Assembly (NCBI GenBank): GCA_018267315.1
Contig: JAFDYS010000006.1
Coordinates: 1 to 64,000, forward strand
Direction of reading: 5' to 3'
DNA: 64,000 nucleotides
Origin: Bacteroidota bacterium
GTDB lineage: Bacteria > Bacteroidota > Bacteroidia > Chitinophagales > UBA10324
In this document: piece after piece, positions 1-64,000 of the stretch
Layout of the letters: each line of letters starts with the position of its first letter
How positions within the stretch are numbered: the stretch's first letter is position 1
Notes under the pieces: model-generated
The model's database searches: none
Told to the model about the DNA's origin: nothing
The model's input: the letters and a program-made list of their open reading frames with translations, nothing else
Position numbers and translations under genes: made by a program

Positions 1-132
1 CTAAACGAAAAAGAAAACATTTGGGTGGTGGAGTCCGGACAACGAATTGCCTGCCTCATCGGGGAGAGAATTGATCACCGGTTTCGTATTAAATCCGGCA
101 CTATTGACGTTTTGGTGATTGAAAGGAAGTGA
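1..132 (+). CDS. 3' end of an unrecognised protein
   Basis: Frame 1 is open from the first base of the window to TGA at 130-132, giving 43 C-terminal residues that end in DVLVIERK. The gene starts upstream of the window. The fragment is mixed charged and beta-like with no motif I recognise, so no function is proposed. About 170 bases of non-coding sequence follow before the next gene. Confidence 0.55.
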   Translation, partial: LNEKENIWVVESGQRIACLIGERIDHRFRIKSGTIDVLVIERK

Positions 133-244
133 TGACCTATCCCTCAAGCATTACAATACCAAGCGGAGAATTAAAATGTGATTACAGTGCAATCATCTCT
201 GCCATTCAAGGTCACCATCCAACACTCATGAGTCCTTGACGGAT

Positions 245-252
245 TACATTTG
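245..252 (+). promoter_or_regulatory. -7 promoter element TACATTTG
   Basis: Exact match to the Bacteroidota -7 consensus TAnnTTTG, 48 bases before ATG 301. No clear -33 TTG at the expected distance. Confidence 0.45.
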
Positions 253-300
253 CACTAATTGAACGGAGGGGAAGGTTACCATATCATATTCACTATTGCT

Positions 301-1341
301 ATGAAAAGTCTTATCAAAAAGAAGGTTTCCATTTTCTATCTGCCGCTCACCATGATTGGAACCTACCTGGTCTCCTACTTTTTTATCCGTGCAACAATAA
401 GCACTCCTTCTGCTTCCGGCAGCATTAATTCCACAACCAAAGAAACGGCATCCGTTTCTCCTTCTCAATGCGACTACACCATACGGCGGCTTGATGGATT
501 TACTTTCATCCGACCGCTATTGTTCGTCGAACAAAATTGTGAATCAAGCCGCTACCTGGGACTAAAGGCGGATATTGAGAATCTCATCAATGAGTTTAAG
601 GCAAACAATGATGTCACATCTGCTTCCGTTTACTTTCGTGACCTGAGACGGTCTGAATGGGTCAGCTATAACGACACTGAAAAATATTATCCGGGGTCAT
701 TGATGAAACTCGTGCTGCTGATCGCTTATTTGCGTGAGGACGAAATGATGCCCGGCACACTCGACAAGCACATGACGCTTGCGCGGCCCGTCAGTACCGA
801 CAAACATCCGGTGTACTTGTCAAAAAGTATTGAAATTGGAAAGAGTTATCCAGTGCGCGAGTTGCTTCGCTACATGATTTCTTATTCTGATAACAATGCG
901 GCCTACCTGCTTGCAGAAAATGTGAACCAAACCATCTTTACGAAAACCATTACGGATATGGGGATGGATGCTCCGGCGATGAATGCATTGAACTATCCGG
1001 TTACCGCTCATCAATATTCATACTTCATGCGCACCGTTTACAACAGCAGCTACCTTTCCATCAACCATTCAGAGTTTGCCGCAGAGCTGCTGAGCACATG
1101 CGACTTTACCAGGGGATTTACGGCGGGAATGCCGGCAGAAACCAAAATGATCCATAAGTTCGGTGAATCGGGCGATCCTTCCGGACAACAGCTACATGAA
1201 TCGGGAATCATCTATATAAATGACGATGCTTACTTGCTTACCGTAATGACAAAAGGCAAGGATATGCAGCAACTTCCCGAAGTGATCCGTTCCATTGCTT
1301 CATTGGTTTATCAGCACATTTCTGCTGAGCCAGGAACGTGA
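301..1341 (+). CDS. Class A beta-lactamase-like serine hydrolase, membrane anchored
   Basis: The 346-residue product begins with a lysine-rich start and one hydrophobic segment (about residues 9-30), so it is exported or anchored with the enzyme domain outside. The penicillin-binding fold motifs are visible: SLMK (SxxK) at 133-136, SDN at 196-198, and HKFG at about 285-288 in place of the usual KTG/KSG. It belongs to the beta-lactamase2/PBP-like serine hydrolases. True beta-lactamase activity is uncertain because the HKFG box is divergent and no class A general-base Glu loop is obvious. The reading frame extends upstream to a TTG at 259; ATG 301 is preferred because the hydrophobic anchor follows it directly. 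Confidence 0.8.
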   Translation: MKSLIKKKVSIFYLPLTMIGTYLVSYFFIRATISTPSASGSINSTTKETASVSPSQCDYTIRRLDGFTFIRPLLFVEQNCESSRYLGLKADIENLINEFKANNDVTSASVYFRDLRRSEWVSYNDTEKYYPGSLMKLVLLIAYLREDEMMPGTLDKHMTLARPVSTDKHPVYLSKSIEIGKSYPVRELLRYMISYSDNNAAYLLAENVNQTIFTKTITDMGMDAPAMNALNYPVTAHQYSYFMRTVYNSSYLSINHSEFAAELLSTCDFTRGFTAGMPAETKMIHKFGESGDPSGQQLHESGIIYINDDAYLLTVMTKGKDMQQLPEVIRSIASLVYQHISAEPGT

Positions 1342-1370
1342 TTGCACGGAAATTTCATCAGCGATTTATT

Positions 1371-1808
1371 CTACTGATAGTATAAGGGTTTCAGTTGCCG
1401 CCATTGCGCCACCGGCAAGTACTTACGTTCGCCTTTCAAAAAGTAACCCACCAATCCAGCCGCATTTGTTTCGAATGGAAACGGCGCTTCAACCGAGTTG
1501 ACGACTTCCTGCTGATTCATCGGATTCCTTATTCCCAGGTAGTCGTTTGCCATCAACAGAAGCGTATCATTGGAGGATATGCCTTTTATGAATGAAACAG
1601 GAAGACGTTTATTGTTCACCCACAAGGAGTCGAAACGGTAACCGACCGTATCAGTCATCTGAAAATAAATCTTGTAGTACGTGCCTCGGGTGGCGGCAGC
1701 TCCTCCATTCCAATTCTGCGATGTGGCATCAATGAATGTTATGGACGCTGACTGATTGCATTCCTTTTGCACAGCCAGAACAAGCAGTAAGACAAAAATC
1801 AGTTTCAT
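1371..1808 (-). CDS. Small secreted protein of unknown function
   Basis: 145 residues with an N-terminal hydrophobic signal (about residues 3-13) and a soluble remainder rich in Asn, Tyr and Phe. A Cys at residue 17 lies near the end of the hydrophobic stretch, but the preceding residues do not form a good lipobox. It begins 27 bases after the holA stop on the same strand and is probably co-transcribed with it. I do not recognise the family. It converges with the serine hydrolase gene, with 29 bases between the stops. Confidence 0.6.
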   Translation of the reverse strand: MKLIFVLLLVLAVQKECNQSASITFIDATSQNWNGGAAATRGTYYKIYFQMTDTVGYRFDSLWVNNKRLPVSFIKGISSNDTLLLMANDYLGIRNPMNQQEVVNSVEAPFPFETNAAGLVGYFLKGERKYLPVAQWRQLKPLYYQ

Positions 1809-1835
1809 GCAATGATGTTCGGTTGAATATCGGTC

Positions 1836-2849
1836 TCAATGAAGAATTTTGTACACGAGTTCTTTGAGTAAGGCGCCTTCTTTGGTGCCGGCATCGTTCA
1901 CTCCCTTTGTCCGAAGATCATATTCATGAAGCAAACCAAAAACGGTTTCAACTTGCTCAATCGAAAAGTTTCTCGAAGCGGCTTTGTATTCTTCTAATGC
2001 CGTGCGATTATATGCATTTATGCCAATGAGCTCTGCAATGTCCTTGTCATTCTTCAGTTTGCTTTGAACCACGAGATATATTTTGGAAAAATAAGACTGC
2101 AGAGAACCCAGAGTGAGTACCATCGGATTTGACTTCGGATTTGAGGTGAAATAGTCAACGATGCGGTTGGCTTTGGCCACATCCTTGTATGCAAGCGCTT
2201 TGTTCAGTTCAAAGGTGTTATACTCCTTGCTGATGCCGATGTTGAGTTCGATATCATCAACCGTGATTTCTTTTCTTCCTTTCAGATTCAACTTGAGCTT
2301 TTCCAGTTCGTGCACCAGACGCGAGAGGTCGTTACCAACATATTCCACGAGCAAATTCACCGCGCGCGAATCCATTTTCAATTGGTGCTGACTGACTACA
2401 TCCTCTACAAACCCCGGCAAATGGTTTTCATACAGTTTCTTCGAGGTCATGATCACGCCATTCGAGGCAATGGCTTTGGCTGCTTTTGTTCTTTTGTCAA
2501 AGTTTTTGTGTTTGTGACACAGCACGAGCACCGTGGTCTTGACCGGTTTCTCGAAATAGGGCTCCAGGTCTTCCCACTTCTTCAACTCCTGCGCTTCCTT
2601 AACGATGATGACCTGGTTGTTTGAAAACATCGGGTAGTTCATCGCACGGGTGCGGATGTCGAGAGCATTGGTTTCTTTCCCGTAGAGAACCGTTTGATTG
2701 AAACTCTGCTCTGATTCCGGCAGAATATTTTTTTCCATAAACTCACTCACCACATCAATAAAGTACGGCTCTTCCCCTTCCAGCAAATACAGGGGATGGA
2801 AGATTTTCTTCCTGACGTTGGCTATAATTTCTTCGTGCGATTGATTCAT
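1836..2849 (-). CDS. holA: DNA polymerase III subunit delta
   Basis: 337 residues, the usual length for HolA. The N-terminus has the family signature LYLLEGEEPYFID, and the C-terminal helical part matches the collar domain. In the clamp-loader complex the delta subunit opens the beta sliding clamp on DNA in the cytoplasm. A -7 element at 2893-2900 lies 43 bases before the ATG, and the transcript leader would contain a 35-base heptamer repeat (2854-2888). The small secreted protein gene follows directly downstream. Family assignment is firm. Confidence 0.92.
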   Translation of the reverse strand: MNQSHEEIIANVRKKIFHPLYLLEGEEPYFIDVVSEFMEKNILPESEQSFNQTVLYGKETNALDIRTRAMNYPMFSNNQVIIVKEAQELKKWEDLEPYFEKPVKTTVLVLCHKHKNFDKRTKAAKAIASNGVIMTSKKLYENHLPGFVEDVVSQHQLKMDSRAVNLLVEYVGNDLSRLVHELEKLKLNLKGRKEITVDDIELNIGISKEYNTFELNKALAYKDVAKANRIVDYFTSNPKSNPMVLTLGSLQSYFSKIYLVVQSKLKNDKDIAELIGINAYNRTALEEYKAASRNFSIEQVETVFGLLHEYDLRTKGVNDAGTKEGALLKELVYKILH

Positions 2850-2853
2850 GCCG

Positions 2854-2888
2854 GTGAATGGTCAATGGTGAATGGTAAGTAGTGAATC
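2854..2888. repeat. Heptamer array, five units, type GTGAATG
   Basis: Five consecutive 7-base units: GTGAATG, GTCAATG, GTGAATG, GTAAGTA, GTGAATC. The array begins 5 bases upstream of holA and falls in its predicted 5' leader. Related arrays lie at 3723-3750, 5070-5104 and 54479-54513. Confidence 0.7.
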
Positions 2889-2892
2889 ATTT

Positions 2893-2900
2893 CAAAATTA
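2893..2900 (-). promoter_or_regulatory. -7 promoter element of holA (TAATTTTG)
   Basis: Exact TAnnTTTG match on the minus strand, 43 bases before the holA ATG. No convincing -33 TTG. Confidence 0.45.
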
Positions 2901-2920
2901 CTTCTCATTACCCGCAGTAA

Positions 2921-3691
2921 TTAAAAACGCAGATGCTTTACCGTGTGCCCTTTGTTGATGAGTTGCTTGAGTGAGTCAATTCCGATTTTGAGGTGCGCTT
3001 CCATGAATTTTTCATCCACTCTCTTATCGCTCTCTTCTGTCTTCACTCCTTCAGGAATCATGGGCTGATCACTCACGAGCAGCAGGGCCCCGGCGGGAAT
3101 CTTATTCTTGAATGCCGTCACGAAAATGGTGGCGGTTTCCATATCAATGGCCATGCACCGCATTGTCTGCAGGTATTTCTTGAACTGTTCATCGTACTCC
3201 CAAACACGACGGTTTGTGGTGTACACCGTGCCGGTCCAGTAATCCCTGCCGTGATCGCGGATGGTGGTGGAGATGGCTTTCTGAAGTGCGAATGCCGGAA
3301 GCGCCGGCACTTCCGCCGGCATGTAATCGTTGGATGTCCCCTCTCCCCGGATGGCTGCAATCGGAAGAATCAGATCACCGATTTCATTTTTCTTTTTCAA
3401 ACCACCGCACTTGCCGAGAAATAAGACCGATTTCGGTTCAATGGAGGAAAGCAGGTCAATCATCGTTGCCGCATTGGCACTTCCCATTCCGAAGTTGATG
3501 ATGGTGATTCCGTCCGCCGTGGCATTGAGCATGTTCCTGTTTTCGCCTTTCACTTTCACCTTGTTCCACTTCGCAAACAGTTCAACGTAGCGGGAGAAGT
3601 TGACGAGCAGAATATATTTTCCGAATTCTTCCCGCGGTGTTCCGGTGTATCGCGGCAGCCAGTTGTCAACGATTTCCTTCTTTGTGATCAT
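2921..3691 (-). CDS. amn: AMP nucleosidase
   Basis: The 256-residue protein has the nucleoside-phosphorylase fold signatures LFLGKCGGLKK, AIDMETATIF and LLVSDQPM. AMP nucleosidase splits AMP to adenine and ribose 5-phosphate. This is the short Bacteroidota form without the extra N-terminal domain of the enterobacterial enzyme. An in-frame ATG at 3709 would add six residues, but the -7 element at 3707-3714 overlaps it, so ATG 3691 (MITKKEIVDN) is chosen. The C-terminus is close to the holA promoter region, 20 bases past its -7 element. Confidence 0.85.
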   Translation of the reverse strand: MITKKEIVDNWLPRYTGTPREEFGKYILLVNFSRYVELFAKWNKVKVKGENRNMLNATADGITIINFGMGSANAATMIDLLSSIEPKSVLFLGKCGGLKKKNEIGDLILPIAAIRGEGTSNDYMPAEVPALPAFALQKAISTTIRDHGRDYWTGTVYTTNRRVWEYDEQFKKYLQTMRCMAIDMETATIFVTAFKNKIPAGALLLVSDQPMIPEGVKTEESDKRVDEKFMEAHLKIGIDSLKQLINKGHTVKHLRF

Positions 3692-3706
3692 CTGTCCATC
3701 TTTGGT

Positions 3707-3714
3707 CAAAAATA
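3707..3714 (-). promoter_or_regulatory. -7 promoter element of amn (TATTTTTG)
   Basis: Exact TAnnTTTG match 15 bases before ATG 3691. It decides between the two possible amn starts. The heptamer array 3723-3750 occupies the -15 to -40 region. Confidence 0.5.
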
Positions 3715-3722
3715 ATAAAGCA

Positions 3723-3750
3723 GTTTCGGGTTTGAAGTTTGAAGTTTCGG
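3723..3750. repeat. Heptamer array, four units, type GTTTGAA
   Basis: Four consecutive 7-base units: GTTTCGG, GTTTGAA, GTTTGAA, GTTTCGG. It sits just upstream of the amn -7 element and beside the inverted repeat at 3769-3842. Confidence 0.65.
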
Positions 3751-3768
3751 GATCACTGCAATGGGAAG

Positions 3769-3842
3769 GTCACTTCGAGTTTATCGAGAAGTTGGCGAGC
3801 CATAAACCCCTCTCATATTGTTCTCGACAAGCTCGAACTGAC
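3769..3842. repeat. Palindromic intergenic repeat with 22-base arms
   Basis: The arm 3769-3790 (GTCACTTCGAG... ending TCGAGAA) is matched by the reverse complement of 3821-3842 (TTCTCGACAAGCTCGAACTG...) at 19 of 22 positions, with a 30-base spacer. Sequences of this type (TTCTCGACAAGCTCGAACTGAC) are familiar to me as dispersed intergenic repeats in Bacteroidota. It fills the gap between the amn promoter and the HsdR-N gene. Confidence 0.65.
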
Positions 3843-3856
3843 GAAGCAAAATCAAC

Positions 3857-4297
3857 ATGATAATCACTTTCGGCAAATACCATTTCAGAACGAAAAAAGA
3901 AGGTGATCAGCAGTTCATTTTTGACATCATCAGAAAAAAGTTTGTCGCGCTCACACCGGAAGAATGGGTGCGGCAACACTGGATTCATTATCTGATTAAA
4001 GAAGCACAGTATCCGCGCTCGCTGATTGCTGTGGAGATGAACATTACCGTGAATCAGCTTTCGAAGCGCTGCGATATTGTTGTTTATGATCGCGACGGAA
4101 AACCGTTTCTGATTGTTGAATGCAAATCGCCCGACGTGAAAATCTCGCAGAAGGTTTTTGATCAGATCGCGCGCTATAACCTCACACTTCAGGTGAAGTA
4201 CCTCATTGTTTCAAACGGCAAGCAACACTTCGGGTGTGCGATTGATTTTGAAAAGAGGAGTTATAAATTTCTTGAGCGACTACCTGCAATAAATTAA
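3857..4297 (+). CDS. Orphan type I restriction HsdR N-terminal-domain protein
   Basis: 146 residues consisting only of the PD-(D/E)xK nuclease-like domain found at the N-terminus of HsdR. Visible motif: RCDIVVYDRDGKPFLIVECK, which supplies the Asp and the E-x-K of the active site. There is no helicase domain and no hsdM or hsdS nearby, so this is not a restriction system. Stand-alone versions are common in Bacteroidota and often lie near holA, as here. The cellular role is unknown; nuclease activity is plausible from the intact motif. The palindromic repeat 3769-3842 is just upstream. Confidence 0.75.
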   Translation: MIITFGKYHFRTKKEGDQQFIFDIIRKKFVALTPEEWVRQHWIHYLIKEAQYPRSLIAVEMNITVNQLSKRCDIVVYDRDGKPFLIVECKSPDVKISQKVFDQIARYNLTLQVKYLIVSNGKQHFGCAIDFEKRSYKFLERLPAIN

Positions 4298-4334
4298 AAG
4301 ATTCCCGGTTAATCTTTTTCAATACAACTACAAA

Positions 4335-5066
4335 ATGAACCGAAGTCAACTCCTCATAATAGGCAGCTTTCTTCTTCTGGCCGGTTGTACGAAAGATCAG
4401 GGCAAGGAAATTCCTTCGTTTGGACTGATTGCAAAAATCTCTTTCGACGGAAGTGCCTTTGATGAAGTGAACAACATATCGGGGATCAATCACGCCGCGG
4501 CTCTGACTGCGGATCATCATGGAATCGCAAATCGTGCCATGTATTTCAACAGTCACGACTCGTCGTACGTTGATTTCGGTAGTGATCGTAATTTCTCTTT
4601 CCCGCAAAAAGTTTTCACGCTTTCTTGCTGGGTATTCGTTACCGAGGCGAGTCAGCCAATAACAATTTTAAGCAAGAGAACTCCTTTCGGTCCTTTTGAA
4701 TACAGTTTAGATAATCACATGAACAAATCGGTATTCAATTTCGACAACTGGATTTCCAGTGGAGCCACCACGGTTTACGGAACCGATCCCTTGGCTGCTT
4801 CTGTTCCCATTACTCTCAATCAATGGCAGCATATTGCGGTGCTTGCCGATGGTATGACGCTGAAAGTTTATTCGAATGGACAACTCATGCCCGGCGTTGA
4901 TTACATCAATTCCGGAAATTCATTTTCTGATACGGATGCTCCTTTCCATATCGGTGTCGGCGGTGGATACGGCAAGAATTATTTTTTTGATGGCGCGATT
5001 GATGAGGTCTTGATTTATGATCGCGTACTGAGTGAAGAAGAAATAGTTTTACTCTCCAGTCTTTAA
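4335..5066 (+). CDS. LamG-like domain lipoprotein
   Basis: 243 residues. The N-terminus is a lipoprotein signal with lipobox LLAGC, so the protein should be lipid-anchored in the envelope. The rest matches a concanavalin/LamG beta-sandwich: FSFPQKVFTLSCWVF, NQWQHIAVLADG and FFDGAIDEVLIYDRVLSEEEI are the characteristic strands. Such domains bind carbohydrate or protein ligands; the ligand here is unknown. It lies 37 bases after the HsdR-N gene and converges on ffh across a heptamer repeat. Confidence 0.8.
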   Translation: MNRSQLLIIGSFLLLAGCTKDQGKEIPSFGLIAKISFDGSAFDEVNNISGINHAAALTADHHGIANRAMYFNSHDSSYVDFGSDRNFSFPQKVFTLSCWVFVTEASQPITILSKRTPFGPFEYSLDNHMNKSVFNFDNWISSGATTVYGTDPLAASVPITLNQWQHIAVLADGMTLKVYSNGQLMPGVDYINSGNSFSDTDAPFHIGVGGGYGKNYFFDGAIDEVLIYDRVLSEEEIVLLSSL

Positions 5067-5069
5067 AAA

Positions 5070-5104
5070 TCAACAATCAACTGTCAACTGTCAACTGTCA
5101 ACTG
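5070..5104. repeat. Heptamer array, five units, type TCAACTG
   Basis: One TCAACAA followed by four exact copies of TCAACTG. It lies between the convergent stops of the LamG gene and ffh. Confidence 0.8.
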
Positions 5105-5119
5105 GCTACCGTCACCTGA

Positions 5120-6445
5120 TCACCTTCTACCCGGCATCGCCGGCATTTTCATGCCACCGCCGGCGGTAAACTTCTTCATCAGCTTTCGCATCTCATCAAA
5201 TTGTTTGATGAACTGATTCACTTCCTGAATGGAATTTCCGCTGCCCGAAGCGATGCGCTTGCGGCGGGAGCCGCTGAGCAATTCAGGATTCTCACGCTCT
5301 GTAGGTGTCATAGAAAGAATGATGGCCTCAATTTTCTTGAACTGGTTTTCGTCAAGGTCAACATCTTTCAGCGCTTTGCCTACACCGGGAATCATGGCCA
5401 TCAGGTCTTTCACGTTGCCCATCTTCTTGATCTGGGCCAACTGCTTGAGAAAATCGTTGAAGTCAAATTTGTTCTTTCGAAGTTTTTGCTGCAGGCGCTC
5501 CGCTTCTTTCTGATCAAACTGCTCCTGCGCTTTTTCCACAAGTGAAACAATGTCGCCCATGCCGAGGATGCGCTGCGCCATGCGATCAGGGTAAAAAATG
5601 TCAATCTGATCGAGCTTCTCCCCTGTTGACACAAACTTGATCGGCTTGTGCACTTCATATTTAATCGAAAGCGCCGCACCACCGCGTGTATCACCATCGA
5701 GTTTGGTAAGCACCACGCCGTCAAAATTCAGGCGCTCATTGAATGCTTTTGAAGTGTTCACCGCATCCTGACCGGTCATGCTATCTACCACGAAAAGTGT
5801 TTCACCCGGCTGAATGGAATTTTTCACCTTCTCAATCTCATTCATCATCTCCTCATCCACCGCGAGGCGGCCGGCCGTATCCACAATCACGGTATCATAC
5901 TCTTTCAGTTTTGCTTCTTTGATTGCATTGGAAGCGATCTGAACGGGATTTTGATTTCCCTCTTCAGTATAAACCGGCACACCAATTTGCTCCCCGAGTA
6001 CTTTCAACTGCTCAATAGCAGCCGGACGATACACGTCGCACGCAACCAACATCACCTGCCGCCCGCGTTTTGTTTTGAGATAGCTGGCCAGTTTAGCCGC
6101 GAATGTGGTCTTACCGGAACCCTGCAACCCTGACAGCAGAATCACCGCCGGACTCCCCTTGATATTGATCTCAGATTTTTCAGCGCCCATCAGTTGTGTG
6201 AGCTCATCAAACACGATCTTGGTCATTAACTGACCCGGAGAAACGGCCGTAAGCACCTTCTCTCCCATCGCTTTCTCCCTCACCTTGTCAGTGAATTCTT
6301 TCGCGGTTTTGTAATTCACGTCAGCATCCACCAGTGCGCGGCGGATCTCTTTTACCGTGGCGGCCACGTTTATTTCACTGATGCGTCCTTCTCCTTTGAG
6401 GGTTTTGATCGCACCATCAATTCTTTCACTGAGACTTTCAAACAT
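5120..6445 (-). CDS. ffh: Signal recognition particle GTPase Ffh
   Basis: 441 residues with the complete SRP54 architecture: N-terminal helical bundle, G domain with the P-loop GLQGSGKTTFAAKLA, DTAGR and TKLDGD, then the methionine-rich M domain, ending in a Met- and Gly-rich tail (GGGMKMPAMPGRR). With SRP RNA it targets membrane proteins during translation. It has its own -7 element at 6483-6490, directly downstream of the probable rpoD terminator. Assignment is certain; no SRP RNA gene was recognised in the window. Confidence 0.97.
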   Translation of the reverse strand: MFESLSERIDGAIKTLKGEGRISEINVAATVKEIRRALVDADVNYKTAKEFTDKVREKAMGEKVLTAVSPGQLMTKIVFDELTQLMGAEKSEINIKGSPAVILLSGLQGSGKTTFAAKLASYLKTKRGRQVMLVACDVYRPAAIEQLKVLGEQIGVPVYTEEGNQNPVQIASNAIKEAKLKEYDTVIVDTAGRLAVDEEMMNEIEKVKNSIQPGETLFVVDSMTGQDAVNTSKAFNERLNFDGVVLTKLDGDTRGGAALSIKYEVHKPIKFVSTGEKLDQIDIFYPDRMAQRILGMGDIVSLVEKAQEQFDQKEAERLQQKLRKNKFDFNDFLKQLAQIKKMGNVKDLMAMIPGVGKALKDVDLDENQFKKIEAIILSMTPTERENPELLSGSRRKRIASGSGNSIQEVNQFIKQFDEMRKLMKKFTAGGGMKMPAMPGRR

Positions 6446-6482
6446 GATAAACTATTTCGGGTTTTGTAACGCTTGAGGTTGG

Positions 6483-6490
6483 CAAAAATA
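6483..6490 (-). promoter_or_regulatory. -7 promoter element of ffh (TATTTTTG)
   Basis: Exact TAnnTTTG match, 37 bases before the ffh ATG. A TTG at 6512-6514 lies 21 bases upstream and could be the -33 element. Confidence 0.5.
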
Positions 6491-6511
6491 CAATGGCACT
6501 CATTTTAAATT

Positions 6512-6544
6512 CAAAACCCCGTCGCAGAGAGTGACAGGGTTTTG
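6512..6544 (-). terminator. Probable rpoD terminator hairpin
   Basis: The outer arms CAAAACCC and GGGTTTTG pair, followed inward by one mismatch and a GTC/GAC pairing, about 20 bases past the rpoD stop. The T-rich tract after it is weak (TTTTGAATTT). Confidence 0.45.
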
Positions 6545-6562
6545 AAAAAAAATTTTTGCAGG

Positions 6563-7432
6563 TTACTGGCCCAGATAGGTCTTTAGCAACCGGCTGCGGG
6601 AAGTTGAACGCAGTTTGTTGATTGCCTTATCCTTGATTTGGCGAACGCGTTCACGGGTAAGGGCAAACATTTCACCAATATCTTCCAGTGACATGGGATG
6701 TTCCACGCCGATTCCGAAATAGAGTTTGATGACATCCTTCTGTCTTTCTGTCAATGTTCCGAGTGATCTCTCAATCTCTTTGCGAAGAGATTCTTTGTAT
6801 TCCAATCCGCTGTCGGTGGGAGTTGTGTTCGGGTTTTCGATCACATCGAGCAAGGAGTTGTCTTCCCCTTCCACAAACGGCGCATCCACTGAAACGTGAC
6901 GCGCTGCTATGCCGAGTGTCGTCACAACTTCATCGGTATTGATTTCAAGAACGGTGGCCAATTCATCCGGAGATGGTTCACGTTCAAATTCCTGTTCCAG
7001 CGCCGAGAACGCCTTGTTGATCTTGTTGAGCGAACCCACCTTATTCAATGGCAGGCGAACAATACGGCTTTGCTCAGCCAATGCCTGCAGGATGGATTGA
7101 CGAATCCACCACACAGCATAAGAGATGAATTTGAAACCGCGCGTTTCATCGAAACGCTGAGCGGCTTTGATGAGGCCCAGGTTTCCTTCATTGATCAAAT
7201 CACTCAATGATAGACCCTGATTCTGGTACTGCTTGGCCACTGACACTACGAAACGCAGGTTGGCCTTGGTGAGTTTTTCCAGAGCGAACTGATCACCCTG
7301 TTTGATTTTTTTGGCAAGCTCAACTTCCTCTTCCGGAGTGAGCAGATCCACCTTCCCGATTTCCTGCAGGTACTTCTCCAGTGACTGCGATTCACGGTTG
7401 GTAATGGATTTGGTAATCTTAAGCTGACGCAT
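6563..7432 (-). CDS. rpoD: Primary sigma factor RpoD (sigma-70 family)
   Basis: 289 residues, the short Bacteroidota form without region 1.1 or the non-conserved spacer. It begins [20 protein letters not shown]. Region 2 is visible in [20 protein letters not shown] and the following [13 protein letters not shown]; region 4 contains [21 protein letters not shown]. It directs core RNA polymerase to housekeeping promoters, in this phylum of the TAnnTTTG type. Its own promoter candidate is at 7465-7472. Confidence 0.97.
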
Positions 7433-7464
7433 AGGTTAATTGGGGTTTTGAGGGGAGTAAGTGG

Positions 7465-7472
7465 CAAATATA
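7465..7472 (-). promoter_or_regulatory. -7 promoter element of rpoD (TATATTTG)
   Basis: Exact TAnnTTTG match, 32 bases before the rpoD ATG, with a TTG at 7488-7490 (15-base spacing, shorter than usual). Confidence 0.5.
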
Positions 7473-7666
7473 GACCAAAAGCCATTTCAAGCTTTCACAC
7501 AATTTGCCGCAACTTCTTTCTCTGGTTCCCGGCGATAGTTACGAGGTGCCGTTTGACTTGTTGCAGATTCATCTACCGTTTAGTCCGCAAACCTTACGTG
7601 CAAAGATTTTTTTATTTGCGATGAATGTCTACTTTTAGTCGCTTCGGTCGTATTGATATCATTGAC

Positions 7667-8059
7667 ATGAAAACAAATTCCAGGAATAAGAAGTACACGC
7701 TCGAATATGTGATACGTTCCTCCCCGGTTATTCTATTCGAATTTCTTTCAACGCCTTCCGGGCTGGCACAGTGGTTTGCTGACGGAGCCAATCAGATTCA
7801 TGATGAATTTATTTTCTCCTGGGAAGGCAATAAGCAGAAGGCGAGAATAGTGGAGCAGGTGGAAAATGAAATGATCAAATTCCGCTGGGAAGGAAGCCCG
7901 GTTGATGAATACGTTGAATTCAAAATCACGCACACTGAAATTACGGGCGACACCGTCCTACTCATCACCGACTTCGCCAATCCCAAAGAGCTGGATGATG
8001 CACAGAAACTCTGGGACAGCCAGATTCATGAACTGAAACTCCGCATCGGCGGATTATAG
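7667..8059 (+). CDS. START-like/AHSA1-type domain protein
   Basis: 130 residues. The segment SSPVILFEFLSTPSGLAQWF followed by FSWEG and a C-terminal helix matches the START/Bet v1-like helix-grip fold seen in small Bacteroidota proteins. These bind hydrophobic ligands or act with chaperones; no ligand can be named. The frame opens at ATG 7625, but ATG 7667 begins the conserved MKTNSRNKKYTLEYVI segment and is preferred. Its stop overlaps the stop region of the next, convergent gene by 6 bases. Confidence 0.75.
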   Translation: MKTNSRNKKYTLEYVIRSSPVILFEFLSTPSGLAQWFADGANQIHDEFIFSWEGNKQKARIVEQVENEMIKFRWEGSPVDEYVEFKITHTEITGDTVLLITDFANPKELDDAQKLWDSQIHELKLRIGGL

Positions 8060-8662
8060 GATCGCGGAAAATAATTCGAACGTCTCTTGTGCAAAGGATC
8101 GCATCCTGCTAATCTGCCGGATTGGAATTTTCCTCGCAAGTTTAATGAATCCCGATCGGGACACACAAGCGATCACTTCCTCAGCGCGCAGCGATTCAAG
8201 TTTCACATAATTATCTAACCCGAAGTGATGGTGCCACGGCGATTCATGGATGCATATCCACACATTTTTATTCTTCATGGCCCTGAGTCTTTCTGTTATC
8301 CTCCTGACTTCCCCTTTATCTTCCACTGATTTCAGTAACGTACAACTCACCAATCGTCCCCACCAGATCATGGTTCTGAAAGCAAGCACTTCCTTTTTTG
8401 AAAACAACTTCGGAAAATCAAGAACGAGATAAGGAAGCCCGAGATAGTTTTCTCCCTTTGATATTTTGCCCACCCACGTGTCCGTTCCTTCGGGGAAATT
8501 AATTGAGGAAAAAGCCGTTGATGATTTGACAGCGAGTTTCACTTCGTTCAGTTCGCGGAGCAGTTTATCTGTGACGTTTCTTTTTAAGAGTAGAAACTCC
8601 CGATCGCCAAGCACTTCAAGTTCCTTTTGCGAAAGCACTAACTTTGGCTGTTGCATCATCAT
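8054..8662 (-). CDS. Conserved hypothetical protein, cytoplasmic
   Basis: About 202 residues with no signal peptide or membrane segment, with both acidic and basic stretches and several aromatic residues (WICIHESPWHHHFGLDNY in the middle). I do not recognise the family. ATG 8662 is chosen although the frame reaches 8683. It is divergent from the Lpt permease gene and tail-to-tail with the START-like gene, overlapping it by 6 bases. Confidence 0.55.
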   Translation of the reverse strand: MMMQQPKLVLSQKELEVLGDREFLLLKRNVTDKLLRELNEVKLAVKSSTAFSSINFPEGTDTWVGKISKGENYLGLPYLVLDFPKLFSKKEVLAFRTMIWWGRLVSCTLLKSVEDKGEVRRITERLRAMKNKNVWICIHESPWHHHFGLDNYVKLESLRAEEVIACVSRSGFIKLARKIPIRQISRMRSFAQETFELFSAIL

Positions 8663-8719
8663 TGAATGGAAGAAGCTAAACATACAGAAAGCATTTCAAC
8701 CGGTGTAGCTCATCACCGG

Positions 8720-10168
8720 ATGAAGAAGTCAACAGCTTCCCTTTCACTCCGGCGCATTGACCTCTACCAGCTCCGGACTTTTGCGGCTCCGTTCGTAGCC
8801 ATTTTTTTCATCACGCTCTTTGTGCTCATCATGCAGTTTTTATGGAAGTATGTTGATGATCTGGTCGGGAAAGGATTATCGTGGATGATCATTGCCCAAC
8901 TGCTCTTTTACGCTTCTGCCAGCATGGTGCCGCTGGCGCTTCCATTGGCCACCTTGCTTTCATCCATGATGACCATGGGTAATCTCGCCGAGCAATATGA
9001 ACTCACCTCATTCAAGTCTTCCGGAATTTCACTGTGGCGCATCACCCGATCGCTGCTCATGCTTTCACTGCTGATTAGTGCGATGGCGCTGGCATTTGCC
9101 AATTATGTGTTACCGGTGGCTAATCTCAAATTCGGTTCCCTTCTTTATGACATCAGGCAACAGCGACCTGCCCTCAATATTAAACAGGGCATATTCTACC
9201 GGGAAATAGAGGGCTACAGCATTCGGGTGGGCAAGAAAGATGCTGACAACCGCACCATTCACGATGTGCTGATTTATGATCACAGCAGCGGCAAGGGCGA
9301 TGATTACGTGATTACAGCAGAGCGCGGCGAGATGTACCTCACCGATGACAAGCGGTTTCTAATTCTTCAGCTTTATAACGGAAACCAGTTCCAGGAATTA
9401 AGCCCCGTAGCCCGACCGGGGAAAAAGTATGAACAGATACGGGTGTCATTTAAAGAATGGAAGAAAGTTTTTGATCTCTCCGAGTTTGCGCTCAGCAGAA
9501 CCGATGAGCGTTTGTTCAAGGATAATTACCAGATGCAGAACATACGCCAACTAAAAGCATCAGCCGATACGCTTCAAATGGATATTACCGGAAGCGCGAA
9601 TAATGCCCGGGTTTTCGCCAAGCCATACTATGCATTTGTTCGTGTGAACATTGACAGCATGCGGCAAACAAATCAACATGCCGACACGTTGGCTAACCGG
9701 TCACTCACTGATTCCATGCTCATTTACAGCAAAGCGCTGAACACGGCCCGCAGTATGAAAGGATTCATTGAATACACGGCAAAAAGCCAGGAAGGAAAAA
9801 TTGATGTGCTGCGCCGCTACCGCATCGAGCTTCAGCGAAAGTTTACACTTTCATTCGCCTGCTTTGTTTTGTTCCTGATCGGTGCCGCACTCGGCGCCAT
9901 CATTCGCAAAGGCGGATTCGGCTTGCCGTTCGTGGTGTCGGTTTTCTTCTTCATCATCTTTTATATGCTTTCCATCACCGGAGAAAAGATGGCCAAAGAA
10001 GGTGTGCTCACACCCTTCTGGGGCATGTGGTTCTCCACCATTATTCTGCTGCCGCTGGGAATCTTTCTGTTCTTCCAGGCCAACCGCGATTCGGCCTGGC
10101 TCAATATTGATGCATACCTCGCCTTCTTCAGACGAAAGCTAAAATGGATTCCCGCAACAAAGGGGTGA
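8720..10168 (+). CDS. LptF/LptG-family lipopolysaccharide export permease
   Basis: 482 residues with the YjgP/YjgQ layout: three N-terminal membrane helices (FVAIFFITLFVLIMQFLWK onward), a long periplasmic beta-jellyroll region (about residues 130-350), and three C-terminal helices. With LptB these permeases pull lipopolysaccharide from the inner membrane toward the outer membrane. Only one permease gene is here; the partner must lie elsewhere. The frame extends upstream to 8666, but ATG 8720 (MKKSTASLSLRRIDLYQLRT) gives the family start. Confidence 0.88.
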   Translation: MKKSTASLSLRRIDLYQLRTFAAPFVAIFFITLFVLIMQFLWKYVDDLVGKGLSWMIIAQLLFYASASMVPLALPLATLLSSMMTMGNLAEQYELTSFKSSGISLWRITRSLLMLSLLISAMALAFANYVLPVANLKFGSLLYDIRQQRPALNIKQGIFYREIEGYSIRVGKKDADNRTIHDVLIYDHSSGKGDDYVITAERGEMYLTDDKRFLILQLYNGNQFQELSPVARPGKKYEQIRVSFKEWKKVFDLSEFALSRTDERLFKDNYQMQNIRQLKASADTLQMDITGSANNARVFAKPYYAFVRVNIDSMRQTNQHADTLANRSLTDSMLIYSKALNTARSMKGFIEYTAKSQEGKIDVLRRYRIELQRKFTLSFACFVLFLIGAALGAIIRKGGFGLPFVVSVFFFIIFYMLSITGEKMAKEGVLTPFWGMWFSTIILLPLGIFLFFQANRDSAWLNIDAYLAFFRRKLKWIPATKG

Positions 10169-10174
10169 TTATGG

Positions 10175-10212
10175 AAAAAAAAACGAGAACAGGGAATGAT
10201 TCCCTGTTCTCG
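10175..10212 (-). terminator. Rho-independent terminator of the AT-hook gene
   Basis: Perfect 13-base arms CGAGAACAGGGAA (10184-10196) and TTCCCTGTTCTCG (10200-10212) with a 3-base loop. On the minus strand it is followed by nine T (10175-10183). It also separates the Lpt gene from this convergent gene. Confidence 0.92.
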
Positions 10213-10247
10213 TCGTAATTAGTAGCTGTATTTAGTGCAGAACCTGA

Positions 10248-10688
10248 TTATGCTGCAAGATGAATCCTGCCATCTTTCAGCTTGAGTACTTTACTCTTAT
10301 ATGCTTTGGTAAGCACGGGATAAATCAATGTGCCGAAGTGTTTCAGGTTCTTGTCCTTCGATTGTTGTTTGAAGAGTGCTTCAATCAACTCAGAAGAGCT
10401 CATCGGTGCATTCTTCGATTTCAGAATAGCGAGGATGTGATCAATGTGCTTGCCTCCTTTACGGTTACGTGTTTTAGGAGCGCCTCCCCGCTTGGCCGCT
10501 TTGGCCGCTTTGGCAACCTTAACTCCGGGCTTGCGTCCGCGTTTGCGGGCGGGCTTGGCGGATGTTTCTTCCTGTCCTGAAAATAATGCAATGGCTTTGC
10601 GGACAAATGAAAGCGATTGCTCGAGTGATGCTTCCTGTTCCTTGAGCATCTCAAGGTTGCTGTTGACAATTTCTTTAAGTGTGATCAT
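10248..10688 (-). CDS. AT-hook and winged-helix nucleoid-type protein
   Basis: 146 residues in three parts: an N-terminal coiled-coil-like helix (MITLKEIVNSNLEMLKEQEA), a linker of about 40 residues rich in Lys, Ala, Arg and Gly that carries an AT-hook-like KRGRKPG, and a C-terminal domain (HIDHILAILKSKNAPMSSS...) with a winged-helix pattern similar to HARE-HTH-type domains. The layout resembles a small histone H1-like or nucleoid protein that binds the minor groove of AT-rich DNA. Function is inferred from composition. ATG 10688 is chosen over 10724 because the promoter element at 10712-10719 lies between them. Confidence 0.7.
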   Translation of the reverse strand: MITLKEIVNSNLEMLKEQEASLEQSLSFVRKAIALFSGQEETSAKPARKRGRKPGVKVAKAAKAAKRGGAPKTRNRKGGKHIDHILAILKSKNAPMSSSELIEALFKQQSKDKNLKHFGTLIYPVLTKAYKSKVLKLKDGRIHLAA

Positions 10689-10711
10689 GTATTTAGTTTT
10701 TGTACCCGCGG

Positions 10712-10719
10712 CGAAAATA
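10712..10719 (-). promoter_or_regulatory. -7-like promoter element (TATTTTCG)
   Basis: TAnnTTCG variant of the -7 consensus, 23 bases before ATG 10688. It rules out the upstream start at 10724. Confidence 0.4.
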
Positions 10720-10757
10720 ACCATTAAATGCCGAAAGGGCTGTGAATGAATTTTATT

Positions 10758-11504
10758 CTAAATTATAGAATAAATTCTGTTCCGCAGCAAATTATGCTTA
10801 TGAAGAAAATGTTTCACACTCGTTGATAAGACTCCCAAACCGTATTTCACACTCCTTCTGAAATTAATGGATGATGCTTCTTCAAAATATTTAGTAGGAC
10901 AAGTGACTTCAGCAATTTCAAAACCGGCCATGAATATCTGTGACAGCATCTGATTGTCGAAAACAAAGTCATTGCTGTTAAGCCGGTAATTTATTTTTTG
11001 AAGGACCTCGCCCGAGAAGGCACGGTATCCCGTATGATACTCCGATAATTTCTCGCCGATGAGCAGGTTCTGAATGAAAGTGAGCATGCGGTTGAAATAA
11101 TATTTGTAAACCGGCATGCCACCTTTTTTAGCGCCTCTTCCTAAGATTCGCGATCCCAACACTACCGGATAAATGCCATTGGCAATGATGCTGGCCATGG
11201 CAGGAATCAGGCGGGGCGTATACTGGTAATCGGGATGAAGCATAATCACAATATCACCTCCCAGCTCAACTGCCTTATCATAACACGACTTTTGATTGCC
11301 GCCGTACCCTTTATTGGATTCATGAACGATCACATGCCGGATCCCGATTTTTTTTGCAAGCTCTACGGTGTCATCACGGCTCGCATCATCCACCAGTACC
11401 ACATCATCCACCAAATCCAATGGAATCTCGCGATACGTTTGTTCAAGGGTACGTGCCGCATTATAGGCAGGCAGCACAACTATGATCTTCTTACCATTCA
11501 ACAT
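10758..11504 (-). CDS. Family 2 glycosyltransferase, dolichol-phosphate-mannose-synthase-like
   Basis: 248 residues with a GT-A fold: VVLPAYNAARTLEQTY at the N-terminus, VVLVDDASRDDT for nucleotide binding, and IVIMLHPDYQY around the metal-binding acidic site. It lacks C-terminal membrane helices, so it is probably a soluble or peripheral enzyme that transfers a sugar from a nucleotide sugar to a polyprenyl phosphate. It lies 69 bases downstream of mqnD on the same strand; no functional link to menaquinone is implied. Confidence 0.82.
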   Translation of the reverse strand: MLNGKKIIVVLPAYNAARTLEQTYREIPLDLVDDVVLVDDASRDDTVELAKKIGIRHVIVHESNKGYGGNQKSCYDKAVELGGDIVIMLHPDYQYTPRLIPAMASIIANGIYPVVLGSRILGRGAKKGGMPVYKYYFNRMLTFIQNLLIGEKLSEYHTGYRAFSGEVLQKINYRLNSNDFVFDNQMLSQIFMAGFEIAEVTCPTKYFEEASSINFRRSVKYGLGVLSTSVKHFLHKHNLLRNRIYSII

Positions 11505-11573
11505 GCCGTGAAGATAGAGGTAAGTTTAGTGATCGGTTAACCGGAGATAGATTTAGAGATGCAAAGATTACCG

Positions 11574-12365
11574 CTAACTCATTAACGGCTCCGAGAGCAA
11601 CCGCTGAACCGCTTCCCTGCCCGTTTCTCCCAGTGAAACCGTAAATTGATTCACGTAAAGCCGGATGTGTTGCCACATCACTTCCTCATCCATCTCCTGA
11701 GAATACTTGCGCACAAACGGAATGGTTTCCCCCGGATGCGCCAGGGCATACTGTACGCTGTTACGAATCAGCATTTCCGTTTTATGAATCACATCAGGTT
11801 CGAATTCCTTTTTTATGAAGATACCTCCCAGCGGAATCGGCAACCCGGTTTGCGTTTCCCACCACTCTCCGAGATCGGCCACTTTCAGCAATCCTTTTTT
11901 TTGATACGTAAACCGGTTCTCATGTATAATTACACCAAGATCTGTTTCACCATGAAGAACCGCATCTTCAATGGAAGAAAAAATCATTTGTTTTTTATTC
12001 TGATGACCGGGGAAGAATTTTTTAAAGAGGAAATGAGCGGTGGTATTTGTGCCGGGAATCGCAACGGAATGCTCCTGCACCTGATCCGGTGAAATGGGTT
12101 GCCGGGAAATTAAAAGAGGTCCGCAATGATTACCCAATGCGCCGCCGGAATCAAGCAATTCATAACTATGACGGAGCGATGCATAAGCTGCAAAACTCAG
12201 CTTGGAAATGTCAAGTGAATCCTGCGCCGCCATTTCATTCAACGCCTGAACATCGGCTATCACCGGTTCGAAATGCAAACCAAGCAAATCAATTTTGCGA
12301 TGCAGCAGTGCATAAAAAATAAATGTGTCGTTCGGGCATGGCGAAAAACCCAGTGTGAGTTTCAT
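11574..12365 (-). CDS. mqnD: 1,4-dihydroxy-6-naphthoate synthase (menaquinone, futalosine route)
   Basis: 263 residues. LGFSPCPNDTFIFYALLHRK at the N-terminus and DVQALNEMAAQDSLDISKLS are characteristic of MqnD, a periplasmic-binding-protein-like fold that converts cyclic dehypoxanthinyl futalosine to 1,4-dihydroxy-6-naphthoate. It shows that menaquinone is made by the futalosine pathway rather than by the MenFDHCEB route. No other mqn gene is in the window. Confidence 0.9.
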   Translation of the reverse strand: MKLTLGFSPCPNDTFIFYALLHRKIDLLGLHFEPVIADVQALNEMAAQDSLDISKLSFAAYASLRHSYELLDSGGALGNHCGPLLISRQPISPDQVQEHSVAIPGTNTTAHFLFKKFFPGHQNKKQMIFSSIEDAVLHGETDLGVIIHENRFTYQKKGLLKVADLGEWWETQTGLPIPLGGIFIKKEFEPDVIHKTEMLIRNSVQYALAHPGETIPFVRKYSQEMDEEVMWQHIRLYVNQFTVSLGETGREAVQRLLSEPLMS

Positions 12366-12448
12366 GCTGTAAAATTACAGAGAGATCAGTGCGCACGACG
12401 ATGTGCGTTACTGTGTACCGTATCCGCCGCACCGCAAATTGAAACTGC

Positions 12449-12456
12449 TACATTTG
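12449..12456 (+). promoter_or_regulatory. -7 promoter element of maf (TACATTTG)
   Basis: Exact TAnnTTTG match, 15 bases before ATG 12472; it also argues against the upstream in-frame start at 12403. Confidence 0.5.
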
Positions 12457-12471
12457 AAACGTATTGATTCC

Positions 12472-13077
12472 ATGGAACCTCCCAAAATTGTTCTGGCTTC
12501 CCGATCGCCACGCCGGCAGGAATTATTATGGAACCTCGGGCTTCAGTTTCGCCTGCAGATTCCGGATGAAGATGAAACGTATCCTGAAGCCATGCCGGTG
12601 AGGATGGTGCCGGCATACCTGTCAGAGAAAAAAGCGATGGCCGTTAAAGATTACCTGAAGTTTGATGAACTCCTTATCGCCGCCGATACAATTGTGCTTT
12701 ACGAAGGAAGAATTTTCGGAAAACCTGCGGATCAATATGAAGCGAGGCAAATGCTTCAGGTACTTAGCGGGCAAATACATGAGGTGATTACCGGCGTTAC
12801 GCTGCTGTCGCGGCAAAAGACACTTACCTTTTCTGAACTCACTAAAGTTTATTTCCGTGAACTACCCGATGAATTCATCGGCTATTATGTTGAAAAATTC
12901 AACCCCATGGATAAAGCCGGCGCTTACGGTATTCAGGATGTAATCGGTTACGTGGCGATTGAAAAAGTGAATGGATGCTTTTACAATGTGATGGGGCTAC
13001 CCGTGAGCCGTCTCGTTAAGGAGTTGAAAAAATTCGGACTCGACATCCTGAGCCATAACCCCGTAGATGCGGGGTGA
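12472..13077 (+). CDS. maf: Maf-like nucleoside triphosphate pyrophosphatase
   Basis: 201 residues, normal for Maf. LASRSPRRQELL at the N-terminus is the substrate-binding signature; IAADTIV supplies the catalytic Asp; DKAGAYGIQ is the conserved C-terminal motif. Maf proteins hydrolyse modified or non-canonical nucleotides and are linked to septation arrest when overexpressed. The stop TGA (13075-13077) is immediately followed by the stop of the next, convergent gene. Confidence 0.92.
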   Translation: MEPPKIVLASRSPRRQELLWNLGLQFRLQIPDEDETYPEAMPVRMVPAYLSEKKAMAVKDYLKFDELLIAADTIVLYEGRIFGKPADQYEARQMLQVLSGQIHEVITGVTLLSRQKTLTFSELTKVYFRELPDEFIGYYVEKFNPMDKAGAYGIQDVIGYVAIEKVNGCFYNVMGLPVSRLVKELKKFGLDILSHNPVDAG

Positions 13078-14796
13078 TTATTTCTCACTTTCCGGACTGC
13101 TTGCTGCCGCATTCAGTTGCTGTTCAATCGCGGGAGGAACTTCCATGCCAAATGATTTCATACGCTGCACCAGCTCCCGGGCCTTATCATTTTGTTTCGT
13201 ATCAAGGTAAAGCAAGAGCAGGTTGTTATTGGCCTGCGGATCGGCCGGGGCGCGATCGAGAAACGTTTCCAATTGCGAAATGGCGGAAAGCTTGTCTCCT
13301 TTTTCAAAGGCCACACGGGCGAGATGAAAGTAGCACATGTAATAATCTGACTTCCGGATTTCCTTTTGAAAATAACTTTCAGAAGCCAGCACCGAATCAT
13401 GTTCCTGCAACATCACCCCCATGTAGTAATTGATGTATTTCTCCGTGGAATCCAGCTCATACGATTTGCGGATTAATTCCTCACTGCGCTGCCGGTCCAC
13501 TTTATCTATTCTGGCGCCCAGCATCATATTGGCATAAGCCGAATGAGGAGAAGTGTTCACCGCTGCTGTCCAAAAGGTGACCGGATCTTTGAAATTATTC
13601 TGATGATTCACGTTCATAATTGACAGCACAACACAGACCGCCAGTCCGCATAACAGCAAAACAGATTGGCTGAGTTTGTTTCTAAGTAAAACCGTTTCAC
13701 TCAAAACGATCAGCATGCCCATCATCGGCAAATAGGTTCGGTGTTCAAAGTCCTGATCGTTTAAACTGGCCGGTACGAGCAACGCGGGAATAAAAAAGAG
13801 TAAATAGACAGCCAGCCCTGCGCCAATCACTTTCCAGTTTCTGTTCCTTGTAAAAAAAAAGACTGCAGCGAGTAAAGCGAGGGCAACGAATCCATAAACA
13901 TTTGAAGTGTCCTGCAATATCGGAAACACGCTGAGCTTTACAGGAAGTAAAATTTTCCCCAGATACTGGATGAGTACAATCAAACGGGTCGGCAACGTAG
14001 TGAGCATATCTGCCGCCTGAAGCTGTTCATTTTTAAGTGTGGCCTCCGATCGGATGTAAAACCAAATGAGCCCCCCTGCCAGCCAGGTAACATACATGAA
14101 CCACATCCTCGGTGAGAAAACTTTTTGATCCTTCATCAGCACCAGCAGCACCCAGGCCACCGGCGCTGTGAACACGGCTGTTTCTTTGGTGAACAAAGCA
14201 CACAGCAACAACATGCCCTGCAACAGCAACCAGCCAATTTTATTTTCTTCAACGTATTTGAAAACTGAAAGGAGAAAACCGAATGTGAAAATCGCCAGCA
14301 GTGTATCATTCCTTCCGGGAATCCAGGCCACGGCCTGCGATAAAACAGGATGGATGGCGAAGAACAGCGTGAGCAGCAATGTGCTCACTTCATTCAGACC
14401 AATTTTACGGAGCAGGTAAAAAAGCAACAACACTGCTGCCAGGTGCAGCAGCACGTTTACCAGGTGCCAGCCGGAGATGTCTTCTCCCGAAATCTGATAA
14501 TTAAGGATAAAGGAATTAAGCAACAGAGGCCGGTAATAGACATCTTCGGTTGGATTGAAAACACCCCGTTTGAAAGAGGTGATCAGGTTGGATAGATCCT
14601 GATTGTAGGCCTTCTGTTCCTTAATAAATATTGAGTCGTCCAGCTCGGTAAAACCGAGTCGTAAGGTGGGCAGATAAACCATCAGCACCGCTGTAATGAG
14701 GAGAGGAACTGCATACCTCAGCAAGAGATTCTTTTCCGGTTTGGAAGAATCTTTTTTTGCATTGGTCGAATTCTTTTTCCCTTGCTGCGCAGCCAT
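13078..14796 (-). CDS. GT-C/TMTC-like multi-spanning protein with C-terminal TPRs
   Basis: 572 residues. About ten membrane helices occupy roughly residues 25-420. The first external loop carries ELDD and YYRPLLLNSF, and HPVLSQAVAWIPGRNDTL follows, a pattern shared with protein O-mannosyltransferase/TMTC-type enzymes that use lipid-linked sugar donors. The C-terminal 130 residues have helical TPR-like repeats. It probably glycosylates exported proteins, but the donor and target are unknown. The N-terminus is lysine-rich (AAQQGKKNSTNAKKDSSKPEK). Confidence 0.7.
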   Translation of the reverse strand: MAAQQGKKNSTNAKKDSSKPEKNLLLRYAVPLLITAVLMVYLPTLRLGFTELDDSIFIKEQKAYNQDLSNLITSFKRGVFNPTEDVYYRPLLLNSFILNYQISGEDISGWHLVNVLLHLAAVLLLFYLLRKIGLNEVSTLLLTLFFAIHPVLSQAVAWIPGRNDTLLAIFTFGFLLSVFKYVEENKIGWLLLQGMLLLCALFTKETAVFTAPVAWVLLVLMKDQKVFSPRMWFMYVTWLAGGLIWFYIRSEATLKNEQLQAADMLTTLPTRLIVLIQYLGKILLPVKLSVFPILQDTSNVYGFVALALLAAVFFFTRNRNWKVIGAGLAVYLLFFIPALLVPASLNDQDFEHRTYLPMMGMLIVLSETVLLRNKLSQSVLLLCGLAVCVVLSIMNVNHQNNFKDPVTFWTAAVNTSPHSAYANMMLGARIDKVDRQRSEELIRKSYELDSTEKYINYYMGVMLQEHDSVLASESYFQKEIRKSDYYMCYFHLARVAFEKGDKLSAISQLETFLDRAPADPQANNNLLLLYLDTKQNDKARELVQRMKSFGMEVPPAIEQQLNAAASSPESEK

Positions 14797-14843
14797 TTCT
14801 TAATTCGCGTTCAAATATCAAGAAAGAAATTTTCTTTCTCGCT

Positions 14844-14851
14844 TATCTTCG
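14844..14851 (+). promoter_or_regulatory. -7-like promoter element (TATCTTCG)
   Basis: TAnnTTCG variant, 22 bases before ATG 14874. The same octamer precedes the MocR gene at 46989. Confidence 0.4.
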
Positions 14852-14873
14852 GACACTTCAATCAAACCATCTA

Positions 14874-16700
14874 ATGAAAAAACCGCTATCACTTTTACTC
14901 GGCGCTGCCCTGTTTATCGCCTGTTCATCATGCAAGCAGTCAGCAAAGGAAGACAACTCCGTCATACAGGCGCAGGCCCAGAGTTACCTCGATACATATA
15001 ATATGGAATATCAGAAGGTGTACTATGCATCAGCACTCGCACAGTGGGAAATGCAGACGCATATTGTGGAAGGCGATACCATGGCTAAACACAATGCTGC
15101 CGTTGCTGATGAAGCTTTTGCCAAATACACGGGCAGCAATGCCAACATTGATTCGGCCAAGAAATATCTGGCTATAAAAGACAAACTGCTTCCCTTGCAG
15201 GTCAGGCAATTTGAAGTGATCCTGTTTAATGCGGGCAACAACCCGGAAATCGCCGGTGATATTGTGAAGAAAAGGATAGATGCAACCAATGCCCAGGTGG
15301 AAAAACTCTACGGCTTCCGGTTTATGATGGATGGAAAGGAAATTACGCCCAACCAGATTCAGAGCATTTTGGCAACCTCCACGGATATGAATCAGCGGCT
15401 GAAAGCATGGACTGCCAGCAAGGAAGTGGGAAAAACACTGAAGGGCGGACTCGATACGCTTCGCGATCTGCGCAATGAAAGCGTGACGCCACTGGGCTAT
15501 AAGGATTTCTTCGCCTATATGGCTTCAGAATATGGAATGAGCACCGATGAAATGCTGGGACTCACCCATTCGATGATCCGCGACGTGTGGCCGCTTTACC
15601 GCGAATTACATACCTGGGCCAGGTACACATTGGCAGAAAAGTATCATCAGCCCGTACCGGAATATTTGCCGGCGCAATGGCTCCCGAACCGCTGGGGACA
15701 GGATTGGACGGAACTGGTAAAAGTGGAAGGGCTCAACATTGATGATTACCTCAAGCAAAAAGGACCGGAATGGATCGTGCACGAATCGGAGAAATTCTAT
15801 ATGAGCATCGGCTTTGATTCATTGCCCGAATCATTTTACGAGCAATCATCGCTCTATCCGGTGGAGCCCGGTGCCGGATATAAAAAGAACACTCATGCTT
15901 CGGCCTGGCACATGAATTTGGATAAAGATGTAAGGTCATTGCAGAGTATTGAAGCGAATACAGAATGGTGGTCAACCTGCCTGCATGAATTCGGTCATAT
16001 CTATTATTACCAGGCGTATTCCATTCCCTCTGTTCCCATCATTCTTCGAAATGGCGCCAACCGGGGTTACCACGAAGCATTCGGAACCATGATGGGATTG
16101 GCTTCATTACAAAAGCCGTTTCTGGCAGGGCTTGGAATGATTGATCCCAATGTAAAAACCGATGATACCCTTAAGATGCTAAATGAGGCGCTTGATTACA
16201 TCGTACATATTCCCTGGGGCAGCGGCACGATGACAGAGTTTGAACATGCGCTTTATTCAGATAATCTTCCGAAAGATCAGTTCAACGCCAAGTGGTGGGA
16301 ACTCGTGAAAAAGTGTCAGGGCATTGTTCCTCCTGCAGAGCGCGGAGAAGAGTATTGCGATGCAGCTACTAAAACGCACATCACCGATGATCCGGCAGGT
16401 TATTATGATTATTCCATTGCGAACGTCTTATTGTTTCAGTTCCACACGTACATCGCTGATAGCATTCTTCATCAGGACCCACATGCTACCAACTACTGGG
16501 GAAACAAAGAAGTGGGCGATTTCCTTAGAAAAGTCATGTCACCGGGCGCCAGTGTTGACTGGCGTGAAATGCTTCGCTCAAGTATTCACAGCGAAATGAG
16601 CGCAAAGCCCATGGTGGACTACTTCACTCCGTTGATGACGTATCTTAAAAGAGTGAATGCCGGAAGAACCTACACGCTGCCTGAGCAGGCGCCATTCTAA
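14874..16700 (+). CDS. M2-family (ACE-like) peptidyl-dipeptidase, probable lipoprotein
   Basis: 608 residues. The N-terminus MKKPLSLLLGAALFIACSSC looks like a lipoprotein signal with Cys 17 or Cys 20 as the lipidated residue. The zinc site is HEFGH at residues 371-375 with the third ligand Glu 401 in GYHEAFG, the spacing being close to that of angiotensin-converting enzyme. It should release dipeptides from peptide C-termini in the periplasm or at the outer membrane. The frame extends upstream to 14757, but that segment overlaps the divergent gene and lacks a signal. It overlaps the glutathione peroxidase gene tail-to-tail by 4 bases. Confidence 0.88.
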   Translation: MKKPLSLLLGAALFIACSSCKQSAKEDNSVIQAQAQSYLDTYNMEYQKVYYASALAQWEMQTHIVEGDTMAKHNAAVADEAFAKYTGSNANIDSAKKYLAIKDKLLPLQVRQFEVILFNAGNNPEIAGDIVKKRIDATNAQVEKLYGFRFMMDGKEITPNQIQSILATSTDMNQRLKAWTASKEVGKTLKGGLDTLRDLRNESVTPLGYKDFFAYMASEYGMSTDEMLGLTHSMIRDVWPLYRELHTWARYTLAEKYHQPVPEYLPAQWLPNRWGQDWTELVKVEGLNIDDYLKQKGPEWIVHESEKFYMSIGFDSLPESFYEQSSLYPVEPGAGYKKNTHASAWHMNLDKDVRSLQSIEANTEWWSTCLHEFGHIYYYQAYSIPSVPIILRNGANRGYHEAFGTMMGLASLQKPFLAGLGMIDPNVKTDDTLKMLNEALDYIVHIPWGSGTMTEFEHALYSDNLPKDQFNAKWWELVKKCQGIVPPAERGEEYCDAATKTHITDDPAGYYDYSIANVLLFQFHTYIADSILHQDPHATNYWGNKEVGDFLRKVMSPGASVDWREMLRSSIHSEMSAKPMVDYFTPLMTYLKRVNAGRTYTLPEQAPF

Positions 16701-17221
16701 ACGACACGGAGTATCTCATCCTTTTCCACTGTTGCCGTATCAAGGCACCGTTCAAGTGCACGCCTGAATCTGCCGGATCTGGGTGAAGTGGTCGGCAGGA
16801 ATACATCTGTCAGATTTCCGTTACAGTCAATGAGGTATTTTTGAAAATTCCACATGGGCTTGCCGAAAATTGCCGGGAAGCGGGAATGCTCCTTAAGAAA
16901 ACGGAATACTTCATTTGCTTCCGGTCCCACAACGTGAGATTTTTCAAGAACCGGAAAGGTAACCAGGTACTCCGAGGAACAATAGGAATGAATCTGTTCA
17001 TTGCCTCTGGGCTCCTGATTGCCAAAATCATTGGAAGGAAAAGCAAGCACCACAAATCCACGTTGCTTGTATAATAAATAAAGCGTCTGCAGGTCGTGCA
17101 ATTGCCTGGCATGCCCACACTCTGTTGCTATGTTAACCAATAAGCAGGTTTTACCTCTAAGTTCTCCGAAGTTAATGGTGTCACCTGCTGCATCTTTGAA
17201 AATAAGGTCATAAAAAGACAT
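16697..17221 (-). CDS. Glutathione peroxidase family protein (cytoplasmic copy)
   Basis: 174 residues. The peroxidatic Cys 35 is in NIATECGHARQ; the Gln is in AFPSNDFGNQEPRG; the Trp/Asn pair is in MWNFQKYLID. The Cys-Gln-Trp-Asn site is therefore complete. No selenocysteine codon and no signal peptide. Bacterial members mostly use thioredoxin as reductant. The usual ASKCG(Y/F)T box is altered to ATECGHA. A second, exported copy is at 27868-28389. Confidence 0.88.
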   Translation of the reverse strand: MSFYDLIFKDAAGDTINFGELRGKTCLLVNIATECGHARQLHDLQTLYLLYKQRGFVVLAFPSNDFGNQEPRGNEQIHSYCSSEYLVTFPVLEKSHVVGPEANEVFRFLKEHSRFPAIFGKPMWNFQKYLIDCNGNLTDVFLPTTSPRSGRFRRALERCLDTATVEKDEILRVV

Positions 17222-17294
17222 AACTCTAATACAATCGGGCGGGCAGGTGGTTCAAAACTGATCAAAATTCTGACTTCCTGAAAAAAATCCTCTT

Positions 17295-17302
17295 TACCTT
17301 CG
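17295..17302 (+). promoter_or_regulatory. -7-like promoter element of the OmpA gene (TACCTTCG)
   Basis: TAnnTTCG variant, 84 bases before ATG 17387, leaving an AT-rich leader of about 75 bases. Confidence 0.35.
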
Positions 17303-17386
17303 CAACCATTGATTATCAATTTTCATCCTCTTCATTAAGCTCGACTTAATCTCAAAAAACAAAATCCCAAATTAAAACTACTTACC

Positions 17387-18847
17387 ATGAGAAATCTGTT
17401 CAAACTCTCGGCGCTGATGATGCTGGCTGGCCTCATCAACACCAGCGTTAATGCTCAAAGCACTACCCGCCCGTGGCTGGTTGGCGTTGGCGTGAATGCG
17501 GTTGACTTTCATGCCCCTAGTGAATTCGGTGACTATTTCAAAACCAGTTACTGGAACTCAGTGCCTGCCATTGCTCACTTAACCGTTGGTCGCTGTCTCA
17601 ATTCTTCTTTCGGTCTTGATCTTCAACTTGGCGGTGCGCGCGTAACCAGCGACAGTGCCGGCAATGAAGTGGGAGGTAAAGGATTCTTCAATGGAAACCT
17701 CAACCTCCGTTACAAATTTGACAACGGTTACATCATTAAAGAAAATGCTGTAGTGGGTCCGTATGCATTTTTACGCGTGGGCGGAAGTTCCGTGAGCGGC
17801 GATGGGTTCAGACCCAATGCCGGCGGTGGTATCGGATTTAATTTCTGGTTCTGGAAAGATTTTGGGTTGTACGCGCAAACCTCATACAACTGGGCAACCG
17901 AAGATGATGGTTACAACCCGGTTGATGGACCGTACATGGAACACACGGCGGGCGTAGTGGTACGCTTCGGTGCCAAAGACACTGACAAAGACGGCATCGC
18001 TGATGAAGATGATGCCTGCCCGACAGAAGCCGGACCTCAGACCACTAAGGGCTGCCCGGATAGAGACAACGATGGTGTGGCCGATAAAATGGACGCTTGT
18101 CCGGACGTAGCAGGTCTTGCCACCTTAAGCGGTTGCCCCGATGCTGACGGCGATGGTATTGCAGATAAAGACGACCAATGCCCGAGCGAAGTAGGATCCA
18201 AGGAATTAATGGGTTGCCCGGATAAAGATGGAGACGGCGTTGCAGATAAAAATGACCTCTGCCCGGATGTGAAAGGACTTGTGAACTTAAAAGGATGCCC
18301 GGATTCAGACGGTGACGGCATTGCTGATAAGGATGATAAGTGCCCCACCCGCAAAGGCGTTGCTTCTCTGCAAGGTTGCCCTGACCGTGACGGTGATGGC
18401 ATAGCAGATGACGAAGATCGTTGCCCGCAGGATGCCGGTCCCGCTTCAAACGGCGGTTGCCCCGTTCCGAAAGCAGAAGAAATTCAACAGCTCAATGTAT
18501 CAGCCAAGTCCATCAAGTTTGTTACAGGCAGTGATAAGATTCAGACCGAATCAAACAAGACTTTGGATGACATTGCTGCTCTCATGCTCAAGTATCCGAA
18601 TACCCGCTGGAGCATTGAAGGACATACTGACAATACCGGCAACGCAAACAAGAATCTTGACCTTTCCAAGCGCCGCGCTGCCTCTGTTAAGAACTACTTC
18701 ATTGCAAAGGGTGTGGCTGCTGACCGACTCGATTCAGATGGTTTCGGTGCAACCCGTCCTGTGGCAGACAACAAAACGGCTGCAGGCCGTGCTGAAAACC
18801 GCCGCACTGAAATCAAACTCATTGAAATTGGTGTGAAGCAACAGTAA
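17387..18847 (+). CDS. OmpA-family outer-membrane protein with TSP3 calcium repeats
   Basis: 486 residues: signal peptide ending near NAQS (about residue 25), an eight-strand-type beta-barrel (about 26-195), six thrombospondin type 3 repeats of the form D-x-D-G-D-G-I-A-D-x-x-D-x-C-P (about 198-360), and a C-terminal OmpA/MotB peptidoglycan-binding domain (SIEGHTDNTGNANKNLDLSK...). It tethers the outer membrane to the cell wall; the repeats should bind calcium. A strong terminator follows at 18870, and the long leader fits high expression. Confidence 0.93.
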   Translation: MRNLFKLSALMMLAGLINTSVNAQSTTRPWLVGVGVNAVDFHAPSEFGDYFKTSYWNSVPAIAHLTVGRCLNSSFGLDLQLGGARVTSDSAGNEVGGKGFFNGNLNLRYKFDNGYIIKENAVVGPYAFLRVGGSSVSGDGFRPNAGGGIGFNFWFWKDFGLYAQTSYNWATEDDGYNPVDGPYMEHTAGVVVRFGAKDTDKDGIADEDDACPTEAGPQTTKGCPDRDNDGVADKMDACPDVAGLATLSGCPDADGDGIADKDDQCPSEVGSKELMGCPDKDGDGVADKNDLCPDVKGLVNLKGCPDSDGDGIADKDDKCPTRKGVASLQGCPDRDGDGIADDEDRCPQDAGPASNGGCPVPKAEEIQQLNVSAKSIKFVTGSDKIQTESNKTLDDIAALMLKYPNTRWSIEGHTDNTGNANKNLDLSKRRAASVKNYFIAKGVAADRLDSDGFGATRPVADNKTAAGRAENRRTEIKLIEIGVKQQ

Positions 18848-18869
18848 TAACCAATCACATTCAATCCGA

Positions 18870-18900
18870 AACCGCCCCGATTCTCGGGGCGGTTTTTTTT
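18870..18900 (+). terminator. Rho-independent terminator of the OmpA gene
   Basis: Perfect 11-base arms AACCGCCCCGA and TCGGGGCGGTT with a 3-base loop, running into eight T (18893-18900). Confidence 0.95.
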
Positions 18901-18915
18901 CGTTGCTCCGTAACC

Positions 18916-18923
18916 TAATTTCG
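18916..18923 (+). promoter_or_regulatory. -7-like promoter element (TAATTTCG)
   Basis: TAnnTTCG variant, 16 bases before ATG 18940 and just past the OmpA terminator. Confidence 0.4.
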
Positions 18924-18939
18924 GCAAAACTTCAGGAAG

Positions 18940-19596
18940 ATGACAGAGGTGAGCAGAACCGATCTACTAAGCAAACTCGCGCCGGCGCAAACGCTATATA
19001 TAATAAAACCGGTTGTCGTGCTACGCGAATTACTCAAGTTCACGTTTATGGATTTGGTTCTTCGGGAATGGCTGCAGTTGACGCGCTACGATCCCCATCC
19101 CGTACAGGGGGAATCACGGCTTGGCGATGCGCTGGTTGTTCCCGGAAAGAATTTCAAACAGGAAAAACCCATGCTCCATGAGATGGTTTTCCTCTATCCG
19201 TTTTACAAAAAACCGGGAGCGCGCGTAGTGATGAAACACTTGCTTCAGATGGCTTTAAGCGCTGCAAGCAGTGAAGGCCATTTTAAAGAAAAGCTGATGA
19301 TGAAATCGCCGGAGATGAAACCGCTCTTTAAAAAGACTTTTATTCAGAAGATTTTCGGCGGCCAAAATCTGACTGAGGAAGGAAAGTTCGCGCAGGAGGA
19401 TTTGATCCGTCAATTGAATGTACTGGACAAGGAACTTCCCGCACTTCTAAAAAGTGACAAGGACAAAGCATCAGCCCTGCTGAAAAAAATCAGAGGCAAC
19501 GTGTGCCTGCTCAACAGCTTTAAGTTTGAAATGATTGAGCGTATCGGTCAGGAATTGCTCCTGCTTGAAGAAGAACTCGAAGGCGGCGCCTCGTAA
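18940..19596 (+). CDS. Conserved hypothetical protein, helical
   Basis: 218 residues, mostly helical by composition, with no signal peptide. The hydrophobic stretches (IIKPVVVLRELLKFTFMDLVL) are broken by charges, so it is more likely soluble or membrane-associated than transmembrane. The C-terminal 60 residues are rich in Lys and Leu (ALLKSDKDKASALLKKIRG). I do not recognise the family. A possible likeness to membrane-peripheral GPP34-type folds was considered but is not supported by a motif. Confidence 0.55.
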   Translation: MTEVSRTDLLSKLAPAQTLYIIKPVVVLRELLKFTFMDLVLREWLQLTRYDPHPVQGESRLGDALVVPGKNFKQEKPMLHEMVFLYPFYKKPGARVVMKHLLQMALSAASSEGHFKEKLMMKSPEMKPLFKKTFIQKIFGGQNLTEEGKFAQEDLIRQLNVLDKELPALLKSDKDKASALLKKIRGNVCLLNSFKFEMIERIGQELLLLEEELEGGAS

Positions 19597-19667
19597 GCTT
19601 TACACAAACTGATGATAATTCGCCGGGATGGTAACAAGCGTCATCAGAAAATGAAATGCTTATTCGG

Positions 19668-19675
19668 TACTTTCG
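19668..19675 (+). promoter_or_regulatory. -7-like promoter element (TACTTTCG)
   Basis: TAnnTTCG variant, 27 bases before ATG 19703. Confidence 0.35.
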
Positions 19676-19702
19676 GCCTAATCAAGATCCTGGTTGCTGT
19701 AC

Positions 19703-20698
19703 ATGAAACTTCAGATCATTCTCAGGCATCCCTTCTTTAAAGTGATTCTTGCTTTTGGTACCTTCCTCCTGATCGTAGGTTTCGGCACCGTGGGTTATAT
19801 TTATGTGGAGGATTATCCCTTTCTCGATGCACTCTTCATGACCGTGATCACGATCTCTACGGTTGGTTATGAGGAAGTGAGACCGCTGTCGTCAGCAGGG
19901 CGGGTGTTCAGCATCATCCTTATCATACTCAACCTTTCGCTTCTCACCTTCTTTGTCTCATACATCACCCAATATTTTCTTGACGGGCGATTCCAGGAAT
20001 TTTTCAACCGATATAAAATGAACCGATCCATTCAACACCTGAAAGATCATGTGATCATTTGCGGATACGGGCGCAACGGAAAAGAAGCCGCAAATCTCAT
20101 TCTTAAAAACAAAGTGCCGGTCGTGATCCTTGAAAAAAATGACCCGAAACTGGATGAAGAGTTGCCGCTGCGCTACTACGTTCATGCGGATGCCACACAG
20201 GATGAATCACTGCAGTTTGCCGGCGTGCATAACGCCGGTGCCCTCATTACCACGCTGCCCGATGATGCCGATAACCTTTTTATTGTGCTTACCGCCCGCG
20301 AGATGAATCCGGGTTTACGAATCATCGCACGTGCATCGCATGATTCTTCCATCCGTAAACTGAAAACGGCAGGCGCCAGTGAAGTGATCATGCCGGATAA
20401 AATAGGTGGCATTCATATGGCCAACCTCGTCATTAACCCGGACGTTAAGGAATTCATTGACTATATGGCCGCGCAGGAAAGCGACACCCAGATCTCAGAA
20501 ATATCGGTTTCAAAAAATGTGGAACTCTCATCGCTGGACTGCTGGAACAGAACCGGCGCGCTCGTGCTCGGGCTACGTGACAGTGAGAAAAACTACTATC
20601 TCAATCCCTCAGCAGGCACTATACTGAATGCCGGAGACCGCCTGATTGTACTTGGTCATAAAAAGCAAATTGAAAAAGTGAAAGAGCTTGTGCGTTGA
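19703..20698 (+). CDS. Potassium channel with RCK (TrkA-N and TrkA-C) domains
   Basis: About 331 residues. Two membrane helices flank a pore loop with the selectivity filter TVGYE (in ITISTVGYEEV). A Rossmann RCK domain follows (HVIICGYGRNGKEAANL, then YVHADATQDESL), and a TrkA-C domain forms the last 80 residues. This is the MthK-type two-helix channel gated by ligands on the RCK domain. ATG 19703 is used; the frame also has ATG at 19694. Confidence 0.92.
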   Translation: MKLQIILRHPFFKVILAFGTFLLIVGFGTVGYIYVEDYPFLDALFMTVITISTVGYEEVRPLSSAGRVFSIILIILNLSLLTFFVSYITQYFLDGRFQEFFNRYKMNRSIQHLKDHVIICGYGRNGKEAANLILKNKVPVVILEKNDPKLDEELPLRYYVHADATQDESLQFAGVHNAGALITTLPDDADNLFIVLTAREMNPGLRIIARASHDSSIRKLKTAGASEVIMPDKIGGIHMANLVINPDVKEFIDYMAAQESDTQISEISVSKNVELSSLDCWNRTGALVLGLRDSEKNYYLNPSAGTILNAGDRLIVLGHKKQIEKVKELVR

Positions 20699-20715
20699 GC
20701 GGAAGGACGGCATCT

Positions 20716-21693
20716 TTATTCCACCAACAGGTTGCAACCGCGAATGTCTTCATTGTCCATCCGGCCGAGTACTTCAAACTGCCGGATGGAATGAATTTTC
20801 ACGAGGTCTGCCGTTGCAATGAAACAACACGAATCAAGATTGGCCAGGTCAATGATATTGGCCGCGCCCGTTTCAGTTCCCACATTCAGCGGATCATTGA
20901 TCTCTCGGGCGAGTACGCGCATCCATGGCGGTGAATTGAACATCCCGTCACTGAGTGAATATGCTTGCGAGAGGAGCTCGGTCATTCCATACTCGCTGGC
21001 AACATGCAGTACTCTCAATCGCGACATGATGATGTGATGCAGCTCATCGCGTGTAAGTTCTGCTCGACGGCCTTTCATTCCGCCTGTTTCCATCACCACG
21101 GTTGATTGTAAACTGAGTTGGTTCTTCTCTGCAAAGTCGAGCAAGGCGTAGGAAACTCCGAGCAATATGGTTTTCACTTTCTTCTCTTCCAACCTCATTA
21201 AACGGTCGCAGAGTTCTTTGTGATCGTAAAGAAAAAATCCGCTTTCAGCATGCCGGCTTTTCCTGATCAGGTGATCGGTCATGTAAATCAGGGACGATCC
21301 TTCCCGCTCAAGGTATGATGGAAGCAAAGCGAGAATAGCCCAATCTGCCGGATCGCCGAAGAACATTTGAAAACATGCTATGAAACTTTGCTCATACAAC
21401 GAAACATCCGGCACATAGTGTTTTGCCGGCGTGGAATGGGTAGTGCCGCTGCTGGTGAAGATGAAGTCCGCTTCGGTATTACCGGTAGTGATGCGCTTAC
21501 TTTTAAAAATCTCCACCGGCAAAAACGGAAGGTCGGTCAGATTGTTAATTTTTTCCGGTGACTTATTCAGCAGCCGGCAGAAATCACGATACACCGGATT
21601 CAAATCAAATTGATACCTGAAAACATCCATTGCCAACGCTTCAAAATCTGCATCGTCAATGCTAAATATTCTGCTCCGTAACTGATCGCGCAT
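20716..21693 (-). CDS. LuxE/PaaK-like acyl-protein synthetase family protein
   Basis: 325 residues resembling the LuxE acyl-protein synthetase/phenylacetate-CoA ligase superfamily: FIFTSSGTTHSTPAKHYV is the Ser/Thr/Gly-rich AMP-binding-like loop, and VVMETGGMKGRRAELTRDEL the conserved middle. Members activate an acyl group as adenylate and pass it to a carrier. Homologues are common in Bacteroidota near LPS or lipid genes, but no such neighbour is visible here, so the substrate is unknown. Confidence 0.75.
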   Translation of the reverse strand: MRDQLRSRIFSIDDADFEALAMDVFRYQFDLNPVYRDFCRLLNKSPEKINNLTDLPFLPVEIFKSKRITTGNTEADFIFTSSGTTHSTPAKHYVPDVSLYEQSFIACFQMFFGDPADWAILALLPSYLEREGSSLIYMTDHLIRKSRHAESGFFLYDHKELCDRLMRLEEKKVKTILLGVSYALLDFAEKNQLSLQSTVVMETGGMKGRRAELTRDELHHIIMSRLRVLHVASEYGMTELLSQAYSLSDGMFNSPPWMRVLAREINDPLNVGTETGAANIIDLANLDSCCFIATADLVKIHSIRQFEVLGRMDNEDIRGCNLLVE

Positions 21694-21724
21694 CGGCGGA
21701 TAAAGATCGGAATGAATTATTTTC

Positions 21725-21732
21725 TAATTTCG
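21725..21732 (+). promoter_or_regulatory. -7-like promoter element (TAATTTCG)
   Basis: TAnnTTCG variant only 7 bases before ATG 21740, implying a very short or absent leader. Confidence 0.4.
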
Positions 21733-21739
21733 AATCTTC

Positions 21740-22171
21740 ATGTTTCGCTTTGGTATTGCTGCATCGCTGATCATCTTCATCTCATCTTGCGTTAATCCGC
21801 CTGACTATTCTCCGATTCCCGAAATTGAATTCGATTCCATTTCCACCACGTTCGCACGCTCCGGGCAGGATTCCATCACCTTTTTCATTGGCTTCACCGA
21901 TGGCGACGGCGACGTGGGCTCAGATGTTAAGCCCAACCTGTTCTTCCTCGACAACCGCACGGGGTATGCTGACAGTTTCAAGATTCCGAACCTCACACCG
22001 GAAGGAAATGTGAAGGCAATTACGGGAACAATTGCGTATACGCGATCTTCATTCAGTTGTATCCCCGGCAAGTTGTTCGACACCCTTTACTATACCATTT
22101 ACATTGAAGACCGTGCAGGCCACCGCAGCAACCAGGTGATTACCCCCGATATCGTACTCCAATGCCAGTGA
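21740..22171 (+). CDS. Small lipoprotein of unknown function
   Basis: 143 residues with a lipoprotein signal ending in lipobox ISSC (Cys about 17). The body is beta-rich and carries FTDGDGDVGSD, an acidic loop typical of a Bacteroidota lipoprotein family of unknown role; the loop could bind calcium. It is 79 bases upstream of the large kinase gene and may be transcribed with it. Confidence 0.65.
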   Translation: MFRFGIAASLIIFISSCVNPPDYSPIPEIEFDSISTTFARSGQDSITFFIGFTDGDGDVGSDVKPNLFFLDNRTGYADSFKIPNLTPEGNVKAITGTIAYTRSSFSCIPGKLFDTLYYTIYIEDRAGHRSNQVITPDIVLQCQ

Positions 22172-22250
22172 GCTCATCAGCAATGCCATACCTGCTTTAT
22201 GCATTGTCTTCCATAGCTCCATGTACCTTTGGTAGCTGAAACAATACGGC

Positions 22251-25200
22251 GTGAGTTGGTTCTTTCGATTCAGGTTTTACAGCTTGCTGGCAGCAGCAAT
22301 GGTGCTGTTTCTCGCATACCACGTAACTGATTTTTCCGGCAGCAATGATGAATTGAAGCGCGGAGCAGAGGTGCTTTCAGCGAAGATTCAGTACATCCAA
22401 TCTGATCTAAAAAAGCGCTTCAGTGAGCAAATCATTCTGCCCGGTGATTCACAGAAAAAAATCAACCGTCAATTGTTTCAAACCATTGAGAGCTGGCCTT
22501 ACATCATCCTGATATACCGGAACGACTCGCTGATGTTCTGGAACCGAAATGATGTGATACCCAATCAGCCCCCCTCCTCATTCAGTGATTCCATCAAACT
22601 GCTCCATCTAAAAAACGGATACTACCTCACATTTTCTGAAACACGCAAATCGAAGTCGGGGAAAACAATCAACCTGGTGGCGCTGGCTTTGCTAAAACAC
22701 GAGTATCAGACTTCGAATGCTTATCTCCGAAATCAGTTCAGCAAGCTTTTTGACTTTCCATCCTATTTCATAGTTGATGTGCAACCACAGCCCGGATTTA
22801 TTCCGGTAAAATCTCCTTCGGGCGCAACAATACTATACCTCGGAATTGATGAACAGGCGCGCAAAACAAAACCGGGACTCATCTCGCCGATATTGTTTGT
22901 GACCGCGCTGGTGCTGCTGTTGGTTTTTGCACAAAGGTTAATCGCGCTGGCAGGCTCTTACAATTCCTGGTTCCGTCCGGTTGGATGGGTTATCACTTTT
23001 ACTGCTATTGCCTTCCTGCTAAACAATCAGATGTGGCTGCCTGCTGATGTCGTGAATTGGAACATGTTCAACCCTGTGCTGTTCGCATCCGGCGGCATTG
23101 CCACTTCGCTGGGTGGTCTGTTTCTCGAATTACTGGTACTACTCTGGATCGGGCTTGACCTCACCAATAACTTCAGACCGCACATTAAAACAAATCAAAG
23201 TTCCATTGGGAGTTACCTCGTTCATCTTTTCGGGTACCTCGTGATTTTTCTGCTGGTGATCTACTCGGTAACAGTGATCAAAGCACTCGTCCTCGATTCA
23301 AGAATCGAATTCGCTTTTATCAACCCGCTGCAACCGGATTATTACAGCTTGCTCGGTGTGTTGTGCGTGGCCCTGGTGTTGTTGTGTTTATTTCTCTTCT
23401 GTGAAAAAATCATTTACCTGCTTCACCGCTACAATCTTTCATTCTGGGACCGGCTGCTGTTGCTGCTCATCTGCACCACCGGCGCCATCACCTATTATTT
23501 CATATTCAGCATCGGCATTTCAGGGTTATGGGTGATGCTGTGGATCATCATTCTCATTCTGCTTCTCACACAGTTCCGGCTTACGATGGTGCAGTCATTT
23601 GCGTTTTCCAAGTTGTTTCTCTGGCTCGTGTTTTTTGCTGCCAGCGGGGCGCTGCTTTTATTTTATTACGGCGGGCAAAAAGAGCATGATACCCGGCTGG
23701 CCTATGCCCGCAAACTCATCACCGACCGTGATGCGGTTTCCGAGTTTCTGCTGGAAGAATTGAAACCTAAAATTGAAAGCGACGATTTCCTCATCCATTA
23801 CTTTGAAGCACCGCAACTGGCTTCAAAGCAGATCGCTGATCGTTTGCAGCAGCTTTATTTTCTTGAGGGCTTTGAAAGGTATTCCATCCGCTTTCTGCCG
23901 TTTGATGTGAACGGCATGCTGCTTCCCGGTTGGGGTGAAGAGTTCGGGTTTGTTACCGAGAACGGTGTCAAGAGTGATAAATCGCCCACCGGCGTCAATG
24001 ATGTCACCTATGCGATTTCTCCGTCCGGCAACATTACCTACCTCGCACGATACAGGATTTTAAAAAATGATACCCTGCTGGGAAACCTTTATGCCGAGCT
24101 GAAAGCGGATGTGTATAAAAGCGCCGGCGTATATCCGGAATTGCTGCTGCCGGAAGAGGAGCGCCTGCCCAACTCTTCCGCCGATTATTCATACGCCATC
24201 TATAATCGGGGGCAATTGATTGACCACAGCGGCAGTATTTACTATGATTACCGGCTGCCGTGGCATTTGCAGCACAATGTGGAATCGCAATTCATCAGTG
24301 ATAAAACAGGTGATCATCTCATCTATTCCCCTATCCCGAATGTGGTGATCGTGATTTCAAAAGAAAGAAATTCTCTCTCTTATTTTCTGTCTTTCTTTTC
24401 CTTTCTCTTCTCGGTTATATTCGCTCTCGTGCTCGGCATGTTGTTCGTTGGGGCCACACGCCGCTTTCCTCCATTCCCTTCCTTCTCATCCTTCTTCCAT
24501 GAAGCGCCGTTGCGGTCACTCATTCATGCTTTCTTCCTTCTGTTTATTCTTGCCATGCTTATCACTATCGGTTATGTAACCGGTCAATACTTTCTGAAGC
24601 AGTTTAATGAACTGGCAAAATCCACCGTGCATGAAAAAATGGATCGTGTGTCGGAATCCTTCTCCCTCCTTTTGCAGCAAGGCAAGTCGAAATCACCCGG
24701 CGACTTCAGCATCAGAGATGCCGTGCGCAGCAACATTGCCCAGGTGGCCGCCATACAAGCCAATGAAATCAACGTGTATGACCGCAGCGGGTCACTCATG
24801 GCTTCATCGCAGCCGAGCATTTTTGAGAAAGGAATTATCTCCAGAAAAATTAATCCACTGGCATACTATGAGCTGCGCCGCGAGGCCAAAACGGAGATGA
24901 TCACGGAAGAGAAAATCGGAGAACTCTCATTCTACTCCGGCTATGTGGCGCTGCGCGATGACAGCGGTCAGCCATTGCTTTACATTAACCTGCCGTATTA
25001 CAATTCCAGGAAGATCCTGAATGATCAGGTGGGGTTCTTCTTCATTGCACTGGTGAACATTCTGGTGATCACCATCATCATTACCGGATTCATGGCGCCG
25101 TTTATTTCAAAACAAATCACCCTGCGGTTATCGCTGATTGCCGAAAAGCTGAGAAAGGTAAACCTCGGCGCCGCCAATGAAAAAATAGACTGGCCGGCCC

Positions 25201-25970
25201 GTGATGAAATAGGCAGTCTCGTGAATGAATACAACCGGATGCTTGACCAGCTGGAGGCCAGCGCCAATTCGCTGGCGCGCACACAGCGGCAACTGGCATG
25301 GCGCGAAATGGCCCGGCAAGTGGCGCATGAAATCAAAAACCCTCTTACGCCGATGAAGCTGAGCATCCAGCATTTGCAGCGCGCTTATGTTAATCACGAT
25401 CCGAATGTGAATGAGCTGGCCGTAAAAGTGACGCGGACGCTCATTGAACAAATTGATGCCCTCAGTGAATTTGCTACCGAATTTTCCAACTATGCCAACA
25501 TGCCTAAGGCGCAGCTTGAAAACATTAATGTGAATGAAGTGCTCCAGAGCGCCTGCGAACTGCATAGCAAAAATGAGATGGCCGTAATCCGGCTCCACGG
25601 GCATGCTGAGCGAGGCCAGGTGGAAGCTGACAAGCACCAGCTCATCAGCGTGTTCAATAATCTGCTGTTGAATGCCATTCAATCCATCCCGCAGGACAGG
25701 CAAGGCATGATCAATGTGGCGACCGAAAATGCAGATGGGCAAATCGTTATCAGCGTGAGTGACAACGGGGTGGGCATCAGTGAAGAGGAAGCAAGCCGCG
25801 TGTTTCTGCCCAACTTCACCACCAAGTCATCCGGCACTGGACTCGGGCTGGCTATTTCAAAGAACATTGTTGAAAGCTTTAACGGCTCCATTTCATTCAA
25901 TTCAAAGAAAGATGCGGGAACCACCTTCTTTATAACACTGCCGCTTGTTGAAGCATCGCAGCCCGGTTAG
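22251..25970 (+). CDS. Very large NtrY-like sensor histidine kinase
   Basis: 1239 residues from a GTG start. There is an N-terminal membrane helix (about 7-24), an extracytoplasmic region, a multi-helix membrane block (about 215-480), a second extracytoplasmic region (about 480-710), further helices, a third sensor-like region (about 800-920), a helix at about 925-945, then HAMP, HisKA (His 1026 in RQVAHEIKNPLTPMK) and HATPase with SDNGVGISEEEA and TGLGLAISKN. The kinase core resembles NtrY. No NtrX-type receiver is adjacent; the regulator at 27157 is of the OmpR type and better paired with the next kinase. Confidence 0.82.
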   Translation: MSWFFRFRFYSLLAAAMVLFLAYHVTDFSGSNDELKRGAEVLSAKIQYIQSDLKKRFSEQIILPGDSQKKINRQLFQTIESWPYIILIYRNDSLMFWNRNDVIPNQPPSSFSDSIKLLHLKNGYYLTFSETRKSKSGKTINLVALALLKHEYQTSNAYLRNQFSKLFDFPSYFIVDVQPQPGFIPVKSPSGATILYLGIDEQARKTKPGLISPILFVTALVLLLVFAQRLIALAGSYNSWFRPVGWVITFTAIAFLLNNQMWLPADVVNWNMFNPVLFASGGIATSLGGLFLELLVLLWIGLDLTNNFRPHIKTNQSSIGSYLVHLFGYLVIFLLVIYSVTVIKALVLDSRIEFAFINPLQPDYYSLLGVLCVALVLLCLFLFCEKIIYLLHRYNLSFWDRLLLLLICTTGAITYYFIFSIGISGLWVMLWIIILILLLTQFRLTMVQSFAFSKLFLWLVFFAASGALLLFYYGGQKEHDTRLAYARKLITDRDAVSEFLLEELKPKIESDDFLIHYFEAPQLASKQIADRLQQLYFLEGFERYSIRFLPFDVNGMLLPGWGEEFGFVTENGVKSDKSPTGVNDVTYAISPSGNITYLARYRILKNDTLLGNLYAELKADVYKSAGVYPELLLPEEERLPNSSADYSYAIYNRGQLIDHSGSIYYDYRLPWHLQHNVESQFISDKTGDHLIYSPIPNVVIVISKERNSLSYFLSFFSFLFSVIFALVLGMLFVGATRRFPPFPSFSSFFHEAPLRSLIHAFFLLFILAMLITIGYVTGQYFLKQFNELAKSTVHEKMDRVSESFSLLLQQGKSKSPGDFSIRDAVRSNIAQVAAIQANEINVYDRSGSLMASSQPSIFEKGIISRKINPLAYYELRREAKTEMITEEKIGELSFYSGYVALRDDSGQPLLYINLPYYNSRKILNDQVGFFFIALVNILVITIIITGFMAPFISKQITLRLSLIAEKLRKVNLGAANEKIDWPARDEIGSLVNEYNRMLDQLEASANSLARTQRQLAWREMARQVAHEIKNPLTPMKLSIQHLQRAYVNHDPNVNELAVKVTRTLIEQIDALSEFATEFSNYANMPKAQLENINVNEVLQSACELHSKNEMAVIRLHGHAERGQVEADKHQLISVFNNLLLNAIQSIPQDRQGMINVATENADGQIVISVSDNGVGISEEEASRVFLPNFTTKSSGTGLGLAISKNIVESFNGSISFNSKKDAGTTFFITLPLVEASQPG

Positions 25971-26040
25971 TATCCTGTGCATTCATTGATTCCTTGCCGC
26001 CATATTACTTGATCAGCCGATTCATCCGAAATTTGCATGC

Positions 26041-27039
26041 ATGATTAAGGGACTCCGATCCACATTTGTCTTCTACCTGCTGATGGGCTACATCTTCATC
26101 GCCCTGGTGTGGTGGATGCTGCTTCTGCTTAAGATCAGTAACGAATCATATGCTGAAAAACGTGACTTACTTGAGTTGAACTATCAGCTCCGCCATCTTT
26201 CACAAGACGATTTTGCTCAATCGGCGGAACTGACTCAGATTGATAAAGAGAGAAAGCGCAAGACCTATATGATCTTCGGCGAGGGCTCTTTTTTTCTTGC
26301 TGTATTAATGCTCATGACGTGGGTGATGCACCGGAGTCTGCGGCGCGAAGCGGATGTGGCCAATCAGCAGAAAAATTTTCTGCTGTCCATCACGCATGAA
26401 CTGCGATCACCTATTGCATCTTCCAAAATTGCCATTCAAACATTGGGTAAACACCGCGATCTTCCTGCAGAAAAAAAAGAAATGCTGCTCAATAATTCTT
26501 TGCACGATATGGACCGGCTGCAAGGTCTCGTGGAGAATCTGCTGCTGGCGGCAAAGATTGAAGATCACAGTTTTTCCCTCAGAACGGAAGCCTGCAACCT
26601 GAGTGAAATTGCTGATGTGGTGATTCAGAAACTAAGGGAAACCACGGCCATGCACCAACACTTTGAAATGGATGTGCAACCGGAGGTGGTTGTAAAAGGA
26701 GATCGCATGGCGCTCACGAGCGTAGTGACCAACCTGGTGGAGAATGCTGTGAAATATTCGCCGGAAGGGTCCACCATCACCATCGGCCTTTCAGCTGATA
26801 AGGAGGTGGCCACACTTTCCGTATCCGACAATGGACCGGGCATTCCGGAAGAAGAGAAGAAAAAAATCTTCCGGAAGTTTTACCGGATTGGGCATGAAGA
26901 AACGCGAAAAACCAAGGGCACCGGGCTGGGGCTTTACATCGTGCAACGCATTCTCGCATTGCACCATGGCCGAGTGAACATAAAAGACAACCGTCCCCGG
27001 GGGAGTGTGTTTGAAGTGACGCTGCCTGTGGGATTTTGA
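26041..27039 (+). CDS. Sensor histidine kinase (partner of the downstream OmpR-type regulator)
   Basis: 332 residues. Two membrane helices (about 9-30 and 82-98) flank a short external loop; there is no HAMP of normal length. HisKA has His 119 in SITHELRSP; the ATP-binding domain has the N box NLVENAVKYSP, G1 SDNGPGIP, F box FRKFYR and G2 KGTGLGLYIVQ. It autophosphorylates and should pass phosphate to the response regulator encoded 118 bases downstream. The signal is unknown. Confidence 0.92.
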   Translation: MIKGLRSTFVFYLLMGYIFIALVWWMLLLLKISNESYAEKRDLLELNYQLRHLSQDDFAQSAELTQIDKERKRKTYMIFGEGSFFLAVLMLMTWVMHRSLRREADVANQQKNFLLSITHELRSPIASSKIAIQTLGKHRDLPAEKKEMLLNNSLHDMDRLQGLVENLLLAAKIEDHSFSLRTEACNLSEIADVVIQKLRETTAMHQHFEMDVQPEVVVKGDRMALTSVVTNLVENAVKYSPEGSTITIGLSADKEVATLSVSDNGPGIPEEEKKKIFRKFYRIGHEETRKTKGTGLGLYIVQRILALHHGRVNIKDNRPRGSVFEVTLPVGF

Positions 27040-27156
27040 AAATTGTATGACAATCGAAATGCAGCTTTCCGGTGAATTCTCCTCATCTTTCTTATCGGAA
27101 AAAACGAAAACATGGAATACGTCACCAGAACCAGTCACTTACTTAACCCCACACCT

Positions 27157-27858
27157 ATGTCACAGCCAAGAATTCTTTTGGTAGAAGATGAAAAAACATT
27201 ACTCGACGCCGTGAAGATGAATCTTGAAATGGAAGGGTATGAAGTGGAAACCGCCGGCAGTGGTACAGAAGCCATAAAGAAATTTAATGAACAGCGTTTC
27301 AACCTCGTGATTCTTGACATCATGCTGCCTGAATTGGATGGTTACAAAGTGTGCCAGACCATTCGCGTTTCGAACAGCGAACTGCCCATTCTTTTTCTCA
27401 CCGCCAAGGATACCAGCACCGATAAGGTTTTTGGCCTCAAACTCGGCGCTGATGATTATCTCACCAAACCATTTAACCTTGAAGAACTTTTGCTGCGCAC
27501 AAAAGTGCTCGTGAAGCACAGCTATCGCGGCACAAAGGAGGAAAAGAATACACACATCTTCCGGTTTGATGGAAATGAAATTAACTTCTCCACGTTTACT
27601 GCCAAAGGAAAACGGGGCCATGCCATTCAACTCACCAAACGCGAAACCGCATTGCTGAAACTTCTCATTGACCGCCGCAATGAAGTGGTTTCGAGAAAAG
27701 ATATACTGGAAACCGTTTGGGGCTACGATGTATTTCCCACAACACGTACCATTGACAACTTCATTCTCACCTTCCGGAAATATTTTGAAGAAGATTCGCG
27801 CAACCCGAAATACTTCCACTCCATCCGCGGCGTGGGCTACAAGTTCACCGATAAGTAA
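27157..27858 (+). CDS. OmpR/PhoB-type response regulator
   Basis: 233 residues. The receiver domain has the phospho-acceptor Asp 54 in LVILDIMLPELDG, the acidic pair in LVEDEK and the Lys in YLTKPFN. The C-terminal winged helix has LTKRETALLKLL and TRTIDNFILTFRKYFE. ATG 27157 (MSQPRILLVEDEK) is the family start; the frame extends to 27112. It forms a pair with the kinase at 26041. Confidence 0.94.
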   Translation: MSQPRILLVEDEKTLLDAVKMNLEMEGYEVETAGSGTEAIKKFNEQRFNLVILDIMLPELDGYKVCQTIRVSNSELPILFLTAKDTSTDKVFGLKLGADDYLTKPFNLEELLLRTKVLVKHSYRGTKEEKNTHIFRFDGNEINFSTFTAKGKRGHAIQLTKRETALLKLLIDRRNEVVSRKDILETVWGYDVFPTTRTIDNFILTFRKYFEEDSRNPKYFHSIRGVGYKFTDK

Positions 27859-27867
27859 CCCCGGAGA

Positions 27868-28389
27868 TCAGTTTAAAATCGCCCGGATCAATTCGGGATC
27901 GTCCGGTTTTACATCGGATGAAAAATGCCGGACATATTCGCCCTGCTCATTGATAAGGTACTTGTTGAAGTTCCAGCTCACACTTGAATTCTCCACCCCA
28001 TTCTGCTCCTTATGCGTTAGCCACTGGTAGATCGGTGCTTTATAAAATCCTTTTACATGAATCTTGGCCGCCATAGGAAAGGTGACATCATATTTGGATG
28101 AACAGAACTGCCTGATGTCGTCATTTGAACCGGGCTCCTGCCACAGGAAGTCATTTGAAGGGAAACCAATAATCACCAGCTTGTCCTTATGCTGGCGATA
28201 GAGTTTCTCGAGACCTTCGTATTGCGGAGTGTAACCACATTTGGAGGCCGTATTCACGATCAGGATTTTCTTTCCTTTGTATTGAGAGAAATCAATCACC
28301 CCGCCGTCAATAGATTCCACCCTAAAGGAATAAATCGTGGGCTTCTGAGGAATGAACAATGCAAACAGCAGCAAAAGATTCAATAGCAT
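27868..28389 (-). CDS. Glutathione peroxidase family protein (exported copy)
   Basis: 173 residues with an N-terminal hydrophobic signal (MLLNLLLLFALFIP), so it acts outside the cytoplasm. The peroxidatic Cys 51 is in NTASKCGYTPQ, Gln in GFPSNDFLWQEPG, and Trp/Asn in SWNFNKYLIN. It is probably thioredoxin-dependent. Its gene starts 31 bases after accC and is likely co-transcribed. It converges on the response regulator gene with 9 bases between. Confidence 0.9.
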   Translation of the reverse strand: MLLNLLLLFALFIPQKPTIYSFRVESIDGGVIDFSQYKGKKILIVNTASKCGYTPQYEGLEKLYRQHKDKLVIIGFPSNDFLWQEPGSNDDIRQFCSSKYDVTFPMAAKIHVKGFYKAPIYQWLTHKEQNGVENSSVSWNFNKYLINEQGEYVRHFSSDVKPDDPELIRAILN

Positions 28390-28420
28390 TTTAAATTGTT
28401 GACTGGCAATAAACAGCGCA

Positions 28421-29920
28421 TCAACGGTTTCTGTTCATTCTCCAGTTAGATACCTGTTGCGGTTTCTTGGCGTGATCCTGCTTCCCGTTAAGCTTAGCAG
28501 ATGCAGTATTGTGAATGGTGGCGGCAAGAATGGCAGCCACGTCTTCTTCATTCACTTCTGACTTCGAAATGGCCGTGCTGCCGGCAGAGAAATATCTCGG
28601 AATAAATCCTGTATCAAATTCACCGCTTCTGAACTTCGGGTGCTGCATCACCCATCGGCCGAATTGGAGCGTGGTATGCACCCCGCTCACCTGATACTCA
28701 TCAATCGCCCTGATCATCCGCTCCATGGCCCGCTCACGGTTTTCGGCATGCACAACCAGTTTTGCGATCATGGGATCATAATGAATGGGAATGTCCATGC
28801 CTTCTTCAAAACCATCGTCTACGCGCACGCCTGGTCCCTGCGGCTTTCGGTAAGTGATGAGCTTGCCGATGTCAGGCAGAAAATTATTCAATGGATCCTC
28901 GGCACACACACGAAGTTCTATGGCATGTCCGCGAATCTGCAGATCTTCCTGATTGAACGGAAGTTTTTCGCCGCGCGCCACCATGATCTGCAGCTTCACC
29001 AAATCCAGCCCGGTGATGAATTCGGTTACCGGATGTTCTACCTGCAACCTCGTATTCATTTCGAGGAAATAGTAATTCAGCTTTTCATCCACCAGAAATT
29101 CCACCGTGCCCGCGTTGTAATAACCGCATGCTTTGGCAATGGCCACGGCGCTCTCTCCCATCTTCTTTCTCATTTCGGAACTCACCACCGCACTGGGCGA
29201 TTCTTCCACTAACTTCTGATGGCGCCGCTGAATGGAACATTCTCTTTCAAAAAGGTACACCACGTTGCCGTGTTGGTCACCGATGATCTGCACCTCAATA
29301 TGCCGCGGAGCGCTCACGTACTTTTCAATAAAGACTGATCCGTCACCGAATGCCGCCTGTGCTTCGCTGATGGCCCGCGTGGCCTGCTCTTCAAACTCTT
29401 CCTCTTTCTGAACCACGCGCATTCCTTTGCCACCACCGCCGGCTGATGCTTTGATCAGGATCGGGAAGCCGATGTCCTTTGCAATTTTCTTTGCCTTATT
29501 GAAATCATCAATCGGCTCGGTGGTTCCGGGAACAAGCGGCACCTTGTATTTGATGGCCATTTCCTTCGCGTGAATCTTGCTGCCCATGGCATCCATAGAC
29601 TCAGCCGACGGGCCGATGAAAATCAAACCCGCATCTTTTACCGCTTTTGCAAAGACAGCATTCTCGCTGAGGAACCCATAGCCGGGATGAATGGCATCGG
29701 CGTCAAACCTCTTCGCTGATTCAATGATCTTATCACCCAGCAGGTATGACTGCTTGGAGGGAGGCGGACCAATACACACGGCTTCATCGGCATAGCGGAC
29801 GTGCAAAGCGCTGCGGTCGGCTTCAGAAAAAACAGCCACCGTTTTAATTCCCATCTCACGTGCAGTACGCATGACACGGATCGCAATTTCACCCCGATTA
29901 GCAACCAGAATTTTCTTCAT
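28421..29920 (-). CDS. accC: Biotin carboxylase subunit of acetyl-CoA (or acyl-CoA) carboxylase
   Basis: 499 residues, slightly longer than typical AccC by a C-terminal tail. MKKILVANRGEIAIRVMRT opens the N-terminal domain; GGGGKGMRVV is the ATP-grasp loop; the Lys/Glu/Arg set in the central domain (YFLEMNTRLQVEHPVTE) is intact. It carboxylates biotin on a carrier protein. No accB or carboxyltransferase is adjacent, so the partner could be acetyl-, propionyl- or another carboxylase. Confidence 0.9.
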   Translation of the reverse strand: MKKILVANRGEIAIRVMRTAREMGIKTVAVFSEADRSALHVRYADEAVCIGPPPSKQSYLLGDKIIESAKRFDADAIHPGYGFLSENAVFAKAVKDAGLIFIGPSAESMDAMGSKIHAKEMAIKYKVPLVPGTTEPIDDFNKAKKIAKDIGFPILIKASAGGGGKGMRVVQKEEEFEEQATRAISEAQAAFGDGSVFIEKYVSAPRHIEVQIIGDQHGNVVYLFERECSIQRRHQKLVEESPSAVVSSEMRKKMGESAVAIAKACGYYNAGTVEFLVDEKLNYYFLEMNTRLQVEHPVTEFITGLDLVKLQIMVARGEKLPFNQEDLQIRGHAIELRVCAEDPLNNFLPDIGKLITYRKPQGPGVRVDDGFEEGMDIPIHYDPMIAKLVVHAENRERAMERMIRAIDEYQVSGVHTTLQFGRWVMQHPKFRSGEFDTGFIPRYFSAGSTAISKSEVNEEDVAAILAATIHNTASAKLNGKQDHAKKPQQVSNWRMNRNR

Positions 29921-29969
29921 GAGCGCAATATAAGCGGAATTGATATTTCTGCCGGTGATCTACGTCAGC

Positions 29970-30761
29970 TCAGAAAGCCGCCTGATAACCGAGCCCCCAG
30001 ATGGCCTCCATGGCTCCAAACGTGTGGTGCGCATTGCCATCGCCGATCACCAGCACATTCATGTAGTCGCAATAAGCGAGTTTCAATCCACCTTCCACAT
30101 ACAAATGCGACCAGAAGAGAAACCGGATATCTCCCTCCAGCCCCACCATCCACCCCGCCAGGTGATAGCGGTTATCCAGGTGATACGTGAAGATCGTCAC
30201 ATCTGTTTTCGGCACTACAACGCCGGCGCCTGCTTTGCCAATGGCCGTGATAGAGAATTTCGGACGGACAAACAAATCCTTTCCGCGGAAATAATTGATG
30301 AGATAAAAGTTAGCGCCGTTGGTGTGTTCAAATTTGAGAAACTCTTTGGTGAGCAGCGTATCCTGATCGAAAACGGATTCATCAATCGTTCCTTTGAGGT
30401 GAACAGTTTGCACGGAATCAATGATGTACTTGGCGTGATCAAAATTGATTTCAATACCACTGTAAGATTGGTTTTTGAATAACCAGCCGAGGCGGTAGCT
30501 GTATTGCGGAATGGAAAAATCTTCAAGCCCCGTAGGCACGTAGTCATACCGGGGATTGTCATGCGCTGATACACCGTAAAGCGTGAAGTTGTAACTCCAG
30601 GTTGGATCACTGAAGTGAAGGTTGCTTTTGGTAAACCAGTCTTTATTCCAGCCCCAGGTGAAATAAACACGGCGCTTCTCTTTATACGGCTGATCCTGTG
30701 AAAATACCGATGAGATAAAAAGCAATTCAAATAGAAGAATAAGATACAGGAGTCGCAGCAT
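29970..30761 (-). CDS. Exported beta-barrel-like protein of unknown function
   Basis: 263 residues from ATG 30761 with signal peptide MLRLLYLILLFELLFISSVFSQ, then alternating aromatic/polar strands (VYFTWGWNKDWF, YSYRLGWLFKNQ, HLYVEGGLKLAY) ending in an aromatic residue (QAAF), as outer-membrane barrels do. Family not recognised. The upstream in-frame ATG at 30776 overlaps the -7 element, so the internal ATG is preferred. accC follows 49 bases downstream. Confidence 0.65.
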   Translation of the reverse strand: MLRLLYLILLFELLFISSVFSQDQPYKEKRRVYFTWGWNKDWFTKSNLHFSDPTWSYNFTLYGVSAHDNPRYDYVPTGLEDFSIPQYSYRLGWLFKNQSYSGIEINFDHAKYIIDSVQTVHLKGTIDESVFDQDTLLTKEFLKFEHTNGANFYLINYFRGKDLFVRPKFSITAIGKAGAGVVVPKTDVTIFTYHLDNRYHLAGWMVGLEGDIRFLFWSHLYVEGGLKLAYCDYMNVLVIGDGNAHHTFGAMEAIWGLGYQAAF

Positions 30762-30775
30762 ACAATGTGACATCA

Positions 30776-30783
30776 CAAATGTA
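30776..30783 (-). promoter_or_regulatory. -7 promoter element (TACATTTG)
   Basis: Exact TAnnTTTG match 14 bases before ATG 30761; fixes the start of the barrel gene. Confidence 0.5.
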
Positions 30784-30806
30784 ATATGCCAGCTGCATCA
30801 CTGCCG

Positions 30807-30834
30807 TTGCTTAGCGGATCACTTACTATTTTCG
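30807..30834 (+). promoter_or_regulatory. Promoter of the ccm operon (TTG-N17-TATTTTCG)
   Basis: TTG at 30807-30809 and the -7 variant TATTTTCG at 30827-30834, only 5 bases before ATG 30840. The transcript would be leaderless or nearly so. Confidence 0.5.
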
Positions 30835-30839
30835 TTGCC

Positions 30840-31493
30840 ATGCTCAAAGCCATCGGAAGTCTGTTCATGAAAGAAGTGCGGCTGGAATGGCGCCAGCGAT
30901 ATGCCTTGAGCGGCATCCTGCTTTACCTCGGCGCCACCGTGTTTCTGATCTACATCAGTTTTGTGGAGATGAAACCTGAAACCTGGCTGACCCTGTTCTG
31001 GATTGTGCTGCTCTTCACGGCCGTAAACGCCGTGGCCAAAAGTTTCATCCAGGAACATCGTGGAAGGTTTCTCTATTACTATTCCATAGCGCACCCCCGC
31101 TGGGTGATTGTGGCAAAATTGCTTTACAATTGTGCGGTGATGATGGTGATCGGTATCGTTGGTGTTTTTCTTTATTCAACCATGAATGCCAGCCCGATTG
31201 AACAGAGAGGATACTTTATGGCTATTGTGATCCTCGGCTGCATCAGTTTTGCCCTGTCGTTTACCATGATGTCAGCCATTGCAGCCAAGGCCAGCCAGAA
31301 TGTGGCATTGATGGCCATTCTGAGCTTGCCGTTTATTCTGCCCGTGTTGTTGCTGCTGATCAAGCTGTCGCAGTTCGCATTGCTGATTCACATTGAAATA
31401 TTTCCGTGGCGCGATCTGCTATTACTTCTATCACTGGATGTGATCATGGTGGCCTTAGCCCTCATCTTATTTCCTTACCTTTGGCGCGACTAA
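30840..31493 (+). CDS. ccmB: Heme exporter/cytochrome c maturation permease CcmB
   Basis: 217 residues with six membrane helices in the CcmB arrangement, beginning MLKAIGSLFMKEVRLEWRQRYA, typical of CcmB. With CcmA and CcmC it forms the ABC complex of system I cytochrome c maturation in the inner membrane. The frame extends to 30786, but the promoter element overlaps that segment. No ccmA is in the window. It heads the operon ccmB-ccmC-ccmD-like-dehydrogenase. Confidence 0.85.
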   Translation: MLKAIGSLFMKEVRLEWRQRYALSGILLYLGATVFLIYISFVEMKPETWLTLFWIVLLFTAVNAVAKSFIQEHRGRFLYYYSIAHPRWVIVAKLLYNCAVMMVIGIVGVFLYSTMNASPIEQRGYFMAIVILGCISFALSFTMMSAIAAKASQNVALMAILSLPFILPVLLLLIKLSQFALLIHIEIFPWRDLLLLLSLDVIMVALALILFPYLWRD

Positions 31494-31549
31494 AACACAT
31501 TAATTCTTCCCCTTTAAACGGGTCGCTGCCCGAATAAACACGATAGCGC

Positions 31550-32278
31550 ATGAGTCTGTTTTGGAAAGCCTGGTGGAAAATTCTTTGTGTCGTTTTGCTG
31601 CTGTATACCATTCTCGCGGGCTTCTTTGTTCCCATTCCGGAACTGGATATTCTACACGAATCCATCCGTAATCTTTTCTTCCACGTACCCATGTGGTTTG
31701 CCATGACGCTGATGTTGCTCGTTTCAGTGATCTATAGCATCCGTTATCTCATCAGCAGAAACCTGAAGGATGATATAGTAGCATCCTCATCAGTAAGAGT
31801 TGGACTTTTATTCGGAATCGCCGGTTTGGTTACCGGCATGGAATGGGCCCGCGCCACCTGGGGCGCGTGGTGGGTGAATGATCCCAAACTGTTGGGCGCT
31901 GCCGTAGGATTGCTTTTGTATCTCGCATATTTCGTTTTGCGCGGTTCCATGGAAGATCTGGATAAGCGGGCGCGCGTAGCCGCCGTCACTAATGTCATGT
32001 TCTACGCCATATTCATTCCTGCCATTTTCATTGTGCCACGGCTAACGGATTCGCTCCACCCCGGTAATGGCGGCAATCCGGCCTTCAGTTCTTACGATCT
32101 CGATAACAACATGCGCTGGGTCTTTTACCCGGCCGTGCTGGCATGGACGCTGCTCGCCGGATGGATCATGACGCTGGTTGCCCGTATACAGATCATTCAT
32201 CTGCGGCTGGCAGGCGGCCCAGATATTTTTAACGCAAAGAAGAAAGTACATGCCGGCCCTGCAGATGTTACCGCCTAA
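31550..32278 (+). CDS. ccmC: Heme-handling permease CcmC
   Basis: 242 residues with six membrane helices. Heme ligand histidines are visible in FFHVPMW and TDSLHPGNG, matching the two conserved periplasmic His. The tryptophan-rich signature reads WGAWWVND instead of the canonical WGxWWVWD: the last Trp is Asn. CcmC loads heme onto CcmE. It is 56 bases after ccmB and 9 bases before the ccmD-like gene. Confidence 0.88.
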   Translation: MSLFWKAWWKILCVVLLLYTILAGFFVPIPELDILHESIRNLFFHVPMWFAMTLMLLVSVIYSIRYLISRNLKDDIVASSSVRVGLLFGIAGLVTGMEWARATWGAWWVNDPKLLGAAVGLLLYLAYFVLRGSMEDLDKRARVAAVTNVMFYAIFIPAIFIVPRLTDSLHPGNGGNPAFSSYDLDNNMRWVFYPAVLAWTLLAGWIMTLVARIQIIHLRLAGGPDIFNAKKKVHAGPADVTA

Positions 32279-32287
32279 CTTTTCACT

Positions 32288-32509
32288 ATGAAGAAATCAC
32301 TGATCATTATCCTGCTTCTGTTGAATTCTATTACGGCCATGAGTCAGTCATTGGATCAGCAGGCAGGCGACTTCCTCCGCGAGAGTAACAAGCTCTATGT
32401 GGTCATAACTGTTCTGGTAACTATATTTGCCGCCCTCATTATTTTCCTCATCCTTCAGGAGCGAAGGATTTCCCGGATAGAAAAACAATTAAAAGATAAA
32501 AACTCATGA
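32288..32509 (+). CDS. CcmD-like small membrane protein
   Basis: 73 residues: an N-terminal signal-like helix ([20 protein letters not shown]), a second membrane helix ([19 protein letters not shown]) and a charged tail EQRRISR-like. Size, topology and position after ccmC fit CcmD, which links CcmC to CcmE. The sequence itself is too short for independent proof. Its TGA overlaps the ATG of the next gene (ATGA). Confidence 0.7.
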
Positions 32510-33951
32510 GCAAGAAAGCAAGTCCAAACGGTCATTCCTTTTTTCAAAATGTCGAACGCTACTTTGACAAAGCAGCGGGGTTGCTGAATCACGATCCCGG
32601 ATTGCTGTATCAGATTAAAACATGCAACAGTGTTTACCAAATGCACTTCCCTGTGCTGGTTGAAGACAAGAAATCCGGAAAGAAAAGCGTGGAGGTGATA
32701 GAAGCATACCGCGTGCAGCACTCTCAGCACAAAGTACCGTGCAAAGGAGGCATTCGTTATTCGCAGGACGTGAACCAGGATGAGGTGATGGCCCTGGCAG
32801 CCCTCATGACTTACAAATGCGCCATTGTTGATGTGCCTTTCGGAGGCGCCAAGGGCGGAATCAAAATCAACAAGAAGCAATACAGCGATGACACCATTGA
32901 GCGCATCACACGACGTTATACCACCGAGCTTATTAAGAAAAACTTCATTGGCCCGGGCATTGATGTTCCGGCTCCGGATTACGGCACCGGCGAGCGTGAA
33001 ATGAGCTGGATCGTTGACACCTACGTGGCATTTCATCCGGGAGAAATTGATGCATACGGTTGTGTAACAGGCAAGCCGATCCTGAATGGCGGGGTGCGCG
33101 GCCGCCGCGAAGCCACCGGCCGCGGCGTTTATTTCGGTACACGAGAAGCTTGCAGCATTACGGAAGACATGAAGAAGTACGGACTCACCAACGGCATTGC
33201 AGGCAAGCGCGTAGCCGTGCAGGGACTGGGTAATGTTGGCTACTATTCCGCCAAGTTTTTCCAGGAAGCAGGCGCCACCCTGGTGGCCGTCGCTGAAATT
33301 GACTGCGCTGTTCTTAATCCCAAAGGACTCGACCTGGAGGACATCATGAAATGGAAAGGTGAAAACGGAACCCTGCTAACTTATCCCAAAGGGAAGGTGG
33401 TGAAGAATCCCGGTGCAGCGCTGGAAGTGGATTGTGACATCCTCATTCCCGCCGCATTGGAAAATCAGATCACGGAAGAGAATGCGCCGCGGATCAAAGC
33501 GAAGATTATTGCAGAAGGCGCGAACGGTCCGTGCACACCGGGTGCTGAAGAAATTCTGCTCAAGAAAAATGTGCTCATCATTCCCGATATGTTTCTCAAT
33601 GCCGGCGGTGTAACGGTTTCCTATTTTGAATGGCTGAAGAATCTCTCACACGTTCATTTCGGAAGAATGAACAAACGATTCCAGGAAAACACCCAGAAAG
33701 TGTTTGTGCAGCAACTGGAAAAACTCACCGGTAAGAGCGTGGATGCGCGCGAGCGTTCGTGGCTGATGGAAGGCGCCGATGAAGAGGATCTCGTCAATAG
33801 CGGATTGGAAGACACCATGATCACCGCCTATCATCAGGTGCGTGAAACGTGGAAGAAAAATCCGAAGATCAAGGATATGCGCACCGCTGCCTTTGTGGTG
33901 GCGATCAATAACGTGGCATCAGCATACACCACGCTCGGCATTTGGCCATAA
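32506..33951 (+). CDS. Glu/Leu/Phe/Val dehydrogenase (glutamate dehydrogenase type)
   Basis: 481 residues. The substrate domain has [19 protein letters not shown] and the catalytic Lys segment [13 protein letters not shown]; the NAD(P) domain has [17 protein letters not shown]. It interconverts glutamate and 2-oxoglutarate plus ammonia, or deaminates a branched-chain or aromatic amino acid; the specificity cannot be read safely. It is longer than the about 420-residue form because of a C-terminal extension. It is translationally coupled to the ccmD-like gene by a 4-base overlap and followed by a terminator. Confidence 0.88.
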
Positions 33952-33969
33952 GCTCCTGAGATCTGTTTC

Positions 33970-33999
33970 AAAAGCCACTTCACTGCGAAGTGGCTTTTT
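33970..33999 (+). terminator. Terminator of the ccm-dehydrogenase operon
   Basis: Arms AAAAGCCACTTC (33970-33981) and GAAGTGGCTTTT (33987-33998) pair perfectly around ACTGC and run into T. Confidence 0.9.
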
Positions 34000-34102
34000 G
34001 TTTTCACTACACTTTTTGAATTGCTGTGAATAATTGCGACCAACCTCTGCGGGCTGCATGCGTAACCTCTTCTAAATTTCGAAACAGAAACCCGGCTAAA
34101 TT

Positions 34103-34303
34103 ATGGCGCGCAAAAAAAGACGTACCACTGTAACAAAGAAATCAAAGAAGTCACTGCCTCCTGAATTGCAACGGCGGGTTCCCCAATCTGATGAGTTGAG
34201 TCTGACTGAAACCATTGTTACTTCGCCACCGATGCTGCCGGGCATTGAAGCCACACATCACTCTGACCTGCATTCTACGTGGGCTGCCCGGCAACGGGGC
34301 TGA
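34103..34303 (+). CDS. Small basic protein, hypothetical
   Basis: 66 residues with a strongly basic N-terminus (MARKKRRTTVTKKSKKSLP) and a neutral C-terminus rich in Thr, Ser and Pro. A TAAATTTCG sequence about 20 bases upstream resembles the -7 element with one base too many. It converges on the next gene with 2 bases between stops. It may be a real small nucleic-acid-binding protein or a chance frame. Confidence 0.4.
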   Translation: MARKKRRTTVTKKSKKSLPPELQRRVPQSDELSLTETIVTSPPMLPGIEATHHSDLHSTWAARQRG

Positions 34304-34305
34304 TC

Positions 34306-35682
34306 TCACTGCTTCATTTTTTCCAACAACACCTGCATGCGCGGATCGGCTTGCAGTGATTGCAGATCGGGCTCACGCTGAATTTTCGAAACATCGTTCA
34401 ATCCCAGCTTTACCGCTTCACCGAGTGATTCGATCGCTTCATCATTTTTTCCCTGACGCGCATAGAGGCAGGCGCTGATAAACGGTTGATCCGCATTTTC
34501 AGGATCGGCGAGTTTATAAACGGCAAGTGTTTGTTCCGCCAAAGCAAGATGGTTCTGACTGACCGATGCCGTTGAAACGGAGTAGCAGGCCAATGAAATA
34601 AAACCAAGTAATCGCTGCGATGAGGGATCGTGCTTCGATTTGAGCAAATCAATTTCATGAGCCCACCAATTCAAATCCTTCGATTGAAGGGCGGTGATGT
34701 ATTCTTGCTTCTTCGACGTTTCTGACTGAAGAATACTTTCCTTTTGTTGCTGTGCTTTTTGAAATGCAGATGATGAAACAATTTGCTGATAATGGTTGCG
34801 ATTGACACTCACATCGGTCAATCCATTCAGAAACGATACCACCTGCTGTTGCAGCATGGCCTGCTGAAGAGGATCACTTGTTTTGGCAAACTTTTTCTCT
34901 ACCGATGTCTTCCATTCATCTATTACCGAAGCTGAAACCGGAATGGTTTTGTCCCGCATCATATTAAATTCAATCCACCGGAATGCATCGCGAAAAACTG
35001 TTGAGTCCGGCCATTCATGCTTTCCATTCCACTCAATGAGGTAATGATTCCTATCGGTTGCATTCCATGACTGATCAAAGGCCACGAGGTCAGAGTAATT
35101 CATGTCATCCACGCCGGCAAAACCAAGAAATGATGTGGTTGAAGGCAAAGCGGTAGCGGGGGTTGCGGCTCCGCAATAAATCACATCGCGGACGGAACGG
35201 CTAATGGAAGCCGATGAAAGCGCCACCTTCGCTCCTCCTGAAAATCCTGCGAGTGAAATATGATCGAAGGCAGAGAACCGATGCTGTACTTCGCTGATCA
35301 GCGAACCCGCAATCGTGTTGGTTTCCGCCAGCGTTAATCCGTTCTTTGAATCATTCGATCCCACGAGGATAAAATGAAACTCATCTGCGAGGTGCTGATA
35401 TTTTTTGACCACATAATTCCCACCAGCGTGCGGATCGAAGAAAATGATAGCGGGAAATTTCCTCGCAGTGTCATATTCAGTCGGGAGATAAAGTGCGAAC
35501 GTGAGCGCCGGATTGCTTTGGCAGGTAATGGCAGGAATCACCTTGCCGGTTTCAAAAATTTCTTTAGCCGATACAGCCGGAACCGGCGCGGCCTCATCAA
35601 CCGGGTTTTCTTTAACCGCCCGGTTTCCGCAGGCAATCAACAGAAGGCAGGCAGTGAGCAGACCGGGTAGCTTTTTTTTCAT
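34306..35682 (-). CDS. Exported alpha/beta-hydrolase-like lipoprotein
   Basis: 458 residues with lipoprotein signal MKKKLPGLLTACLLLIACG (lipobox LIAC). The middle is a hydrolase fold: FALYLPTEYDTARKFPAIIF, then ISLAGFSGGAKVAL with the nucleophile Ser in GFSGG, then HEWPDS near the expected His. The C-terminal third is helical with TPR-like features (ALAEQTLAVYKLADPENADQP). It could be a peptidase/esterase acting in the envelope. Start at ATG 35682 rather than 35730, as it gives the lipoprotein signal. Probably co-transcribed with the hydrolase upstream of it (117-base gap). Confidence 0.7.
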   Translation of the reverse strand: MKKKLPGLLTACLLLIACGNRAVKENPVDEAAPVPAVSAKEIFETGKVIPAITCQSNPALTFALYLPTEYDTARKFPAIIFFDPHAGGNYVVKKYQHLADEFHFILVGSNDSKNGLTLAETNTIAGSLISEVQHRFSAFDHISLAGFSGGAKVALSSASISRSVRDVIYCGAATPATALPSTTSFLGFAGVDDMNYSDLVAFDQSWNATDRNHYLIEWNGKHEWPDSTVFRDAFRWIEFNMMRDKTIPVSASVIDEWKTSVEKKFAKTSDPLQQAMLQQQVVSFLNGLTDVSVNRNHYQQIVSSSAFQKAQQQKESILQSETSKKQEYITALQSKDLNWWAHEIDLLKSKHDPSSQRLLGFISLACYSVSTASVSQNHLALAEQTLAVYKLADPENADQPFISACLYARQGKNDEAIESLGEAVKLGLNDVSKIQREPDLQSLQADPRMQVLLEKMKQ

Positions 35683-35798
35683 GAATGAAAAATAATCAAG
35701 TGCTCCTTCCATGGCGGCAATACTCGCCAATTGCTGATCACTCGGGATGATTCATTATCTGATTGATGAGCCATTTTAACTCATCCTTCCTGTGCCCG

Positions 35799-36680
35799 TC
35801 AGTTCGCCGCCAGGAACGGATCCATCTCTGAGAACATAAATTCAGGATCATCCAGCATGAGGTAATGTCTTGCGTGGTCGGCCACCGCCAACCGGTAGTT
35901 CCTGAGTTTGGCATACTGTGCATTGAACAACGCCGCAATGCCGTCATGCGTTTGCACCGGTGAATATTGCAGGTAGGTGGCAAATACCAGCACGGGGCAT
36001 TTGATCTTCTCAATTTCATCGCGTAGATCAATCGTCTGCATTTCATAAGTTACCTCAGCCACGGTTGCCTTGTCTGAAGCAATACCCCATTGACTGGCTG
36101 CGACGGCCGTGGCTGAATCTGTAATAAGGTTTTTGAAATTTGAAATCTGCGCCTGCTGAAATTGTTCATCAGTTTGATTGAGCAGTTTCTGCCGTAACTG
36201 ATTTGCAAAAGGCGCTGATGATGCCGGCGTGGCGCTGGGATAAAAGGCCGCCGGTAAAAAAGGCAATGCATCCACAATGATCACCCGCGAAACCAAATCG
36301 GGTTCTGTGGAAGTCAGCCACAGGGCCACAAAACCACCCAGTGCATGACCAACGATCACCGGCTTCTGCAAATGTTTTTCTTTAATGTAAAAGATCAGAT
36401 CATTCTTCACCTGATCCAGGAACCAGTCGCTTTGCTCCGGAGGTACGCCGGCAAAACCGGCCAGAGTAATTACATGGCATTCGTAACGATCCTGATATTG
36501 CACCACGGTTGACTTCCACACATCTCCCGAGCAAGCTATGCCCGGAATCAGGATCATGGGTATCCCCTTTCCAAAAACCTTCACCTCAAACGAACTGGCG
36601 GCACCTATGGAAGTCCAACCGGTGAGCAACATGACGATGGGGAGAAAGCAGCGGATGGAGGGGAAACGCCTAGCGACCAT
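35799..36680 (-). CDS. Exported alpha/beta hydrolase lacking the nucleophile Ser
   Basis: 293 residues with a signal peptide (MVARRFPSIRCFLPIVMLL...). The fold is clear: MILIPGIACSGDVW (oxyanion strand), VIVGHALGGFVALWL (nucleophile elbow) and DHARHYLMLDDPEFM (His loop, His 272). The elbow has Ala 113 (codon GCA) where Ser is expected, and the usual acidic residue after strand 7 (VLVFATYLQYSPVQ) is missing at its normal place. RutD also has GHALG in its elbow. It may be inactive, non-hydrolytic, or a binding protein. The promoter at 36685-36692 lies 4 bases before ATG 36680. Confidence 0.78.
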   Translation of the reverse strand: MVARRFPSIRCFLPIVMLLTGWTSIGAASSFEVKVFGKGIPMILIPGIACSGDVWKSTVVQYQDRYECHVITLAGFAGVPPEQSDWFLDQVKNDLIFYIKEKHLQKPVIVGHALGGFVALWLTSTEPDLVSRVIIVDALPFLPAAFYPSATPASSAPFANQLRQKLLNQTDEQFQQAQISNFKNLITDSATAVAASQWGIASDKATVAEVTYEMQTIDLRDEIEKIKCPVLVFATYLQYSPVQTHDGIAALFNAQYAKLRNYRLAVADHARHYLMLDDPEFMFSEMDPFLAAN

Positions 36681-36684
36681 TAAG

Positions 36685-36692
36685 CAAATGTA
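36685..36692 (-). promoter_or_regulatory. -7 promoter element (TACATTTG) at the start codon
   Basis: Exact TAnnTTTG match 4 bases before ATG 36680; a leaderless transcript is likely. It supports this start over 36710. Confidence 0.5.
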
Positions 36693-36787
36693 ATGGCTAT
36701 TCCATTTCATGATGTTTACATGAAGATTGCCTGTGATGGAATTTTCTTCAACTCAATTTGTTTACTTTGAACACATTCTGAAAATTC

Positions 36788-38548
36788 ATGAAGGTACTTC
36801 TCTCCTACCTGAAACGCTACTGGAAACTGTTGGTGCTTACCTTGCTGCTGGCCTCAATCAACCAGGGATTCTCCATGCTGGATCCCCTGATCATGGGCAA
36901 GATGGTAAACTATGTTACACTGGAAAAGAATCCGGAGGCAGCAAAATTTTTCAAAGTCATTTCGCTTTTCCTGCTGAGTCTTATCGGGGTGGCTATGGTG
37001 TCACGCATCGCAAAAAATTTCCAGGATTATTTCCTCAATGTCATCATTCAGAAAACGGGCGCGGATATTTACACCGATGGCATTCGCCATTCGCTCGAGT
37101 TGCCCTATGAAGTTTTCGAAGATCAGCGCAGCGGTGAAACACTCGGCAAACTGCAAAAAGTGCGTGATGACATGCAGAAACTTTTAACCCCCCTGGTCAA
37201 TGTGCTCTTTACTTCCGTAGTTGGTATCATTTGGGTTACCGCTTACAGCATCACGGTTTACTGGGTGATCGCACCCATTTACTTTTCTGCCATTCCCATC
37301 ATCGGCATCATCAGCTCGGTACTGAGCCGAAAGATCAAGAAGATGCAAAAGCTGATTGTGATGGAAACGACAGGACTGGCCGGGGCAACCACCGAATCGT
37401 TGCGCAACATCGAATTGGTGAAGAGTCTGGGATTGGCCCAACAGGAAATCGATCACCTGAACAACACCACCATAAAAATTCTGGGACTGGAATTAAAAAA
37501 AGTCCGGTATATCCGCAGTCTGAGTTTCATACAGGGAACCTGCGTGAATTTCCTGCGCGTATCCATCATCGGACTCATGATGTATCTCATTTTCACGCAG
37601 AAGATTAACGTGGGTGAATTTCTCACCTTGTTATTCTACTCGTTCTTCATATTTGGTCCGTTGCAGGAGCTGGGGAACATCATCAATGTATATCGCGAGG
37701 CGGAAGTTTCGCTTGCCAACTTCAATCAAATCATGGAAACACCGGTGGAACGGCGTCCGGAGAGACCCAGCACCATTGGTGAAATTTGCGAAGTGAAATT
37801 CGACCTTGTTTCTTTCAGGCACCGCAGTTCCAAAACGTTTGCTGTAAAGGAGATTTCATTTCAGGTGCAATGCGGTGAAACCGTGGCCTTCGTAGGTCCA
37901 AGCGGTTCGGGCAAAACCACGCTGGTGAAACTTCTGGTGGGATTGTATCAGCCATTATCCGGAAAGATCACCTATAATGCCATTGATTCTAATGATATTG
38001 ATCTGAATGAATTGCGCGAACAGATCGGCTTCGTTACACAGGATGCGCAATTGTTCAGCGGAACCATTCGTGAAAACATGCTTTTTGTGAATCCCCTTGC
38101 CACCGACGATGAAATACTGGATGCATTACAGAAAGCATCCTGTCAAAATCTGCTGTCGCGCGCTGATAAAGGAATCCATACCATGATCGGCGAAGGAGGT
38201 GTAAAGGTTTCCGGTGGTGAAAAACAACGATTATCCATTGCCCGTGCTTTGCTGCGCAAACCCAACCTGATGGTTTTTGACGAAGCCACTTCCGCGCTTG
38301 ATTCCCTTACAGAAGAGGAGATTTCAGAAACGATCCGTAGTGTTTCCACTCACACCAACCGAACCACCATCATGATCGCTCACCGCCTTTCCACCATTAT
38401 GCATGCTGACCGGATTTATGTGTTGGAGAAAGGACGAATAGTGGAACAGGGCAAGCATGAAGACCTGCTGGCCGATAAAGGACTTTACTATGCCATGTGG
38501 CGGCAGCAAATTGGTGAGCGCAAAGAAGTGGAATATACTTATGAATAA
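36788..38548 (+). CDS. ABC exporter, fused permease and ATPase (MsbA-like)
   Basis: 586 residues: six membrane helices (about 1-310), then the nucleotide-binding domain with Walker A VGPSGSGKTTLVKLL, signature VSGGEKQRLSIARA, Walker B LMVFDEATSALD and the H-loop IMIAHRLST. It works as a dimer and exports lipid, peptide or drug; the substrate cannot be read from sequence. A -7-like TTTACTTTG lies about 20 bases before the ATG, one base shorter than the consensus spacing. Confidence 0.9.
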   Translation: MKVLLSYLKRYWKLLVLTLLLASINQGFSMLDPLIMGKMVNYVTLEKNPEAAKFFKVISLFLLSLIGVAMVSRIAKNFQDYFLNVIIQKTGADIYTDGIRHSLELPYEVFEDQRSGETLGKLQKVRDDMQKLLTPLVNVLFTSVVGIIWVTAYSITVYWVIAPIYFSAIPIIGIISSVLSRKIKKMQKLIVMETTGLAGATTESLRNIELVKSLGLAQQEIDHLNNTTIKILGLELKKVRYIRSLSFIQGTCVNFLRVSIIGLMMYLIFTQKINVGEFLTLLFYSFFIFGPLQELGNIINVYREAEVSLANFNQIMETPVERRPERPSTIGEICEVKFDLVSFRHRSSKTFAVKEISFQVQCGETVAFVGPSGSGKTTLVKLLVGLYQPLSGKITYNAIDSNDIDLNELREQIGFVTQDAQLFSGTIRENMLFVNPLATDDEILDALQKASCQNLLSRADKGIHTMIGEGGVKVSGGEKQRLSIARALLRKPNLMVFDEATSALDSLTEEEISETIRSVSTHTNRTTIMIAHRLSTIMHADRIYVLEKGRIVEQGKHEDLLADKGLYYAMWRQQIGERKEVEYTYE

Positions 38549-38581
38549 AAAAAGTCCGTCTTTCATCTGAGAAACGGACTT
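38546..38581 (-). terminator. Terminator of the 38607-39173 gene
   Basis: Arms AAGTCCGT (38552-38559) and ACGGACTT (38574-38581); on the minus strand the stem is followed by a run of T (38547-38553 region). Confidence 0.75.
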
Positions 38582-38606
38582 ATCCGGTATTGGCCTAAAC
38601 GAAAGT

Positions 38607-39173
38607 TTATTTGGGCTCGCCTTCTTTCTTATTGCGTTTTTCACCCTTCATTTCTTCCTGGGCTTTTTGCTTTTGCATTTCCTTCTGATCGCCTTGCTTC
38701 ACATTACCCTGTTCATCGTGCTTTACATCACCTCCTTTGCCATTACCTCCACCTTTACCTCCTTTGCCGTATTTCTGCATGGCAGCATCATGCATTTGCT
38801 TTATGTCATTCATCTGGGTCTTAATGCTGCTTCTTGCCTGTTCTTTTTCCTGCTCCGACATCTTTGATGAATTCGCTTCATACCGGCTCATGTCGGCTTT
38901 TACTGCATCCATTTTTGAAAGGATGTTTGCGATGTCAGCTTTCATTTGAGGATCGGTGGCAGAAGCTTCCTTCTTTTTGAGCTGGGCATAGCGCTCATCA
39001 AACTTGGCCATTTTTGCCTGGTAATCGCTCTTGAATTCTGCATCGTTTTTTGCACCGCCTGAGCGTTCAGCAGGTGCTTTGGGTTCATCCTGGGCAAATG
39101 AAACCGATGCGCCGGATGTTAAAACGAGAGCAATGAATAATACTGTGATTGACTTCAGGTTTAATGATTTCAT
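38607..39173 (-). CDS. Secreted coiled-coil protein with Gly/Lys-rich C-terminus
   Basis: 188 residues. Signal peptide ends at SFAQ (about residue 28). The middle (about 50-130) is a charged coiled coil (YQAKMAKFDERYAQLKKKEA). The last third has KYGKGGKGGGNGKGG and repeats of KQGDQKEMQKQKAQEEMKGE. Low-complexity and highly charged, it may coat or scaffold the envelope; family unknown. The start ATG 39173 gives the signal peptide; the frame extends to 39194. Confidence 0.6.
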   Translation of the reverse strand: MKSLNLKSITVLFIALVLTSGASVSFAQDEPKAPAERSGGAKNDAEFKSDYQAKMAKFDERYAQLKKKEASATDPQMKADIANILSKMDAVKADMSRYEANSSKMSEQEKEQARSSIKTQMNDIKQMHDAAMQKYGKGGKGGGNGKGGDVKHDEQGNVKQGDQKEMQKQKAQEEMKGEKRNKKEGEPK

Positions 39174-39191
39174 TGTTATTTGGTTTTGATG

Positions 39192-39199
39192 CAAAATTA
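39192..39199 (-). promoter_or_regulatory. -7 promoter element (TAATTTTG)
   Basis: Exact TAnnTTTG match 18 bases before ATG 39173. It overlaps the upstream start at 39194. Confidence 0.5.
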
Positions 39200-39287
39200 G
39201 TCATAAACCATACCAAGAATATTACAGCAGAATATCCTGGTGATACCTGCCGAATAATAAGAAATGGATATGGTTGAAAACTGAAAC

Positions 39288-39317
39288 TTGACTGTAAACC
39301 CGCCGTTTATATTTTTG
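39288..39317 (+). promoter_or_regulatory. Promoter of the PspC gene (TTG-N19-TATTTTTG)
   Basis: TTG at 39288-39290 and TATTTTTG at 39310-39317 with 19 bases between, the best -33/-7 pair in the window. The ATG follows 5 bases later, so the mRNA would be leaderless. Confidence 0.65.
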
Positions 39318-39322
39318 CATGT

Positions 39323-39538
39323 ATGAACCGGTTTAAGTATTTCGTGGAAGGAAGAATTTTCGGAGTCTGCTCCTACCTGGGAGAAAAACTCGGCATATCC
39401 CCCGGTATTATCCGCATTTATTTTATCTACACTTCATTTATTGCCATCACCTCTCCGATTATCATTTATCTGGTGCTCGCTTTCTGGATCAACCTGAAGA
39501 AGTATCTCAAGTGGAAGAAAAATCCTGTGTGGGAATAA
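39323..39538 (+). CDS. PspC-family small membrane protein
   Basis: 71 residues: GRIFGVCSYLGEKLGISPGIIRIYFIYTSF is the PspC signature, followed by one membrane helix (AITSPIIIYLVLAFWI). PspC proteins sense or respond to envelope stress. No pspA or pspF is adjacent. It has its own leaderless-type promoter. Confidence 0.88.
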   Translation: MNRFKYFVEGRIFGVCSYLGEKLGISPGIIRIYFIYTSFIAITSPIIIYLVLAFWINLKKYLKWKKNPVWE

Positions 39539-39557
39539 TCGCACCGGACTTGCCGCA

Positions 39558-40007
39558 TTAGCGATTTGGTTGAAGCGCCAACCATTCTTCCTTCGTCATT
39601 TCAAATTTCACTTCTCCGTTATCTCTCATCCCTTTCCGTCGCCATCCTGAATATGTGTAGAATTTTTCGGCTCTGGTATCCGGCGCCGTGCCGAGCCAAA
39701 CCGGTTCACCGTAATTTTGAAAATACCACGTGAGCATAAGGAATTGAAGTTGTTTTCCGATTCCTTTCCGCTCATAATCGGGATGAACGAACAACGCCCA
39801 AATATTTTTACGCAGTACATCCACGATGGAGAAACCAACTACCCGTCCGTCTGCTTCACAAACCCAACCTTTGCCTTCCACTGAAAGAAATCTTCTGCAA
39901 TCATCATCAGTTACCAAAGCCGGATTACTCAGCCGGTTTTCATGAACACTGTTTCTTACACGTTGTATCTGCGTGATGTCGCTGGTGAGCGCTTCACGGA
40001 AAATCAT
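39558..40007 (-). CDS. GNAT-family N-acetyltransferase
   Basis: 149 residues from ATG 40007 (MIFREALTSDITQIQRVR). The acetyl-CoA loop is VHPDYERKGIGKQLQ (Q/R-x-x-G-x-G/A pattern RKGIGK), and FYTYSGWRRKGM is the C-terminal motif. The substrate is unknown. It lies 47 bases after gltS on the same strand and may be co-transcribed. Confidence 0.85.
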   Translation of the reverse strand: MIFREALTSDITQIQRVRNSVHENRLSNPALVTDDDCRRFLSVEGKGWVCEADGRVVGFSIVDVLRKNIWALFVHPDYERKGIGKQLQFLMLTWYFQNYGEPVWLGTAPDTRAEKFYTYSGWRRKGMRDNGEVKFEMTKEEWLALQPNR

Positions 40008-40054
40008 TTTGCCAGGAATCATCAGGATCTTTTTGATACAGCAATGCGTCGGGA

Positions 40055-41266
40055 TTACTTCAGCCAGTTAATGAAAAAAGTGATGATAATGGCATTGGTG
40101 AAGTCAATGAAGAAGGCGCCCACCATCGGCACCACCAGAAAAGCGCGCGGAGCGGCACCGTATTTACTCACGATGGTCCGCATGTTGGCCACTGCATTGG
40201 CCGTGGTACCGAGTACAAAACCGATGAACCCGCTTGCGATCACTGCTGATTCATAGTCCCTGCCCATTACACGAAAGGACACCATCATGGCGAACAACAG
40301 CACCAGAATGACCTGCACCGATAGCACTGCGGCCAAGGGTGCAGCGAGATGAAGCAGTTCCCACAACTTAAGGTCCATGAGGGCGACCACGAGAAAAATA
40401 TTGAGCGCCACGCCACCGGCAAAGTCCAGTGTTTTCTGATCCATTCTGAACCAACCTTTTTGATCATCAATATTGCGCAACACCGCACCAATGATCATTG
40501 CGCCGATGTATGCTGGCAGCGTCAACCCCGCCATCTGAAAATAGTAACTGAGAATGCTGCCCATGCCCATGGCAATGGCGGCGATGATGATCGTCATGAC
40601 AAAAGCAGAATCTTCCTTTTCAATTTCAATGGAAATTTTAGGTGCTTCCTCTGACAGCTCCTGCCGCAGTTCTTTCGCAGTGGACTCTTTCTTTGGCCTG
40701 AGACTAAAACGCTGAATGAGATACGTGCCGGCCGGTCCTCCCAATATACCTCCGCAGACAATGCCGAAAGTAGCTGCCGTGATAGCAATGGTTGATGCAC
40801 CGCTCAATCCTGATTCTTCAAACAGCGGAGCGAAAGCCATTCCCGTTGCCGGCCCTCCCACCAGCGTGACAGAACCGGCCATCACGCCAAAAAGGGGATT
40901 CACATCAAACAATGCGGAAACTCCCATCCCCACAAAATTCTGCACGAAGCAAAACAGCGTAGCCATCACGAAGAACATGATCACCTGCATGCCCCCTTTC
41001 TTCAACAAGGGAATTCTTGCACTCGTACCGATACTGGTAAAAAAGAGCACCATACACAGTGATTGCATGGAAATGTCGAACTTCAGGTTGAGAAACCGAT
41101 CATGAAGAATGAGATTAATGAAGGCGAAGAGCAGACCGCCAATCACCGCCGCGGGAATATTGAGCCGGTCAAGGAATGCTACGCGCTTCCGCAGCCACAT
41201 GCCTATGAAGAACATGATGCTGGCGATAGCAAGTGTTTGGATCAGATCCAGTTCGAGGGAAATCAC
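40055..41266 (-). CDS. gltS: Sodium/glutamate symporter GltS
   Basis: 403 residues from a GTG start, with about eleven membrane helices. The GltS signatures GVMAGSVTLVGGPATGMAFAP (first reentrant loop) and GLTLPAYIGAMIIGAVLRN (second) are visible. It takes up glutamate with sodium. It follows the DUF1304 gene by 50 bases on the same strand. Confidence 0.9.
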   Translation of the reverse strand: MISLELDLIQTLAIASIMFFIGMWLRKRVAFLDRLNIPAAVIGGLLFAFINLILHDRFLNLKFDISMQSLCMVLFFTSIGTSARIPLLKKGGMQVIMFFVMATLFCFVQNFVGMGVSALFDVNPLFGVMAGSVTLVGGPATGMAFAPLFEESGLSGASTIAITAATFGIVCGGILGGPAGTYLIQRFSLRPKKESTAKELRQELSEEAPKISIEIEKEDSAFVMTIIIAAIAMGMGSILSYYFQMAGLTLPAYIGAMIIGAVLRNIDDQKGWFRMDQKTLDFAGGVALNIFLVVALMDLKLWELLHLAAPLAAVLSVQVILVLLFAMMVSFRVMGRDYESAVIASGFIGFVLGTTANAVANMRTIVSKYGAAPRAFLVVPMVGAFFIDFTNAIIITFFINWLK

Positions 41267-41316
41267 TTCAACTAAAGGAGGGCTTCTTCGTCATCCGGCG
41301 TGAAGATGAGAAATAT

Positions 41317-41682
41317 TCACCATGCCAGTAGCACCGCAATGAGTGCAATAATTGCCGGCAATGCCTGCACGAAGAAGATAGATCGCTGCACACTGTAAGC
41401 GCCATACAGTCCGGCTATAATTACACAGCTTAGAAAAAAGATGCTGACATGCTGCGCCCACAGTGCATCCTGAATGAGCAACGACCAGATTAAACCCGCG
41501 GCGAGAAAACCATTGTAAAGCCCCTGGTTGGCGGCCATGGGTTTTGTCGGTTCAAAAAGTTCTGCCGGAAAAGATTTGAATGTCTTTCGGGCCCGTGTTG
41601 TCCATGCAAACATTTCGAGCCAGAGAATGTAAAGATGTTCGGCGGCCACTATGGCAATTAAGATTTCGGCGATGAGCTTCAT
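41317..41682 (-). CDS. DUF1304 small membrane protein
   Basis: 121 residues with four membrane helices, beginning MKLIAEILIAIVAAEHLYILWLEMF and containing NQGLYNGFLAAGLIW, both typical of DUF1304. Function unknown. It probably heads the operon DUF1304-gltS-GNAT. Confidence 0.85.
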   Translation of the reverse strand: MKLIAEILIAIVAAEHLYILWLEMFAWTTRARKTFKSFPAELFEPTKPMAANQGLYNGFLAAGLIWSLLIQDALWAQHVSIFFLSCVIIAGLYGAYSVQRSIFFVQALPAIIALIAVLLAW

Positions 41683-41843
41683 GCATTTTGAAAATTGACA
41701 CAATGAAGATCGCTTTTCCTGAAAACATATCTAATCCTCACTATCAGTCATGGACATTTAACTGTGAGTTGTTCTTCCGGCGCAGTAAGAAGCGGTGCAT
41801 ATGATCATTGCATAACTGCGGGCAAATTGCTCTCTCCTTTTCC

Positions 41844-41851
41844 TACATTCG
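41844..41851 (+). promoter_or_regulatory. -7-like element of the TonB receptor gene (TACATTCG)
   Basis: TAnnTTCG variant 4 bases before ATG 41856, again implying a leaderless transcript. Confidence 0.4.
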
Positions 41852-41855
41852 TCCC

Positions 41856-44696
41856 ATGCGGCGCATCCTGCTTTTGCTGTTTATTATGCAGTGCTCATTC
41901 GTATTGTCAGCGCAGCAGCCATCTCTTTCAGGAAAAGTAACGGACAAGAGCGATAACAGTGAACTCATTGGCGTAACCATCGTGATTAAGGGCACGCGCT
42001 ACGGAACGGTGACCGATGAAAACGGATCTTACAAAATCGAACTGCCTGCAGGCACCTACCAGGTGGAAGTGAGTTACATCGGTTATGAAAAGTTATTGTT
42101 CACAGGAATCACCATCAAAGCCGGTGAGCAGAAAGTGCTGAACATGCAGATGAATTCTTCAGCGTTCACCATTGATCAGGAAGTGGTGGTGATCGGCGAG
42201 AAGCCGCTGATCGATGTGGAGGAATCAAAAAGCTCTTCGCAGATCAACCGCGACATTATTGAAGCGGTGCCGAACCGCAGCGTGCAGGGACTGCTCAACA
42301 CCCAAACCGGCGTGCAGCAAAATCCCGAAGGCATACACATCCGCGGGGGTCGCACCTATCAAACCGGTTTCTACATCGATGACGTCTCCGCATCCGACCC
42401 GCTCGCAGGAACCGGATTCGGCATTGACATCGGCACCAATGCCATTGACAATATTGATGTAACCACGAGCGCGCCCGGCGCGGAGTATGGTGATGCATCC
42501 GCCGGTATCGTGAACACCAAAACCCGCAGCGGCGGCGATAAATTTTCGCTCAGCGCCGTTGCGAAAAGAGACAATCTCGGATTCAATGATGACTGGAATT
42601 CGGTGTGGAATGCGGCTGTATACAGTTTGGGATTGGGCGGACCTGTGAGGTTTTCAAAAGAGAAACCTGCTAAGCTCAAGTACTTCACTTCCATCAATCT
42701 AAATTTTTCTGATCTCTATTTCAAAAATCCCGCAGAGCAGGTCACATCTTCAATTTATCCTTCCTCATCCTGGTCACCTTATGAGGACAACCGCTGGAGC
42801 GGCACGCTCAAGCTGAATTATGATTTCTCGCCCACGAAAAGAATTTCATTCACCTACCTGAAGTCACTTACCATCAACCAGGACTTCAACATGCTGCGCA
42901 TCACCGGTGCCGATGTGCCGTTCACCCCGGGTTACCAGTTTGCCTTTTCATTGCAGCCGGATAATGCGAACACCTACACGCACGACACCAATCTCGAAAC
43001 CGTGCAGTGGAATCACACTCCCAAGCCGAGCATCAACTACCGTGTTTCGCTATCGCGGCTCTTCGTTCACCTTCGCGCCGATGCGAATGGCAGACCGTGG
43101 TGGCCGGAAGAAGTGAATTCAGAATTCAATCCCGAGTCCATCGTGGAGTTTCCCACTTCTTATTTCAATCCGCAGGATTCCATTGTGTTTGTGAATCCCG
43201 CTCCGGGACTTTACAACAACGATGGCATAGCCACACTCTGGCACGATCACTACGTGGAAGAATACACCTTCAAAGGTTCTTCTACGATGTACTCGAAGAA
43301 CACGCTGAATCGTTTCGCTTATGGTTTTGAATACAAGCACGATGAGATGCAGTGGATTGACATCTACAGCCCGTGGATCGGCGCCCCTATTCAATTGCCC
43401 GATTCACAGTTTACACAATCATTCCGCCTCGGTGATGTGAGTGATGTTTGGAAAGTTTCTCCCGTGAAAGGCGCGCTCTACGTAACAGACAAATACCGCT
43501 TTCATGGATTGATTGCAGACGTGGGGTTACGATTAGAATATTGGCAACCGGGAAGATATGTTGATGATGCCGTGGACGATCCCGATGCATTGATCGCCGA
43601 TGAAATCAGGACGAGCTATCTCGATCACACAGTGAATTTATTCGGGAGAAGAACCAAACTGCGCCTGCTGCCGAAGCTCGCCGCTTCATTCCCGATCAAG
43701 GAAAACCAGGTGATGTATTTCAACTACAGTCACAGTACGGTGTATCCCCATCCTTCATACATCTATGCCGGACTCGATCCATATTACGCTGACCGCTCCA
43801 CGCTCGGCTTCATCGGCAATCCGGATCTGAATCCCGAAGTGGACATCAGTTATGAACTTGGACTGAAATCACAACTTGGTTTGAATGATGCGCTCGATGT
43901 AGCCGCGTACTGGAAAGATGAGTACGACTTCATCACTTCTTCAACCATACTCATTGAAGATGCCACGGGGAGAGAAGTGAGCCGCACCATCCGCATCAAC
44001 AGCGACTATGCCCGCGTGCGCGGCGTGGAAGTCACCTACATCAAGCGCGCAGGCAAGTGGTTTGAATCATCGCTGTCACTCTCGTACTCCGTGGCTACGG
44101 GGCAGAGTTCTTCTTCCTCTCAAAACCTGGAAGAAATTTTGGCGACCGGAAACACCACCACTACGAAAGAGACGCCGCTGGCCTGGGATTCACCAATTGA
44201 CTCGAAAGGGTATGTGCTTTTCAATGTAAACCGCGGGGATGGATTGTTCCATCAGCAATGGATCAACAAGTTCAATTTTTATGCGGAAGCGATTTTCAGA
44301 ACGGGAAGAAGGTACACGCCTTACGTGCTTGACGGGTACGAAGAATACAGCGGCCGTCCGATTTATGTGGTGGATGCTAATCCCGAAAACCGCTACAGTG
44401 AATTGAGTGACGCTTCATTCTGGATCAACCTGAATTTCCGCAAGTGGTTTGACATTCACAAAACACAACTTTCACTTTCTCTTGAAATCACGAACCTGCT
44501 CGACACAAAGAACACAGCGATTGTGAATCCGGTTACCGGCCGCGCATATGAGTACGGTGATGATGTTCCCACCGAGTGGCGTGATCCCCGTTACCTCGAT
44601 CCGCGTGACCCGCGCTCATCGAACATTCCGCCTGACAATCCGGCGAGATATTATGAAGGAAGACACTTCCTCCTTGGAATTTCATTCAAGCTGTGA
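41856..44696 (+). CDS. TonB-dependent receptor with carboxypeptidase-like N-terminal domain
   Basis: 946 residues: signal peptide ending VLSAQ (about residue 20), a CarboxypepD_reg-like domain (SGKVTDKSDNSELIGVTIVI...TYQVEVSYIGYE, about 24-105), the plug domain (VQGLLNTQTGVQQNPEGIHIRGG, about 130-240) and a 22-strand-type barrel ending in FLLGISFKL. It imports a large substrate with TonB energy. No SusD-like partner is adjacent, so it is not a polysaccharide locus; ferritin follows 64 bases downstream, which makes iron or a metal chelate possible but unproven. ATG 41856 gives the signal peptide; the frame extends to 41808. Confidence 0.92.
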   Translation: MRRILLLLFIMQCSFVLSAQQPSLSGKVTDKSDNSELIGVTIVIKGTRYGTVTDENGSYKIELPAGTYQVEVSYIGYEKLLFTGITIKAGEQKVLNMQMNSSAFTIDQEVVVIGEKPLIDVEESKSSSQINRDIIEAVPNRSVQGLLNTQTGVQQNPEGIHIRGGRTYQTGFYIDDVSASDPLAGTGFGIDIGTNAIDNIDVTTSAPGAEYGDASAGIVNTKTRSGGDKFSLSAVAKRDNLGFNDDWNSVWNAAVYSLGLGGPVRFSKEKPAKLKYFTSINLNFSDLYFKNPAEQVTSSIYPSSSWSPYEDNRWSGTLKLNYDFSPTKRISFTYLKSLTINQDFNMLRITGADVPFTPGYQFAFSLQPDNANTYTHDTNLETVQWNHTPKPSINYRVSLSRLFVHLRADANGRPWWPEEVNSEFNPESIVEFPTSYFNPQDSIVFVNPAPGLYNNDGIATLWHDHYVEEYTFKGSSTMYSKNTLNRFAYGFEYKHDEMQWIDIYSPWIGAPIQLPDSQFTQSFRLGDVSDVWKVSPVKGALYVTDKYRFHGLIADVGLRLEYWQPGRYVDDAVDDPDALIADEIRTSYLDHTVNLFGRRTKLRLLPKLAASFPIKENQVMYFNYSHSTVYPHPSYIYAGLDPYYADRSTLGFIGNPDLNPEVDISYELGLKSQLGLNDALDVAAYWKDEYDFITSSTILIEDATGREVSRTIRINSDYARVRGVEVTYIKRAGKWFESSLSLSYSVATGQSSSSSQNLEEILATGNTTTTKETPLAWDSPIDSKGYVLFNVNRGDGLFHQQWINKFNFYAEAIFRTGRRYTPYVLDGYEEYSGRPIYVVDANPENRYSELSDASFWINLNFRKWFDIHKTQLSLSLEITNLLDTKNTAIVNPVTGRAYEYGDDVPTEWRDPRYLDPRDPRSSNIPPDNPARYYEGRHFLLGISFKL

Positions 44697-44715
44697 CCTT
44701 TTTACAGTCAGTTCA

Positions 44716-44743
44716 TTGCCTTACCGGCTTCTTTGTATTTTTC
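44716..44743 (+). promoter_or_regulatory. Possible ferritin promoter (TTG-N17-TATTTTTC)
   Basis: TTG at 44716-44718 and TATTTTTC at 44736-44743; the last base deviates from TAnnTTTG. ATG 44761 is 17 bases downstream. Confidence 0.35.
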
Positions 44744-44760
44744 AAGAAACAAACTGAGTC

Positions 44761-45261
44761 ATGTTATCAAAGAAGATTGCTTCGGCCCTCAATGAACAAA
44801 TCGAAATGGAAGGATATGCCTCCAACTATTATCTCGCTGCCGCCTCCTGGTGCGATTCAAAAAGTTTGCAGGGCTGCGCTTCCTTTCTGTTACGCCATGC
44901 CGATGAAGAACGGATGCACATGATGAAGCTCTTCAGTTACATCAATGATGCCGGCGGTCATGCCGTGGTGCCCGCTTTTAAGCAGCCGCCGGAGAAATTC
45001 AAGTCGCTGCTTGAACTGTTTGAAGATATTTTCAAGCATGAGCTGAAGGTGACTGACGCCATCAATAACCTCGTGGAGCTTTGCCTGAAAGAAAAAGATT
45101 ACGCTACCAACCACTTCCTGCAGTGGTATGTGGAAGAACAGCATGAAGAAGAAAAGTTATTCAGAACCATCCTCGACAAAATCAAGCTGCTGGAAGGCGA
45201 GGGACCCCGCGGCATTTACTGGATTGACCGCGAACTCGCTTCCATGAAGCCCGCAAGCTGA
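44761..45261 (+). CDS. ftnA: Ferritin
   Basis: 166 residues in a four-helix bundle. The diiron ligands appear as Glu in EQIEMEGYASNYYLAA, Glu and His in HADEERMHMM, and the later Glu residues in WYVEEQHEEEKLF. It lacks the heme-binding Met of bacterioferritin. It oxidises and stores iron as a 24-mer in the cytoplasm. It follows the TonB receptor gene but has a possible promoter of its own. Confidence 0.92.
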   Translation: MLSKKIASALNEQIEMEGYASNYYLAAASWCDSKSLQGCASFLLRHADEERMHMMKLFSYINDAGGHAVVPAFKQPPEKFKSLLELFEDIFKHELKVTDAINNLVELCLKEKDYATNHFLQWYVEEQHEEEKLFRTILDKIKLLEGEGPRGIYWIDRELASMKPAS

Positions 45262-45276
45262 TCGGAAGTTACCCGG

Positions 45277-45801
45277 CTATTTCGAAAGAACAGAGAGATA
45301 CTTTCTCCACGGTCCCACTTCGTCTTTATACTGCTTCGCCATCACGCGGGCGATTTGAGCGATGTGCGACAGATCGTGAGCCACCCAGCAGGATAAGTGC
45401 TGCCGCAAGGTCACTTCACCAAACTCCGGGTGGATGCCGGTGCGTGAAAGATCTGCTTCACTGAGGTTGGCCGCTTTAAGTTCCCGGAGATTTTGCTCGC
45501 GCAGCGATTTGAATTCATCCAGCAATTGACTCAATGATTTTCCGCGACTCTTTTCAAACATGGCCGTGCGGTTGAACGGGCGGAATTTGCGATCCCCGTT
45601 TGGGTCGAGAATGATTTTCATCCTCGGAATCCAATCGTCTTCTTCGCCGTGAATCAGGTGCCCGACCACATCATACGGCGACCAGGTCTCATGCCCTTCA
45701 TTGGCGTTGATCCATTCAGGAGAAAGACCATTCAGCAATGTTTCAATGGCGAGCGGCGTCTGTTTCAGAATCGCGATGGCCTGGGAAACGTTGTATTTCA
45801 T
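45277..45801 (-). CDS. DinB/YfiT-family protein (copy 1)
   Basis: 174 residues from ATG 45801. The metal-binding His are in ETWSPYDVVGHLIHGE and SCWVAHDLSHIAQIARVMA (H-x3-H), the DinB four-helix pattern. Members are thiol-S-transferases or hydrolases of low-molecular-weight thiol conjugates, or have unknown roles. Last gene of the operon 46926 to 45277, 25 bases after the GNAT stop. A second copy is at 62618. Confidence 0.82.
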   Translation of the reverse strand: MKYNVSQAIAILKQTPLAIETLLNGLSPEWINANEGHETWSPYDVVGHLIHGEEDDWIPRMKIILDPNGDRKFRPFNRTAMFEKSRGKSLSQLLDEFKSLREQNLRELKAANLSEADLSRTGIHPEFGEVTLRQHLSCWVAHDLSHIAQIARVMAKQYKDEVGPWRKYLSVLSK

Positions 45802-45826
45802 TGGAGCAAGTGTAACATGATTAATC

Positions 45827-46585
45827 TTAGCCAACTCTGGACATTTTTTTTGCCAGGAATCCGGATTTAAATCCGAGCCGCTGGAAATAGAATTCAGCAT
45901 ACGAACCGTGGACGGTCTGCACGGTCAGTTGCTCGAGATTCTTCTCCCGCGCTTCACTTCGGATGCAACTCAATATGGCAGCACTAACGCCCTGCCTGCG
46001 GAATGCCGGCAAGGTGGTGACACCATAAATGCCGGCTACTTTATTGTCAAAGACGGCCTGCGAAACACCGGCCGGTTCATCGCCCATGAATGCGAGATAG
46101 AATGCCTGCGAATTACGGTTAAGATCTCTGTTGTTCAAACCATTTTCCGGCGAATGCCGTTGACGATGCCAAGTCGCATCATCCCGAAATCCTGTGGTCT
46201 GCACTTCCTGAAACATTTCCATGGCATGCTCATCCGCCACGCGCATCACTTTTACCGGATTGCTTTCAGGCAACAAACCTGAACCTACCGGCATAAACAT
46301 AAAATGGAGTGCGGCCGTCGATCGGAATCCCATCTCCTTCAGCTCCGGTTCATATTTCAAACTGTCCGGCCGCAGCAGAAAAGAAGGATAGCGGGCAATC
46401 AGCGCTTGGATTGAACTGCTGGGGCCGGGGATAGCAAAGGTGCACCCGTCCTGTTCCCCATCAATACACCAGGCATCTTCAAAGCAATGAACGTGGCGGC
46501 CATGCATATTCAGAAAGCGGAGGTAGTTGCGCAGCCACTCACTTTCCAAAAGCCGCGGCGAACGCAGGGTGACTGTTTCCATCAT
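45827..46585 (-). CDS. GNAT-family N-acetyltransferase (two-domain type)
   Basis: 252 residues. The C-terminal half carries the acetyl-CoA signature GIYGVTTLPAFRRQGVSAAIL and AEFYFQRLGFK. The N-terminal half (about 1-110) has no motif I recognise and could be a degenerate second GNAT domain. The start overlaps the stop of the preceding gene in a TGATG arrangement, so translation is coupled. Substrate unknown. Confidence 0.8.
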   Translation of the reverse strand: MMETVTLRSPRLLESEWLRNYLRFLNMHGRHVHCFEDAWCIDGEQDGCTFAIPGPSSSIQALIARYPSFLLRPDSLKYEPELKEMGFRSTAALHFMFMPVGSGLLPESNPVKVMRVADEHAMEMFQEVQTTGFRDDATWHRQRHSPENGLNNRDLNRNSQAFYLAFMGDEPAGVSQAVFDNKVAGIYGVTTLPAFRRQGVSAAILSCIRSEAREKNLEQLTVQTVHGSYAEFYFQRLGFKSGFLAKKMSRVG

Positions 46586-46926
46586 CAATACAGCGTTACC
46601 GGGCATTCATCTGCCAATTCGCAGCGAAGGCCTTCGAAGTGATAATCGGAGTTTTCATCAACCTCCACTGATTTCACAAAGTGAACCAACCTCAATGTCA
46701 TCCTCGCGTGGAGCAACGCATCGGGAACAACGGTTGATTCAAACAGAACCGGTTGCTGCGCATAGGGCGATGCAACGTCCGCTGTGGAATCAGGATTAGC
46801 TCCCGGTACGGTTACCGGATTGGAAGCGACTTCAGGCAGAAGAGGGCTGGTTTGCTGGGCATAGGTGAGCTGACCGAAAGAGAACAGCGCATTGGCAACC
46901 CAGAGGACTAAAAATTTTGCTTTCAT
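46585..46926 (-). CDS. Small secreted protein, first gene of the GNAT-DinB operon
   Basis: 113 residues with signal peptide MKAKFLVLWVANALFSFGQLTYAQ, then a Pro/Ser/Val-rich linker and a C-terminal segment with two Cys (LRCELADECPVTLY). Unrecognised. It is divergent from the MocR regulator gene, and its promoter lies beside the operator-like repeats at 46981-47027. Confidence 0.6.
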   Translation of the reverse strand: MKAKFLVLWVANALFSFGQLTYAQQTSPLLPEVASNPVTVPGANPDSTADVASPYAQQPVLFESTVVPDALLHARMTLRLVHFVKSVEVDENSDYHFEGLRCELADECPVTLY

Positions 46927-46966
46927 GATTTAAAGGGTTTGTTTGAAATAATCTTCATTGACGATA

Positions 46967-46974
46967 CAAATGTA
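46967..46974 (-). promoter_or_regulatory. -7 promoter element (TACATTTG) of the small-protein operon
   Basis: Exact TAnnTTTG match 40 bases before ATG 46926, within a few bases of the MocR operator-like repeats. Confidence 0.5.
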
Positions 46975-46980
46975 TGAGGC

Positions 46981-47027
46981 GTCCGGACTATCTTCGTAGT
47001 CCATTTTGTTCATTCAATGTAGTCCGG
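46981..47027. promoter_or_regulatory. Operator-like repeats and -7 element of the MocR gene
   Basis: CCGGACTA (46983-46990, part of the palindrome GTCCGGAC), TAGTCC (46997-47002) and TAGTCCGG (47020-47027) form an inverted pair plus a direct pair 23 bases apart. The -7 variant TATCTTCG (46989-46996) is enclosed by the inverted pair, and the last copy ends 2 bases before ATG 47030. This is the layout expected for autoregulation of a MocR protein and control of the divergent operon. Confidence 0.65.
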
Positions 47028-47029
47028 TT

Positions 47030-48511
47030 ATGCTTCCCTGGAAAAACCTCATCCTCATTCAGAAAACCTCATCGGTACCGGTGTACCAACAAATCGCCAA
47101 CAGCATCATTCAGCACATCCGCAGCGGCGTAATCAAACGGGGCATGAAAATGCCCGGCACCCGTGAGCTGTCGCAGCTGCTGTCCGTGCACCGCAAAACC
47201 ATTGTGAGCGCTTATGATGAACTGGATGCGCAGGGATGGATTCACTCGCTGCCTTCCAAAGGCACCTTTGTAAGTGATCAGCTTCCCGAAATACATCCGC
47301 GTAAACTGGAAACGGTATCACCCGGAAACTTTCGGTGGGAAAAGACCGGGTATAACTTTCGTATCAACCCGTTCATCAAACCGAGTACAAAGCCGCTGAG
47401 GGATATGATCGGGTTTCACGACGGACCCGATGTGCGTCTCGTTCCGGTTGATGCCTGGGGACGATCTTACCGGAGCGTGCTTTCCAGAAAATCAGGGCTG
47501 CATCATCTCTCCTATGTGCAGGAAAACGGAAACTATGAATTGCGGAAAGTGCTTTCCGAGGAACTGAACACCACGCGCGGTATGCAAACCACACCGGAAC
47601 ACATCTTCATTACACGCGGCAGCCAGATGGCCATGTTCATGCTGGCCATGGTTCTTATTGCTGCGGGAGATCAGGTCGTGGTTGGACAAACCAACTATTA
47701 CTATACTGATCGTGCGCTGATGGCGGCAGGTGCACGGCTCGTCCGCATACCGGTGGATGATGAGGGTATTGATGTGGATGAACTGGAAAAAATTTGCAAA
47801 CGAAAAAAGATCCGGGCCGTTTATGTTACCTCGCATCACCACTTCCCCACTACGGTAACGCTGTGCGCAGCGCGAAGAATGAAACTGCTGGCGTTGGCCG
47901 AAAAATTCGGATTCATCATTATTGAAGATGATTACGATTACGATCTGCATTATGAAAGTTCGCCGTTGCTGCCGGTGGCCAGCGCGGACCGAAACGGCAT
48001 GGTGGCCTACATTGGTACGCTGAGCAAAACGGTGGCTCCTGCTTTGCGGCTCGGATATGTGGCCGCACCGCTGAATCTTATTGCGGAACTGGGAAAGATC
48101 CGTCAGGTGATCGACATACAGGGCGATCCCGTGCTCGAGCAGGCCGTGGCGGAGATGTTTTCACTGGGAGAAATCAGGCGGCACATGAAAAAAGTTTTAA
48201 GGGAATACCACCTGCGCAGAGATTTCCTGTGTTCGCAGCTTAAAAAAAGATTTGCCGAATTGATTCAGTTCAAAACACCCGAAGGCGGACTCTCCGTATG
48301 GGCGCGGTTTGATAAAAGCATTCCCCTGCCTGCACTGCATGAACGAATGAAAAAGAAAGGCGTGATCATCTCCTCCGGAATGATTCATAACACCGATCCG
48401 AAAATGAACCTGAACGCCACCCGCATGGGATTCGGTTGGATGAATACCCAGGAAACCGGACGATCGCTCGAGGTGCTGGATGAAACCATCGCAGAGATGC
48501 GTAAGGGTTAG
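47030..48511 (+). CDS. MocR-type transcriptional regulator (GntR wHTH plus aminotransferase domain)
   Basis: 493 residues. The N-terminal GntR winged helix has VPVYQQIANSIIQHIRSGVI and MPGTRELSQLLSVHRKTIVSAYDEL. The C-terminal class I aminotransferase-like domain has ITRGSQMAMFML, DDYDYDLHYE and the PLP-binding Lys in YIGTLSKTVAPALRLGY. PLP or an amine ligand should control DNA binding, as in GabR and PdxR. No PLP-synthesis gene is near, so the regulated genes may be the divergent small-protein/GNAT/DinB operon. The frame opens at TTG 47006; ATG 47030 is preferred. Confidence 0.9.
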   Translation: MLPWKNLILIQKTSSVPVYQQIANSIIQHIRSGVIKRGMKMPGTRELSQLLSVHRKTIVSAYDELDAQGWIHSLPSKGTFVSDQLPEIHPRKLETVSPGNFRWEKTGYNFRINPFIKPSTKPLRDMIGFHDGPDVRLVPVDAWGRSYRSVLSRKSGLHHLSYVQENGNYELRKVLSEELNTTRGMQTTPEHIFITRGSQMAMFMLAMVLIAAGDQVVVGQTNYYYTDRALMAAGARLVRIPVDDEGIDVDELEKICKRKKIRAVYVTSHHHFPTTVTLCAARRMKLLALAEKFGFIIIEDDYDYDLHYESSPLLPVASADRNGMVAYIGTLSKTVAPALRLGYVAAPLNLIAELGKIRQVIDIQGDPVLEQAVAEMFSLGEIRRHMKKVLREYHLRRDFLCSQLKKRFAELIQFKTPEGGLSVWARFDKSIPLPALHERMKKKGVIISSGMIHNTDPKMNLNATRMGFGWMNTQETGRSLEVLDETIAEMRKG

Positions 48512-48520
48512 CCGTCCTGT

Positions 48521-49204
48521 TCACCGGAAGTCATGCTCATTCGCCAGTTGATGCAGTTTGCTGGTGCTGGGAATGACGGCATGCTTTGCAACGAGATCCT
48601 TGTATAAAGATTCAGCCACACGAATGCTGTCCTTCGACTTGCTTTGAATATCTATCGGATTGCCGATGAGTATTTGGCGCAGGGAATCATTAAATGTGAC
48701 TTTGAACGTGGCAAGGTCCGCCGGATTGGTTTGCCGGTTGATGTTGATCACCTTGTATCCATCTTGTTTATTAAAAAAGCACAGCGCTTTGGGCAGTTTG
48801 GGTTTTCCGTCTTCCACATCACAATAAAACTTCACATCAAAGTCTCCGGTGCTCACAAATCGAATCTGGTCTTCATCATAAAAGACCTTGGTCTGTTCGG
48901 GAACGGAAGAAACGACATTGCCTGTGAGTTTCCATTCCTGCACGCTTCCCTTCATGTCATTCAATTCGCGGGTGAGTTCGTCAATTTTCTTCTGCTGCTC
49001 ATTATTCATCAGCGGAAAGGTGATGCCGCCGGCAAAAAGCAGCAGGATGAAGTACCCGGCAAAGGCACCGGATAATTTCAGGTTAAGCCCCTTGAACGGG
49101 CCGGTGGCCGTGCTTTTGCTCGGGAGAAACTTGTAAAGCAGAAACGACGGAATGAGCGGCAGCAGGAAAATGATTACGAGGATTAAGAGGAAGGAGGTAG
49201 TCAT
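48521..49204 (-). CDS. Membrane protein with coiled coil, unknown function
   Basis: 227 residues. Two N-terminal membrane helices (TTSFLLILVIIFLLPLIPSFLLY and GAFAGYFILLLFAGGITF), a short coiled coil (NEQQKKIDELTRELNDMK), then an extracytoplasmic or cytoplasmic beta-rich domain. I do not recognise the family. It converges on the MocR gene with 9 bases between stops. Confidence 0.6.
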   Translation of the reverse strand: MTTSFLLILVIIFLLPLIPSFLLYKFLPSKSTATGPFKGLNLKLSGAFAGYFILLLFAGGITFPLMNNEQQKKIDELTRELNDMKGSVQEWKLTGNVVSSVPEQTKVFYDEDQIRFVSTGDFDVKFYCDVEDGKPKLPKALCFFNKQDGYKVININRQTNPADLATFKVTFNDSLRQILIGNPIDIQSKSKDSIRVAESLYKDLVAKHAVIPSTSKLHQLANEHDFR

Positions 49205-49258
49205 AGCACCATTGTTTGGAGCTAAGTTAGGAATGCCCCGTCAATTCATCAGGGTATT

Positions 49259-49789
49259 TCAGGACCTGAGCTTTTTGTACAGTTCCCATAGCACGATGCC
49301 GGCCGACACGCTGATGTTGAAGGAGTGCTTGGCGCCGAACTGCGGAATCTCTATCGCCAGATCGGCGATCGGTAACAGCGATTCACTCACGCCTTCCACT
49401 TCATTGCCAAAAACCAGTGCGTACTTTTGATTTGCATCCGGACGAAATTTTTCAAGCGAAATACTTTTATCCGTCTGTTCAACCAGCCCAATCGTGTAAC
49501 CGGAAACTTTTAATTCGAGCACCGCATCATACACGGATTTTCGATATTCCCACGGAACGGACTCGGTGCTGCCCAGGGCCGTCTTCATCAGCTCCCGGTT
49601 AGGCGGTGCAGCGGTAATACCGCAGAGAAAAATTTTTTCAGCGGCAAAAGCATCGCAGGTTCTGTAAACCGAACCCACGTTATATGCACTGCGCACATTA
49701 TCGAGCACCACCACGGCAGGCAACCGTACGGCAGTCTTCATCTCCTCAGCGCTCTTCCGCTGCAACTCCGTTGTTCTTAATTTTCTCAC
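49259..49789 (-). CDS. SpoU/TrmH-family RNA 2'-O-methyltransferase
   Basis: 176 residues from a GTG start, with the Bacteroidota family N-terminus MRKLRTTELQRKSAEEMK. SPOUT knot motifs: VVVLDNVRSAYNVGSVYRTCDAF (motif 1), ALVFGNEVEGVSESLLPIAD (motif 2) and IPQFGAKHSFNISVSAGIVLWE (motif 3). It methylates tRNA or rRNA with S-adenosylmethionine; the exact target is unknown. Confidence 0.9.
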   Translation of the reverse strand: MRKLRTTELQRKSAEEMKTAVRLPAVVVLDNVRSAYNVGSVYRTCDAFAAEKIFLCGITAAPPNRELMKTALGSTESVPWEYRKSVYDAVLELKVSGYTIGLVEQTDKSISLEKFRPDANQKYALVFGNEVEGVSESLLPIADLAIEIPQFGAKHSFNISVSAGIVLWELYKKLRS

Positions 49790-49809
49790 CGGTCAGGGAG
49801 GTAAATTAG

Positions 49810-49817
49810 TACTTTTG
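49810..49817 (+). promoter_or_regulatory. -7 promoter element of mutS (TACTTTTG)
   Basis: Exact TAnnTTTG match 96 bases before the mutS ATG; the leader would contain the palindrome 49837-49902. Confidence 0.4.
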
Positions 49818-49836
49818 TTTCCCTCGTAATTAAATC

Positions 49837-49902
49837 ACCGCAGAGGCGCAAAGGCGCGGAGAAATCAGGTGACTCCATCGGCGCTTTTACGCCTCTTCGG
49901 TT
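49837..49902. repeat. Palindromic repeat in the mutS leader (CGCAGAGGCGCAAAGGCGC type)
   Basis: The arm ACCGCAGAGGCGCAAAGG... (49837-49861) resembles the reverse complement of 49873-49902 (AACCGAAGAGGCGTAAAAGC...). It can form a long imperfect hairpin ending 11 bases before ATG 49914. Octamer-like GCAGAGGC/GCAAAGGC units occur in the left arm. Similar GCAGAGGCGCAAAG repeats occur between genes in many environmental bacteria. Confidence 0.6.
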
Positions 49903-49913
49903 AGAAAGCACTG

Positions 49914-52541
49914 ATGACCCGCCACCGAACCGTGAAGAATGCCACCGTCACCGGCGAAACGCCGCTGATGAAGCAATATGCCGCCATCAAGGCGAAGTAT
50001 CCTGATGCCATTTTGCTGTTCCGTGTAGGCGACTTCTACGAAACATTTGATACCGATGCCGTCACCACAGCAAAAGTTCTCGGCATTGTGCTGACGAAGC
50101 GGGCTAACGGATACGCCTCGTCCCAGGATTTGGCCGGTTTCCCTTATCATGCGCTTGACACGTATCTGCCTAAACTGGTGCGGGCGGGTTACCGCGTTGC
50201 CATCTGCGATCAGCTCGAAGATCCGAAGTTGGCCAAAACTGTTGTGAAACGCGGCGTGACTGAACTGGTGACGCCCGGCATCACTGACAATGAAAAAATC
50301 CTCGACAACAAGAGCAACAACTTTTTGTGTGCGCTCCACCTCGGCGATGAAATGATCGGGGCTGCCTTCCTCGATATTTCCACCGGCGAATTTTACTGCG
50401 CGCAGGGCAAGAGTGATTACATTGACAAGCTGCTGCAGTCATTGAAACCCTCCGAGGTAATTTTTTCCAAACACCGGCAGAAACAATTCATACAACTCTT
50501 CGGAAGCAAGTTCTACACCTATGGCGTTGATGACTGGGTTTTCCAGTTTGATTACGGTTACGAAACACTTACGAAACACTTCCAGACCCAATCACTCAAG
50601 GGCTTCGGCATTGAAGAAATGCAACCCGCCATTGTTGCAGGCGGCGCTGCACTCTATTATTTACAACTGAGCGAGCATCCCAACCTCAGCCACATCACTC
50701 ACCTATCGCGCATAGAAGAGGACCGCTACGTCTGGCTCGACCGATTCACCATCCGCAATCTTGAGATTCTTTACAGCAATCACGAGAATGGAAAGTCACT
50801 GCTTCAGGTAATGGATCACACCCTGTCACCGATGGGCGCGCGTATGCTCCGAAAGTGGGTAGTGCTTCCTCTTAAGGAACTGGCCCCGATAGAAGAACGA
50901 CTCGATACCGTAGAACAACTGATCAAGGACCCCGAACTTTCCACGCAGGTCGCGAACCGCATTCGGCAGATCGGTGATCTGGAACGGCTGATTTCTAAAG
51001 TGGCGCTCGGCAAAATTTCGCCGCGTGAATTGCTGCACATCCGTAAGGCGTTGCAGGTGATTGAAGAAATTAAAGAGCTGCTCAGTAATCATCCGTCGGC
51101 ACATCTCAAAAACTTTGCGGAGCAGTTGCATCCCTGCCGGCTCATTCGCGAGCGGCTGGAATTTGAACTGCGCCCCGATGCACCTCCGGTGGCCGCGAAA
51201 GGAAATATTTTCAACCCGGGTGTATCGCAGCCGCTCGATGAACTGCGGACCATATCACATGCGGGAAAAGATTACCTGCTTAATATTCAGAAACGGGAAT
51301 CAGAACTCACCGGCATTCCGTCACTCAAGATCAGTTACAACCAGGTTTTCGGTTATTACCTTGAAGTGACGAATGCGCACAAATCCAAAGTGCCCCAGGA
51401 ATGGATCCGTAAACAAACGCTCACCAATGCCGAGCGCTATGTAACGCCGGAGTTAAAAGAGTATGAAGAAAAAATCCTCGGCGCGGAAGAGAAAATTCTT
51501 GAGCTCGAACTTTCGCTGTTTGACACGCTGGTGAATGCAATAAAGGAATACGTGCCGCAGATTCAGATCAACGCCCAGGTAATCGGGCGGCTGGATGTGT
51601 TGCACTCATTCGCTCATGCCGCTGTAAAGTTTACTTACTGCCGTCCGCAACTCAATGACGGGAATACTCTGGAAATAAAAGACGGACGACATCCGGTGAT
51701 TGAACAGCAACTGGGACACGATGAGCAATATGTTCCGAATGATGTATTGCTTGATGATGCTTCGCAGCAGATTCTCATCATCACCGGCCCGAATATGGCC
51801 GGCAAGTCTGCATTCATCCGGCAAAATGCCCTGATTGTATTGATGGCACAGATTGGAAGCTTTGTGCCGGCCTCGTCAGCAACCGTCGGGATGATTGATA
51901 AAATTTTCACGCGGGTGGGCGCCAGTGACAATTTGGCCGCCGGTGAATCCACTTTCATGGTGGAGATGACGGAGACGGCATCTATTCTCAATAATATTTC
52001 AGACAAAAGTCTGGTAATTCTTGACGAGATTGGCCGCGGCACCAGCACCTACGATGGCATCTCCATTGCCTGGGCGATTGCCGAATACCTGCACAACCAT
52101 CCGAAAGGAAAACCCAAGACGTTGTTCGCAACACACTATCATGAGTTGAACGAACTTGAAAATAAGTTTGAGCGCATCCGCAATTACAACGTGAGCGTGA
52201 AAGAAGCAGGTCAGCGTGTGATTTTCCTGCGCAAACTTCAGCCCGGCGGCGCGGAACACAGCTTCGGAATTCACGTGGCGAAAATGGCAGGCATACCACC
52301 GGCTGTTGTGGAACGCGCCGATGAGATTATGGCGGAGTTGGAACAGAAAACGATATCAAAAAACCTGAAAGACCGGGTGAAGAAAATCAGCGCACGCGAA
52401 ATGCAGCTCAGCATCTTCAGCGCCGATGATCCTGAACTTGTAAAAATCAGGGAATGGATTTCTCAATTCGATCCCAACACGCTTACTCCGATTGAGGCCC
52501 TGATGAAACTCCATGAGATCAGGCAGAAATTCACCAAGTAA
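49914..52541 (+). CDS. mutS: DNA mismatch repair protein MutS
   Basis: 875 residues, full length. The mismatch-binding domain has ETPLMKQYAAIKAKYPDAILLFRVGDFYETF with the Phe-x-Glu reading wedge (FYETF). Connector, lever and clamp domains follow. The ATPase has GPNMAGKSAFIRQ (Walker A, about residue 625), STFMVEMTETASIL, DEIGRGTSTYDG and the ATHYHEL motif. It recognises mismatches and recruits MutL. Its leader carries a palindromic repeat. Confidence 0.97.
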   Translation: MTRHRTVKNATVTGETPLMKQYAAIKAKYPDAILLFRVGDFYETFDTDAVTTAKVLGIVLTKRANGYASSQDLAGFPYHALDTYLPKLVRAGYRVAICDQLEDPKLAKTVVKRGVTELVTPGITDNEKILDNKSNNFLCALHLGDEMIGAAFLDISTGEFYCAQGKSDYIDKLLQSLKPSEVIFSKHRQKQFIQLFGSKFYTYGVDDWVFQFDYGYETLTKHFQTQSLKGFGIEEMQPAIVAGGAALYYLQLSEHPNLSHITHLSRIEEDRYVWLDRFTIRNLEILYSNHENGKSLLQVMDHTLSPMGARMLRKWVVLPLKELAPIEERLDTVEQLIKDPELSTQVANRIRQIGDLERLISKVALGKISPRELLHIRKALQVIEEIKELLSNHPSAHLKNFAEQLHPCRLIRERLEFELRPDAPPVAAKGNIFNPGVSQPLDELRTISHAGKDYLLNIQKRESELTGIPSLKISYNQVFGYYLEVTNAHKSKVPQEWIRKQTLTNAERYVTPELKEYEEKILGAEEKILELELSLFDTLVNAIKEYVPQIQINAQVIGRLDVLHSFAHAAVKFTYCRPQLNDGNTLEIKDGRHPVIEQQLGHDEQYVPNDVLLDDASQQILIITGPNMAGKSAFIRQNALIVLMAQIGSFVPASSATVGMIDKIFTRVGASDNLAAGESTFMVEMTETASILNNISDKSLVILDEIGRGTSTYDGISIAWAIAEYLHNHPKGKPKTLFATHYHELNELENKFERIRNYNVSVKEAGQRVIFLRKLQPGGAEHSFGIHVAKMAGIPPAVVERADEIMAELEQKTISKNLKDRVKKISAREMQLSIFSADDPELVKIREWISQFDPNTLTPIEALMKLHEIRQKFTK

Positions 52542-52577
52542 CTGCCCGTTCGCGGCATTCATTTACATGTAAAGGAA

Positions 52578-52603
52578 AGCCCCCGGGAAATCATGCGGGG
52601 GCT
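52578..52603 (-). terminator. Hairpin between mutS and the cold-shock gene
   Basis: Arms AGCCCCCG (52578-52585) and CGGGGGCT (52596-52603). The minus strand has TTTCCTTT after the stem, so it is more likely the terminator of the cold-shock gene, but it could serve both convergent genes. Confidence 0.65.
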
Positions 52604-52632
52604 GGTCAAGCATTCACTTCGGAAGCGGCGTA

Positions 52633-52833
52633 TTACGCTGATGCTTCCACTCTGACATTGATGGCATTCAATCCTTTCTTGCCTTCTTTCAATTCGAAGG
52701 ATACGCTGTCGTTCTGGTGAATCTCATCCACCAACCCGGTGGCGTGAACGAAGATTTCTTCACCGTTGTCATCTCTTACGATGAACCCATATCCCTTCGC
52801 TTTGTTAAAAAATTTGACTTTACCGGTGTACAT
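52633..52833 (-). CDS. Cold-shock (CspA-like) RNA chaperone
   Basis: 66 residues: MYTGKVKFFNKAKGYGFIVRD with RNP-1 (KGYGFI) and EEIFVHATGL with RNP-2. A single OB-fold binds RNA and melts secondary structure in the cold. A good promoter lies at 52873-52901; the leader of about 35 bases is far shorter than the thermosensing leader of enteric cspA. Confidence 0.95.
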   Translation of the reverse strand: MYTGKVKFFNKAKGYGFIVRDDNGEEIFVHATGLVDEIHQNDSVSFELKEGKKGLNAINVRVEASA

Positions 52834-52872
52834 TGAAATAAATAATTAGGGTTAAGAAAATAGAGTGAGCGG

Positions 52873-52901
52873 CAAATATAAAATAAGTTGAGATCGGCCA
52901 A
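52873..52901 (-). promoter_or_regulatory. Promoter of the cold-shock gene (TTG-N18-TATATTTG)
   Basis: TTG (52899-52901) and TATATTTG (52873-52880) 18 bases apart on the minus strand, 39 bases before the ATG. Confidence 0.6.
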
Positions 52902-52956
52902 GCACGGCTTTCAGCTTGCTGTTTCGATCTCTGTACGCCGATTTTCCGGTCTTGTT

Positions 52957-53661
52957 TCAGGCGAGTACGGTTCGTTGCTCATTGATCATATCGGAGTGCA
53001 CTTCACCGTCAAGCAACTTCACAATCCGGTGAGCGAAATGTGAAATATCTTCTTCATGTGTGACGATGATCACCGTGTTGCCGTTTTTATGGATCTGATC
53101 AAAGATGCCCATGATTTCAATAGATGTTTTGCTGTCAAGATTTCCCGTGGGCTCATCAGCAAGAATGATGGAGGGATTGTTTACCAGTGCGCGCGCAATG
53201 GCCACACGCTGCTTTTGTCCGCCCGAAAGTTCATTCGGTTTGTGCAGCATGCGTTCTTCCAACCCAACCGCCCGAAGCATCTCTTTCGCCCGTTCTTCCC
53301 TGAAGGTTTTGTTCTTTCCGGCGTAGATCAGGGGCAGCGCCACATTTTCAAGAGCGGTTAACCTCGGCATGAGATTGAAGGTTTGAAATACGAATCCGAT
53401 TTCCTTGTTTCGGATCACCGCCATCTCATTATCATTCAGCCGGCTCACATCCTGATTATTGAGAATATACTTGCCGGAAGTGGGTGTATCCAGCAAACCC
53501 ACCACATTCATCAGTGTGGATTTTCCGGAACCCGAAGGACCCATGAGGGCTACGTATTCATTATGATGAATGGTAAGGGTGATATTTCGCAGGGCCTGAA
53601 TGACCTCTTCGCCCATGATGTAATTTTTTTGAATACCATCCAGAGAAATAACGTCACTCAT
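52957..53661 (-). CDS. LolD/MacB-type ABC transporter ATPase
   Basis: 234 residues. Walker [18 protein letters not shown], signature [35 protein letters not shown] and the H-loop VIIVTHEED are those of the LolD/MacB/FtsE group that drives lipoprotein release or envelope export. No permease gene is adjacent, so the partner is unknown. ATG 53661 is preferred; it overlaps the stop of the acyltransferase gene by 8 bases, which suggests coupling. Confidence 0.88.
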
Positions 53662-54421
53662 GAGCATGTTTTTTTTGAGAGGGAATCAGTTTGTTCAGGT
53701 CGTTTTGGATGATGTGGTAAACCCGCTCCTTCAGTTCATCCAGATCTGCCAGTGTCAGGTGCTTTGTTTCAATCGGCGCGTGTACAATTACCCGCGAAAT
53801 CCCGGGGTTACCATACATCTGCCATCCGTCCACAAAGAGGAGTTTCCAGTTATCAACCATCGTCAAAGGTACAATAGGGATTTGCTTTTCAATCGCCATC
53901 CGGAAAGGGCCGTTTTTAAAGCGCACCATGCGCGGCGGATGCGGGCCAATTTTCCCTTCCGGATAATTCACGATGCTCATACCCGCTGATAAACTTTCAC
54001 CGGCTACCTGAAATGCTTTGAATGAATCCCTTCCGCTCTCCCGGTCCACGCTGATGTCAATAGTTCGGAAGAAAATACTGAAGAACGGAATGTCGCCAAG
54101 TTCCGCTTTGGCCATGTATCGCCAGTTTCTCCTGGCCACCAGCGCCGAAATAGGAATATCGAGATATGAAAAATGATTCGAGCAGAAAATGTAATTGCGA
54201 CTGCGATCGAGCTTGTGTTTATAAGTGATGCGCGGAACAATTCCGGTAAAAAGAAAAAGAAGGCGCGCCCAGAAAACCCGCAGCCGGTTGGCTAACGCGT
54301 ACCATTTTTCATTCGAAAGGAACACGGCGAAGAATGGATAAAATAGAAAGAATAAAAGTGCAAATACCAAGAAGTAATACCAGGCCCACAACACGCGAAG
54401 GGGGTGGAACCATCTTTTCAC
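53654..54421 (-). CDS. 1-acyl-glycerol-3-phosphate acyltransferase (PlsC-like)
   Basis: 255 residues from a GTG start. One or two N-terminal membrane helices ([20 protein letters not shown]). The acyltransferase motif H-x4-D is in NHFSYLDIP, and NYPEGKIG corresponds to the FPEGTR box. It transfers an acyl chain to lysophosphatidic acid or a related lipid at the inner membrane. Coupled with the LolD-like gene. The -7 element is 5 bases upstream of the GTG. Confidence 0.88.
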
Positions 54422-54426
54422 GTCTG

Positions 54427-54434
54427 CAAAAATA
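54427..54434 (-). promoter_or_regulatory. -7 promoter element of the acyltransferase gene (TATTTTTG)
   Basis: Exact TAnnTTTG match 5 bases before GTG 54421; supports this unusual start codon and a leaderless mRNA. Confidence 0.5.
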
Positions 54435-54478
54435 ACAGGACGAAAAAATTCAGGTATTGCTGCATGTGAAGGTTAACG

Positions 54479-54513
54479 GTGAATAATGAATCGTGAATAG
54501 TGAATAGTGAATT
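54479..54513. repeat. Heptamer array, five units, type GTGAATA
   Basis: GTGAATA, ATGAATC, GTGAATA, GTGAATA, GTGAATT in uninterrupted 7-base register, in the 244-base divergent gap between the acyltransferase gene and trpS. Same family as 2854-2888. Confidence 0.75.
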
Positions 54514-54622
54514 ACTAGTGGGAGTGTTACACCAGTTTTAGCGCACATTGATAATCGTGTGAGAAAAGTCTCCTGTCAGTTCATGGTGCAGTCTATTTTA
54601 TAACCACACGCTTTTAAAACTC

Positions 54623-54658
54623 TTCCCGACTGAAACGGGAAACGTTTCTTTACTTTGC
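54623..54658 (+). promoter_or_regulatory. Inverted/direct repeat upstream of trpS
   Basis: TTCCCG (54623-54628) pairs with CGGGAA (54636-54641); the segment also holds the direct repeat GAAACG-GGAAACG and a CGTTTC. A TTTACTTTG, close to the -7 element but one base short, follows at about 54649-54657 before ATG 54666. It could be an operator rather than a leader hairpin. Confidence 0.3.
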
Positions 54659-54665
54659 GCGCTTA

Positions 54666-55661
54666 ATGGAAACGGTAGTCAGCGGCATTCGCCCCACAGG
54701 TAATCTGCACCTCGGAAACTATTTCGGGATGGTGAAAAACTCGGTGGAGATGCAGCGGAATTTCCATTGTTATTTCTTCGTGGCTGACTATCATTCGCTC
54801 ACCACACACCCGCATCCGGCCGATCTGCACAACACGGTGAGGCATGTGGTTTCAGAATATCTTGCCTGCGGCATCGATCCGGAAAAATCGGTTCTCTACA
54901 TACAGAGTGACATTCCGGAAACCACGGAGCTGTACACATTCCTCAACATGCTTGCTTATGTAGGCGAACTGGAACGCAGCACCTCCTTCAAGGAAAAAGT
55001 ACGCAGCCAGCCCGACAATGTGAATGCGGGGCTGCTCACCTACCCTGTGCTGATGGCGGCTGATATTCTCATTCACAAAGCGATCAAGGTGCCCGTGGGT
55101 AAGGATCAAACGCAGCACCTTGAGTTCACGCGCAACTTCGCTCAGCGCTTCAACAATCTTTACGGCGTGGATTATTTTCCCCTGCCGCAAGCTTTCAATT
55201 TTTCGACGGAACTGGTGAAGGTGCCGGGGCTTGACGGCGCAGGCAAAATGGGCAAGAGTGAAGGAGAAGGAAATGCGATTTTCCTCACCGATAAACCGGA
55301 AGTGATCCGCAAGAAAGTGATGCGCGCCGTTACCGATTCCGGGCCGACGGAACCCAATCAACAGAAGCCCGAGCCGATTCAAAACCTGTTCACGCTGATG
55401 AATCTGGTATCAGCGCCCGAAACCGTGCAGCATTTCGATGAAGCATATAACAACTGCACCATCCGCTATGGCGATATGAAAAAGCAATTGGCAGAAGACA
55501 TGATCACCTTCACGCATCCGATCCGCGAAAAAGTGATCACGTATTATCACGATACAGAATTCCTTCACAAAGTGCTTTCAATGGGTGAAGAAAAAGCGCG
55601 GGCCAGCGCCGCAAAAACCGTGAAGGAAGTGAGAGAAATCATTGGCATCAGGAAATTCTAA
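54666..55661 (+). CDS. trpS: Tryptophanyl-tRNA synthetase
   Basis: 331 residues, the normal bacterial length. The class I HIGH motif is TGNLHLGNYFG; the KMSKS loop reads KMGKSEG (Gly for the first Ser), a common variant. VLMAADILIH and KVPVGKDQTQHLEFTR form the Trp and tRNA pocket. It charges tRNA-Trp. The upstream region has an inverted repeat but no T-box. Confidence 0.95.
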   Translation: METVVSGIRPTGNLHLGNYFGMVKNSVEMQRNFHCYFFVADYHSLTTHPHPADLHNTVRHVVSEYLACGIDPEKSVLYIQSDIPETTELYTFLNMLAYVGELERSTSFKEKVRSQPDNVNAGLLTYPVLMAADILIHKAIKVPVGKDQTQHLEFTRNFAQRFNNLYGVDYFPLPQAFNFSTELVKVPGLDGAGKMGKSEGEGNAIFLTDKPEVIRKKVMRAVTDSGPTEPNQQKPEPIQNLFTLMNLVSAPETVQHFDEAYNNCTIRYGDMKKQLAEDMITFTHPIREKVITYYHDTEFLHKVLSMGEEKARASAAKTVKEVREIIGIRKF

Positions 55662-55714
55662 TTCTTTTATCTTCACCGCATAATCATTTATTACCCCATA
55701 CCTGATCGATTTCG

Positions 55715-56362
55715 ATGGCGAAGAAAGAACCCAAACTGCCCCCGGTAAAACATGTAGCTATTGCCGGAAACATTGGCGCAGGAAAAACCACCCTCACCGG
55801 ACTGCTGGCAAAACATTTTAACTGGGAACCGCATTATGAAGACGTGGAGAACAATCCCTACCTCTACGATTTTTATGAGAACATGCCGCGCTGGTCATTT
55901 AACCTTCAGATTTACTTTTTGAACAGCCGCTTCGGGCAAATCATCGACATACAGCGCGGAGAACGTACGGTGATCCAGGACCGCACGATTTATGAAGACG
56001 CGCAAATCTTTGCCCCTAACCTGCACGCTATGGGATTGATGACGAAGCGCGATTTTGAAAATTACACAGCCCTCTTCCGCACCATCAGCTCACTCATTAA
56101 ACCGCCTGATCTGATAATTTACCTGCGCGGTTCCATCGGTGCTCTGGTATCAAACATCCAGCGCCGGGGACGGGAATATGAAGACAACCTTCGCCTCGAT
56201 TATCTCCGCCGCCTTAATGAGTATTATGAAAACTGGTCCACCAACTACAAAGAAGGCAAAATGCTCATCATTGACGTGGACAAATACAATTTCATGGATA
56301 ATCCCGAGCATTTGGGCGAAGTGGTGAACAAGGTGCGCGCAGAATTGATGGGACTGTTCTGA
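55715..56362 (+). CDS. Deoxynucleoside kinase
   Basis: 215 residues. P-loop IAGNIGAGKTTLTGLLA, the substrate pocket EDVENNPYLYDFYENMPRWSFNLQ, and the DRS-type motif QDRTIYEDAQIF are those of the dNK/dGK/dCK family. It phosphorylates deoxynucleosides for salvage; the base preference cannot be read. 53 bases after trpS, likely the same operon. Confidence 0.9.
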   Translation: MAKKEPKLPPVKHVAIAGNIGAGKTTLTGLLAKHFNWEPHYEDVENNPYLYDFYENMPRWSFNLQIYFLNSRFGQIIDIQRGERTVIQDRTIYEDAQIFAPNLHAMGLMTKRDFENYTALFRTISSLIKPPDLIIYLRGSIGALVSNIQRRGREYEDNLRLDYLRRLNEYYENWSTNYKEGKMLIIDVDKYNFMDNPEHLGEVVNKVRAELMGLF

Positions 56363-56441
56363 GAGTCCAATCCTTGCATCTTCACTTTCAATATTAATCA
56401 CACGTTAAAGCGCCGGAAGTTTTTTCTTTGGAGTGAATCAT

Positions 56442-56449
56442 TACATTTG
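56442..56449 (+). promoter_or_regulatory. -7 promoter element (TACATTTG)
   Basis: Exact TAnnTTTG match 20 bases before ATG 56470. Confidence 0.5.
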
Positions 56450-56469
56450 GTTCGACTCATGATTGATGC

Positions 56470-57285
56470 ATGAAGAACTTATACCTCCCGCTCCTTCTGC
56501 TTGTTTTACCTCTTATCATTTTCGCATCGAATGAACCCATGGTGGGCGGTGCCAGATCGCTGGCACTGGGCAGCACTTCGATGAATTCATCAGATCCTTA
56601 TTCGGTGCTGAACAATCAGGCCGGGATGGCATTTCAGAATGACATTTCATTTTCTCTTTACGCGGAACAACGATTTCTTCAGAGTGAACTGGGTTACTAC
56701 GCCGGTGGACTCACGTTGCCCACCAAATCCGGTGTGTTCGGATTGGCGATCAACTACAGTGGATTCGATTTGTATAATGAAAAGAAAATGGGGTTGGCCT
56801 ATGCGAGATTATTCTCAAAAAATATTTCCGGCGGCATTCAGATTGATTATCTCTCCACCTCCGTTGCTGAGTACGGAACAGGCGGCGCACTCACTTTTGA
56901 AGCGGGGCTGATGATCAAAATTTCACAACAGCTCTCTGCTGCTGCTCATGTATTCAACCCGGTACCGATCAGTTCGGGTTTTCAGGACGAAAAAATCCCT
57001 ACGCTGTTCCGCTTCGGATTGTCCTACGAACCTGGAGAAAAAATTTTGTTGCTGGCTGAAGCCGAGAAAGACATTGACCACCCGGCCCGTATCAAAGCAG
57101 GCATTGAATACCAGATTGCCGATGTACTTCACCTGCGCGGCGGCGTAGCCACCAATCCATCACAGTATTCCTTTGGTGTGGGGTTGAATGTGCAGCACCT
57201 TAAAATTGACATCGCTTCTTCGTATCACCAGATTCTTGGATTCACCCCGGGGCTTTCAGTGAACTACGTCTTTGGAAAGAAATGA
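56470..57285 (+). CDS. PorV/FadL-like outer-membrane protein
   Basis: 271 residues with signal peptide MKNLYLPLLLLVLPLIIFAS, then GARSLALGSTSMNSSDPYSVLNNQAGM, the N-terminal signature of PorV/UPF0164 barrels, and repeated amphipathic strands ending in GLSVNYVFGKK. PorV-type proteins shuttle cargo in type IX secretion, but no other type IX component is visible here. Its stop overlaps an artificial upstream ATG of the next frame. Confidence 0.8.
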   Translation: MKNLYLPLLLLVLPLIIFASNEPMVGGARSLALGSTSMNSSDPYSVLNNQAGMAFQNDISFSLYAEQRFLQSELGYYAGGLTLPTKSGVFGLAINYSGFDLYNEKKMGLAYARLFSKNISGGIQIDYLSTSVAEYGTGGALTFEAGLMIKISQQLSAAAHVFNPVPISSGFQDEKIPTLFRFGLSYEPGEKILLLAEAEKDIDHPARIKAGIEYQIADVLHLRGGVATNPSQYSFGVGLNVQHLKIDIASSYHQILGFTPGLSVNYVFGKK

Positions 57286-57295
57286 AAAGAGCTAT

Positions 57296-57417
57296 CGTCA
57301 TTGCGAGGAAAAATGCGAAAGCATTTGCTGTGAGCTCTGACGAAGCAATCCCCTTCAGTCGGCCATTGCTTCGCGACACTCACAACATTATCCAACGGTT
57401 CGTCACTGGCAATGACG
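57296..57417. repeat. Nested palindromic MITE-like repeat (GTCATTGCGAGG type)
   Basis: 122 bases bounded by perfect 9-base inverted repeats CGTCATTGC (57296-57304) and GCAATGACG (57409-57417). Inside is a second perfect palindrome, CGAAGCAAT (57341-57349) and ATTGCTTCG (57365-57373). This GTCATTGCGAGG...GACGAAGCAAT layout is familiar from dispersed repeats in Bacteroidota and other phyla. It abuts the upstream stop codon and, by chance, is open in frame with the next gene. Confidence 0.8.
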
Positions 57418-57428
57418 TTTTTATTTTG

Positions 57429-59516
57429 ATGGCTTGCTTGGCAATCTTCCTGTTTCCTTTCAAGGTGCTCGCACAGGAGCAGCAGCAACAACAACCGCAA
57501 CAATTGCCGCAGGAAGCGCAGGACAAACAGGAAGAAGCACTGGAACAACTGACTGAGCAAGATGAAAATCAGCGGCTCGACTACGATAATCTCGTTGATC
57601 TGGCTAACATCCTCAGCCGGCATCCGATCAATCTCAACAAAGCGGATCAAAATGATTTCCGTGCACTCATGGATTTGCAGTTACTCAACGAGATTCAGAT
57701 CAACGCCATTCTGAACTACCGCGAACAGATGGGCAATTTCATTTCCATTTTCGAACTGCAGGCCGTCCCATATCTCGATGTGCCTACCATTAGATCCATT
57801 CTGCCTTTTGTTACTGTCACCACGGATATAGGAGCCACCAGGATTTCAGTTAGTGAGTTGCTTGCAAAAGGTGACTACACCCTTTTGATGCGCGGGTCGC
57901 AAATACTGGAAGAGCAGAAAGGATATTCACCATCTGATTCCAATTCCACCTCGCGCTACCTCGGCAGCCCGCTTAACCTTTACACACGTTACCGGTACAC
58001 CTACGGAACTAAATTCGGCTATGGAATCACGGGGCAAAAAGATGCGGGTGAACAGTTTTTTACCGGCACACAGAAACAGGGATTCGATTTTTATTCGGCT
58101 CACGTCTTCTATCGTGGCAATGGTTTTATCAAGAATGCGGTGATCGGCGATTACACGGTGAACTTTGGAGAAGGGTTGATTCTTGGTTCCGGTTATGGGG
58201 TGTATAAAAGTTCGTACATCACTTCCATTAAGAATGGCGGGCGGCCGCTGCGTGCTTATACGTCAGTGGATGAATACAACTTCTTCAGAGGGGGGGCCAT
58301 TACCGCCGGCTCCAGGCACCTGAATGTAACGATCTTCGGTTCCTACAAAAAAATTGACGGCAACATTGTTACGATTGACACTATTGATGAAAACAACACC
58401 GTTACCTCCATCGGCGGCGACGGTTACCATCGCACGGAATCAGAAGTCGCCGATAAAAACACGGTAACACAAAAAGCTTACGGTGCCAACATTGAGTACA
58501 CCAAACGCACCTTTTCCGCAGGCGGCACCATCTTCCACACAGACTTTTCAGTTCCTGTTGAACCAACGTATCAACCCTACAACATCTATGCATTCCGCGG
58601 CGATCAGCTAAACAATTATGGTGCGCACTTCACCTGGCAATACCGCAACTTCAATTTCTTTGGTGAAGGTGCGCTGAGTGATCCCGGCGGATTGGGAGGC
58701 ATTACCGGTTTGCTGGTGAGCGTAGATCCCCGCGTAGATCTGGCCTTTGTTTACCGCAACTATGCTAAGGACTTTTACTCGGCTTATGCCAATGCATTCG
58801 GTGAAAGCAGCACCAATACCAATGAGAAAGGATTTTATTCGGGCATCGTGATCCGCCCGGCCCGCGGGTGGGAACTGGATGTGTATGCTGACTTATTCCA
58901 GAAACCATGGCTGGCCTACCAGGTGGATGCGCCTTCCATAGGAACCGATTTTCTTGCACAACTGAACTATCGCCCCAATAAGATTTTTAGCATGTACATA
59001 CGCTGGCGTGATAAATCGAAACAGCAAAACTCCACACTCAATGATGAGCCGCTCGATTATGTGGTGAACACGGAGCAACAGAATTTCCGATTTCATCTTG
59101 AATATAAAGCCACGCCTTCATTCACTTTCCGAAGCCGTGCCGAGTGGGTTTTCTTCAAGGCAGAAAAAGTCGCCCCCGCTCATGGATTCCTTGTGTACCA
59201 GGATGTGATCTTTAAAGAAATGCATTTTCCGCTTCAACTCACCGGGCGTTTCTGTCTCTTCGATGGCGACACGTATGATGCACGCTTATACACGTATGAA
59301 AGCGATGTGCTGTATGTTTATTCCGTGCCTTCGTTTTACAACCGCGGCATTCGCTGGTACCTCATGGCGCGCTATTCGGTTACCCGCGGAGTGGATCTTT
59401 GGGTGCGGTTTGCGCAAACCTATTATTCCAACATCAACACGATTGGCAGCGGACTGGATGAAATCAACGGCAACACCAAATCAGAACTCAAAGCAGAACT
59501 GCGTCTTCGCTTCTGA
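57429..59516 (+). CDS. Exported helix-hairpin-helix beta-barrel-like protein
   Basis: 695 residues from ATG 57429: signal peptide MACLAIFLFPFKVLAQ, a Gln/Glu-rich linker, a helix-hairpin-helix segment (INLNKADQNDFRALMDLQLL...FISIFELQAVPYLD, about residues 60-125), then about 550 residues of aromatic-alternating strands like an outer-membrane barrel. The HHH pair resembles ComEA DNA-binding modules. The frame continues 49 codons upstream to ATG 57282, but that part is the palindromic repeat 57296-57417 and lacks a signal peptide, so the later ATG is chosen. Role unknown; DNA binding at the surface is possible but not shown. Confidence 0.75.
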   Translation: MACLAIFLFPFKVLAQEQQQQQPQQLPQEAQDKQEEALEQLTEQDENQRLDYDNLVDLANILSRHPINLNKADQNDFRALMDLQLLNEIQINAILNYREQMGNFISIFELQAVPYLDVPTIRSILPFVTVTTDIGATRISVSELLAKGDYTLLMRGSQILEEQKGYSPSDSNSTSRYLGSPLNLYTRYRYTYGTKFGYGITGQKDAGEQFFTGTQKQGFDFYSAHVFYRGNGFIKNAVIGDYTVNFGEGLILGSGYGVYKSSYITSIKNGGRPLRAYTSVDEYNFFRGGAITAGSRHLNVTIFGSYKKIDGNIVTIDTIDENNTVTSIGGDGYHRTESEVADKNTVTQKAYGANIEYTKRTFSAGGTIFHTDFSVPVEPTYQPYNIYAFRGDQLNNYGAHFTWQYRNFNFFGEGALSDPGGLGGITGLLVSVDPRVDLAFVYRNYAKDFYSAYANAFGESSTNTNEKGFYSGIVIRPARGWELDVYADLFQKPWLAYQVDAPSIGTDFLAQLNYRPNKIFSMYIRWRDKSKQQNSTLNDEPLDYVVNTEQQNFRFHLEYKATPSFTFRSRAEWVFFKAEKVAPAHGFLVYQDVIFKEMHFPLQLTGRFCLFDGDTYDARLYTYESDVLYVYSVPSFYNRGIRWYLMARYSVTRGVDLWVRFAQTYYSNINTIGSGLDEINGNTKSELKAELRLRF

Positions 59517-59526
59517 TCAATCTTGA

Positions 59527-61194
59527 TTACTGAACCAGCGACTTTTTCACGTAAAACTTATCCGTGTTTACATCAAAATCTCCTGACTCAAAATTGGGTA
59601 TGGTGATCGTTTTCCATTCTGTGGTAACATTCACCCGCTCAAAGGTCTTGATCTGCTTTCCAAAGAGATAGCTGTAGGAATTAGTAATCTCAACCGGCAT
59701 GGCAAAGGCCGGATCATCTGACTTCCAGTGATAGGTGAGTTGTGTGTTCTTTCCTTTTTGTTTCAGCTTGTATTCAAAGACGGGAGGCGAAGAATGATAC
59801 AGGTACTGATTGAAGAATGCAGAATAATCATGACCTGTAGCCCGGTTGATGTATTGAATGACATCAGTGGTTGAAATCGTTTTTAACGCAAACTCTTTTT
59901 GAATGCCGAGGATCAGGCGAAAGAACAACGAGTCATCATTCAGCACGGAACGGAACGTGTGAATAATCCAGGCGCCTTTCATGTACATGTCGTTGTCGAA
60001 CCGTGTTCCGTCCCAGTTTACTCCGCGCGGCCCGGCAACGGCCACTGAGTCACGTATCTGCCATCGCAATCCTTTGAGATATTCCACCGCATCGGTATAA
60101 CTCTTCGTGCATTCGATGTAAAGCGCTTCCGCATACGTAGCGAAACTTTCATGAATCCACAGATCGGCATAGTCGCTGGCTGAAACGTTGTTACCCCACC
60201 ATTCATGTGCGCTCTCGTGGATGATGATGTAATCAAATCCGGACTTGTTGTTGATGTAATCGTTTCCGTAAGCGATGGCGCTTTGATGTTCCATACCATA
60301 GTATGGCGTTTCCACGAGCTTATAACCATCACGGGGAAATGGATAAGGACCGAAGTATTTCTCAAAGCAGCCCATCATCGTCTTCACCTGCTGAAACTGC
60401 AGCATGGCCTGCGGCACATTGTAATCAAGCACGTAGTAATGGAGTTGCAGCGGCTGATTCGCAGTGGAAAATGTATCGCTGAAGAAACTGTAATGGGCGA
60501 GATTCAGGGTGACGTTGTACAGATTGATCGGGTAACTGACAAACCATGTCCAGGTGGTATTGCCGTCGCCTGTGTTCAGCGTGTCTCTCAATCGGCCGTT
60601 TGCCACACACATCAATCCCGTGGGCACGGTGAACTTCATCTGCACACTGTCCGGTTCATCACTCAGGTGATCCTTGCAGGGCCACCAGATGGATGGTCCT
60701 ACTCCTTCGCAGGTTACACCAATCCAATCGCGTCCCTTCGCATCTTTTTTCCAGACAAATCCTCCATCCCACGGCGGGCTCTTGGCTGATACGGGGGTGC
60801 CGGAATAGATGACCGTTATTTCTTCAATGGAGCCGGCATGCTGCGTCTCGGGAAAAGTGACGAATACGGAATTTACCACCCGTCGGTAGGTAAGGGCCGT
60901 ACCCTTAAACAATATCTTTTCTATCCGAAGCCGGGCCGTGAGGTCGATCTGAAGGGAATCAAAATCCTCCGTAACGCGATACTTCATCACCACCGAGCCG
61001 CTGATGGAATGCTTCTTCACATCCACCTTCACGGCGAGATCATAATACGTTACATCGTAACAGGTACGCAAAGGAGTTAATGCGCCGCGGAGCGTATCGT
61101 CGCGGGTGATCACATACGCGCGGCGCTGAGCCGATGCATTCACTGCGAAAAAGAGCATCAGCAACGTGACAGCAGTTAAAATTTTACGAATCAT
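59527..61194 (-). CDS. M1-family aminopeptidase, secreted
   Basis: 555 residues from ATG 61194 with signal peptide MIRKILTAVTLLMLFFAVNASAQ. The zinc site is HESAHEWWG (H-E-x-x-H) with the third Glu in WIHESFATYAE; the exopeptidase loop reads YYGMEHQSA, with His instead of the usual Asn of GAMEN. It trims N-terminal residues from peptides outside the cytoplasm. Shorter than typical M1 enzymes because the C-terminal helical domain is absent or reduced. The frame extends to 61314 without a signal. Confidence 0.88.
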   Translation of the reverse strand: MIRKILTAVTLLMLFFAVNASAQRRAYVITRDDTLRGALTPLRTCYDVTYYDLAVKVDVKKHSISGSVVMKYRVTEDFDSLQIDLTARLRIEKILFKGTALTYRRVVNSVFVTFPETQHAGSIEEITVIYSGTPVSAKSPPWDGGFVWKKDAKGRDWIGVTCEGVGPSIWWPCKDHLSDEPDSVQMKFTVPTGLMCVANGRLRDTLNTGDGNTTWTWFVSYPINLYNVTLNLAHYSFFSDTFSTANQPLQLHYYVLDYNVPQAMLQFQQVKTMMGCFEKYFGPYPFPRDGYKLVETPYYGMEHQSAIAYGNDYINNKSGFDYIIIHESAHEWWGNNVSASDYADLWIHESFATYAEALYIECTKSYTDAVEYLKGLRWQIRDSVAVAGPRGVNWDGTRFDNDMYMKGAWIIHTFRSVLNDDSLFFRLILGIQKEFALKTISTTDVIQYINRATGHDYSAFFNQYLYHSSPPVFEYKLKQKGKNTQLTYHWKSDDPAFAMPVEITNSYSYLFGKQIKTFERVNVTTEWKTITIPNFESGDFDVNTDKFYVKKSLVQ

Positions 61195-61316
61195 CATGTA
61201 CCGCAAAACAAAAACAGAATTCCCGATGTTTCTAAAATACATTTTGACGCCATTCGTCACTAAACGAGTCAACTGAATTATTATAAGGAATTTAGCCGCA
61301 CCAATCAATCGCATCC

Positions 61317-62567
61317 ATGTCCCGTATAGTTCCCTTGCTGATCATTTCAGGAATTCTTCTGGTGATTGACTTTTACGCTTTCCAGGCCATACGCACCGTA
61401 ATGGCTCAGTCAGAGCAGATGTGGAAACGAACCATCACCATTGCTTATTGGGCCATCACCGCCATTACCCTTGCTTCCATTATCTATTTTTTCTTCTTTG
61501 ATTTTTATTCCGTTCCCAAATGGTTCCGGGTGTATGTGATCAGTAGCTTGTTTGTCTTTTATGTCCCCAAGTTAATTCTCAATGTATTTCTCCTGCTTGA
61601 TGATTCCATCCGGCTGGGAAAATGGACCGTATCGCTTTTCACACCGGGGCAATCTGATACAGGACGTTCAGCCGGTATTTCCCGTTCACAATTCCTTGCT
61701 CAGACCGGATTGTTGGTAGGTGGCTTCTTCCTTTTCCAATTCATTTACGGAATGGTTCGCACGGCATTCAACTACCAGGTGCGGCGTGTGAAAATTCCCA
61801 TACGCAATTTGCCGGATGCATTCAACGGATTTCGCATTGTACAAATCAGCGACATTCATACAGGAAGTTTCACCAGTGACAGTCCGCTGCGTGAAGCCGT
61901 GAAACTGGTGAATGAACAGAATCCCGACGCTATCTTTTTCACGGGCGACCTGGTAAATAACCGAAGCGATGAGGCACTTGATTACGTGGATGCGCTCAAA
62001 GAACTCAAAGCGCGGCACGGCGTGTTCTCCATTTTCGGAAACCATGATTACGGCGACTACTATACCTGGAAATCGCCGGAAGAGAAAACAAAGAACTTGC
62101 AGATGCTTGAAGAGATTCATGCGAACCTCGGTTGGAAACTGTTGCGCAATCAATACGCATGGCTGGGCGAGGGAGAAGAACGGATCGCCATTTTAGGGGT
62201 AGATAACTGGAGCGCCGTGGGACGATTTCCGCAATATGGCGATTTGAAAAAAGCAACGGAAGGCACCGAAGCCGCTAAAACAAAATTGCTCCTCTCGCAC
62301 GATCCGTCACACTGGAAAGCGCAGGTAACGAAAGCGTTTCCGGATATTGATGCCATGTTCAGCGGGCACACCCACGGTTTTCAATTCGGTTTTGAAATCC
62401 CGGGATTGAAATGGAGCCCCGCCAAATACATGTATCCGGAATGGGCCGGACTGTATCAGCGGGAACATCAATCACTCTATGTAAACCGCGGACTCGGATT
62501 CCTGGGTTACAGCGGGCGGGTTGGCATTCCGCCGGAGATCACGCTGATTGAACTGGTGAAGGCCTGA
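61317..62567 (+). CDS. Membrane-anchored metallophosphoesterase
   Basis: 416 residues. Four or five membrane helices in the first 150 residues, then the calcineurin-like domain with VQISDIHTGSF, FFTGDLVNNRSDE, IFGNHDYGDYY, LLSHDPSHW and MFSGHTHGFQ, which together supply the two-metal site. YkuE-like members cleave phosphoesters of lipid or cell-wall intermediates; the substrate is unknown. Divergent from the M1 aminopeptidase gene. Confidence 0.9.
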   Translation: MSRIVPLLIISGILLVIDFYAFQAIRTVMAQSEQMWKRTITIAYWAITAITLASIIYFFFFDFYSVPKWFRVYVISSLFVFYVPKLILNVFLLLDDSIRLGKWTVSLFTPGQSDTGRSAGISRSQFLAQTGLLVGGFFLFQFIYGMVRTAFNYQVRRVKIPIRNLPDAFNGFRIVQISDIHTGSFTSDSPLREAVKLVNEQNPDAIFFTGDLVNNRSDEALDYVDALKELKARHGVFSIFGNHDYGDYYTWKSPEEKTKNLQMLEEIHANLGWKLLRNQYAWLGEGEERIAILGVDNWSAVGRFPQYGDLKKATEGTEAAKTKLLLSHDPSHWKAQVTKAFPDIDAMFSGHTHGFQFGFEIPGLKWSPAKYMYPEWAGLYQREHQSLYVNRGLGFLGYSGRVGIPPEITLIELVKA

Positions 62568-62617
62568 AAACCATAACTCATCACGATTTTCTATTTTGCA
62601 CGTAGAAAATTCCTCCT

Positions 62618-63166
62618 ATGAAAATCGCAAGACCCAATCCGGACGAATTCGCACCTTACTACGACCAATACATTTCAAGGGTCAAATCCGATGATCCCGT
62701 TAAAGAGTTAAGCAAGGACCGGAAAGAGCTGGTAAAACTTTTCGCCCCGCTGAAGAAGAAACAACTGAAGTACCGGTATGCAACCGGTAAATGGAGCCCT
62801 AAAGAAATACTCGGGCACATCATTGATGCAGAAAGAGTTTTTTGCTACCGGGCTATGCGGTTTGCGCGAAATGATAAAACAGAATTGCCCGGATTTGATG
62901 AAAACAGTTTTGCGACCGAGAACCGTGCAGACAAATTAAAACTCAAATCACTTCTTGCCGAGTATGTCGCCGTGCGCAACGCCTCTATTGCGTTTTTCAA
63001 AAATCTGAATGAAGAAGAACTGATGAGAACCGGTGTGGCAAACGGAAAAACCATGTCAGTGCGTGCATTGCTTTATGTGATTGCGGGGCACCAGAAACAT
63101 CATCTTGGCGTGATTCGTGAACGGTATCTGAATCCTGATTACAAGATGGCGGCAACGAATGAGTAA
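62618..63166 (+). CDS. DinB-family protein (copy 2)
   Basis: 182 residues. Metal-binding His in KWSPKEILGHIIDAERVFCYR and VIAGHQKHHLGVIRERY (H-x3-H), the DinB four-helix bundle. Role uncertain, as for copy 1 at 45277. It lies 50 bases after the metallophosphoesterase gene. Confidence 0.82.
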   Translation: MKIARPNPDEFAPYYDQYISRVKSDDPVKELSKDRKELVKLFAPLKKKQLKYRYATGKWSPKEILGHIIDAERVFCYRAMRFARNDKTELPGFDENSFATENRADKLKLKSLLAEYVAVRNASIAFFKNLNEEELMRTGVANGKTMSVRALLYVIAGHQKHHLGVIRERYLNPDYKMAATNE

Positions 63167-63196
63167 GAGGTAAGCGAAGATTTTTATTAGAAGGAA

Positions 63197-64000
63197 TTAT
63201 TTGCCCCACACGATTCCATTCTCCCCGTAGGTCGCATACCAGCTGAACCAATAAGAGAAATAGCCATTCAGTTTTTCGCCGGTATTCTTGTTAATCGCCG
63301 CGGGTACCAAATTGGTCACCTTCGCCTCCACCAATCCCTCTTTAGTCTGCTTCGTGGCCTTACCGGCCTTCAGCAGATCAAGCCAGTGGAAAGCGACGGA
63401 CTCATCACCGATCTGAACCACGAACATTTCATCCTTATTATTGTAACGATCACTGATTTTGCCAACCGGGAAATACAGTTCTTCGCTGGAATTGTAATCC
63501 GAATACGGGTACTGAAAGTAATTTCGATCGAAACCGGTATCCGTACTAAGCACTTTGGCGTTAGGAAAATATTGCTCCACATCTTCATAGGAAATCAGAA
63601 CAGAATTGATCAGCTGAAGTTTCGTGCCGAGATCATCTCCCACCACGCATTCTCCCATGGCCTGCGACCAGAGCGATTCCTTCTTGCTGTCGAACATCAG
63701 CAGGTTGGATTCGTACAACTTGCCGCTCACGCCGAAGAGCAGTGTGTCGCGGCCGAACACGCGGCTAAATACCATGCCTGAACCGCATAACGGACAGAAT
63801 GTGACGACGACCGGTTGTCCGCCGATCTCATCATTCACGATCTCATGCCAGTTGAGAATATTCAGCGGATAAAATTTCTGCTCGCCATTCCAATCGAGGA
63901 ATACACCGAAATCAGGCGCGCTGAGAAATTTATGCGCTTCCGCCGCACTTACGAATTTGGGATAATCAATGGCGGGAATATCATTCTTGCCCGGTCCTCC
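63197..64000 (-). CDS. DUF3179 domain protein, 5' end outside the window
   Basis: The frame is open from the window end to TAA at 63197-63199, giving 267 residues without the start. PAIDYPKFVSAAEAHKFL...FYPLNILNWHEIVNDEIGG and VVTFCPLCGSGMVFSR are the DUF3179 signature with a Cys-x2-Cys pair, and DTGFDRNYFQYPY is a conserved motif near the middle. Function unknown. A shorter start at GTG 63838 would cut off the conserved N-terminal part. It converges on the DinB gene with 30 bases between. Confidence 0.85.
   Translation of the reverse strand, partial: GGPGKNDIPAIDYPKFVSAAEAHKFLSAPDFGVFLDWNGEQKFYPLNILNWHEIVNDEIGGQPVVVTFCPLCGSGMVFSRVFGRDTLLFGVSGKLYESNLLMFDSKKESLWSQAMGECVVGDDLGTKLQLINSVLISYEDVEQYFPNAKVLSTDTGFDRNYFQYPYSDYNSSEELYFPVGKISDRYNNKDEMFVVQIGDESVAFHWLDLLKAGKATKQTKEGLVEAKVTNLVPAAINKNTGEKLNGYFSYWFSWYATYGENGIVWGK

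Follow-up and report, generated by a model that had tools for sequence, protein, structure and literature searches.

A predicted coiled-coil, AT-hook and winged-helix protein of Bacteroidota, a candidate architectural DNA-binding protein

Here we describe P0001, a 146-residue protein encoded in a 64,000-nt stretch of DNA from a Bacteroidota bacterium (hereafter "the window", meaning this whole stretch). Our best reading is that P0001 works like H-NS or Rok but belongs to neither family: we put at about even the chances that it is a chromosomal architectural DNA-binding protein, H-NS/Lsr2/Rok-like in its working, which compacts DNA and silences AT-rich genes. The analyses below establish the open reading frame (ORF) and the family it belongs to; they give a helix, a linker and a winged helix as predicted parts and show purifying selection on the AT-hook-rich relatives.

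We infer oligomerisation, DNA binding, bridging and silencing as follows. Through its N-terminal helix the protein would assemble into dimers or larger oligomers, the basic linker with its AT-hook would keep a loose hold on the AT-rich minor groove, and the C-terminal winged helix would make a second, firmer DNA contact. By holding two duplexes or coating one, such an oligomer would lead to compaction and to the silencing of AT-rich genes.

The gene and its chromosomal setting

The ORF is intact at exactly the coordinates given by the initial annotation, which had named no strand; it lies on the minus strand (Table 1), and the plus-strand reading of the same interval contains four stops. The start was placed at MITL... 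and not at that of a longer, 158-aa ORF because the aligned relatives back the shorter one.

Table 1. Features of the P0001 locus (positions in the window)
Feature	Position	Strand	Description
Gene P0001	10248..10688	-	146 aa: coiled coil, basic AT-hook linker, winged helix
N-terminal helix, residues 4-42	10563..10679	-	Probable coiled-coil oligomerisation element; AlphaFold2, kept in 5/5 close members, heptad test
Disordered basic linker, residues 43-79	10452..10562	-	pLDDT <50 for residues 48-78 (AlphaFold2); net +14 over residues 41-78
AT-hook-like core KRGRKPG, residues 49-55	10524..10544	-	From sequence; related cores in 3/4 other close members
Winged helix, residues 80-146	10251..10451	-	H80-92, b96-97, H98-108, H115-131, b135-138, b141-144; AlphaFold2
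Intrinsic terminator of P0001	10182..10214	-	Perfect 15-bp stem, then T run
Bacteroidota-type promoter candidate TTTG-N22-TAATTTAG	10758..10791	-	Weak, unconvincing; overlaps the end of the glycosyltransferase gene
Family 2 glycosyltransferase gene	10758-11504		Co-directional with P0001, 69 nt ahead of it
LptF/LptG permease gene (lptF)	8666-10168		Convergent with P0001, its neighbour

A strong terminator had been proposed for the gene, together with a promoter of its own. The terminator is present, read from 10214 to 10182 at the 3' side of P0001. The promoter was not borne out: no sigma-70 match was found ahead of the gene, the best match to the Bacteroidota-type consensus, TTTG-22-TAATTTAG, was reached in 33 of 500 shuffles, and the gene follows the co-directional glycosyltransferase gene closely.

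According to Pfam annotation, the farther neighbours are sigma-70, SRP54, menaquinone-biosynthesis and Maf genes, and these housekeeping neighbours place P0001 in the core chromosome and not in a prophage. Its GC content is host-like (0.473 vs 0.478 for the window), so the gene is either old or derived from a similar donor. A 10-nt direct repeat, TGTATTTAGT, flanks it at 10227 and 10688, and is so short that chance suffices. The phage- or stress-linked role suggested initially gained no ground. A phage origin was rejected, as no match was found in 72,556 plasmids, 50,697 phage records and viral contigs; PHROGs returned only families of unknown function (E 0.006 and 0.1), PADLOC returned no defence-gene match, and for a stress-linked regulator there was no support.

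Three further features of the window were recorded. At 3857-4297 (+), a 146-aa protein consists of the HsdR N-terminal domain of type I restriction alone (HSDR_N_2, E 1.6e-43), the same ORF being without helicase parts. At 8054-8683 (-), a 209-aa protein has no Pfam match, and by reading a similar ORF adjoins lptF in several relatives. At 5077-5104, TCAACTG occurs in four exact copies directly past the SRP54 gene on its 3' side.

Predicted architecture of the protein

Structure prediction was performed with AlphaFold2 on full-length P0001 (six family members in the input, mean pLDDT 73) and on the C-terminal domain alone (seven members, mean pLDDT 77.7), where the fold was repeated. Both models give an H-b-H-H-b-b order, so the C-terminal winged helix proposed by the initial annotation was recovered, and neither model lacked it. 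No additional ligand- or metal-binding domain was found in the model, whose C-terminal domain appears to be a winged helix of ordinary type.

Among the 50 VIA-align matches listed, linker histone H1.8 ranked first (Z 10.0, rmsd 2.3, 68 residues aligned), with H1x at Z 9.9; by title, linker histones accounted for 9 of the 50, with identities of 11-18% in their rows. Tied with H1.8 within a Z of 1 among the matches listed were cullin WHB, Hel308 and regulators including HpaR, BlcR and MecI. Because these other winged helices tie with the linker histones, the "H1-like design" first suggested is fair as a description of shape and does not express kinship. No Rok or Sso10a chain was among the 50 matches listed, an absence that excludes nothing, and no Foldseek match was as strong as E 0.001. 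The HARE-HTH label was not recovered by sequence: PF05066 is absent from the Pfam matches of P0001 up to E 10, and the tie is an indirect profile link through the L005-type proteins considered below. Among sequence matches to solved structures, a designed TPR protein (N-terminal helix only) and NiaR/biotin-repressor-type proteins (winged helix, weak, E 0.088 and up) were set aside.

The N-terminal part of the proposal corresponds to a long predicted helix, with AlphaFold2 pLDDT means of 85-93 across residues 1-30. Its coiled-coil character is moderately marked: the heptad signal reached p 0.013 in the window protein and 0.10-0.18 in the other four close members, with a joint column-shuffle p of 0.027. 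The N-terminal 40 residues are near neutral in the five close members (-2 to +1), the linker ranges from +9 to +16 and the last 68 residues from +8 to +10.

The KRGRKPG core is present in the linker as claimed and is no more than composition would yield in the window linker alone (shuffle p 0.27 for [RKQ]GR and 0.12 for GR.?P). It gains weight because the linkers of relatives also carry cores, with p for the two patterns of 0.019 and 0.18 in G941, 0.006 and 0.012 in G692, and 0.0006 and 0.010 in G761. GR.?P cores number one in the window protein, one in G941 and two each in G692 and G761; the G003 linker has no AT-hook core. At the Pfam cut-off for the AT-hook (PF02178), P0001 is absent from the matches, and the relative L039 passes (21.0 vs 17.4).

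No Pfam or NCBIfam cut-off is reached by P0001. Its best Pfam match is weak, namely WH_Rok (PF23159; E 0.022, 15.3 bits vs a cut-off of 27.6), against which the G003 homolog scores 15.1 bits, and linker histone H1/H5 is absent from its matches at E up to 10. NCBIfam returned no match for P0001 and, for its relatives, weak rows far under cut-off. On sequence comparison, the protein appears to belong to no named family and its own family to be undescribed.

Relatives, gene movement and competing explanations

Besides the window protein, the close family comprises G003 (48% identity), G941, G692 and G761. All of them retain the helix block at the N-terminus as well as the winged helix; their linkers differ in both length and sequence. 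The family is sparse: it was found in 2/60 genomes (its own included), in 2 of the 16 genomes of its taxonomic family and in 3/42 genomes of the order common to G941 and G692. Strong matches occurred in 2 of 298 genomes of P0001's order; class-wide, E <1e-5 was reached in 6 of 395 genomes, two of these six hits being the longer AT-hook-rich family described below. A scan of a genome collection with two query sequences found no match, and with five sequences only three loci, the same proteins as G941, G692 and G761.

Weaker matches were not counted as members. These were the matches in four of the six genomes of the order-wide search (298 genomes; E 3e-4 to 8e-3) and in 17 of the 23 genomes of the class-wide search (395 genomes; best E 1e-4 or weaker). 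The four order-wide genomes gave five places: by reading, L005, L006 and L009 encode a coiled coil and a winged helix, L007 is interrupted by stops and L008 is a short one. In another search, weak profile matches in nine of ten genomes were rejected, the loci read being ABC-F-like (L011) or SurA-type isomerase-like (L010, L015). L005, L009, L035 and L006 are other Bacteroidota proteins with a coiled coil and a HARE-HTH-like winged helix, L006 with three AT-hook cores by reading, and they may be part of a wider undescribed set.

A second, AT-hook-rich family is related through the winged helix. A profile that included two of its proteins matched in 38 of 108 genomes of G787's order, all in family f125 and spread over six genera; the family is single-copy in 37 of these genomes, and in the 38th it lies in two pieces at contig ends. 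Further details rest on 20 fetched loci. In all 20 proteins, an AT-hook close to the N-terminus, a charged helix that is long by reading and a cluster of AT-hooks precede the C-terminal winged helix, and each copy carries 3-7 AT-hook cores. The gene is flanked by a methyltransferase gene (Pfam MTS) in 20/20, which we take to be prmC, and on the other side by what is presumably dxs in 19/20, the twentieth locus being short. Among the 36 pairs that nine of these proteins form, purifying selection is strong in those whose dS is unsaturated (in one of the closest pairs, dN 0.020 vs dS 0.43). The same test is uninformative for the five close members, whose synonymous sites are saturated.

As the f125 profile already contained AT-hook-rich proteins, homology of the winged helices was tested separately by hhalign. 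The alignment of the five close members with the 20 AT-hook-rich proteins gave 98.1% and a score of 67.9 over 63 columns; of 200 column-shuffled controls the best scored 17.4, and the alignment in reverse scored 11.4. Moreover, the first two-sequence profile, without AT-hook-rich proteins, had already found G787 (9.2e-8) and G813 (5.1e-6). By sequence, then, the two winged helices are homologous, and the homology covers the winged helix only.

These data bear on the architectural reading from both sides. It is favoured by the H-NS-like order of parts together with the Rok-like order of winged-helix elements, by the basic linker and last 68 residues of all five close members, and by the AT-hook-rich family, with its several cores, single copy, fixed locus and dN far below dS. 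Neighbours differ among the close members (lptF/glycosyltransferase, MTHFR, MoxR/RecQ, ArdC) and none is common to the family, as expected for targets that are genome-wide rather than bound to one operon. It is weakened by the near-neutral N-terminal helix, the hook-less G003, the modest heptad signal, the sparse close family and a homology confined to the winged helix. The nucleoid-protein role proposed at the outset is thus strengthened by a conserved single-copy relative with many AT-hook cores, but the close family is too rare for such a general role in these lineages.

The main rival, which we consider unlikely, is that P0001 regulates transcription locally: as a dimeric winged-helix protein it would repress a single promoter or a small number of them, perhaps its own or that of the glycosyltransferase gene, and the basic linker would only add affinity. 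Winged helices are a very common fold of bacterial regulators, HpaR, BlcR, MecI and others tied in the structure comparison, and a sparse distribution suits an accessory regulator. However, the five members share no conserved neighbour to regulate, their linker is basic throughout and AT-hook-bearing in most, and the model adds no ligand- or metal-binding domain to the winged helix.

Less probable still is that the close family travels with integrative elements and quiets incoming DNA in the new host, as plasmid-borne H-NS/Rok homologs do. A mobile-element link holds for one relative: an ArdC-type anti-restriction gene directly precedes the G003 copy on its 5' side, and genes for a serine recombinase and a RuvC-like protein lie no more than 7 kb away. 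The whole G003 stretch (L041, 770-14133) runs from serine recombinase, RuvC-like and ArdC genes to the P0001 relative and then to an AcrB-type efflux gene, whose ORF also includes an outer-membrane efflux part. PMC7074111 describes silencer homologs gained by horizontal transfer.

The window copy also points to movement. The glycosyltransferase/lptF junction has no P0001 homolog in 8/8 comparable relatives, namely those with both genes in one fetched locus (five further tested relatives did not have both, and two more were left out), and the G003 copy sits elsewhere. The distance between the two stop codons is -11 to 60 nt in G001, G008, G009, G003, G011 and G007. In G004 they are 305 nt apart with no ORF of at least 45 aa, in G006 714 nt apart with a 216-aa membrane-type ORF in the gap, and in the window 589 nt apart with P0001 between them. 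The simpler reading is a gain of P0001 at this junction in the window lineage; loss in the relatives may have occurred instead. Against carriage by integrative elements stand the empty plasmid, phage and viral-contig searches, the host-like GC of the window copy, which has no adjoining integrase, and the common MoxR/RecQ-type site of two members of one genus (neighbours of L040 judged from ORF sizes only).

That the AT-hook stretches serve as RNA-binding extended AT-hooks is highly improbable. In its favour, Pfam RBR ("RNA binding Region") is matched by the N-terminal KRGRKPGSKNK-type stretch in L079, L081, L088, L095 and L096, five of the six AT-hook-rich proteins scanned, two of them (L095 and L096; 24.9 and 25.1 vs 24) passing the cut-off and three falling below it, but P0001 has no RBR match in Pfam, and a winged helix with a basic linker would point to DNA.

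Significance and comparison with known systems

Silencers of acquired AT-rich DNA are described, in the accessible literature, for Proteobacteria (H-NS, MvaT, MucR), Actinobacteria (Lsr2) and Bacillus (Rok). Within the open-access literature, as far as its available text goes (subscription papers and preprints lie outside this scope), we found no Bacteroidota counterpart and no nucleoid protein of the present design. Tentatively, and on the doubtful side of even, P0001 and its relatives could represent an undescribed Bacteroidota nucleoid-protein class, a coiled-coil, AT-hook and winged-helix bridger that would give the phylum its equivalent of H-NS, Lsr2, Rok and MucR. In one family it would be a core chromosomal gene with 3-7 AT-hook cores, and elsewhere a short silencer that spreads horizontally. 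The conserved AT-hook and winged-helix family offers definite Bacteroidota genes with which the silencer gap can be tested directly. The pair of forms, one core and AT-hook-rich, the other sparse and short, would allow a chromosomal architectural protein to be compared with a mobile one.

Rok of Bacillus (PF23159), as described in the accessible text of PMC6212790 and PMC6936261, resembles P0001 in having an N-terminal predicted coiled coil, a linker and a C-terminal winged helix. The a1-b1-a2-a3-b2-b3 order given for the C-terminal domain of Rok (PMC6212790, accessible text) matches both predicted P0001 models. The linkers differ: that of Rok is, in the same texts, a neutral Q linker with no AT-hook-like motif described, whereas that of P0001 carries +14 over 38 residues and an RGR core. 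Rok uses N-T-R minor-groove residues in a3 and the wing, and the wing position is R, K, K, V and I in the five close members when aligned without superposition on Rok. Membership of P0001 in the Rok family was rejected on its score, 15.3 vs 27.6 bits, and on its charged linker.

H-NS-like proteins consist of an N-terminal oligomerisation region, a flexible linker and a C-terminal DNA-binding domain (PMC6936261, accessible text). H-NS, MvaT and Lsr2 have an oligomerisation region, a basic linker and a C-terminal DNA-binding domain, a domain order that P0001 shares as predicted structure only, and the RGR core of P0001 resembles the Q/RGR motif that the accessible sources give for H-NS and Lsr2. 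The putative DNA-binding domain of P0001 has a different fold from theirs, and its AT-hook core lies in the linker, outside the folded domain. The N-terminus of P0001 is near neutral, in contrast to the acidic one reported for H-NS and MvaT (PMC6936261, accessible text), and its linker and C-terminus are basic as in H-NS-like bridgers.

Linker histones H1/H5 combine, like P0001, a winged helix with a Lys/Ala-rich basic segment; unlike them, P0001 has a probable coiled-coil N-terminus, and it has no linker-histone match in Pfam. The archaeal nucleoid proteins Sso10a and aDCP1/Sul12a (PMC4941522, PMC11894785) are, in the accessible text, likewise small architectural proteins with a winged helix and a coiled coil, but their coiled coil is C-terminal, the order being reversed with respect to P0001, and no AT-hook linker is described in that text. 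Closer to hand, the Bacteroidota proteins L005, L009 and L035 have, like P0001, a coiled coil followed by a winged helix, with a profile match to the winged helix of P0001 (hhalign 92.4%, E 5e-7); unlike P0001 they are without an AT-hook linker, and one of them (L005) shows a weak HARE-HTH match below cut-off (E 0.03).
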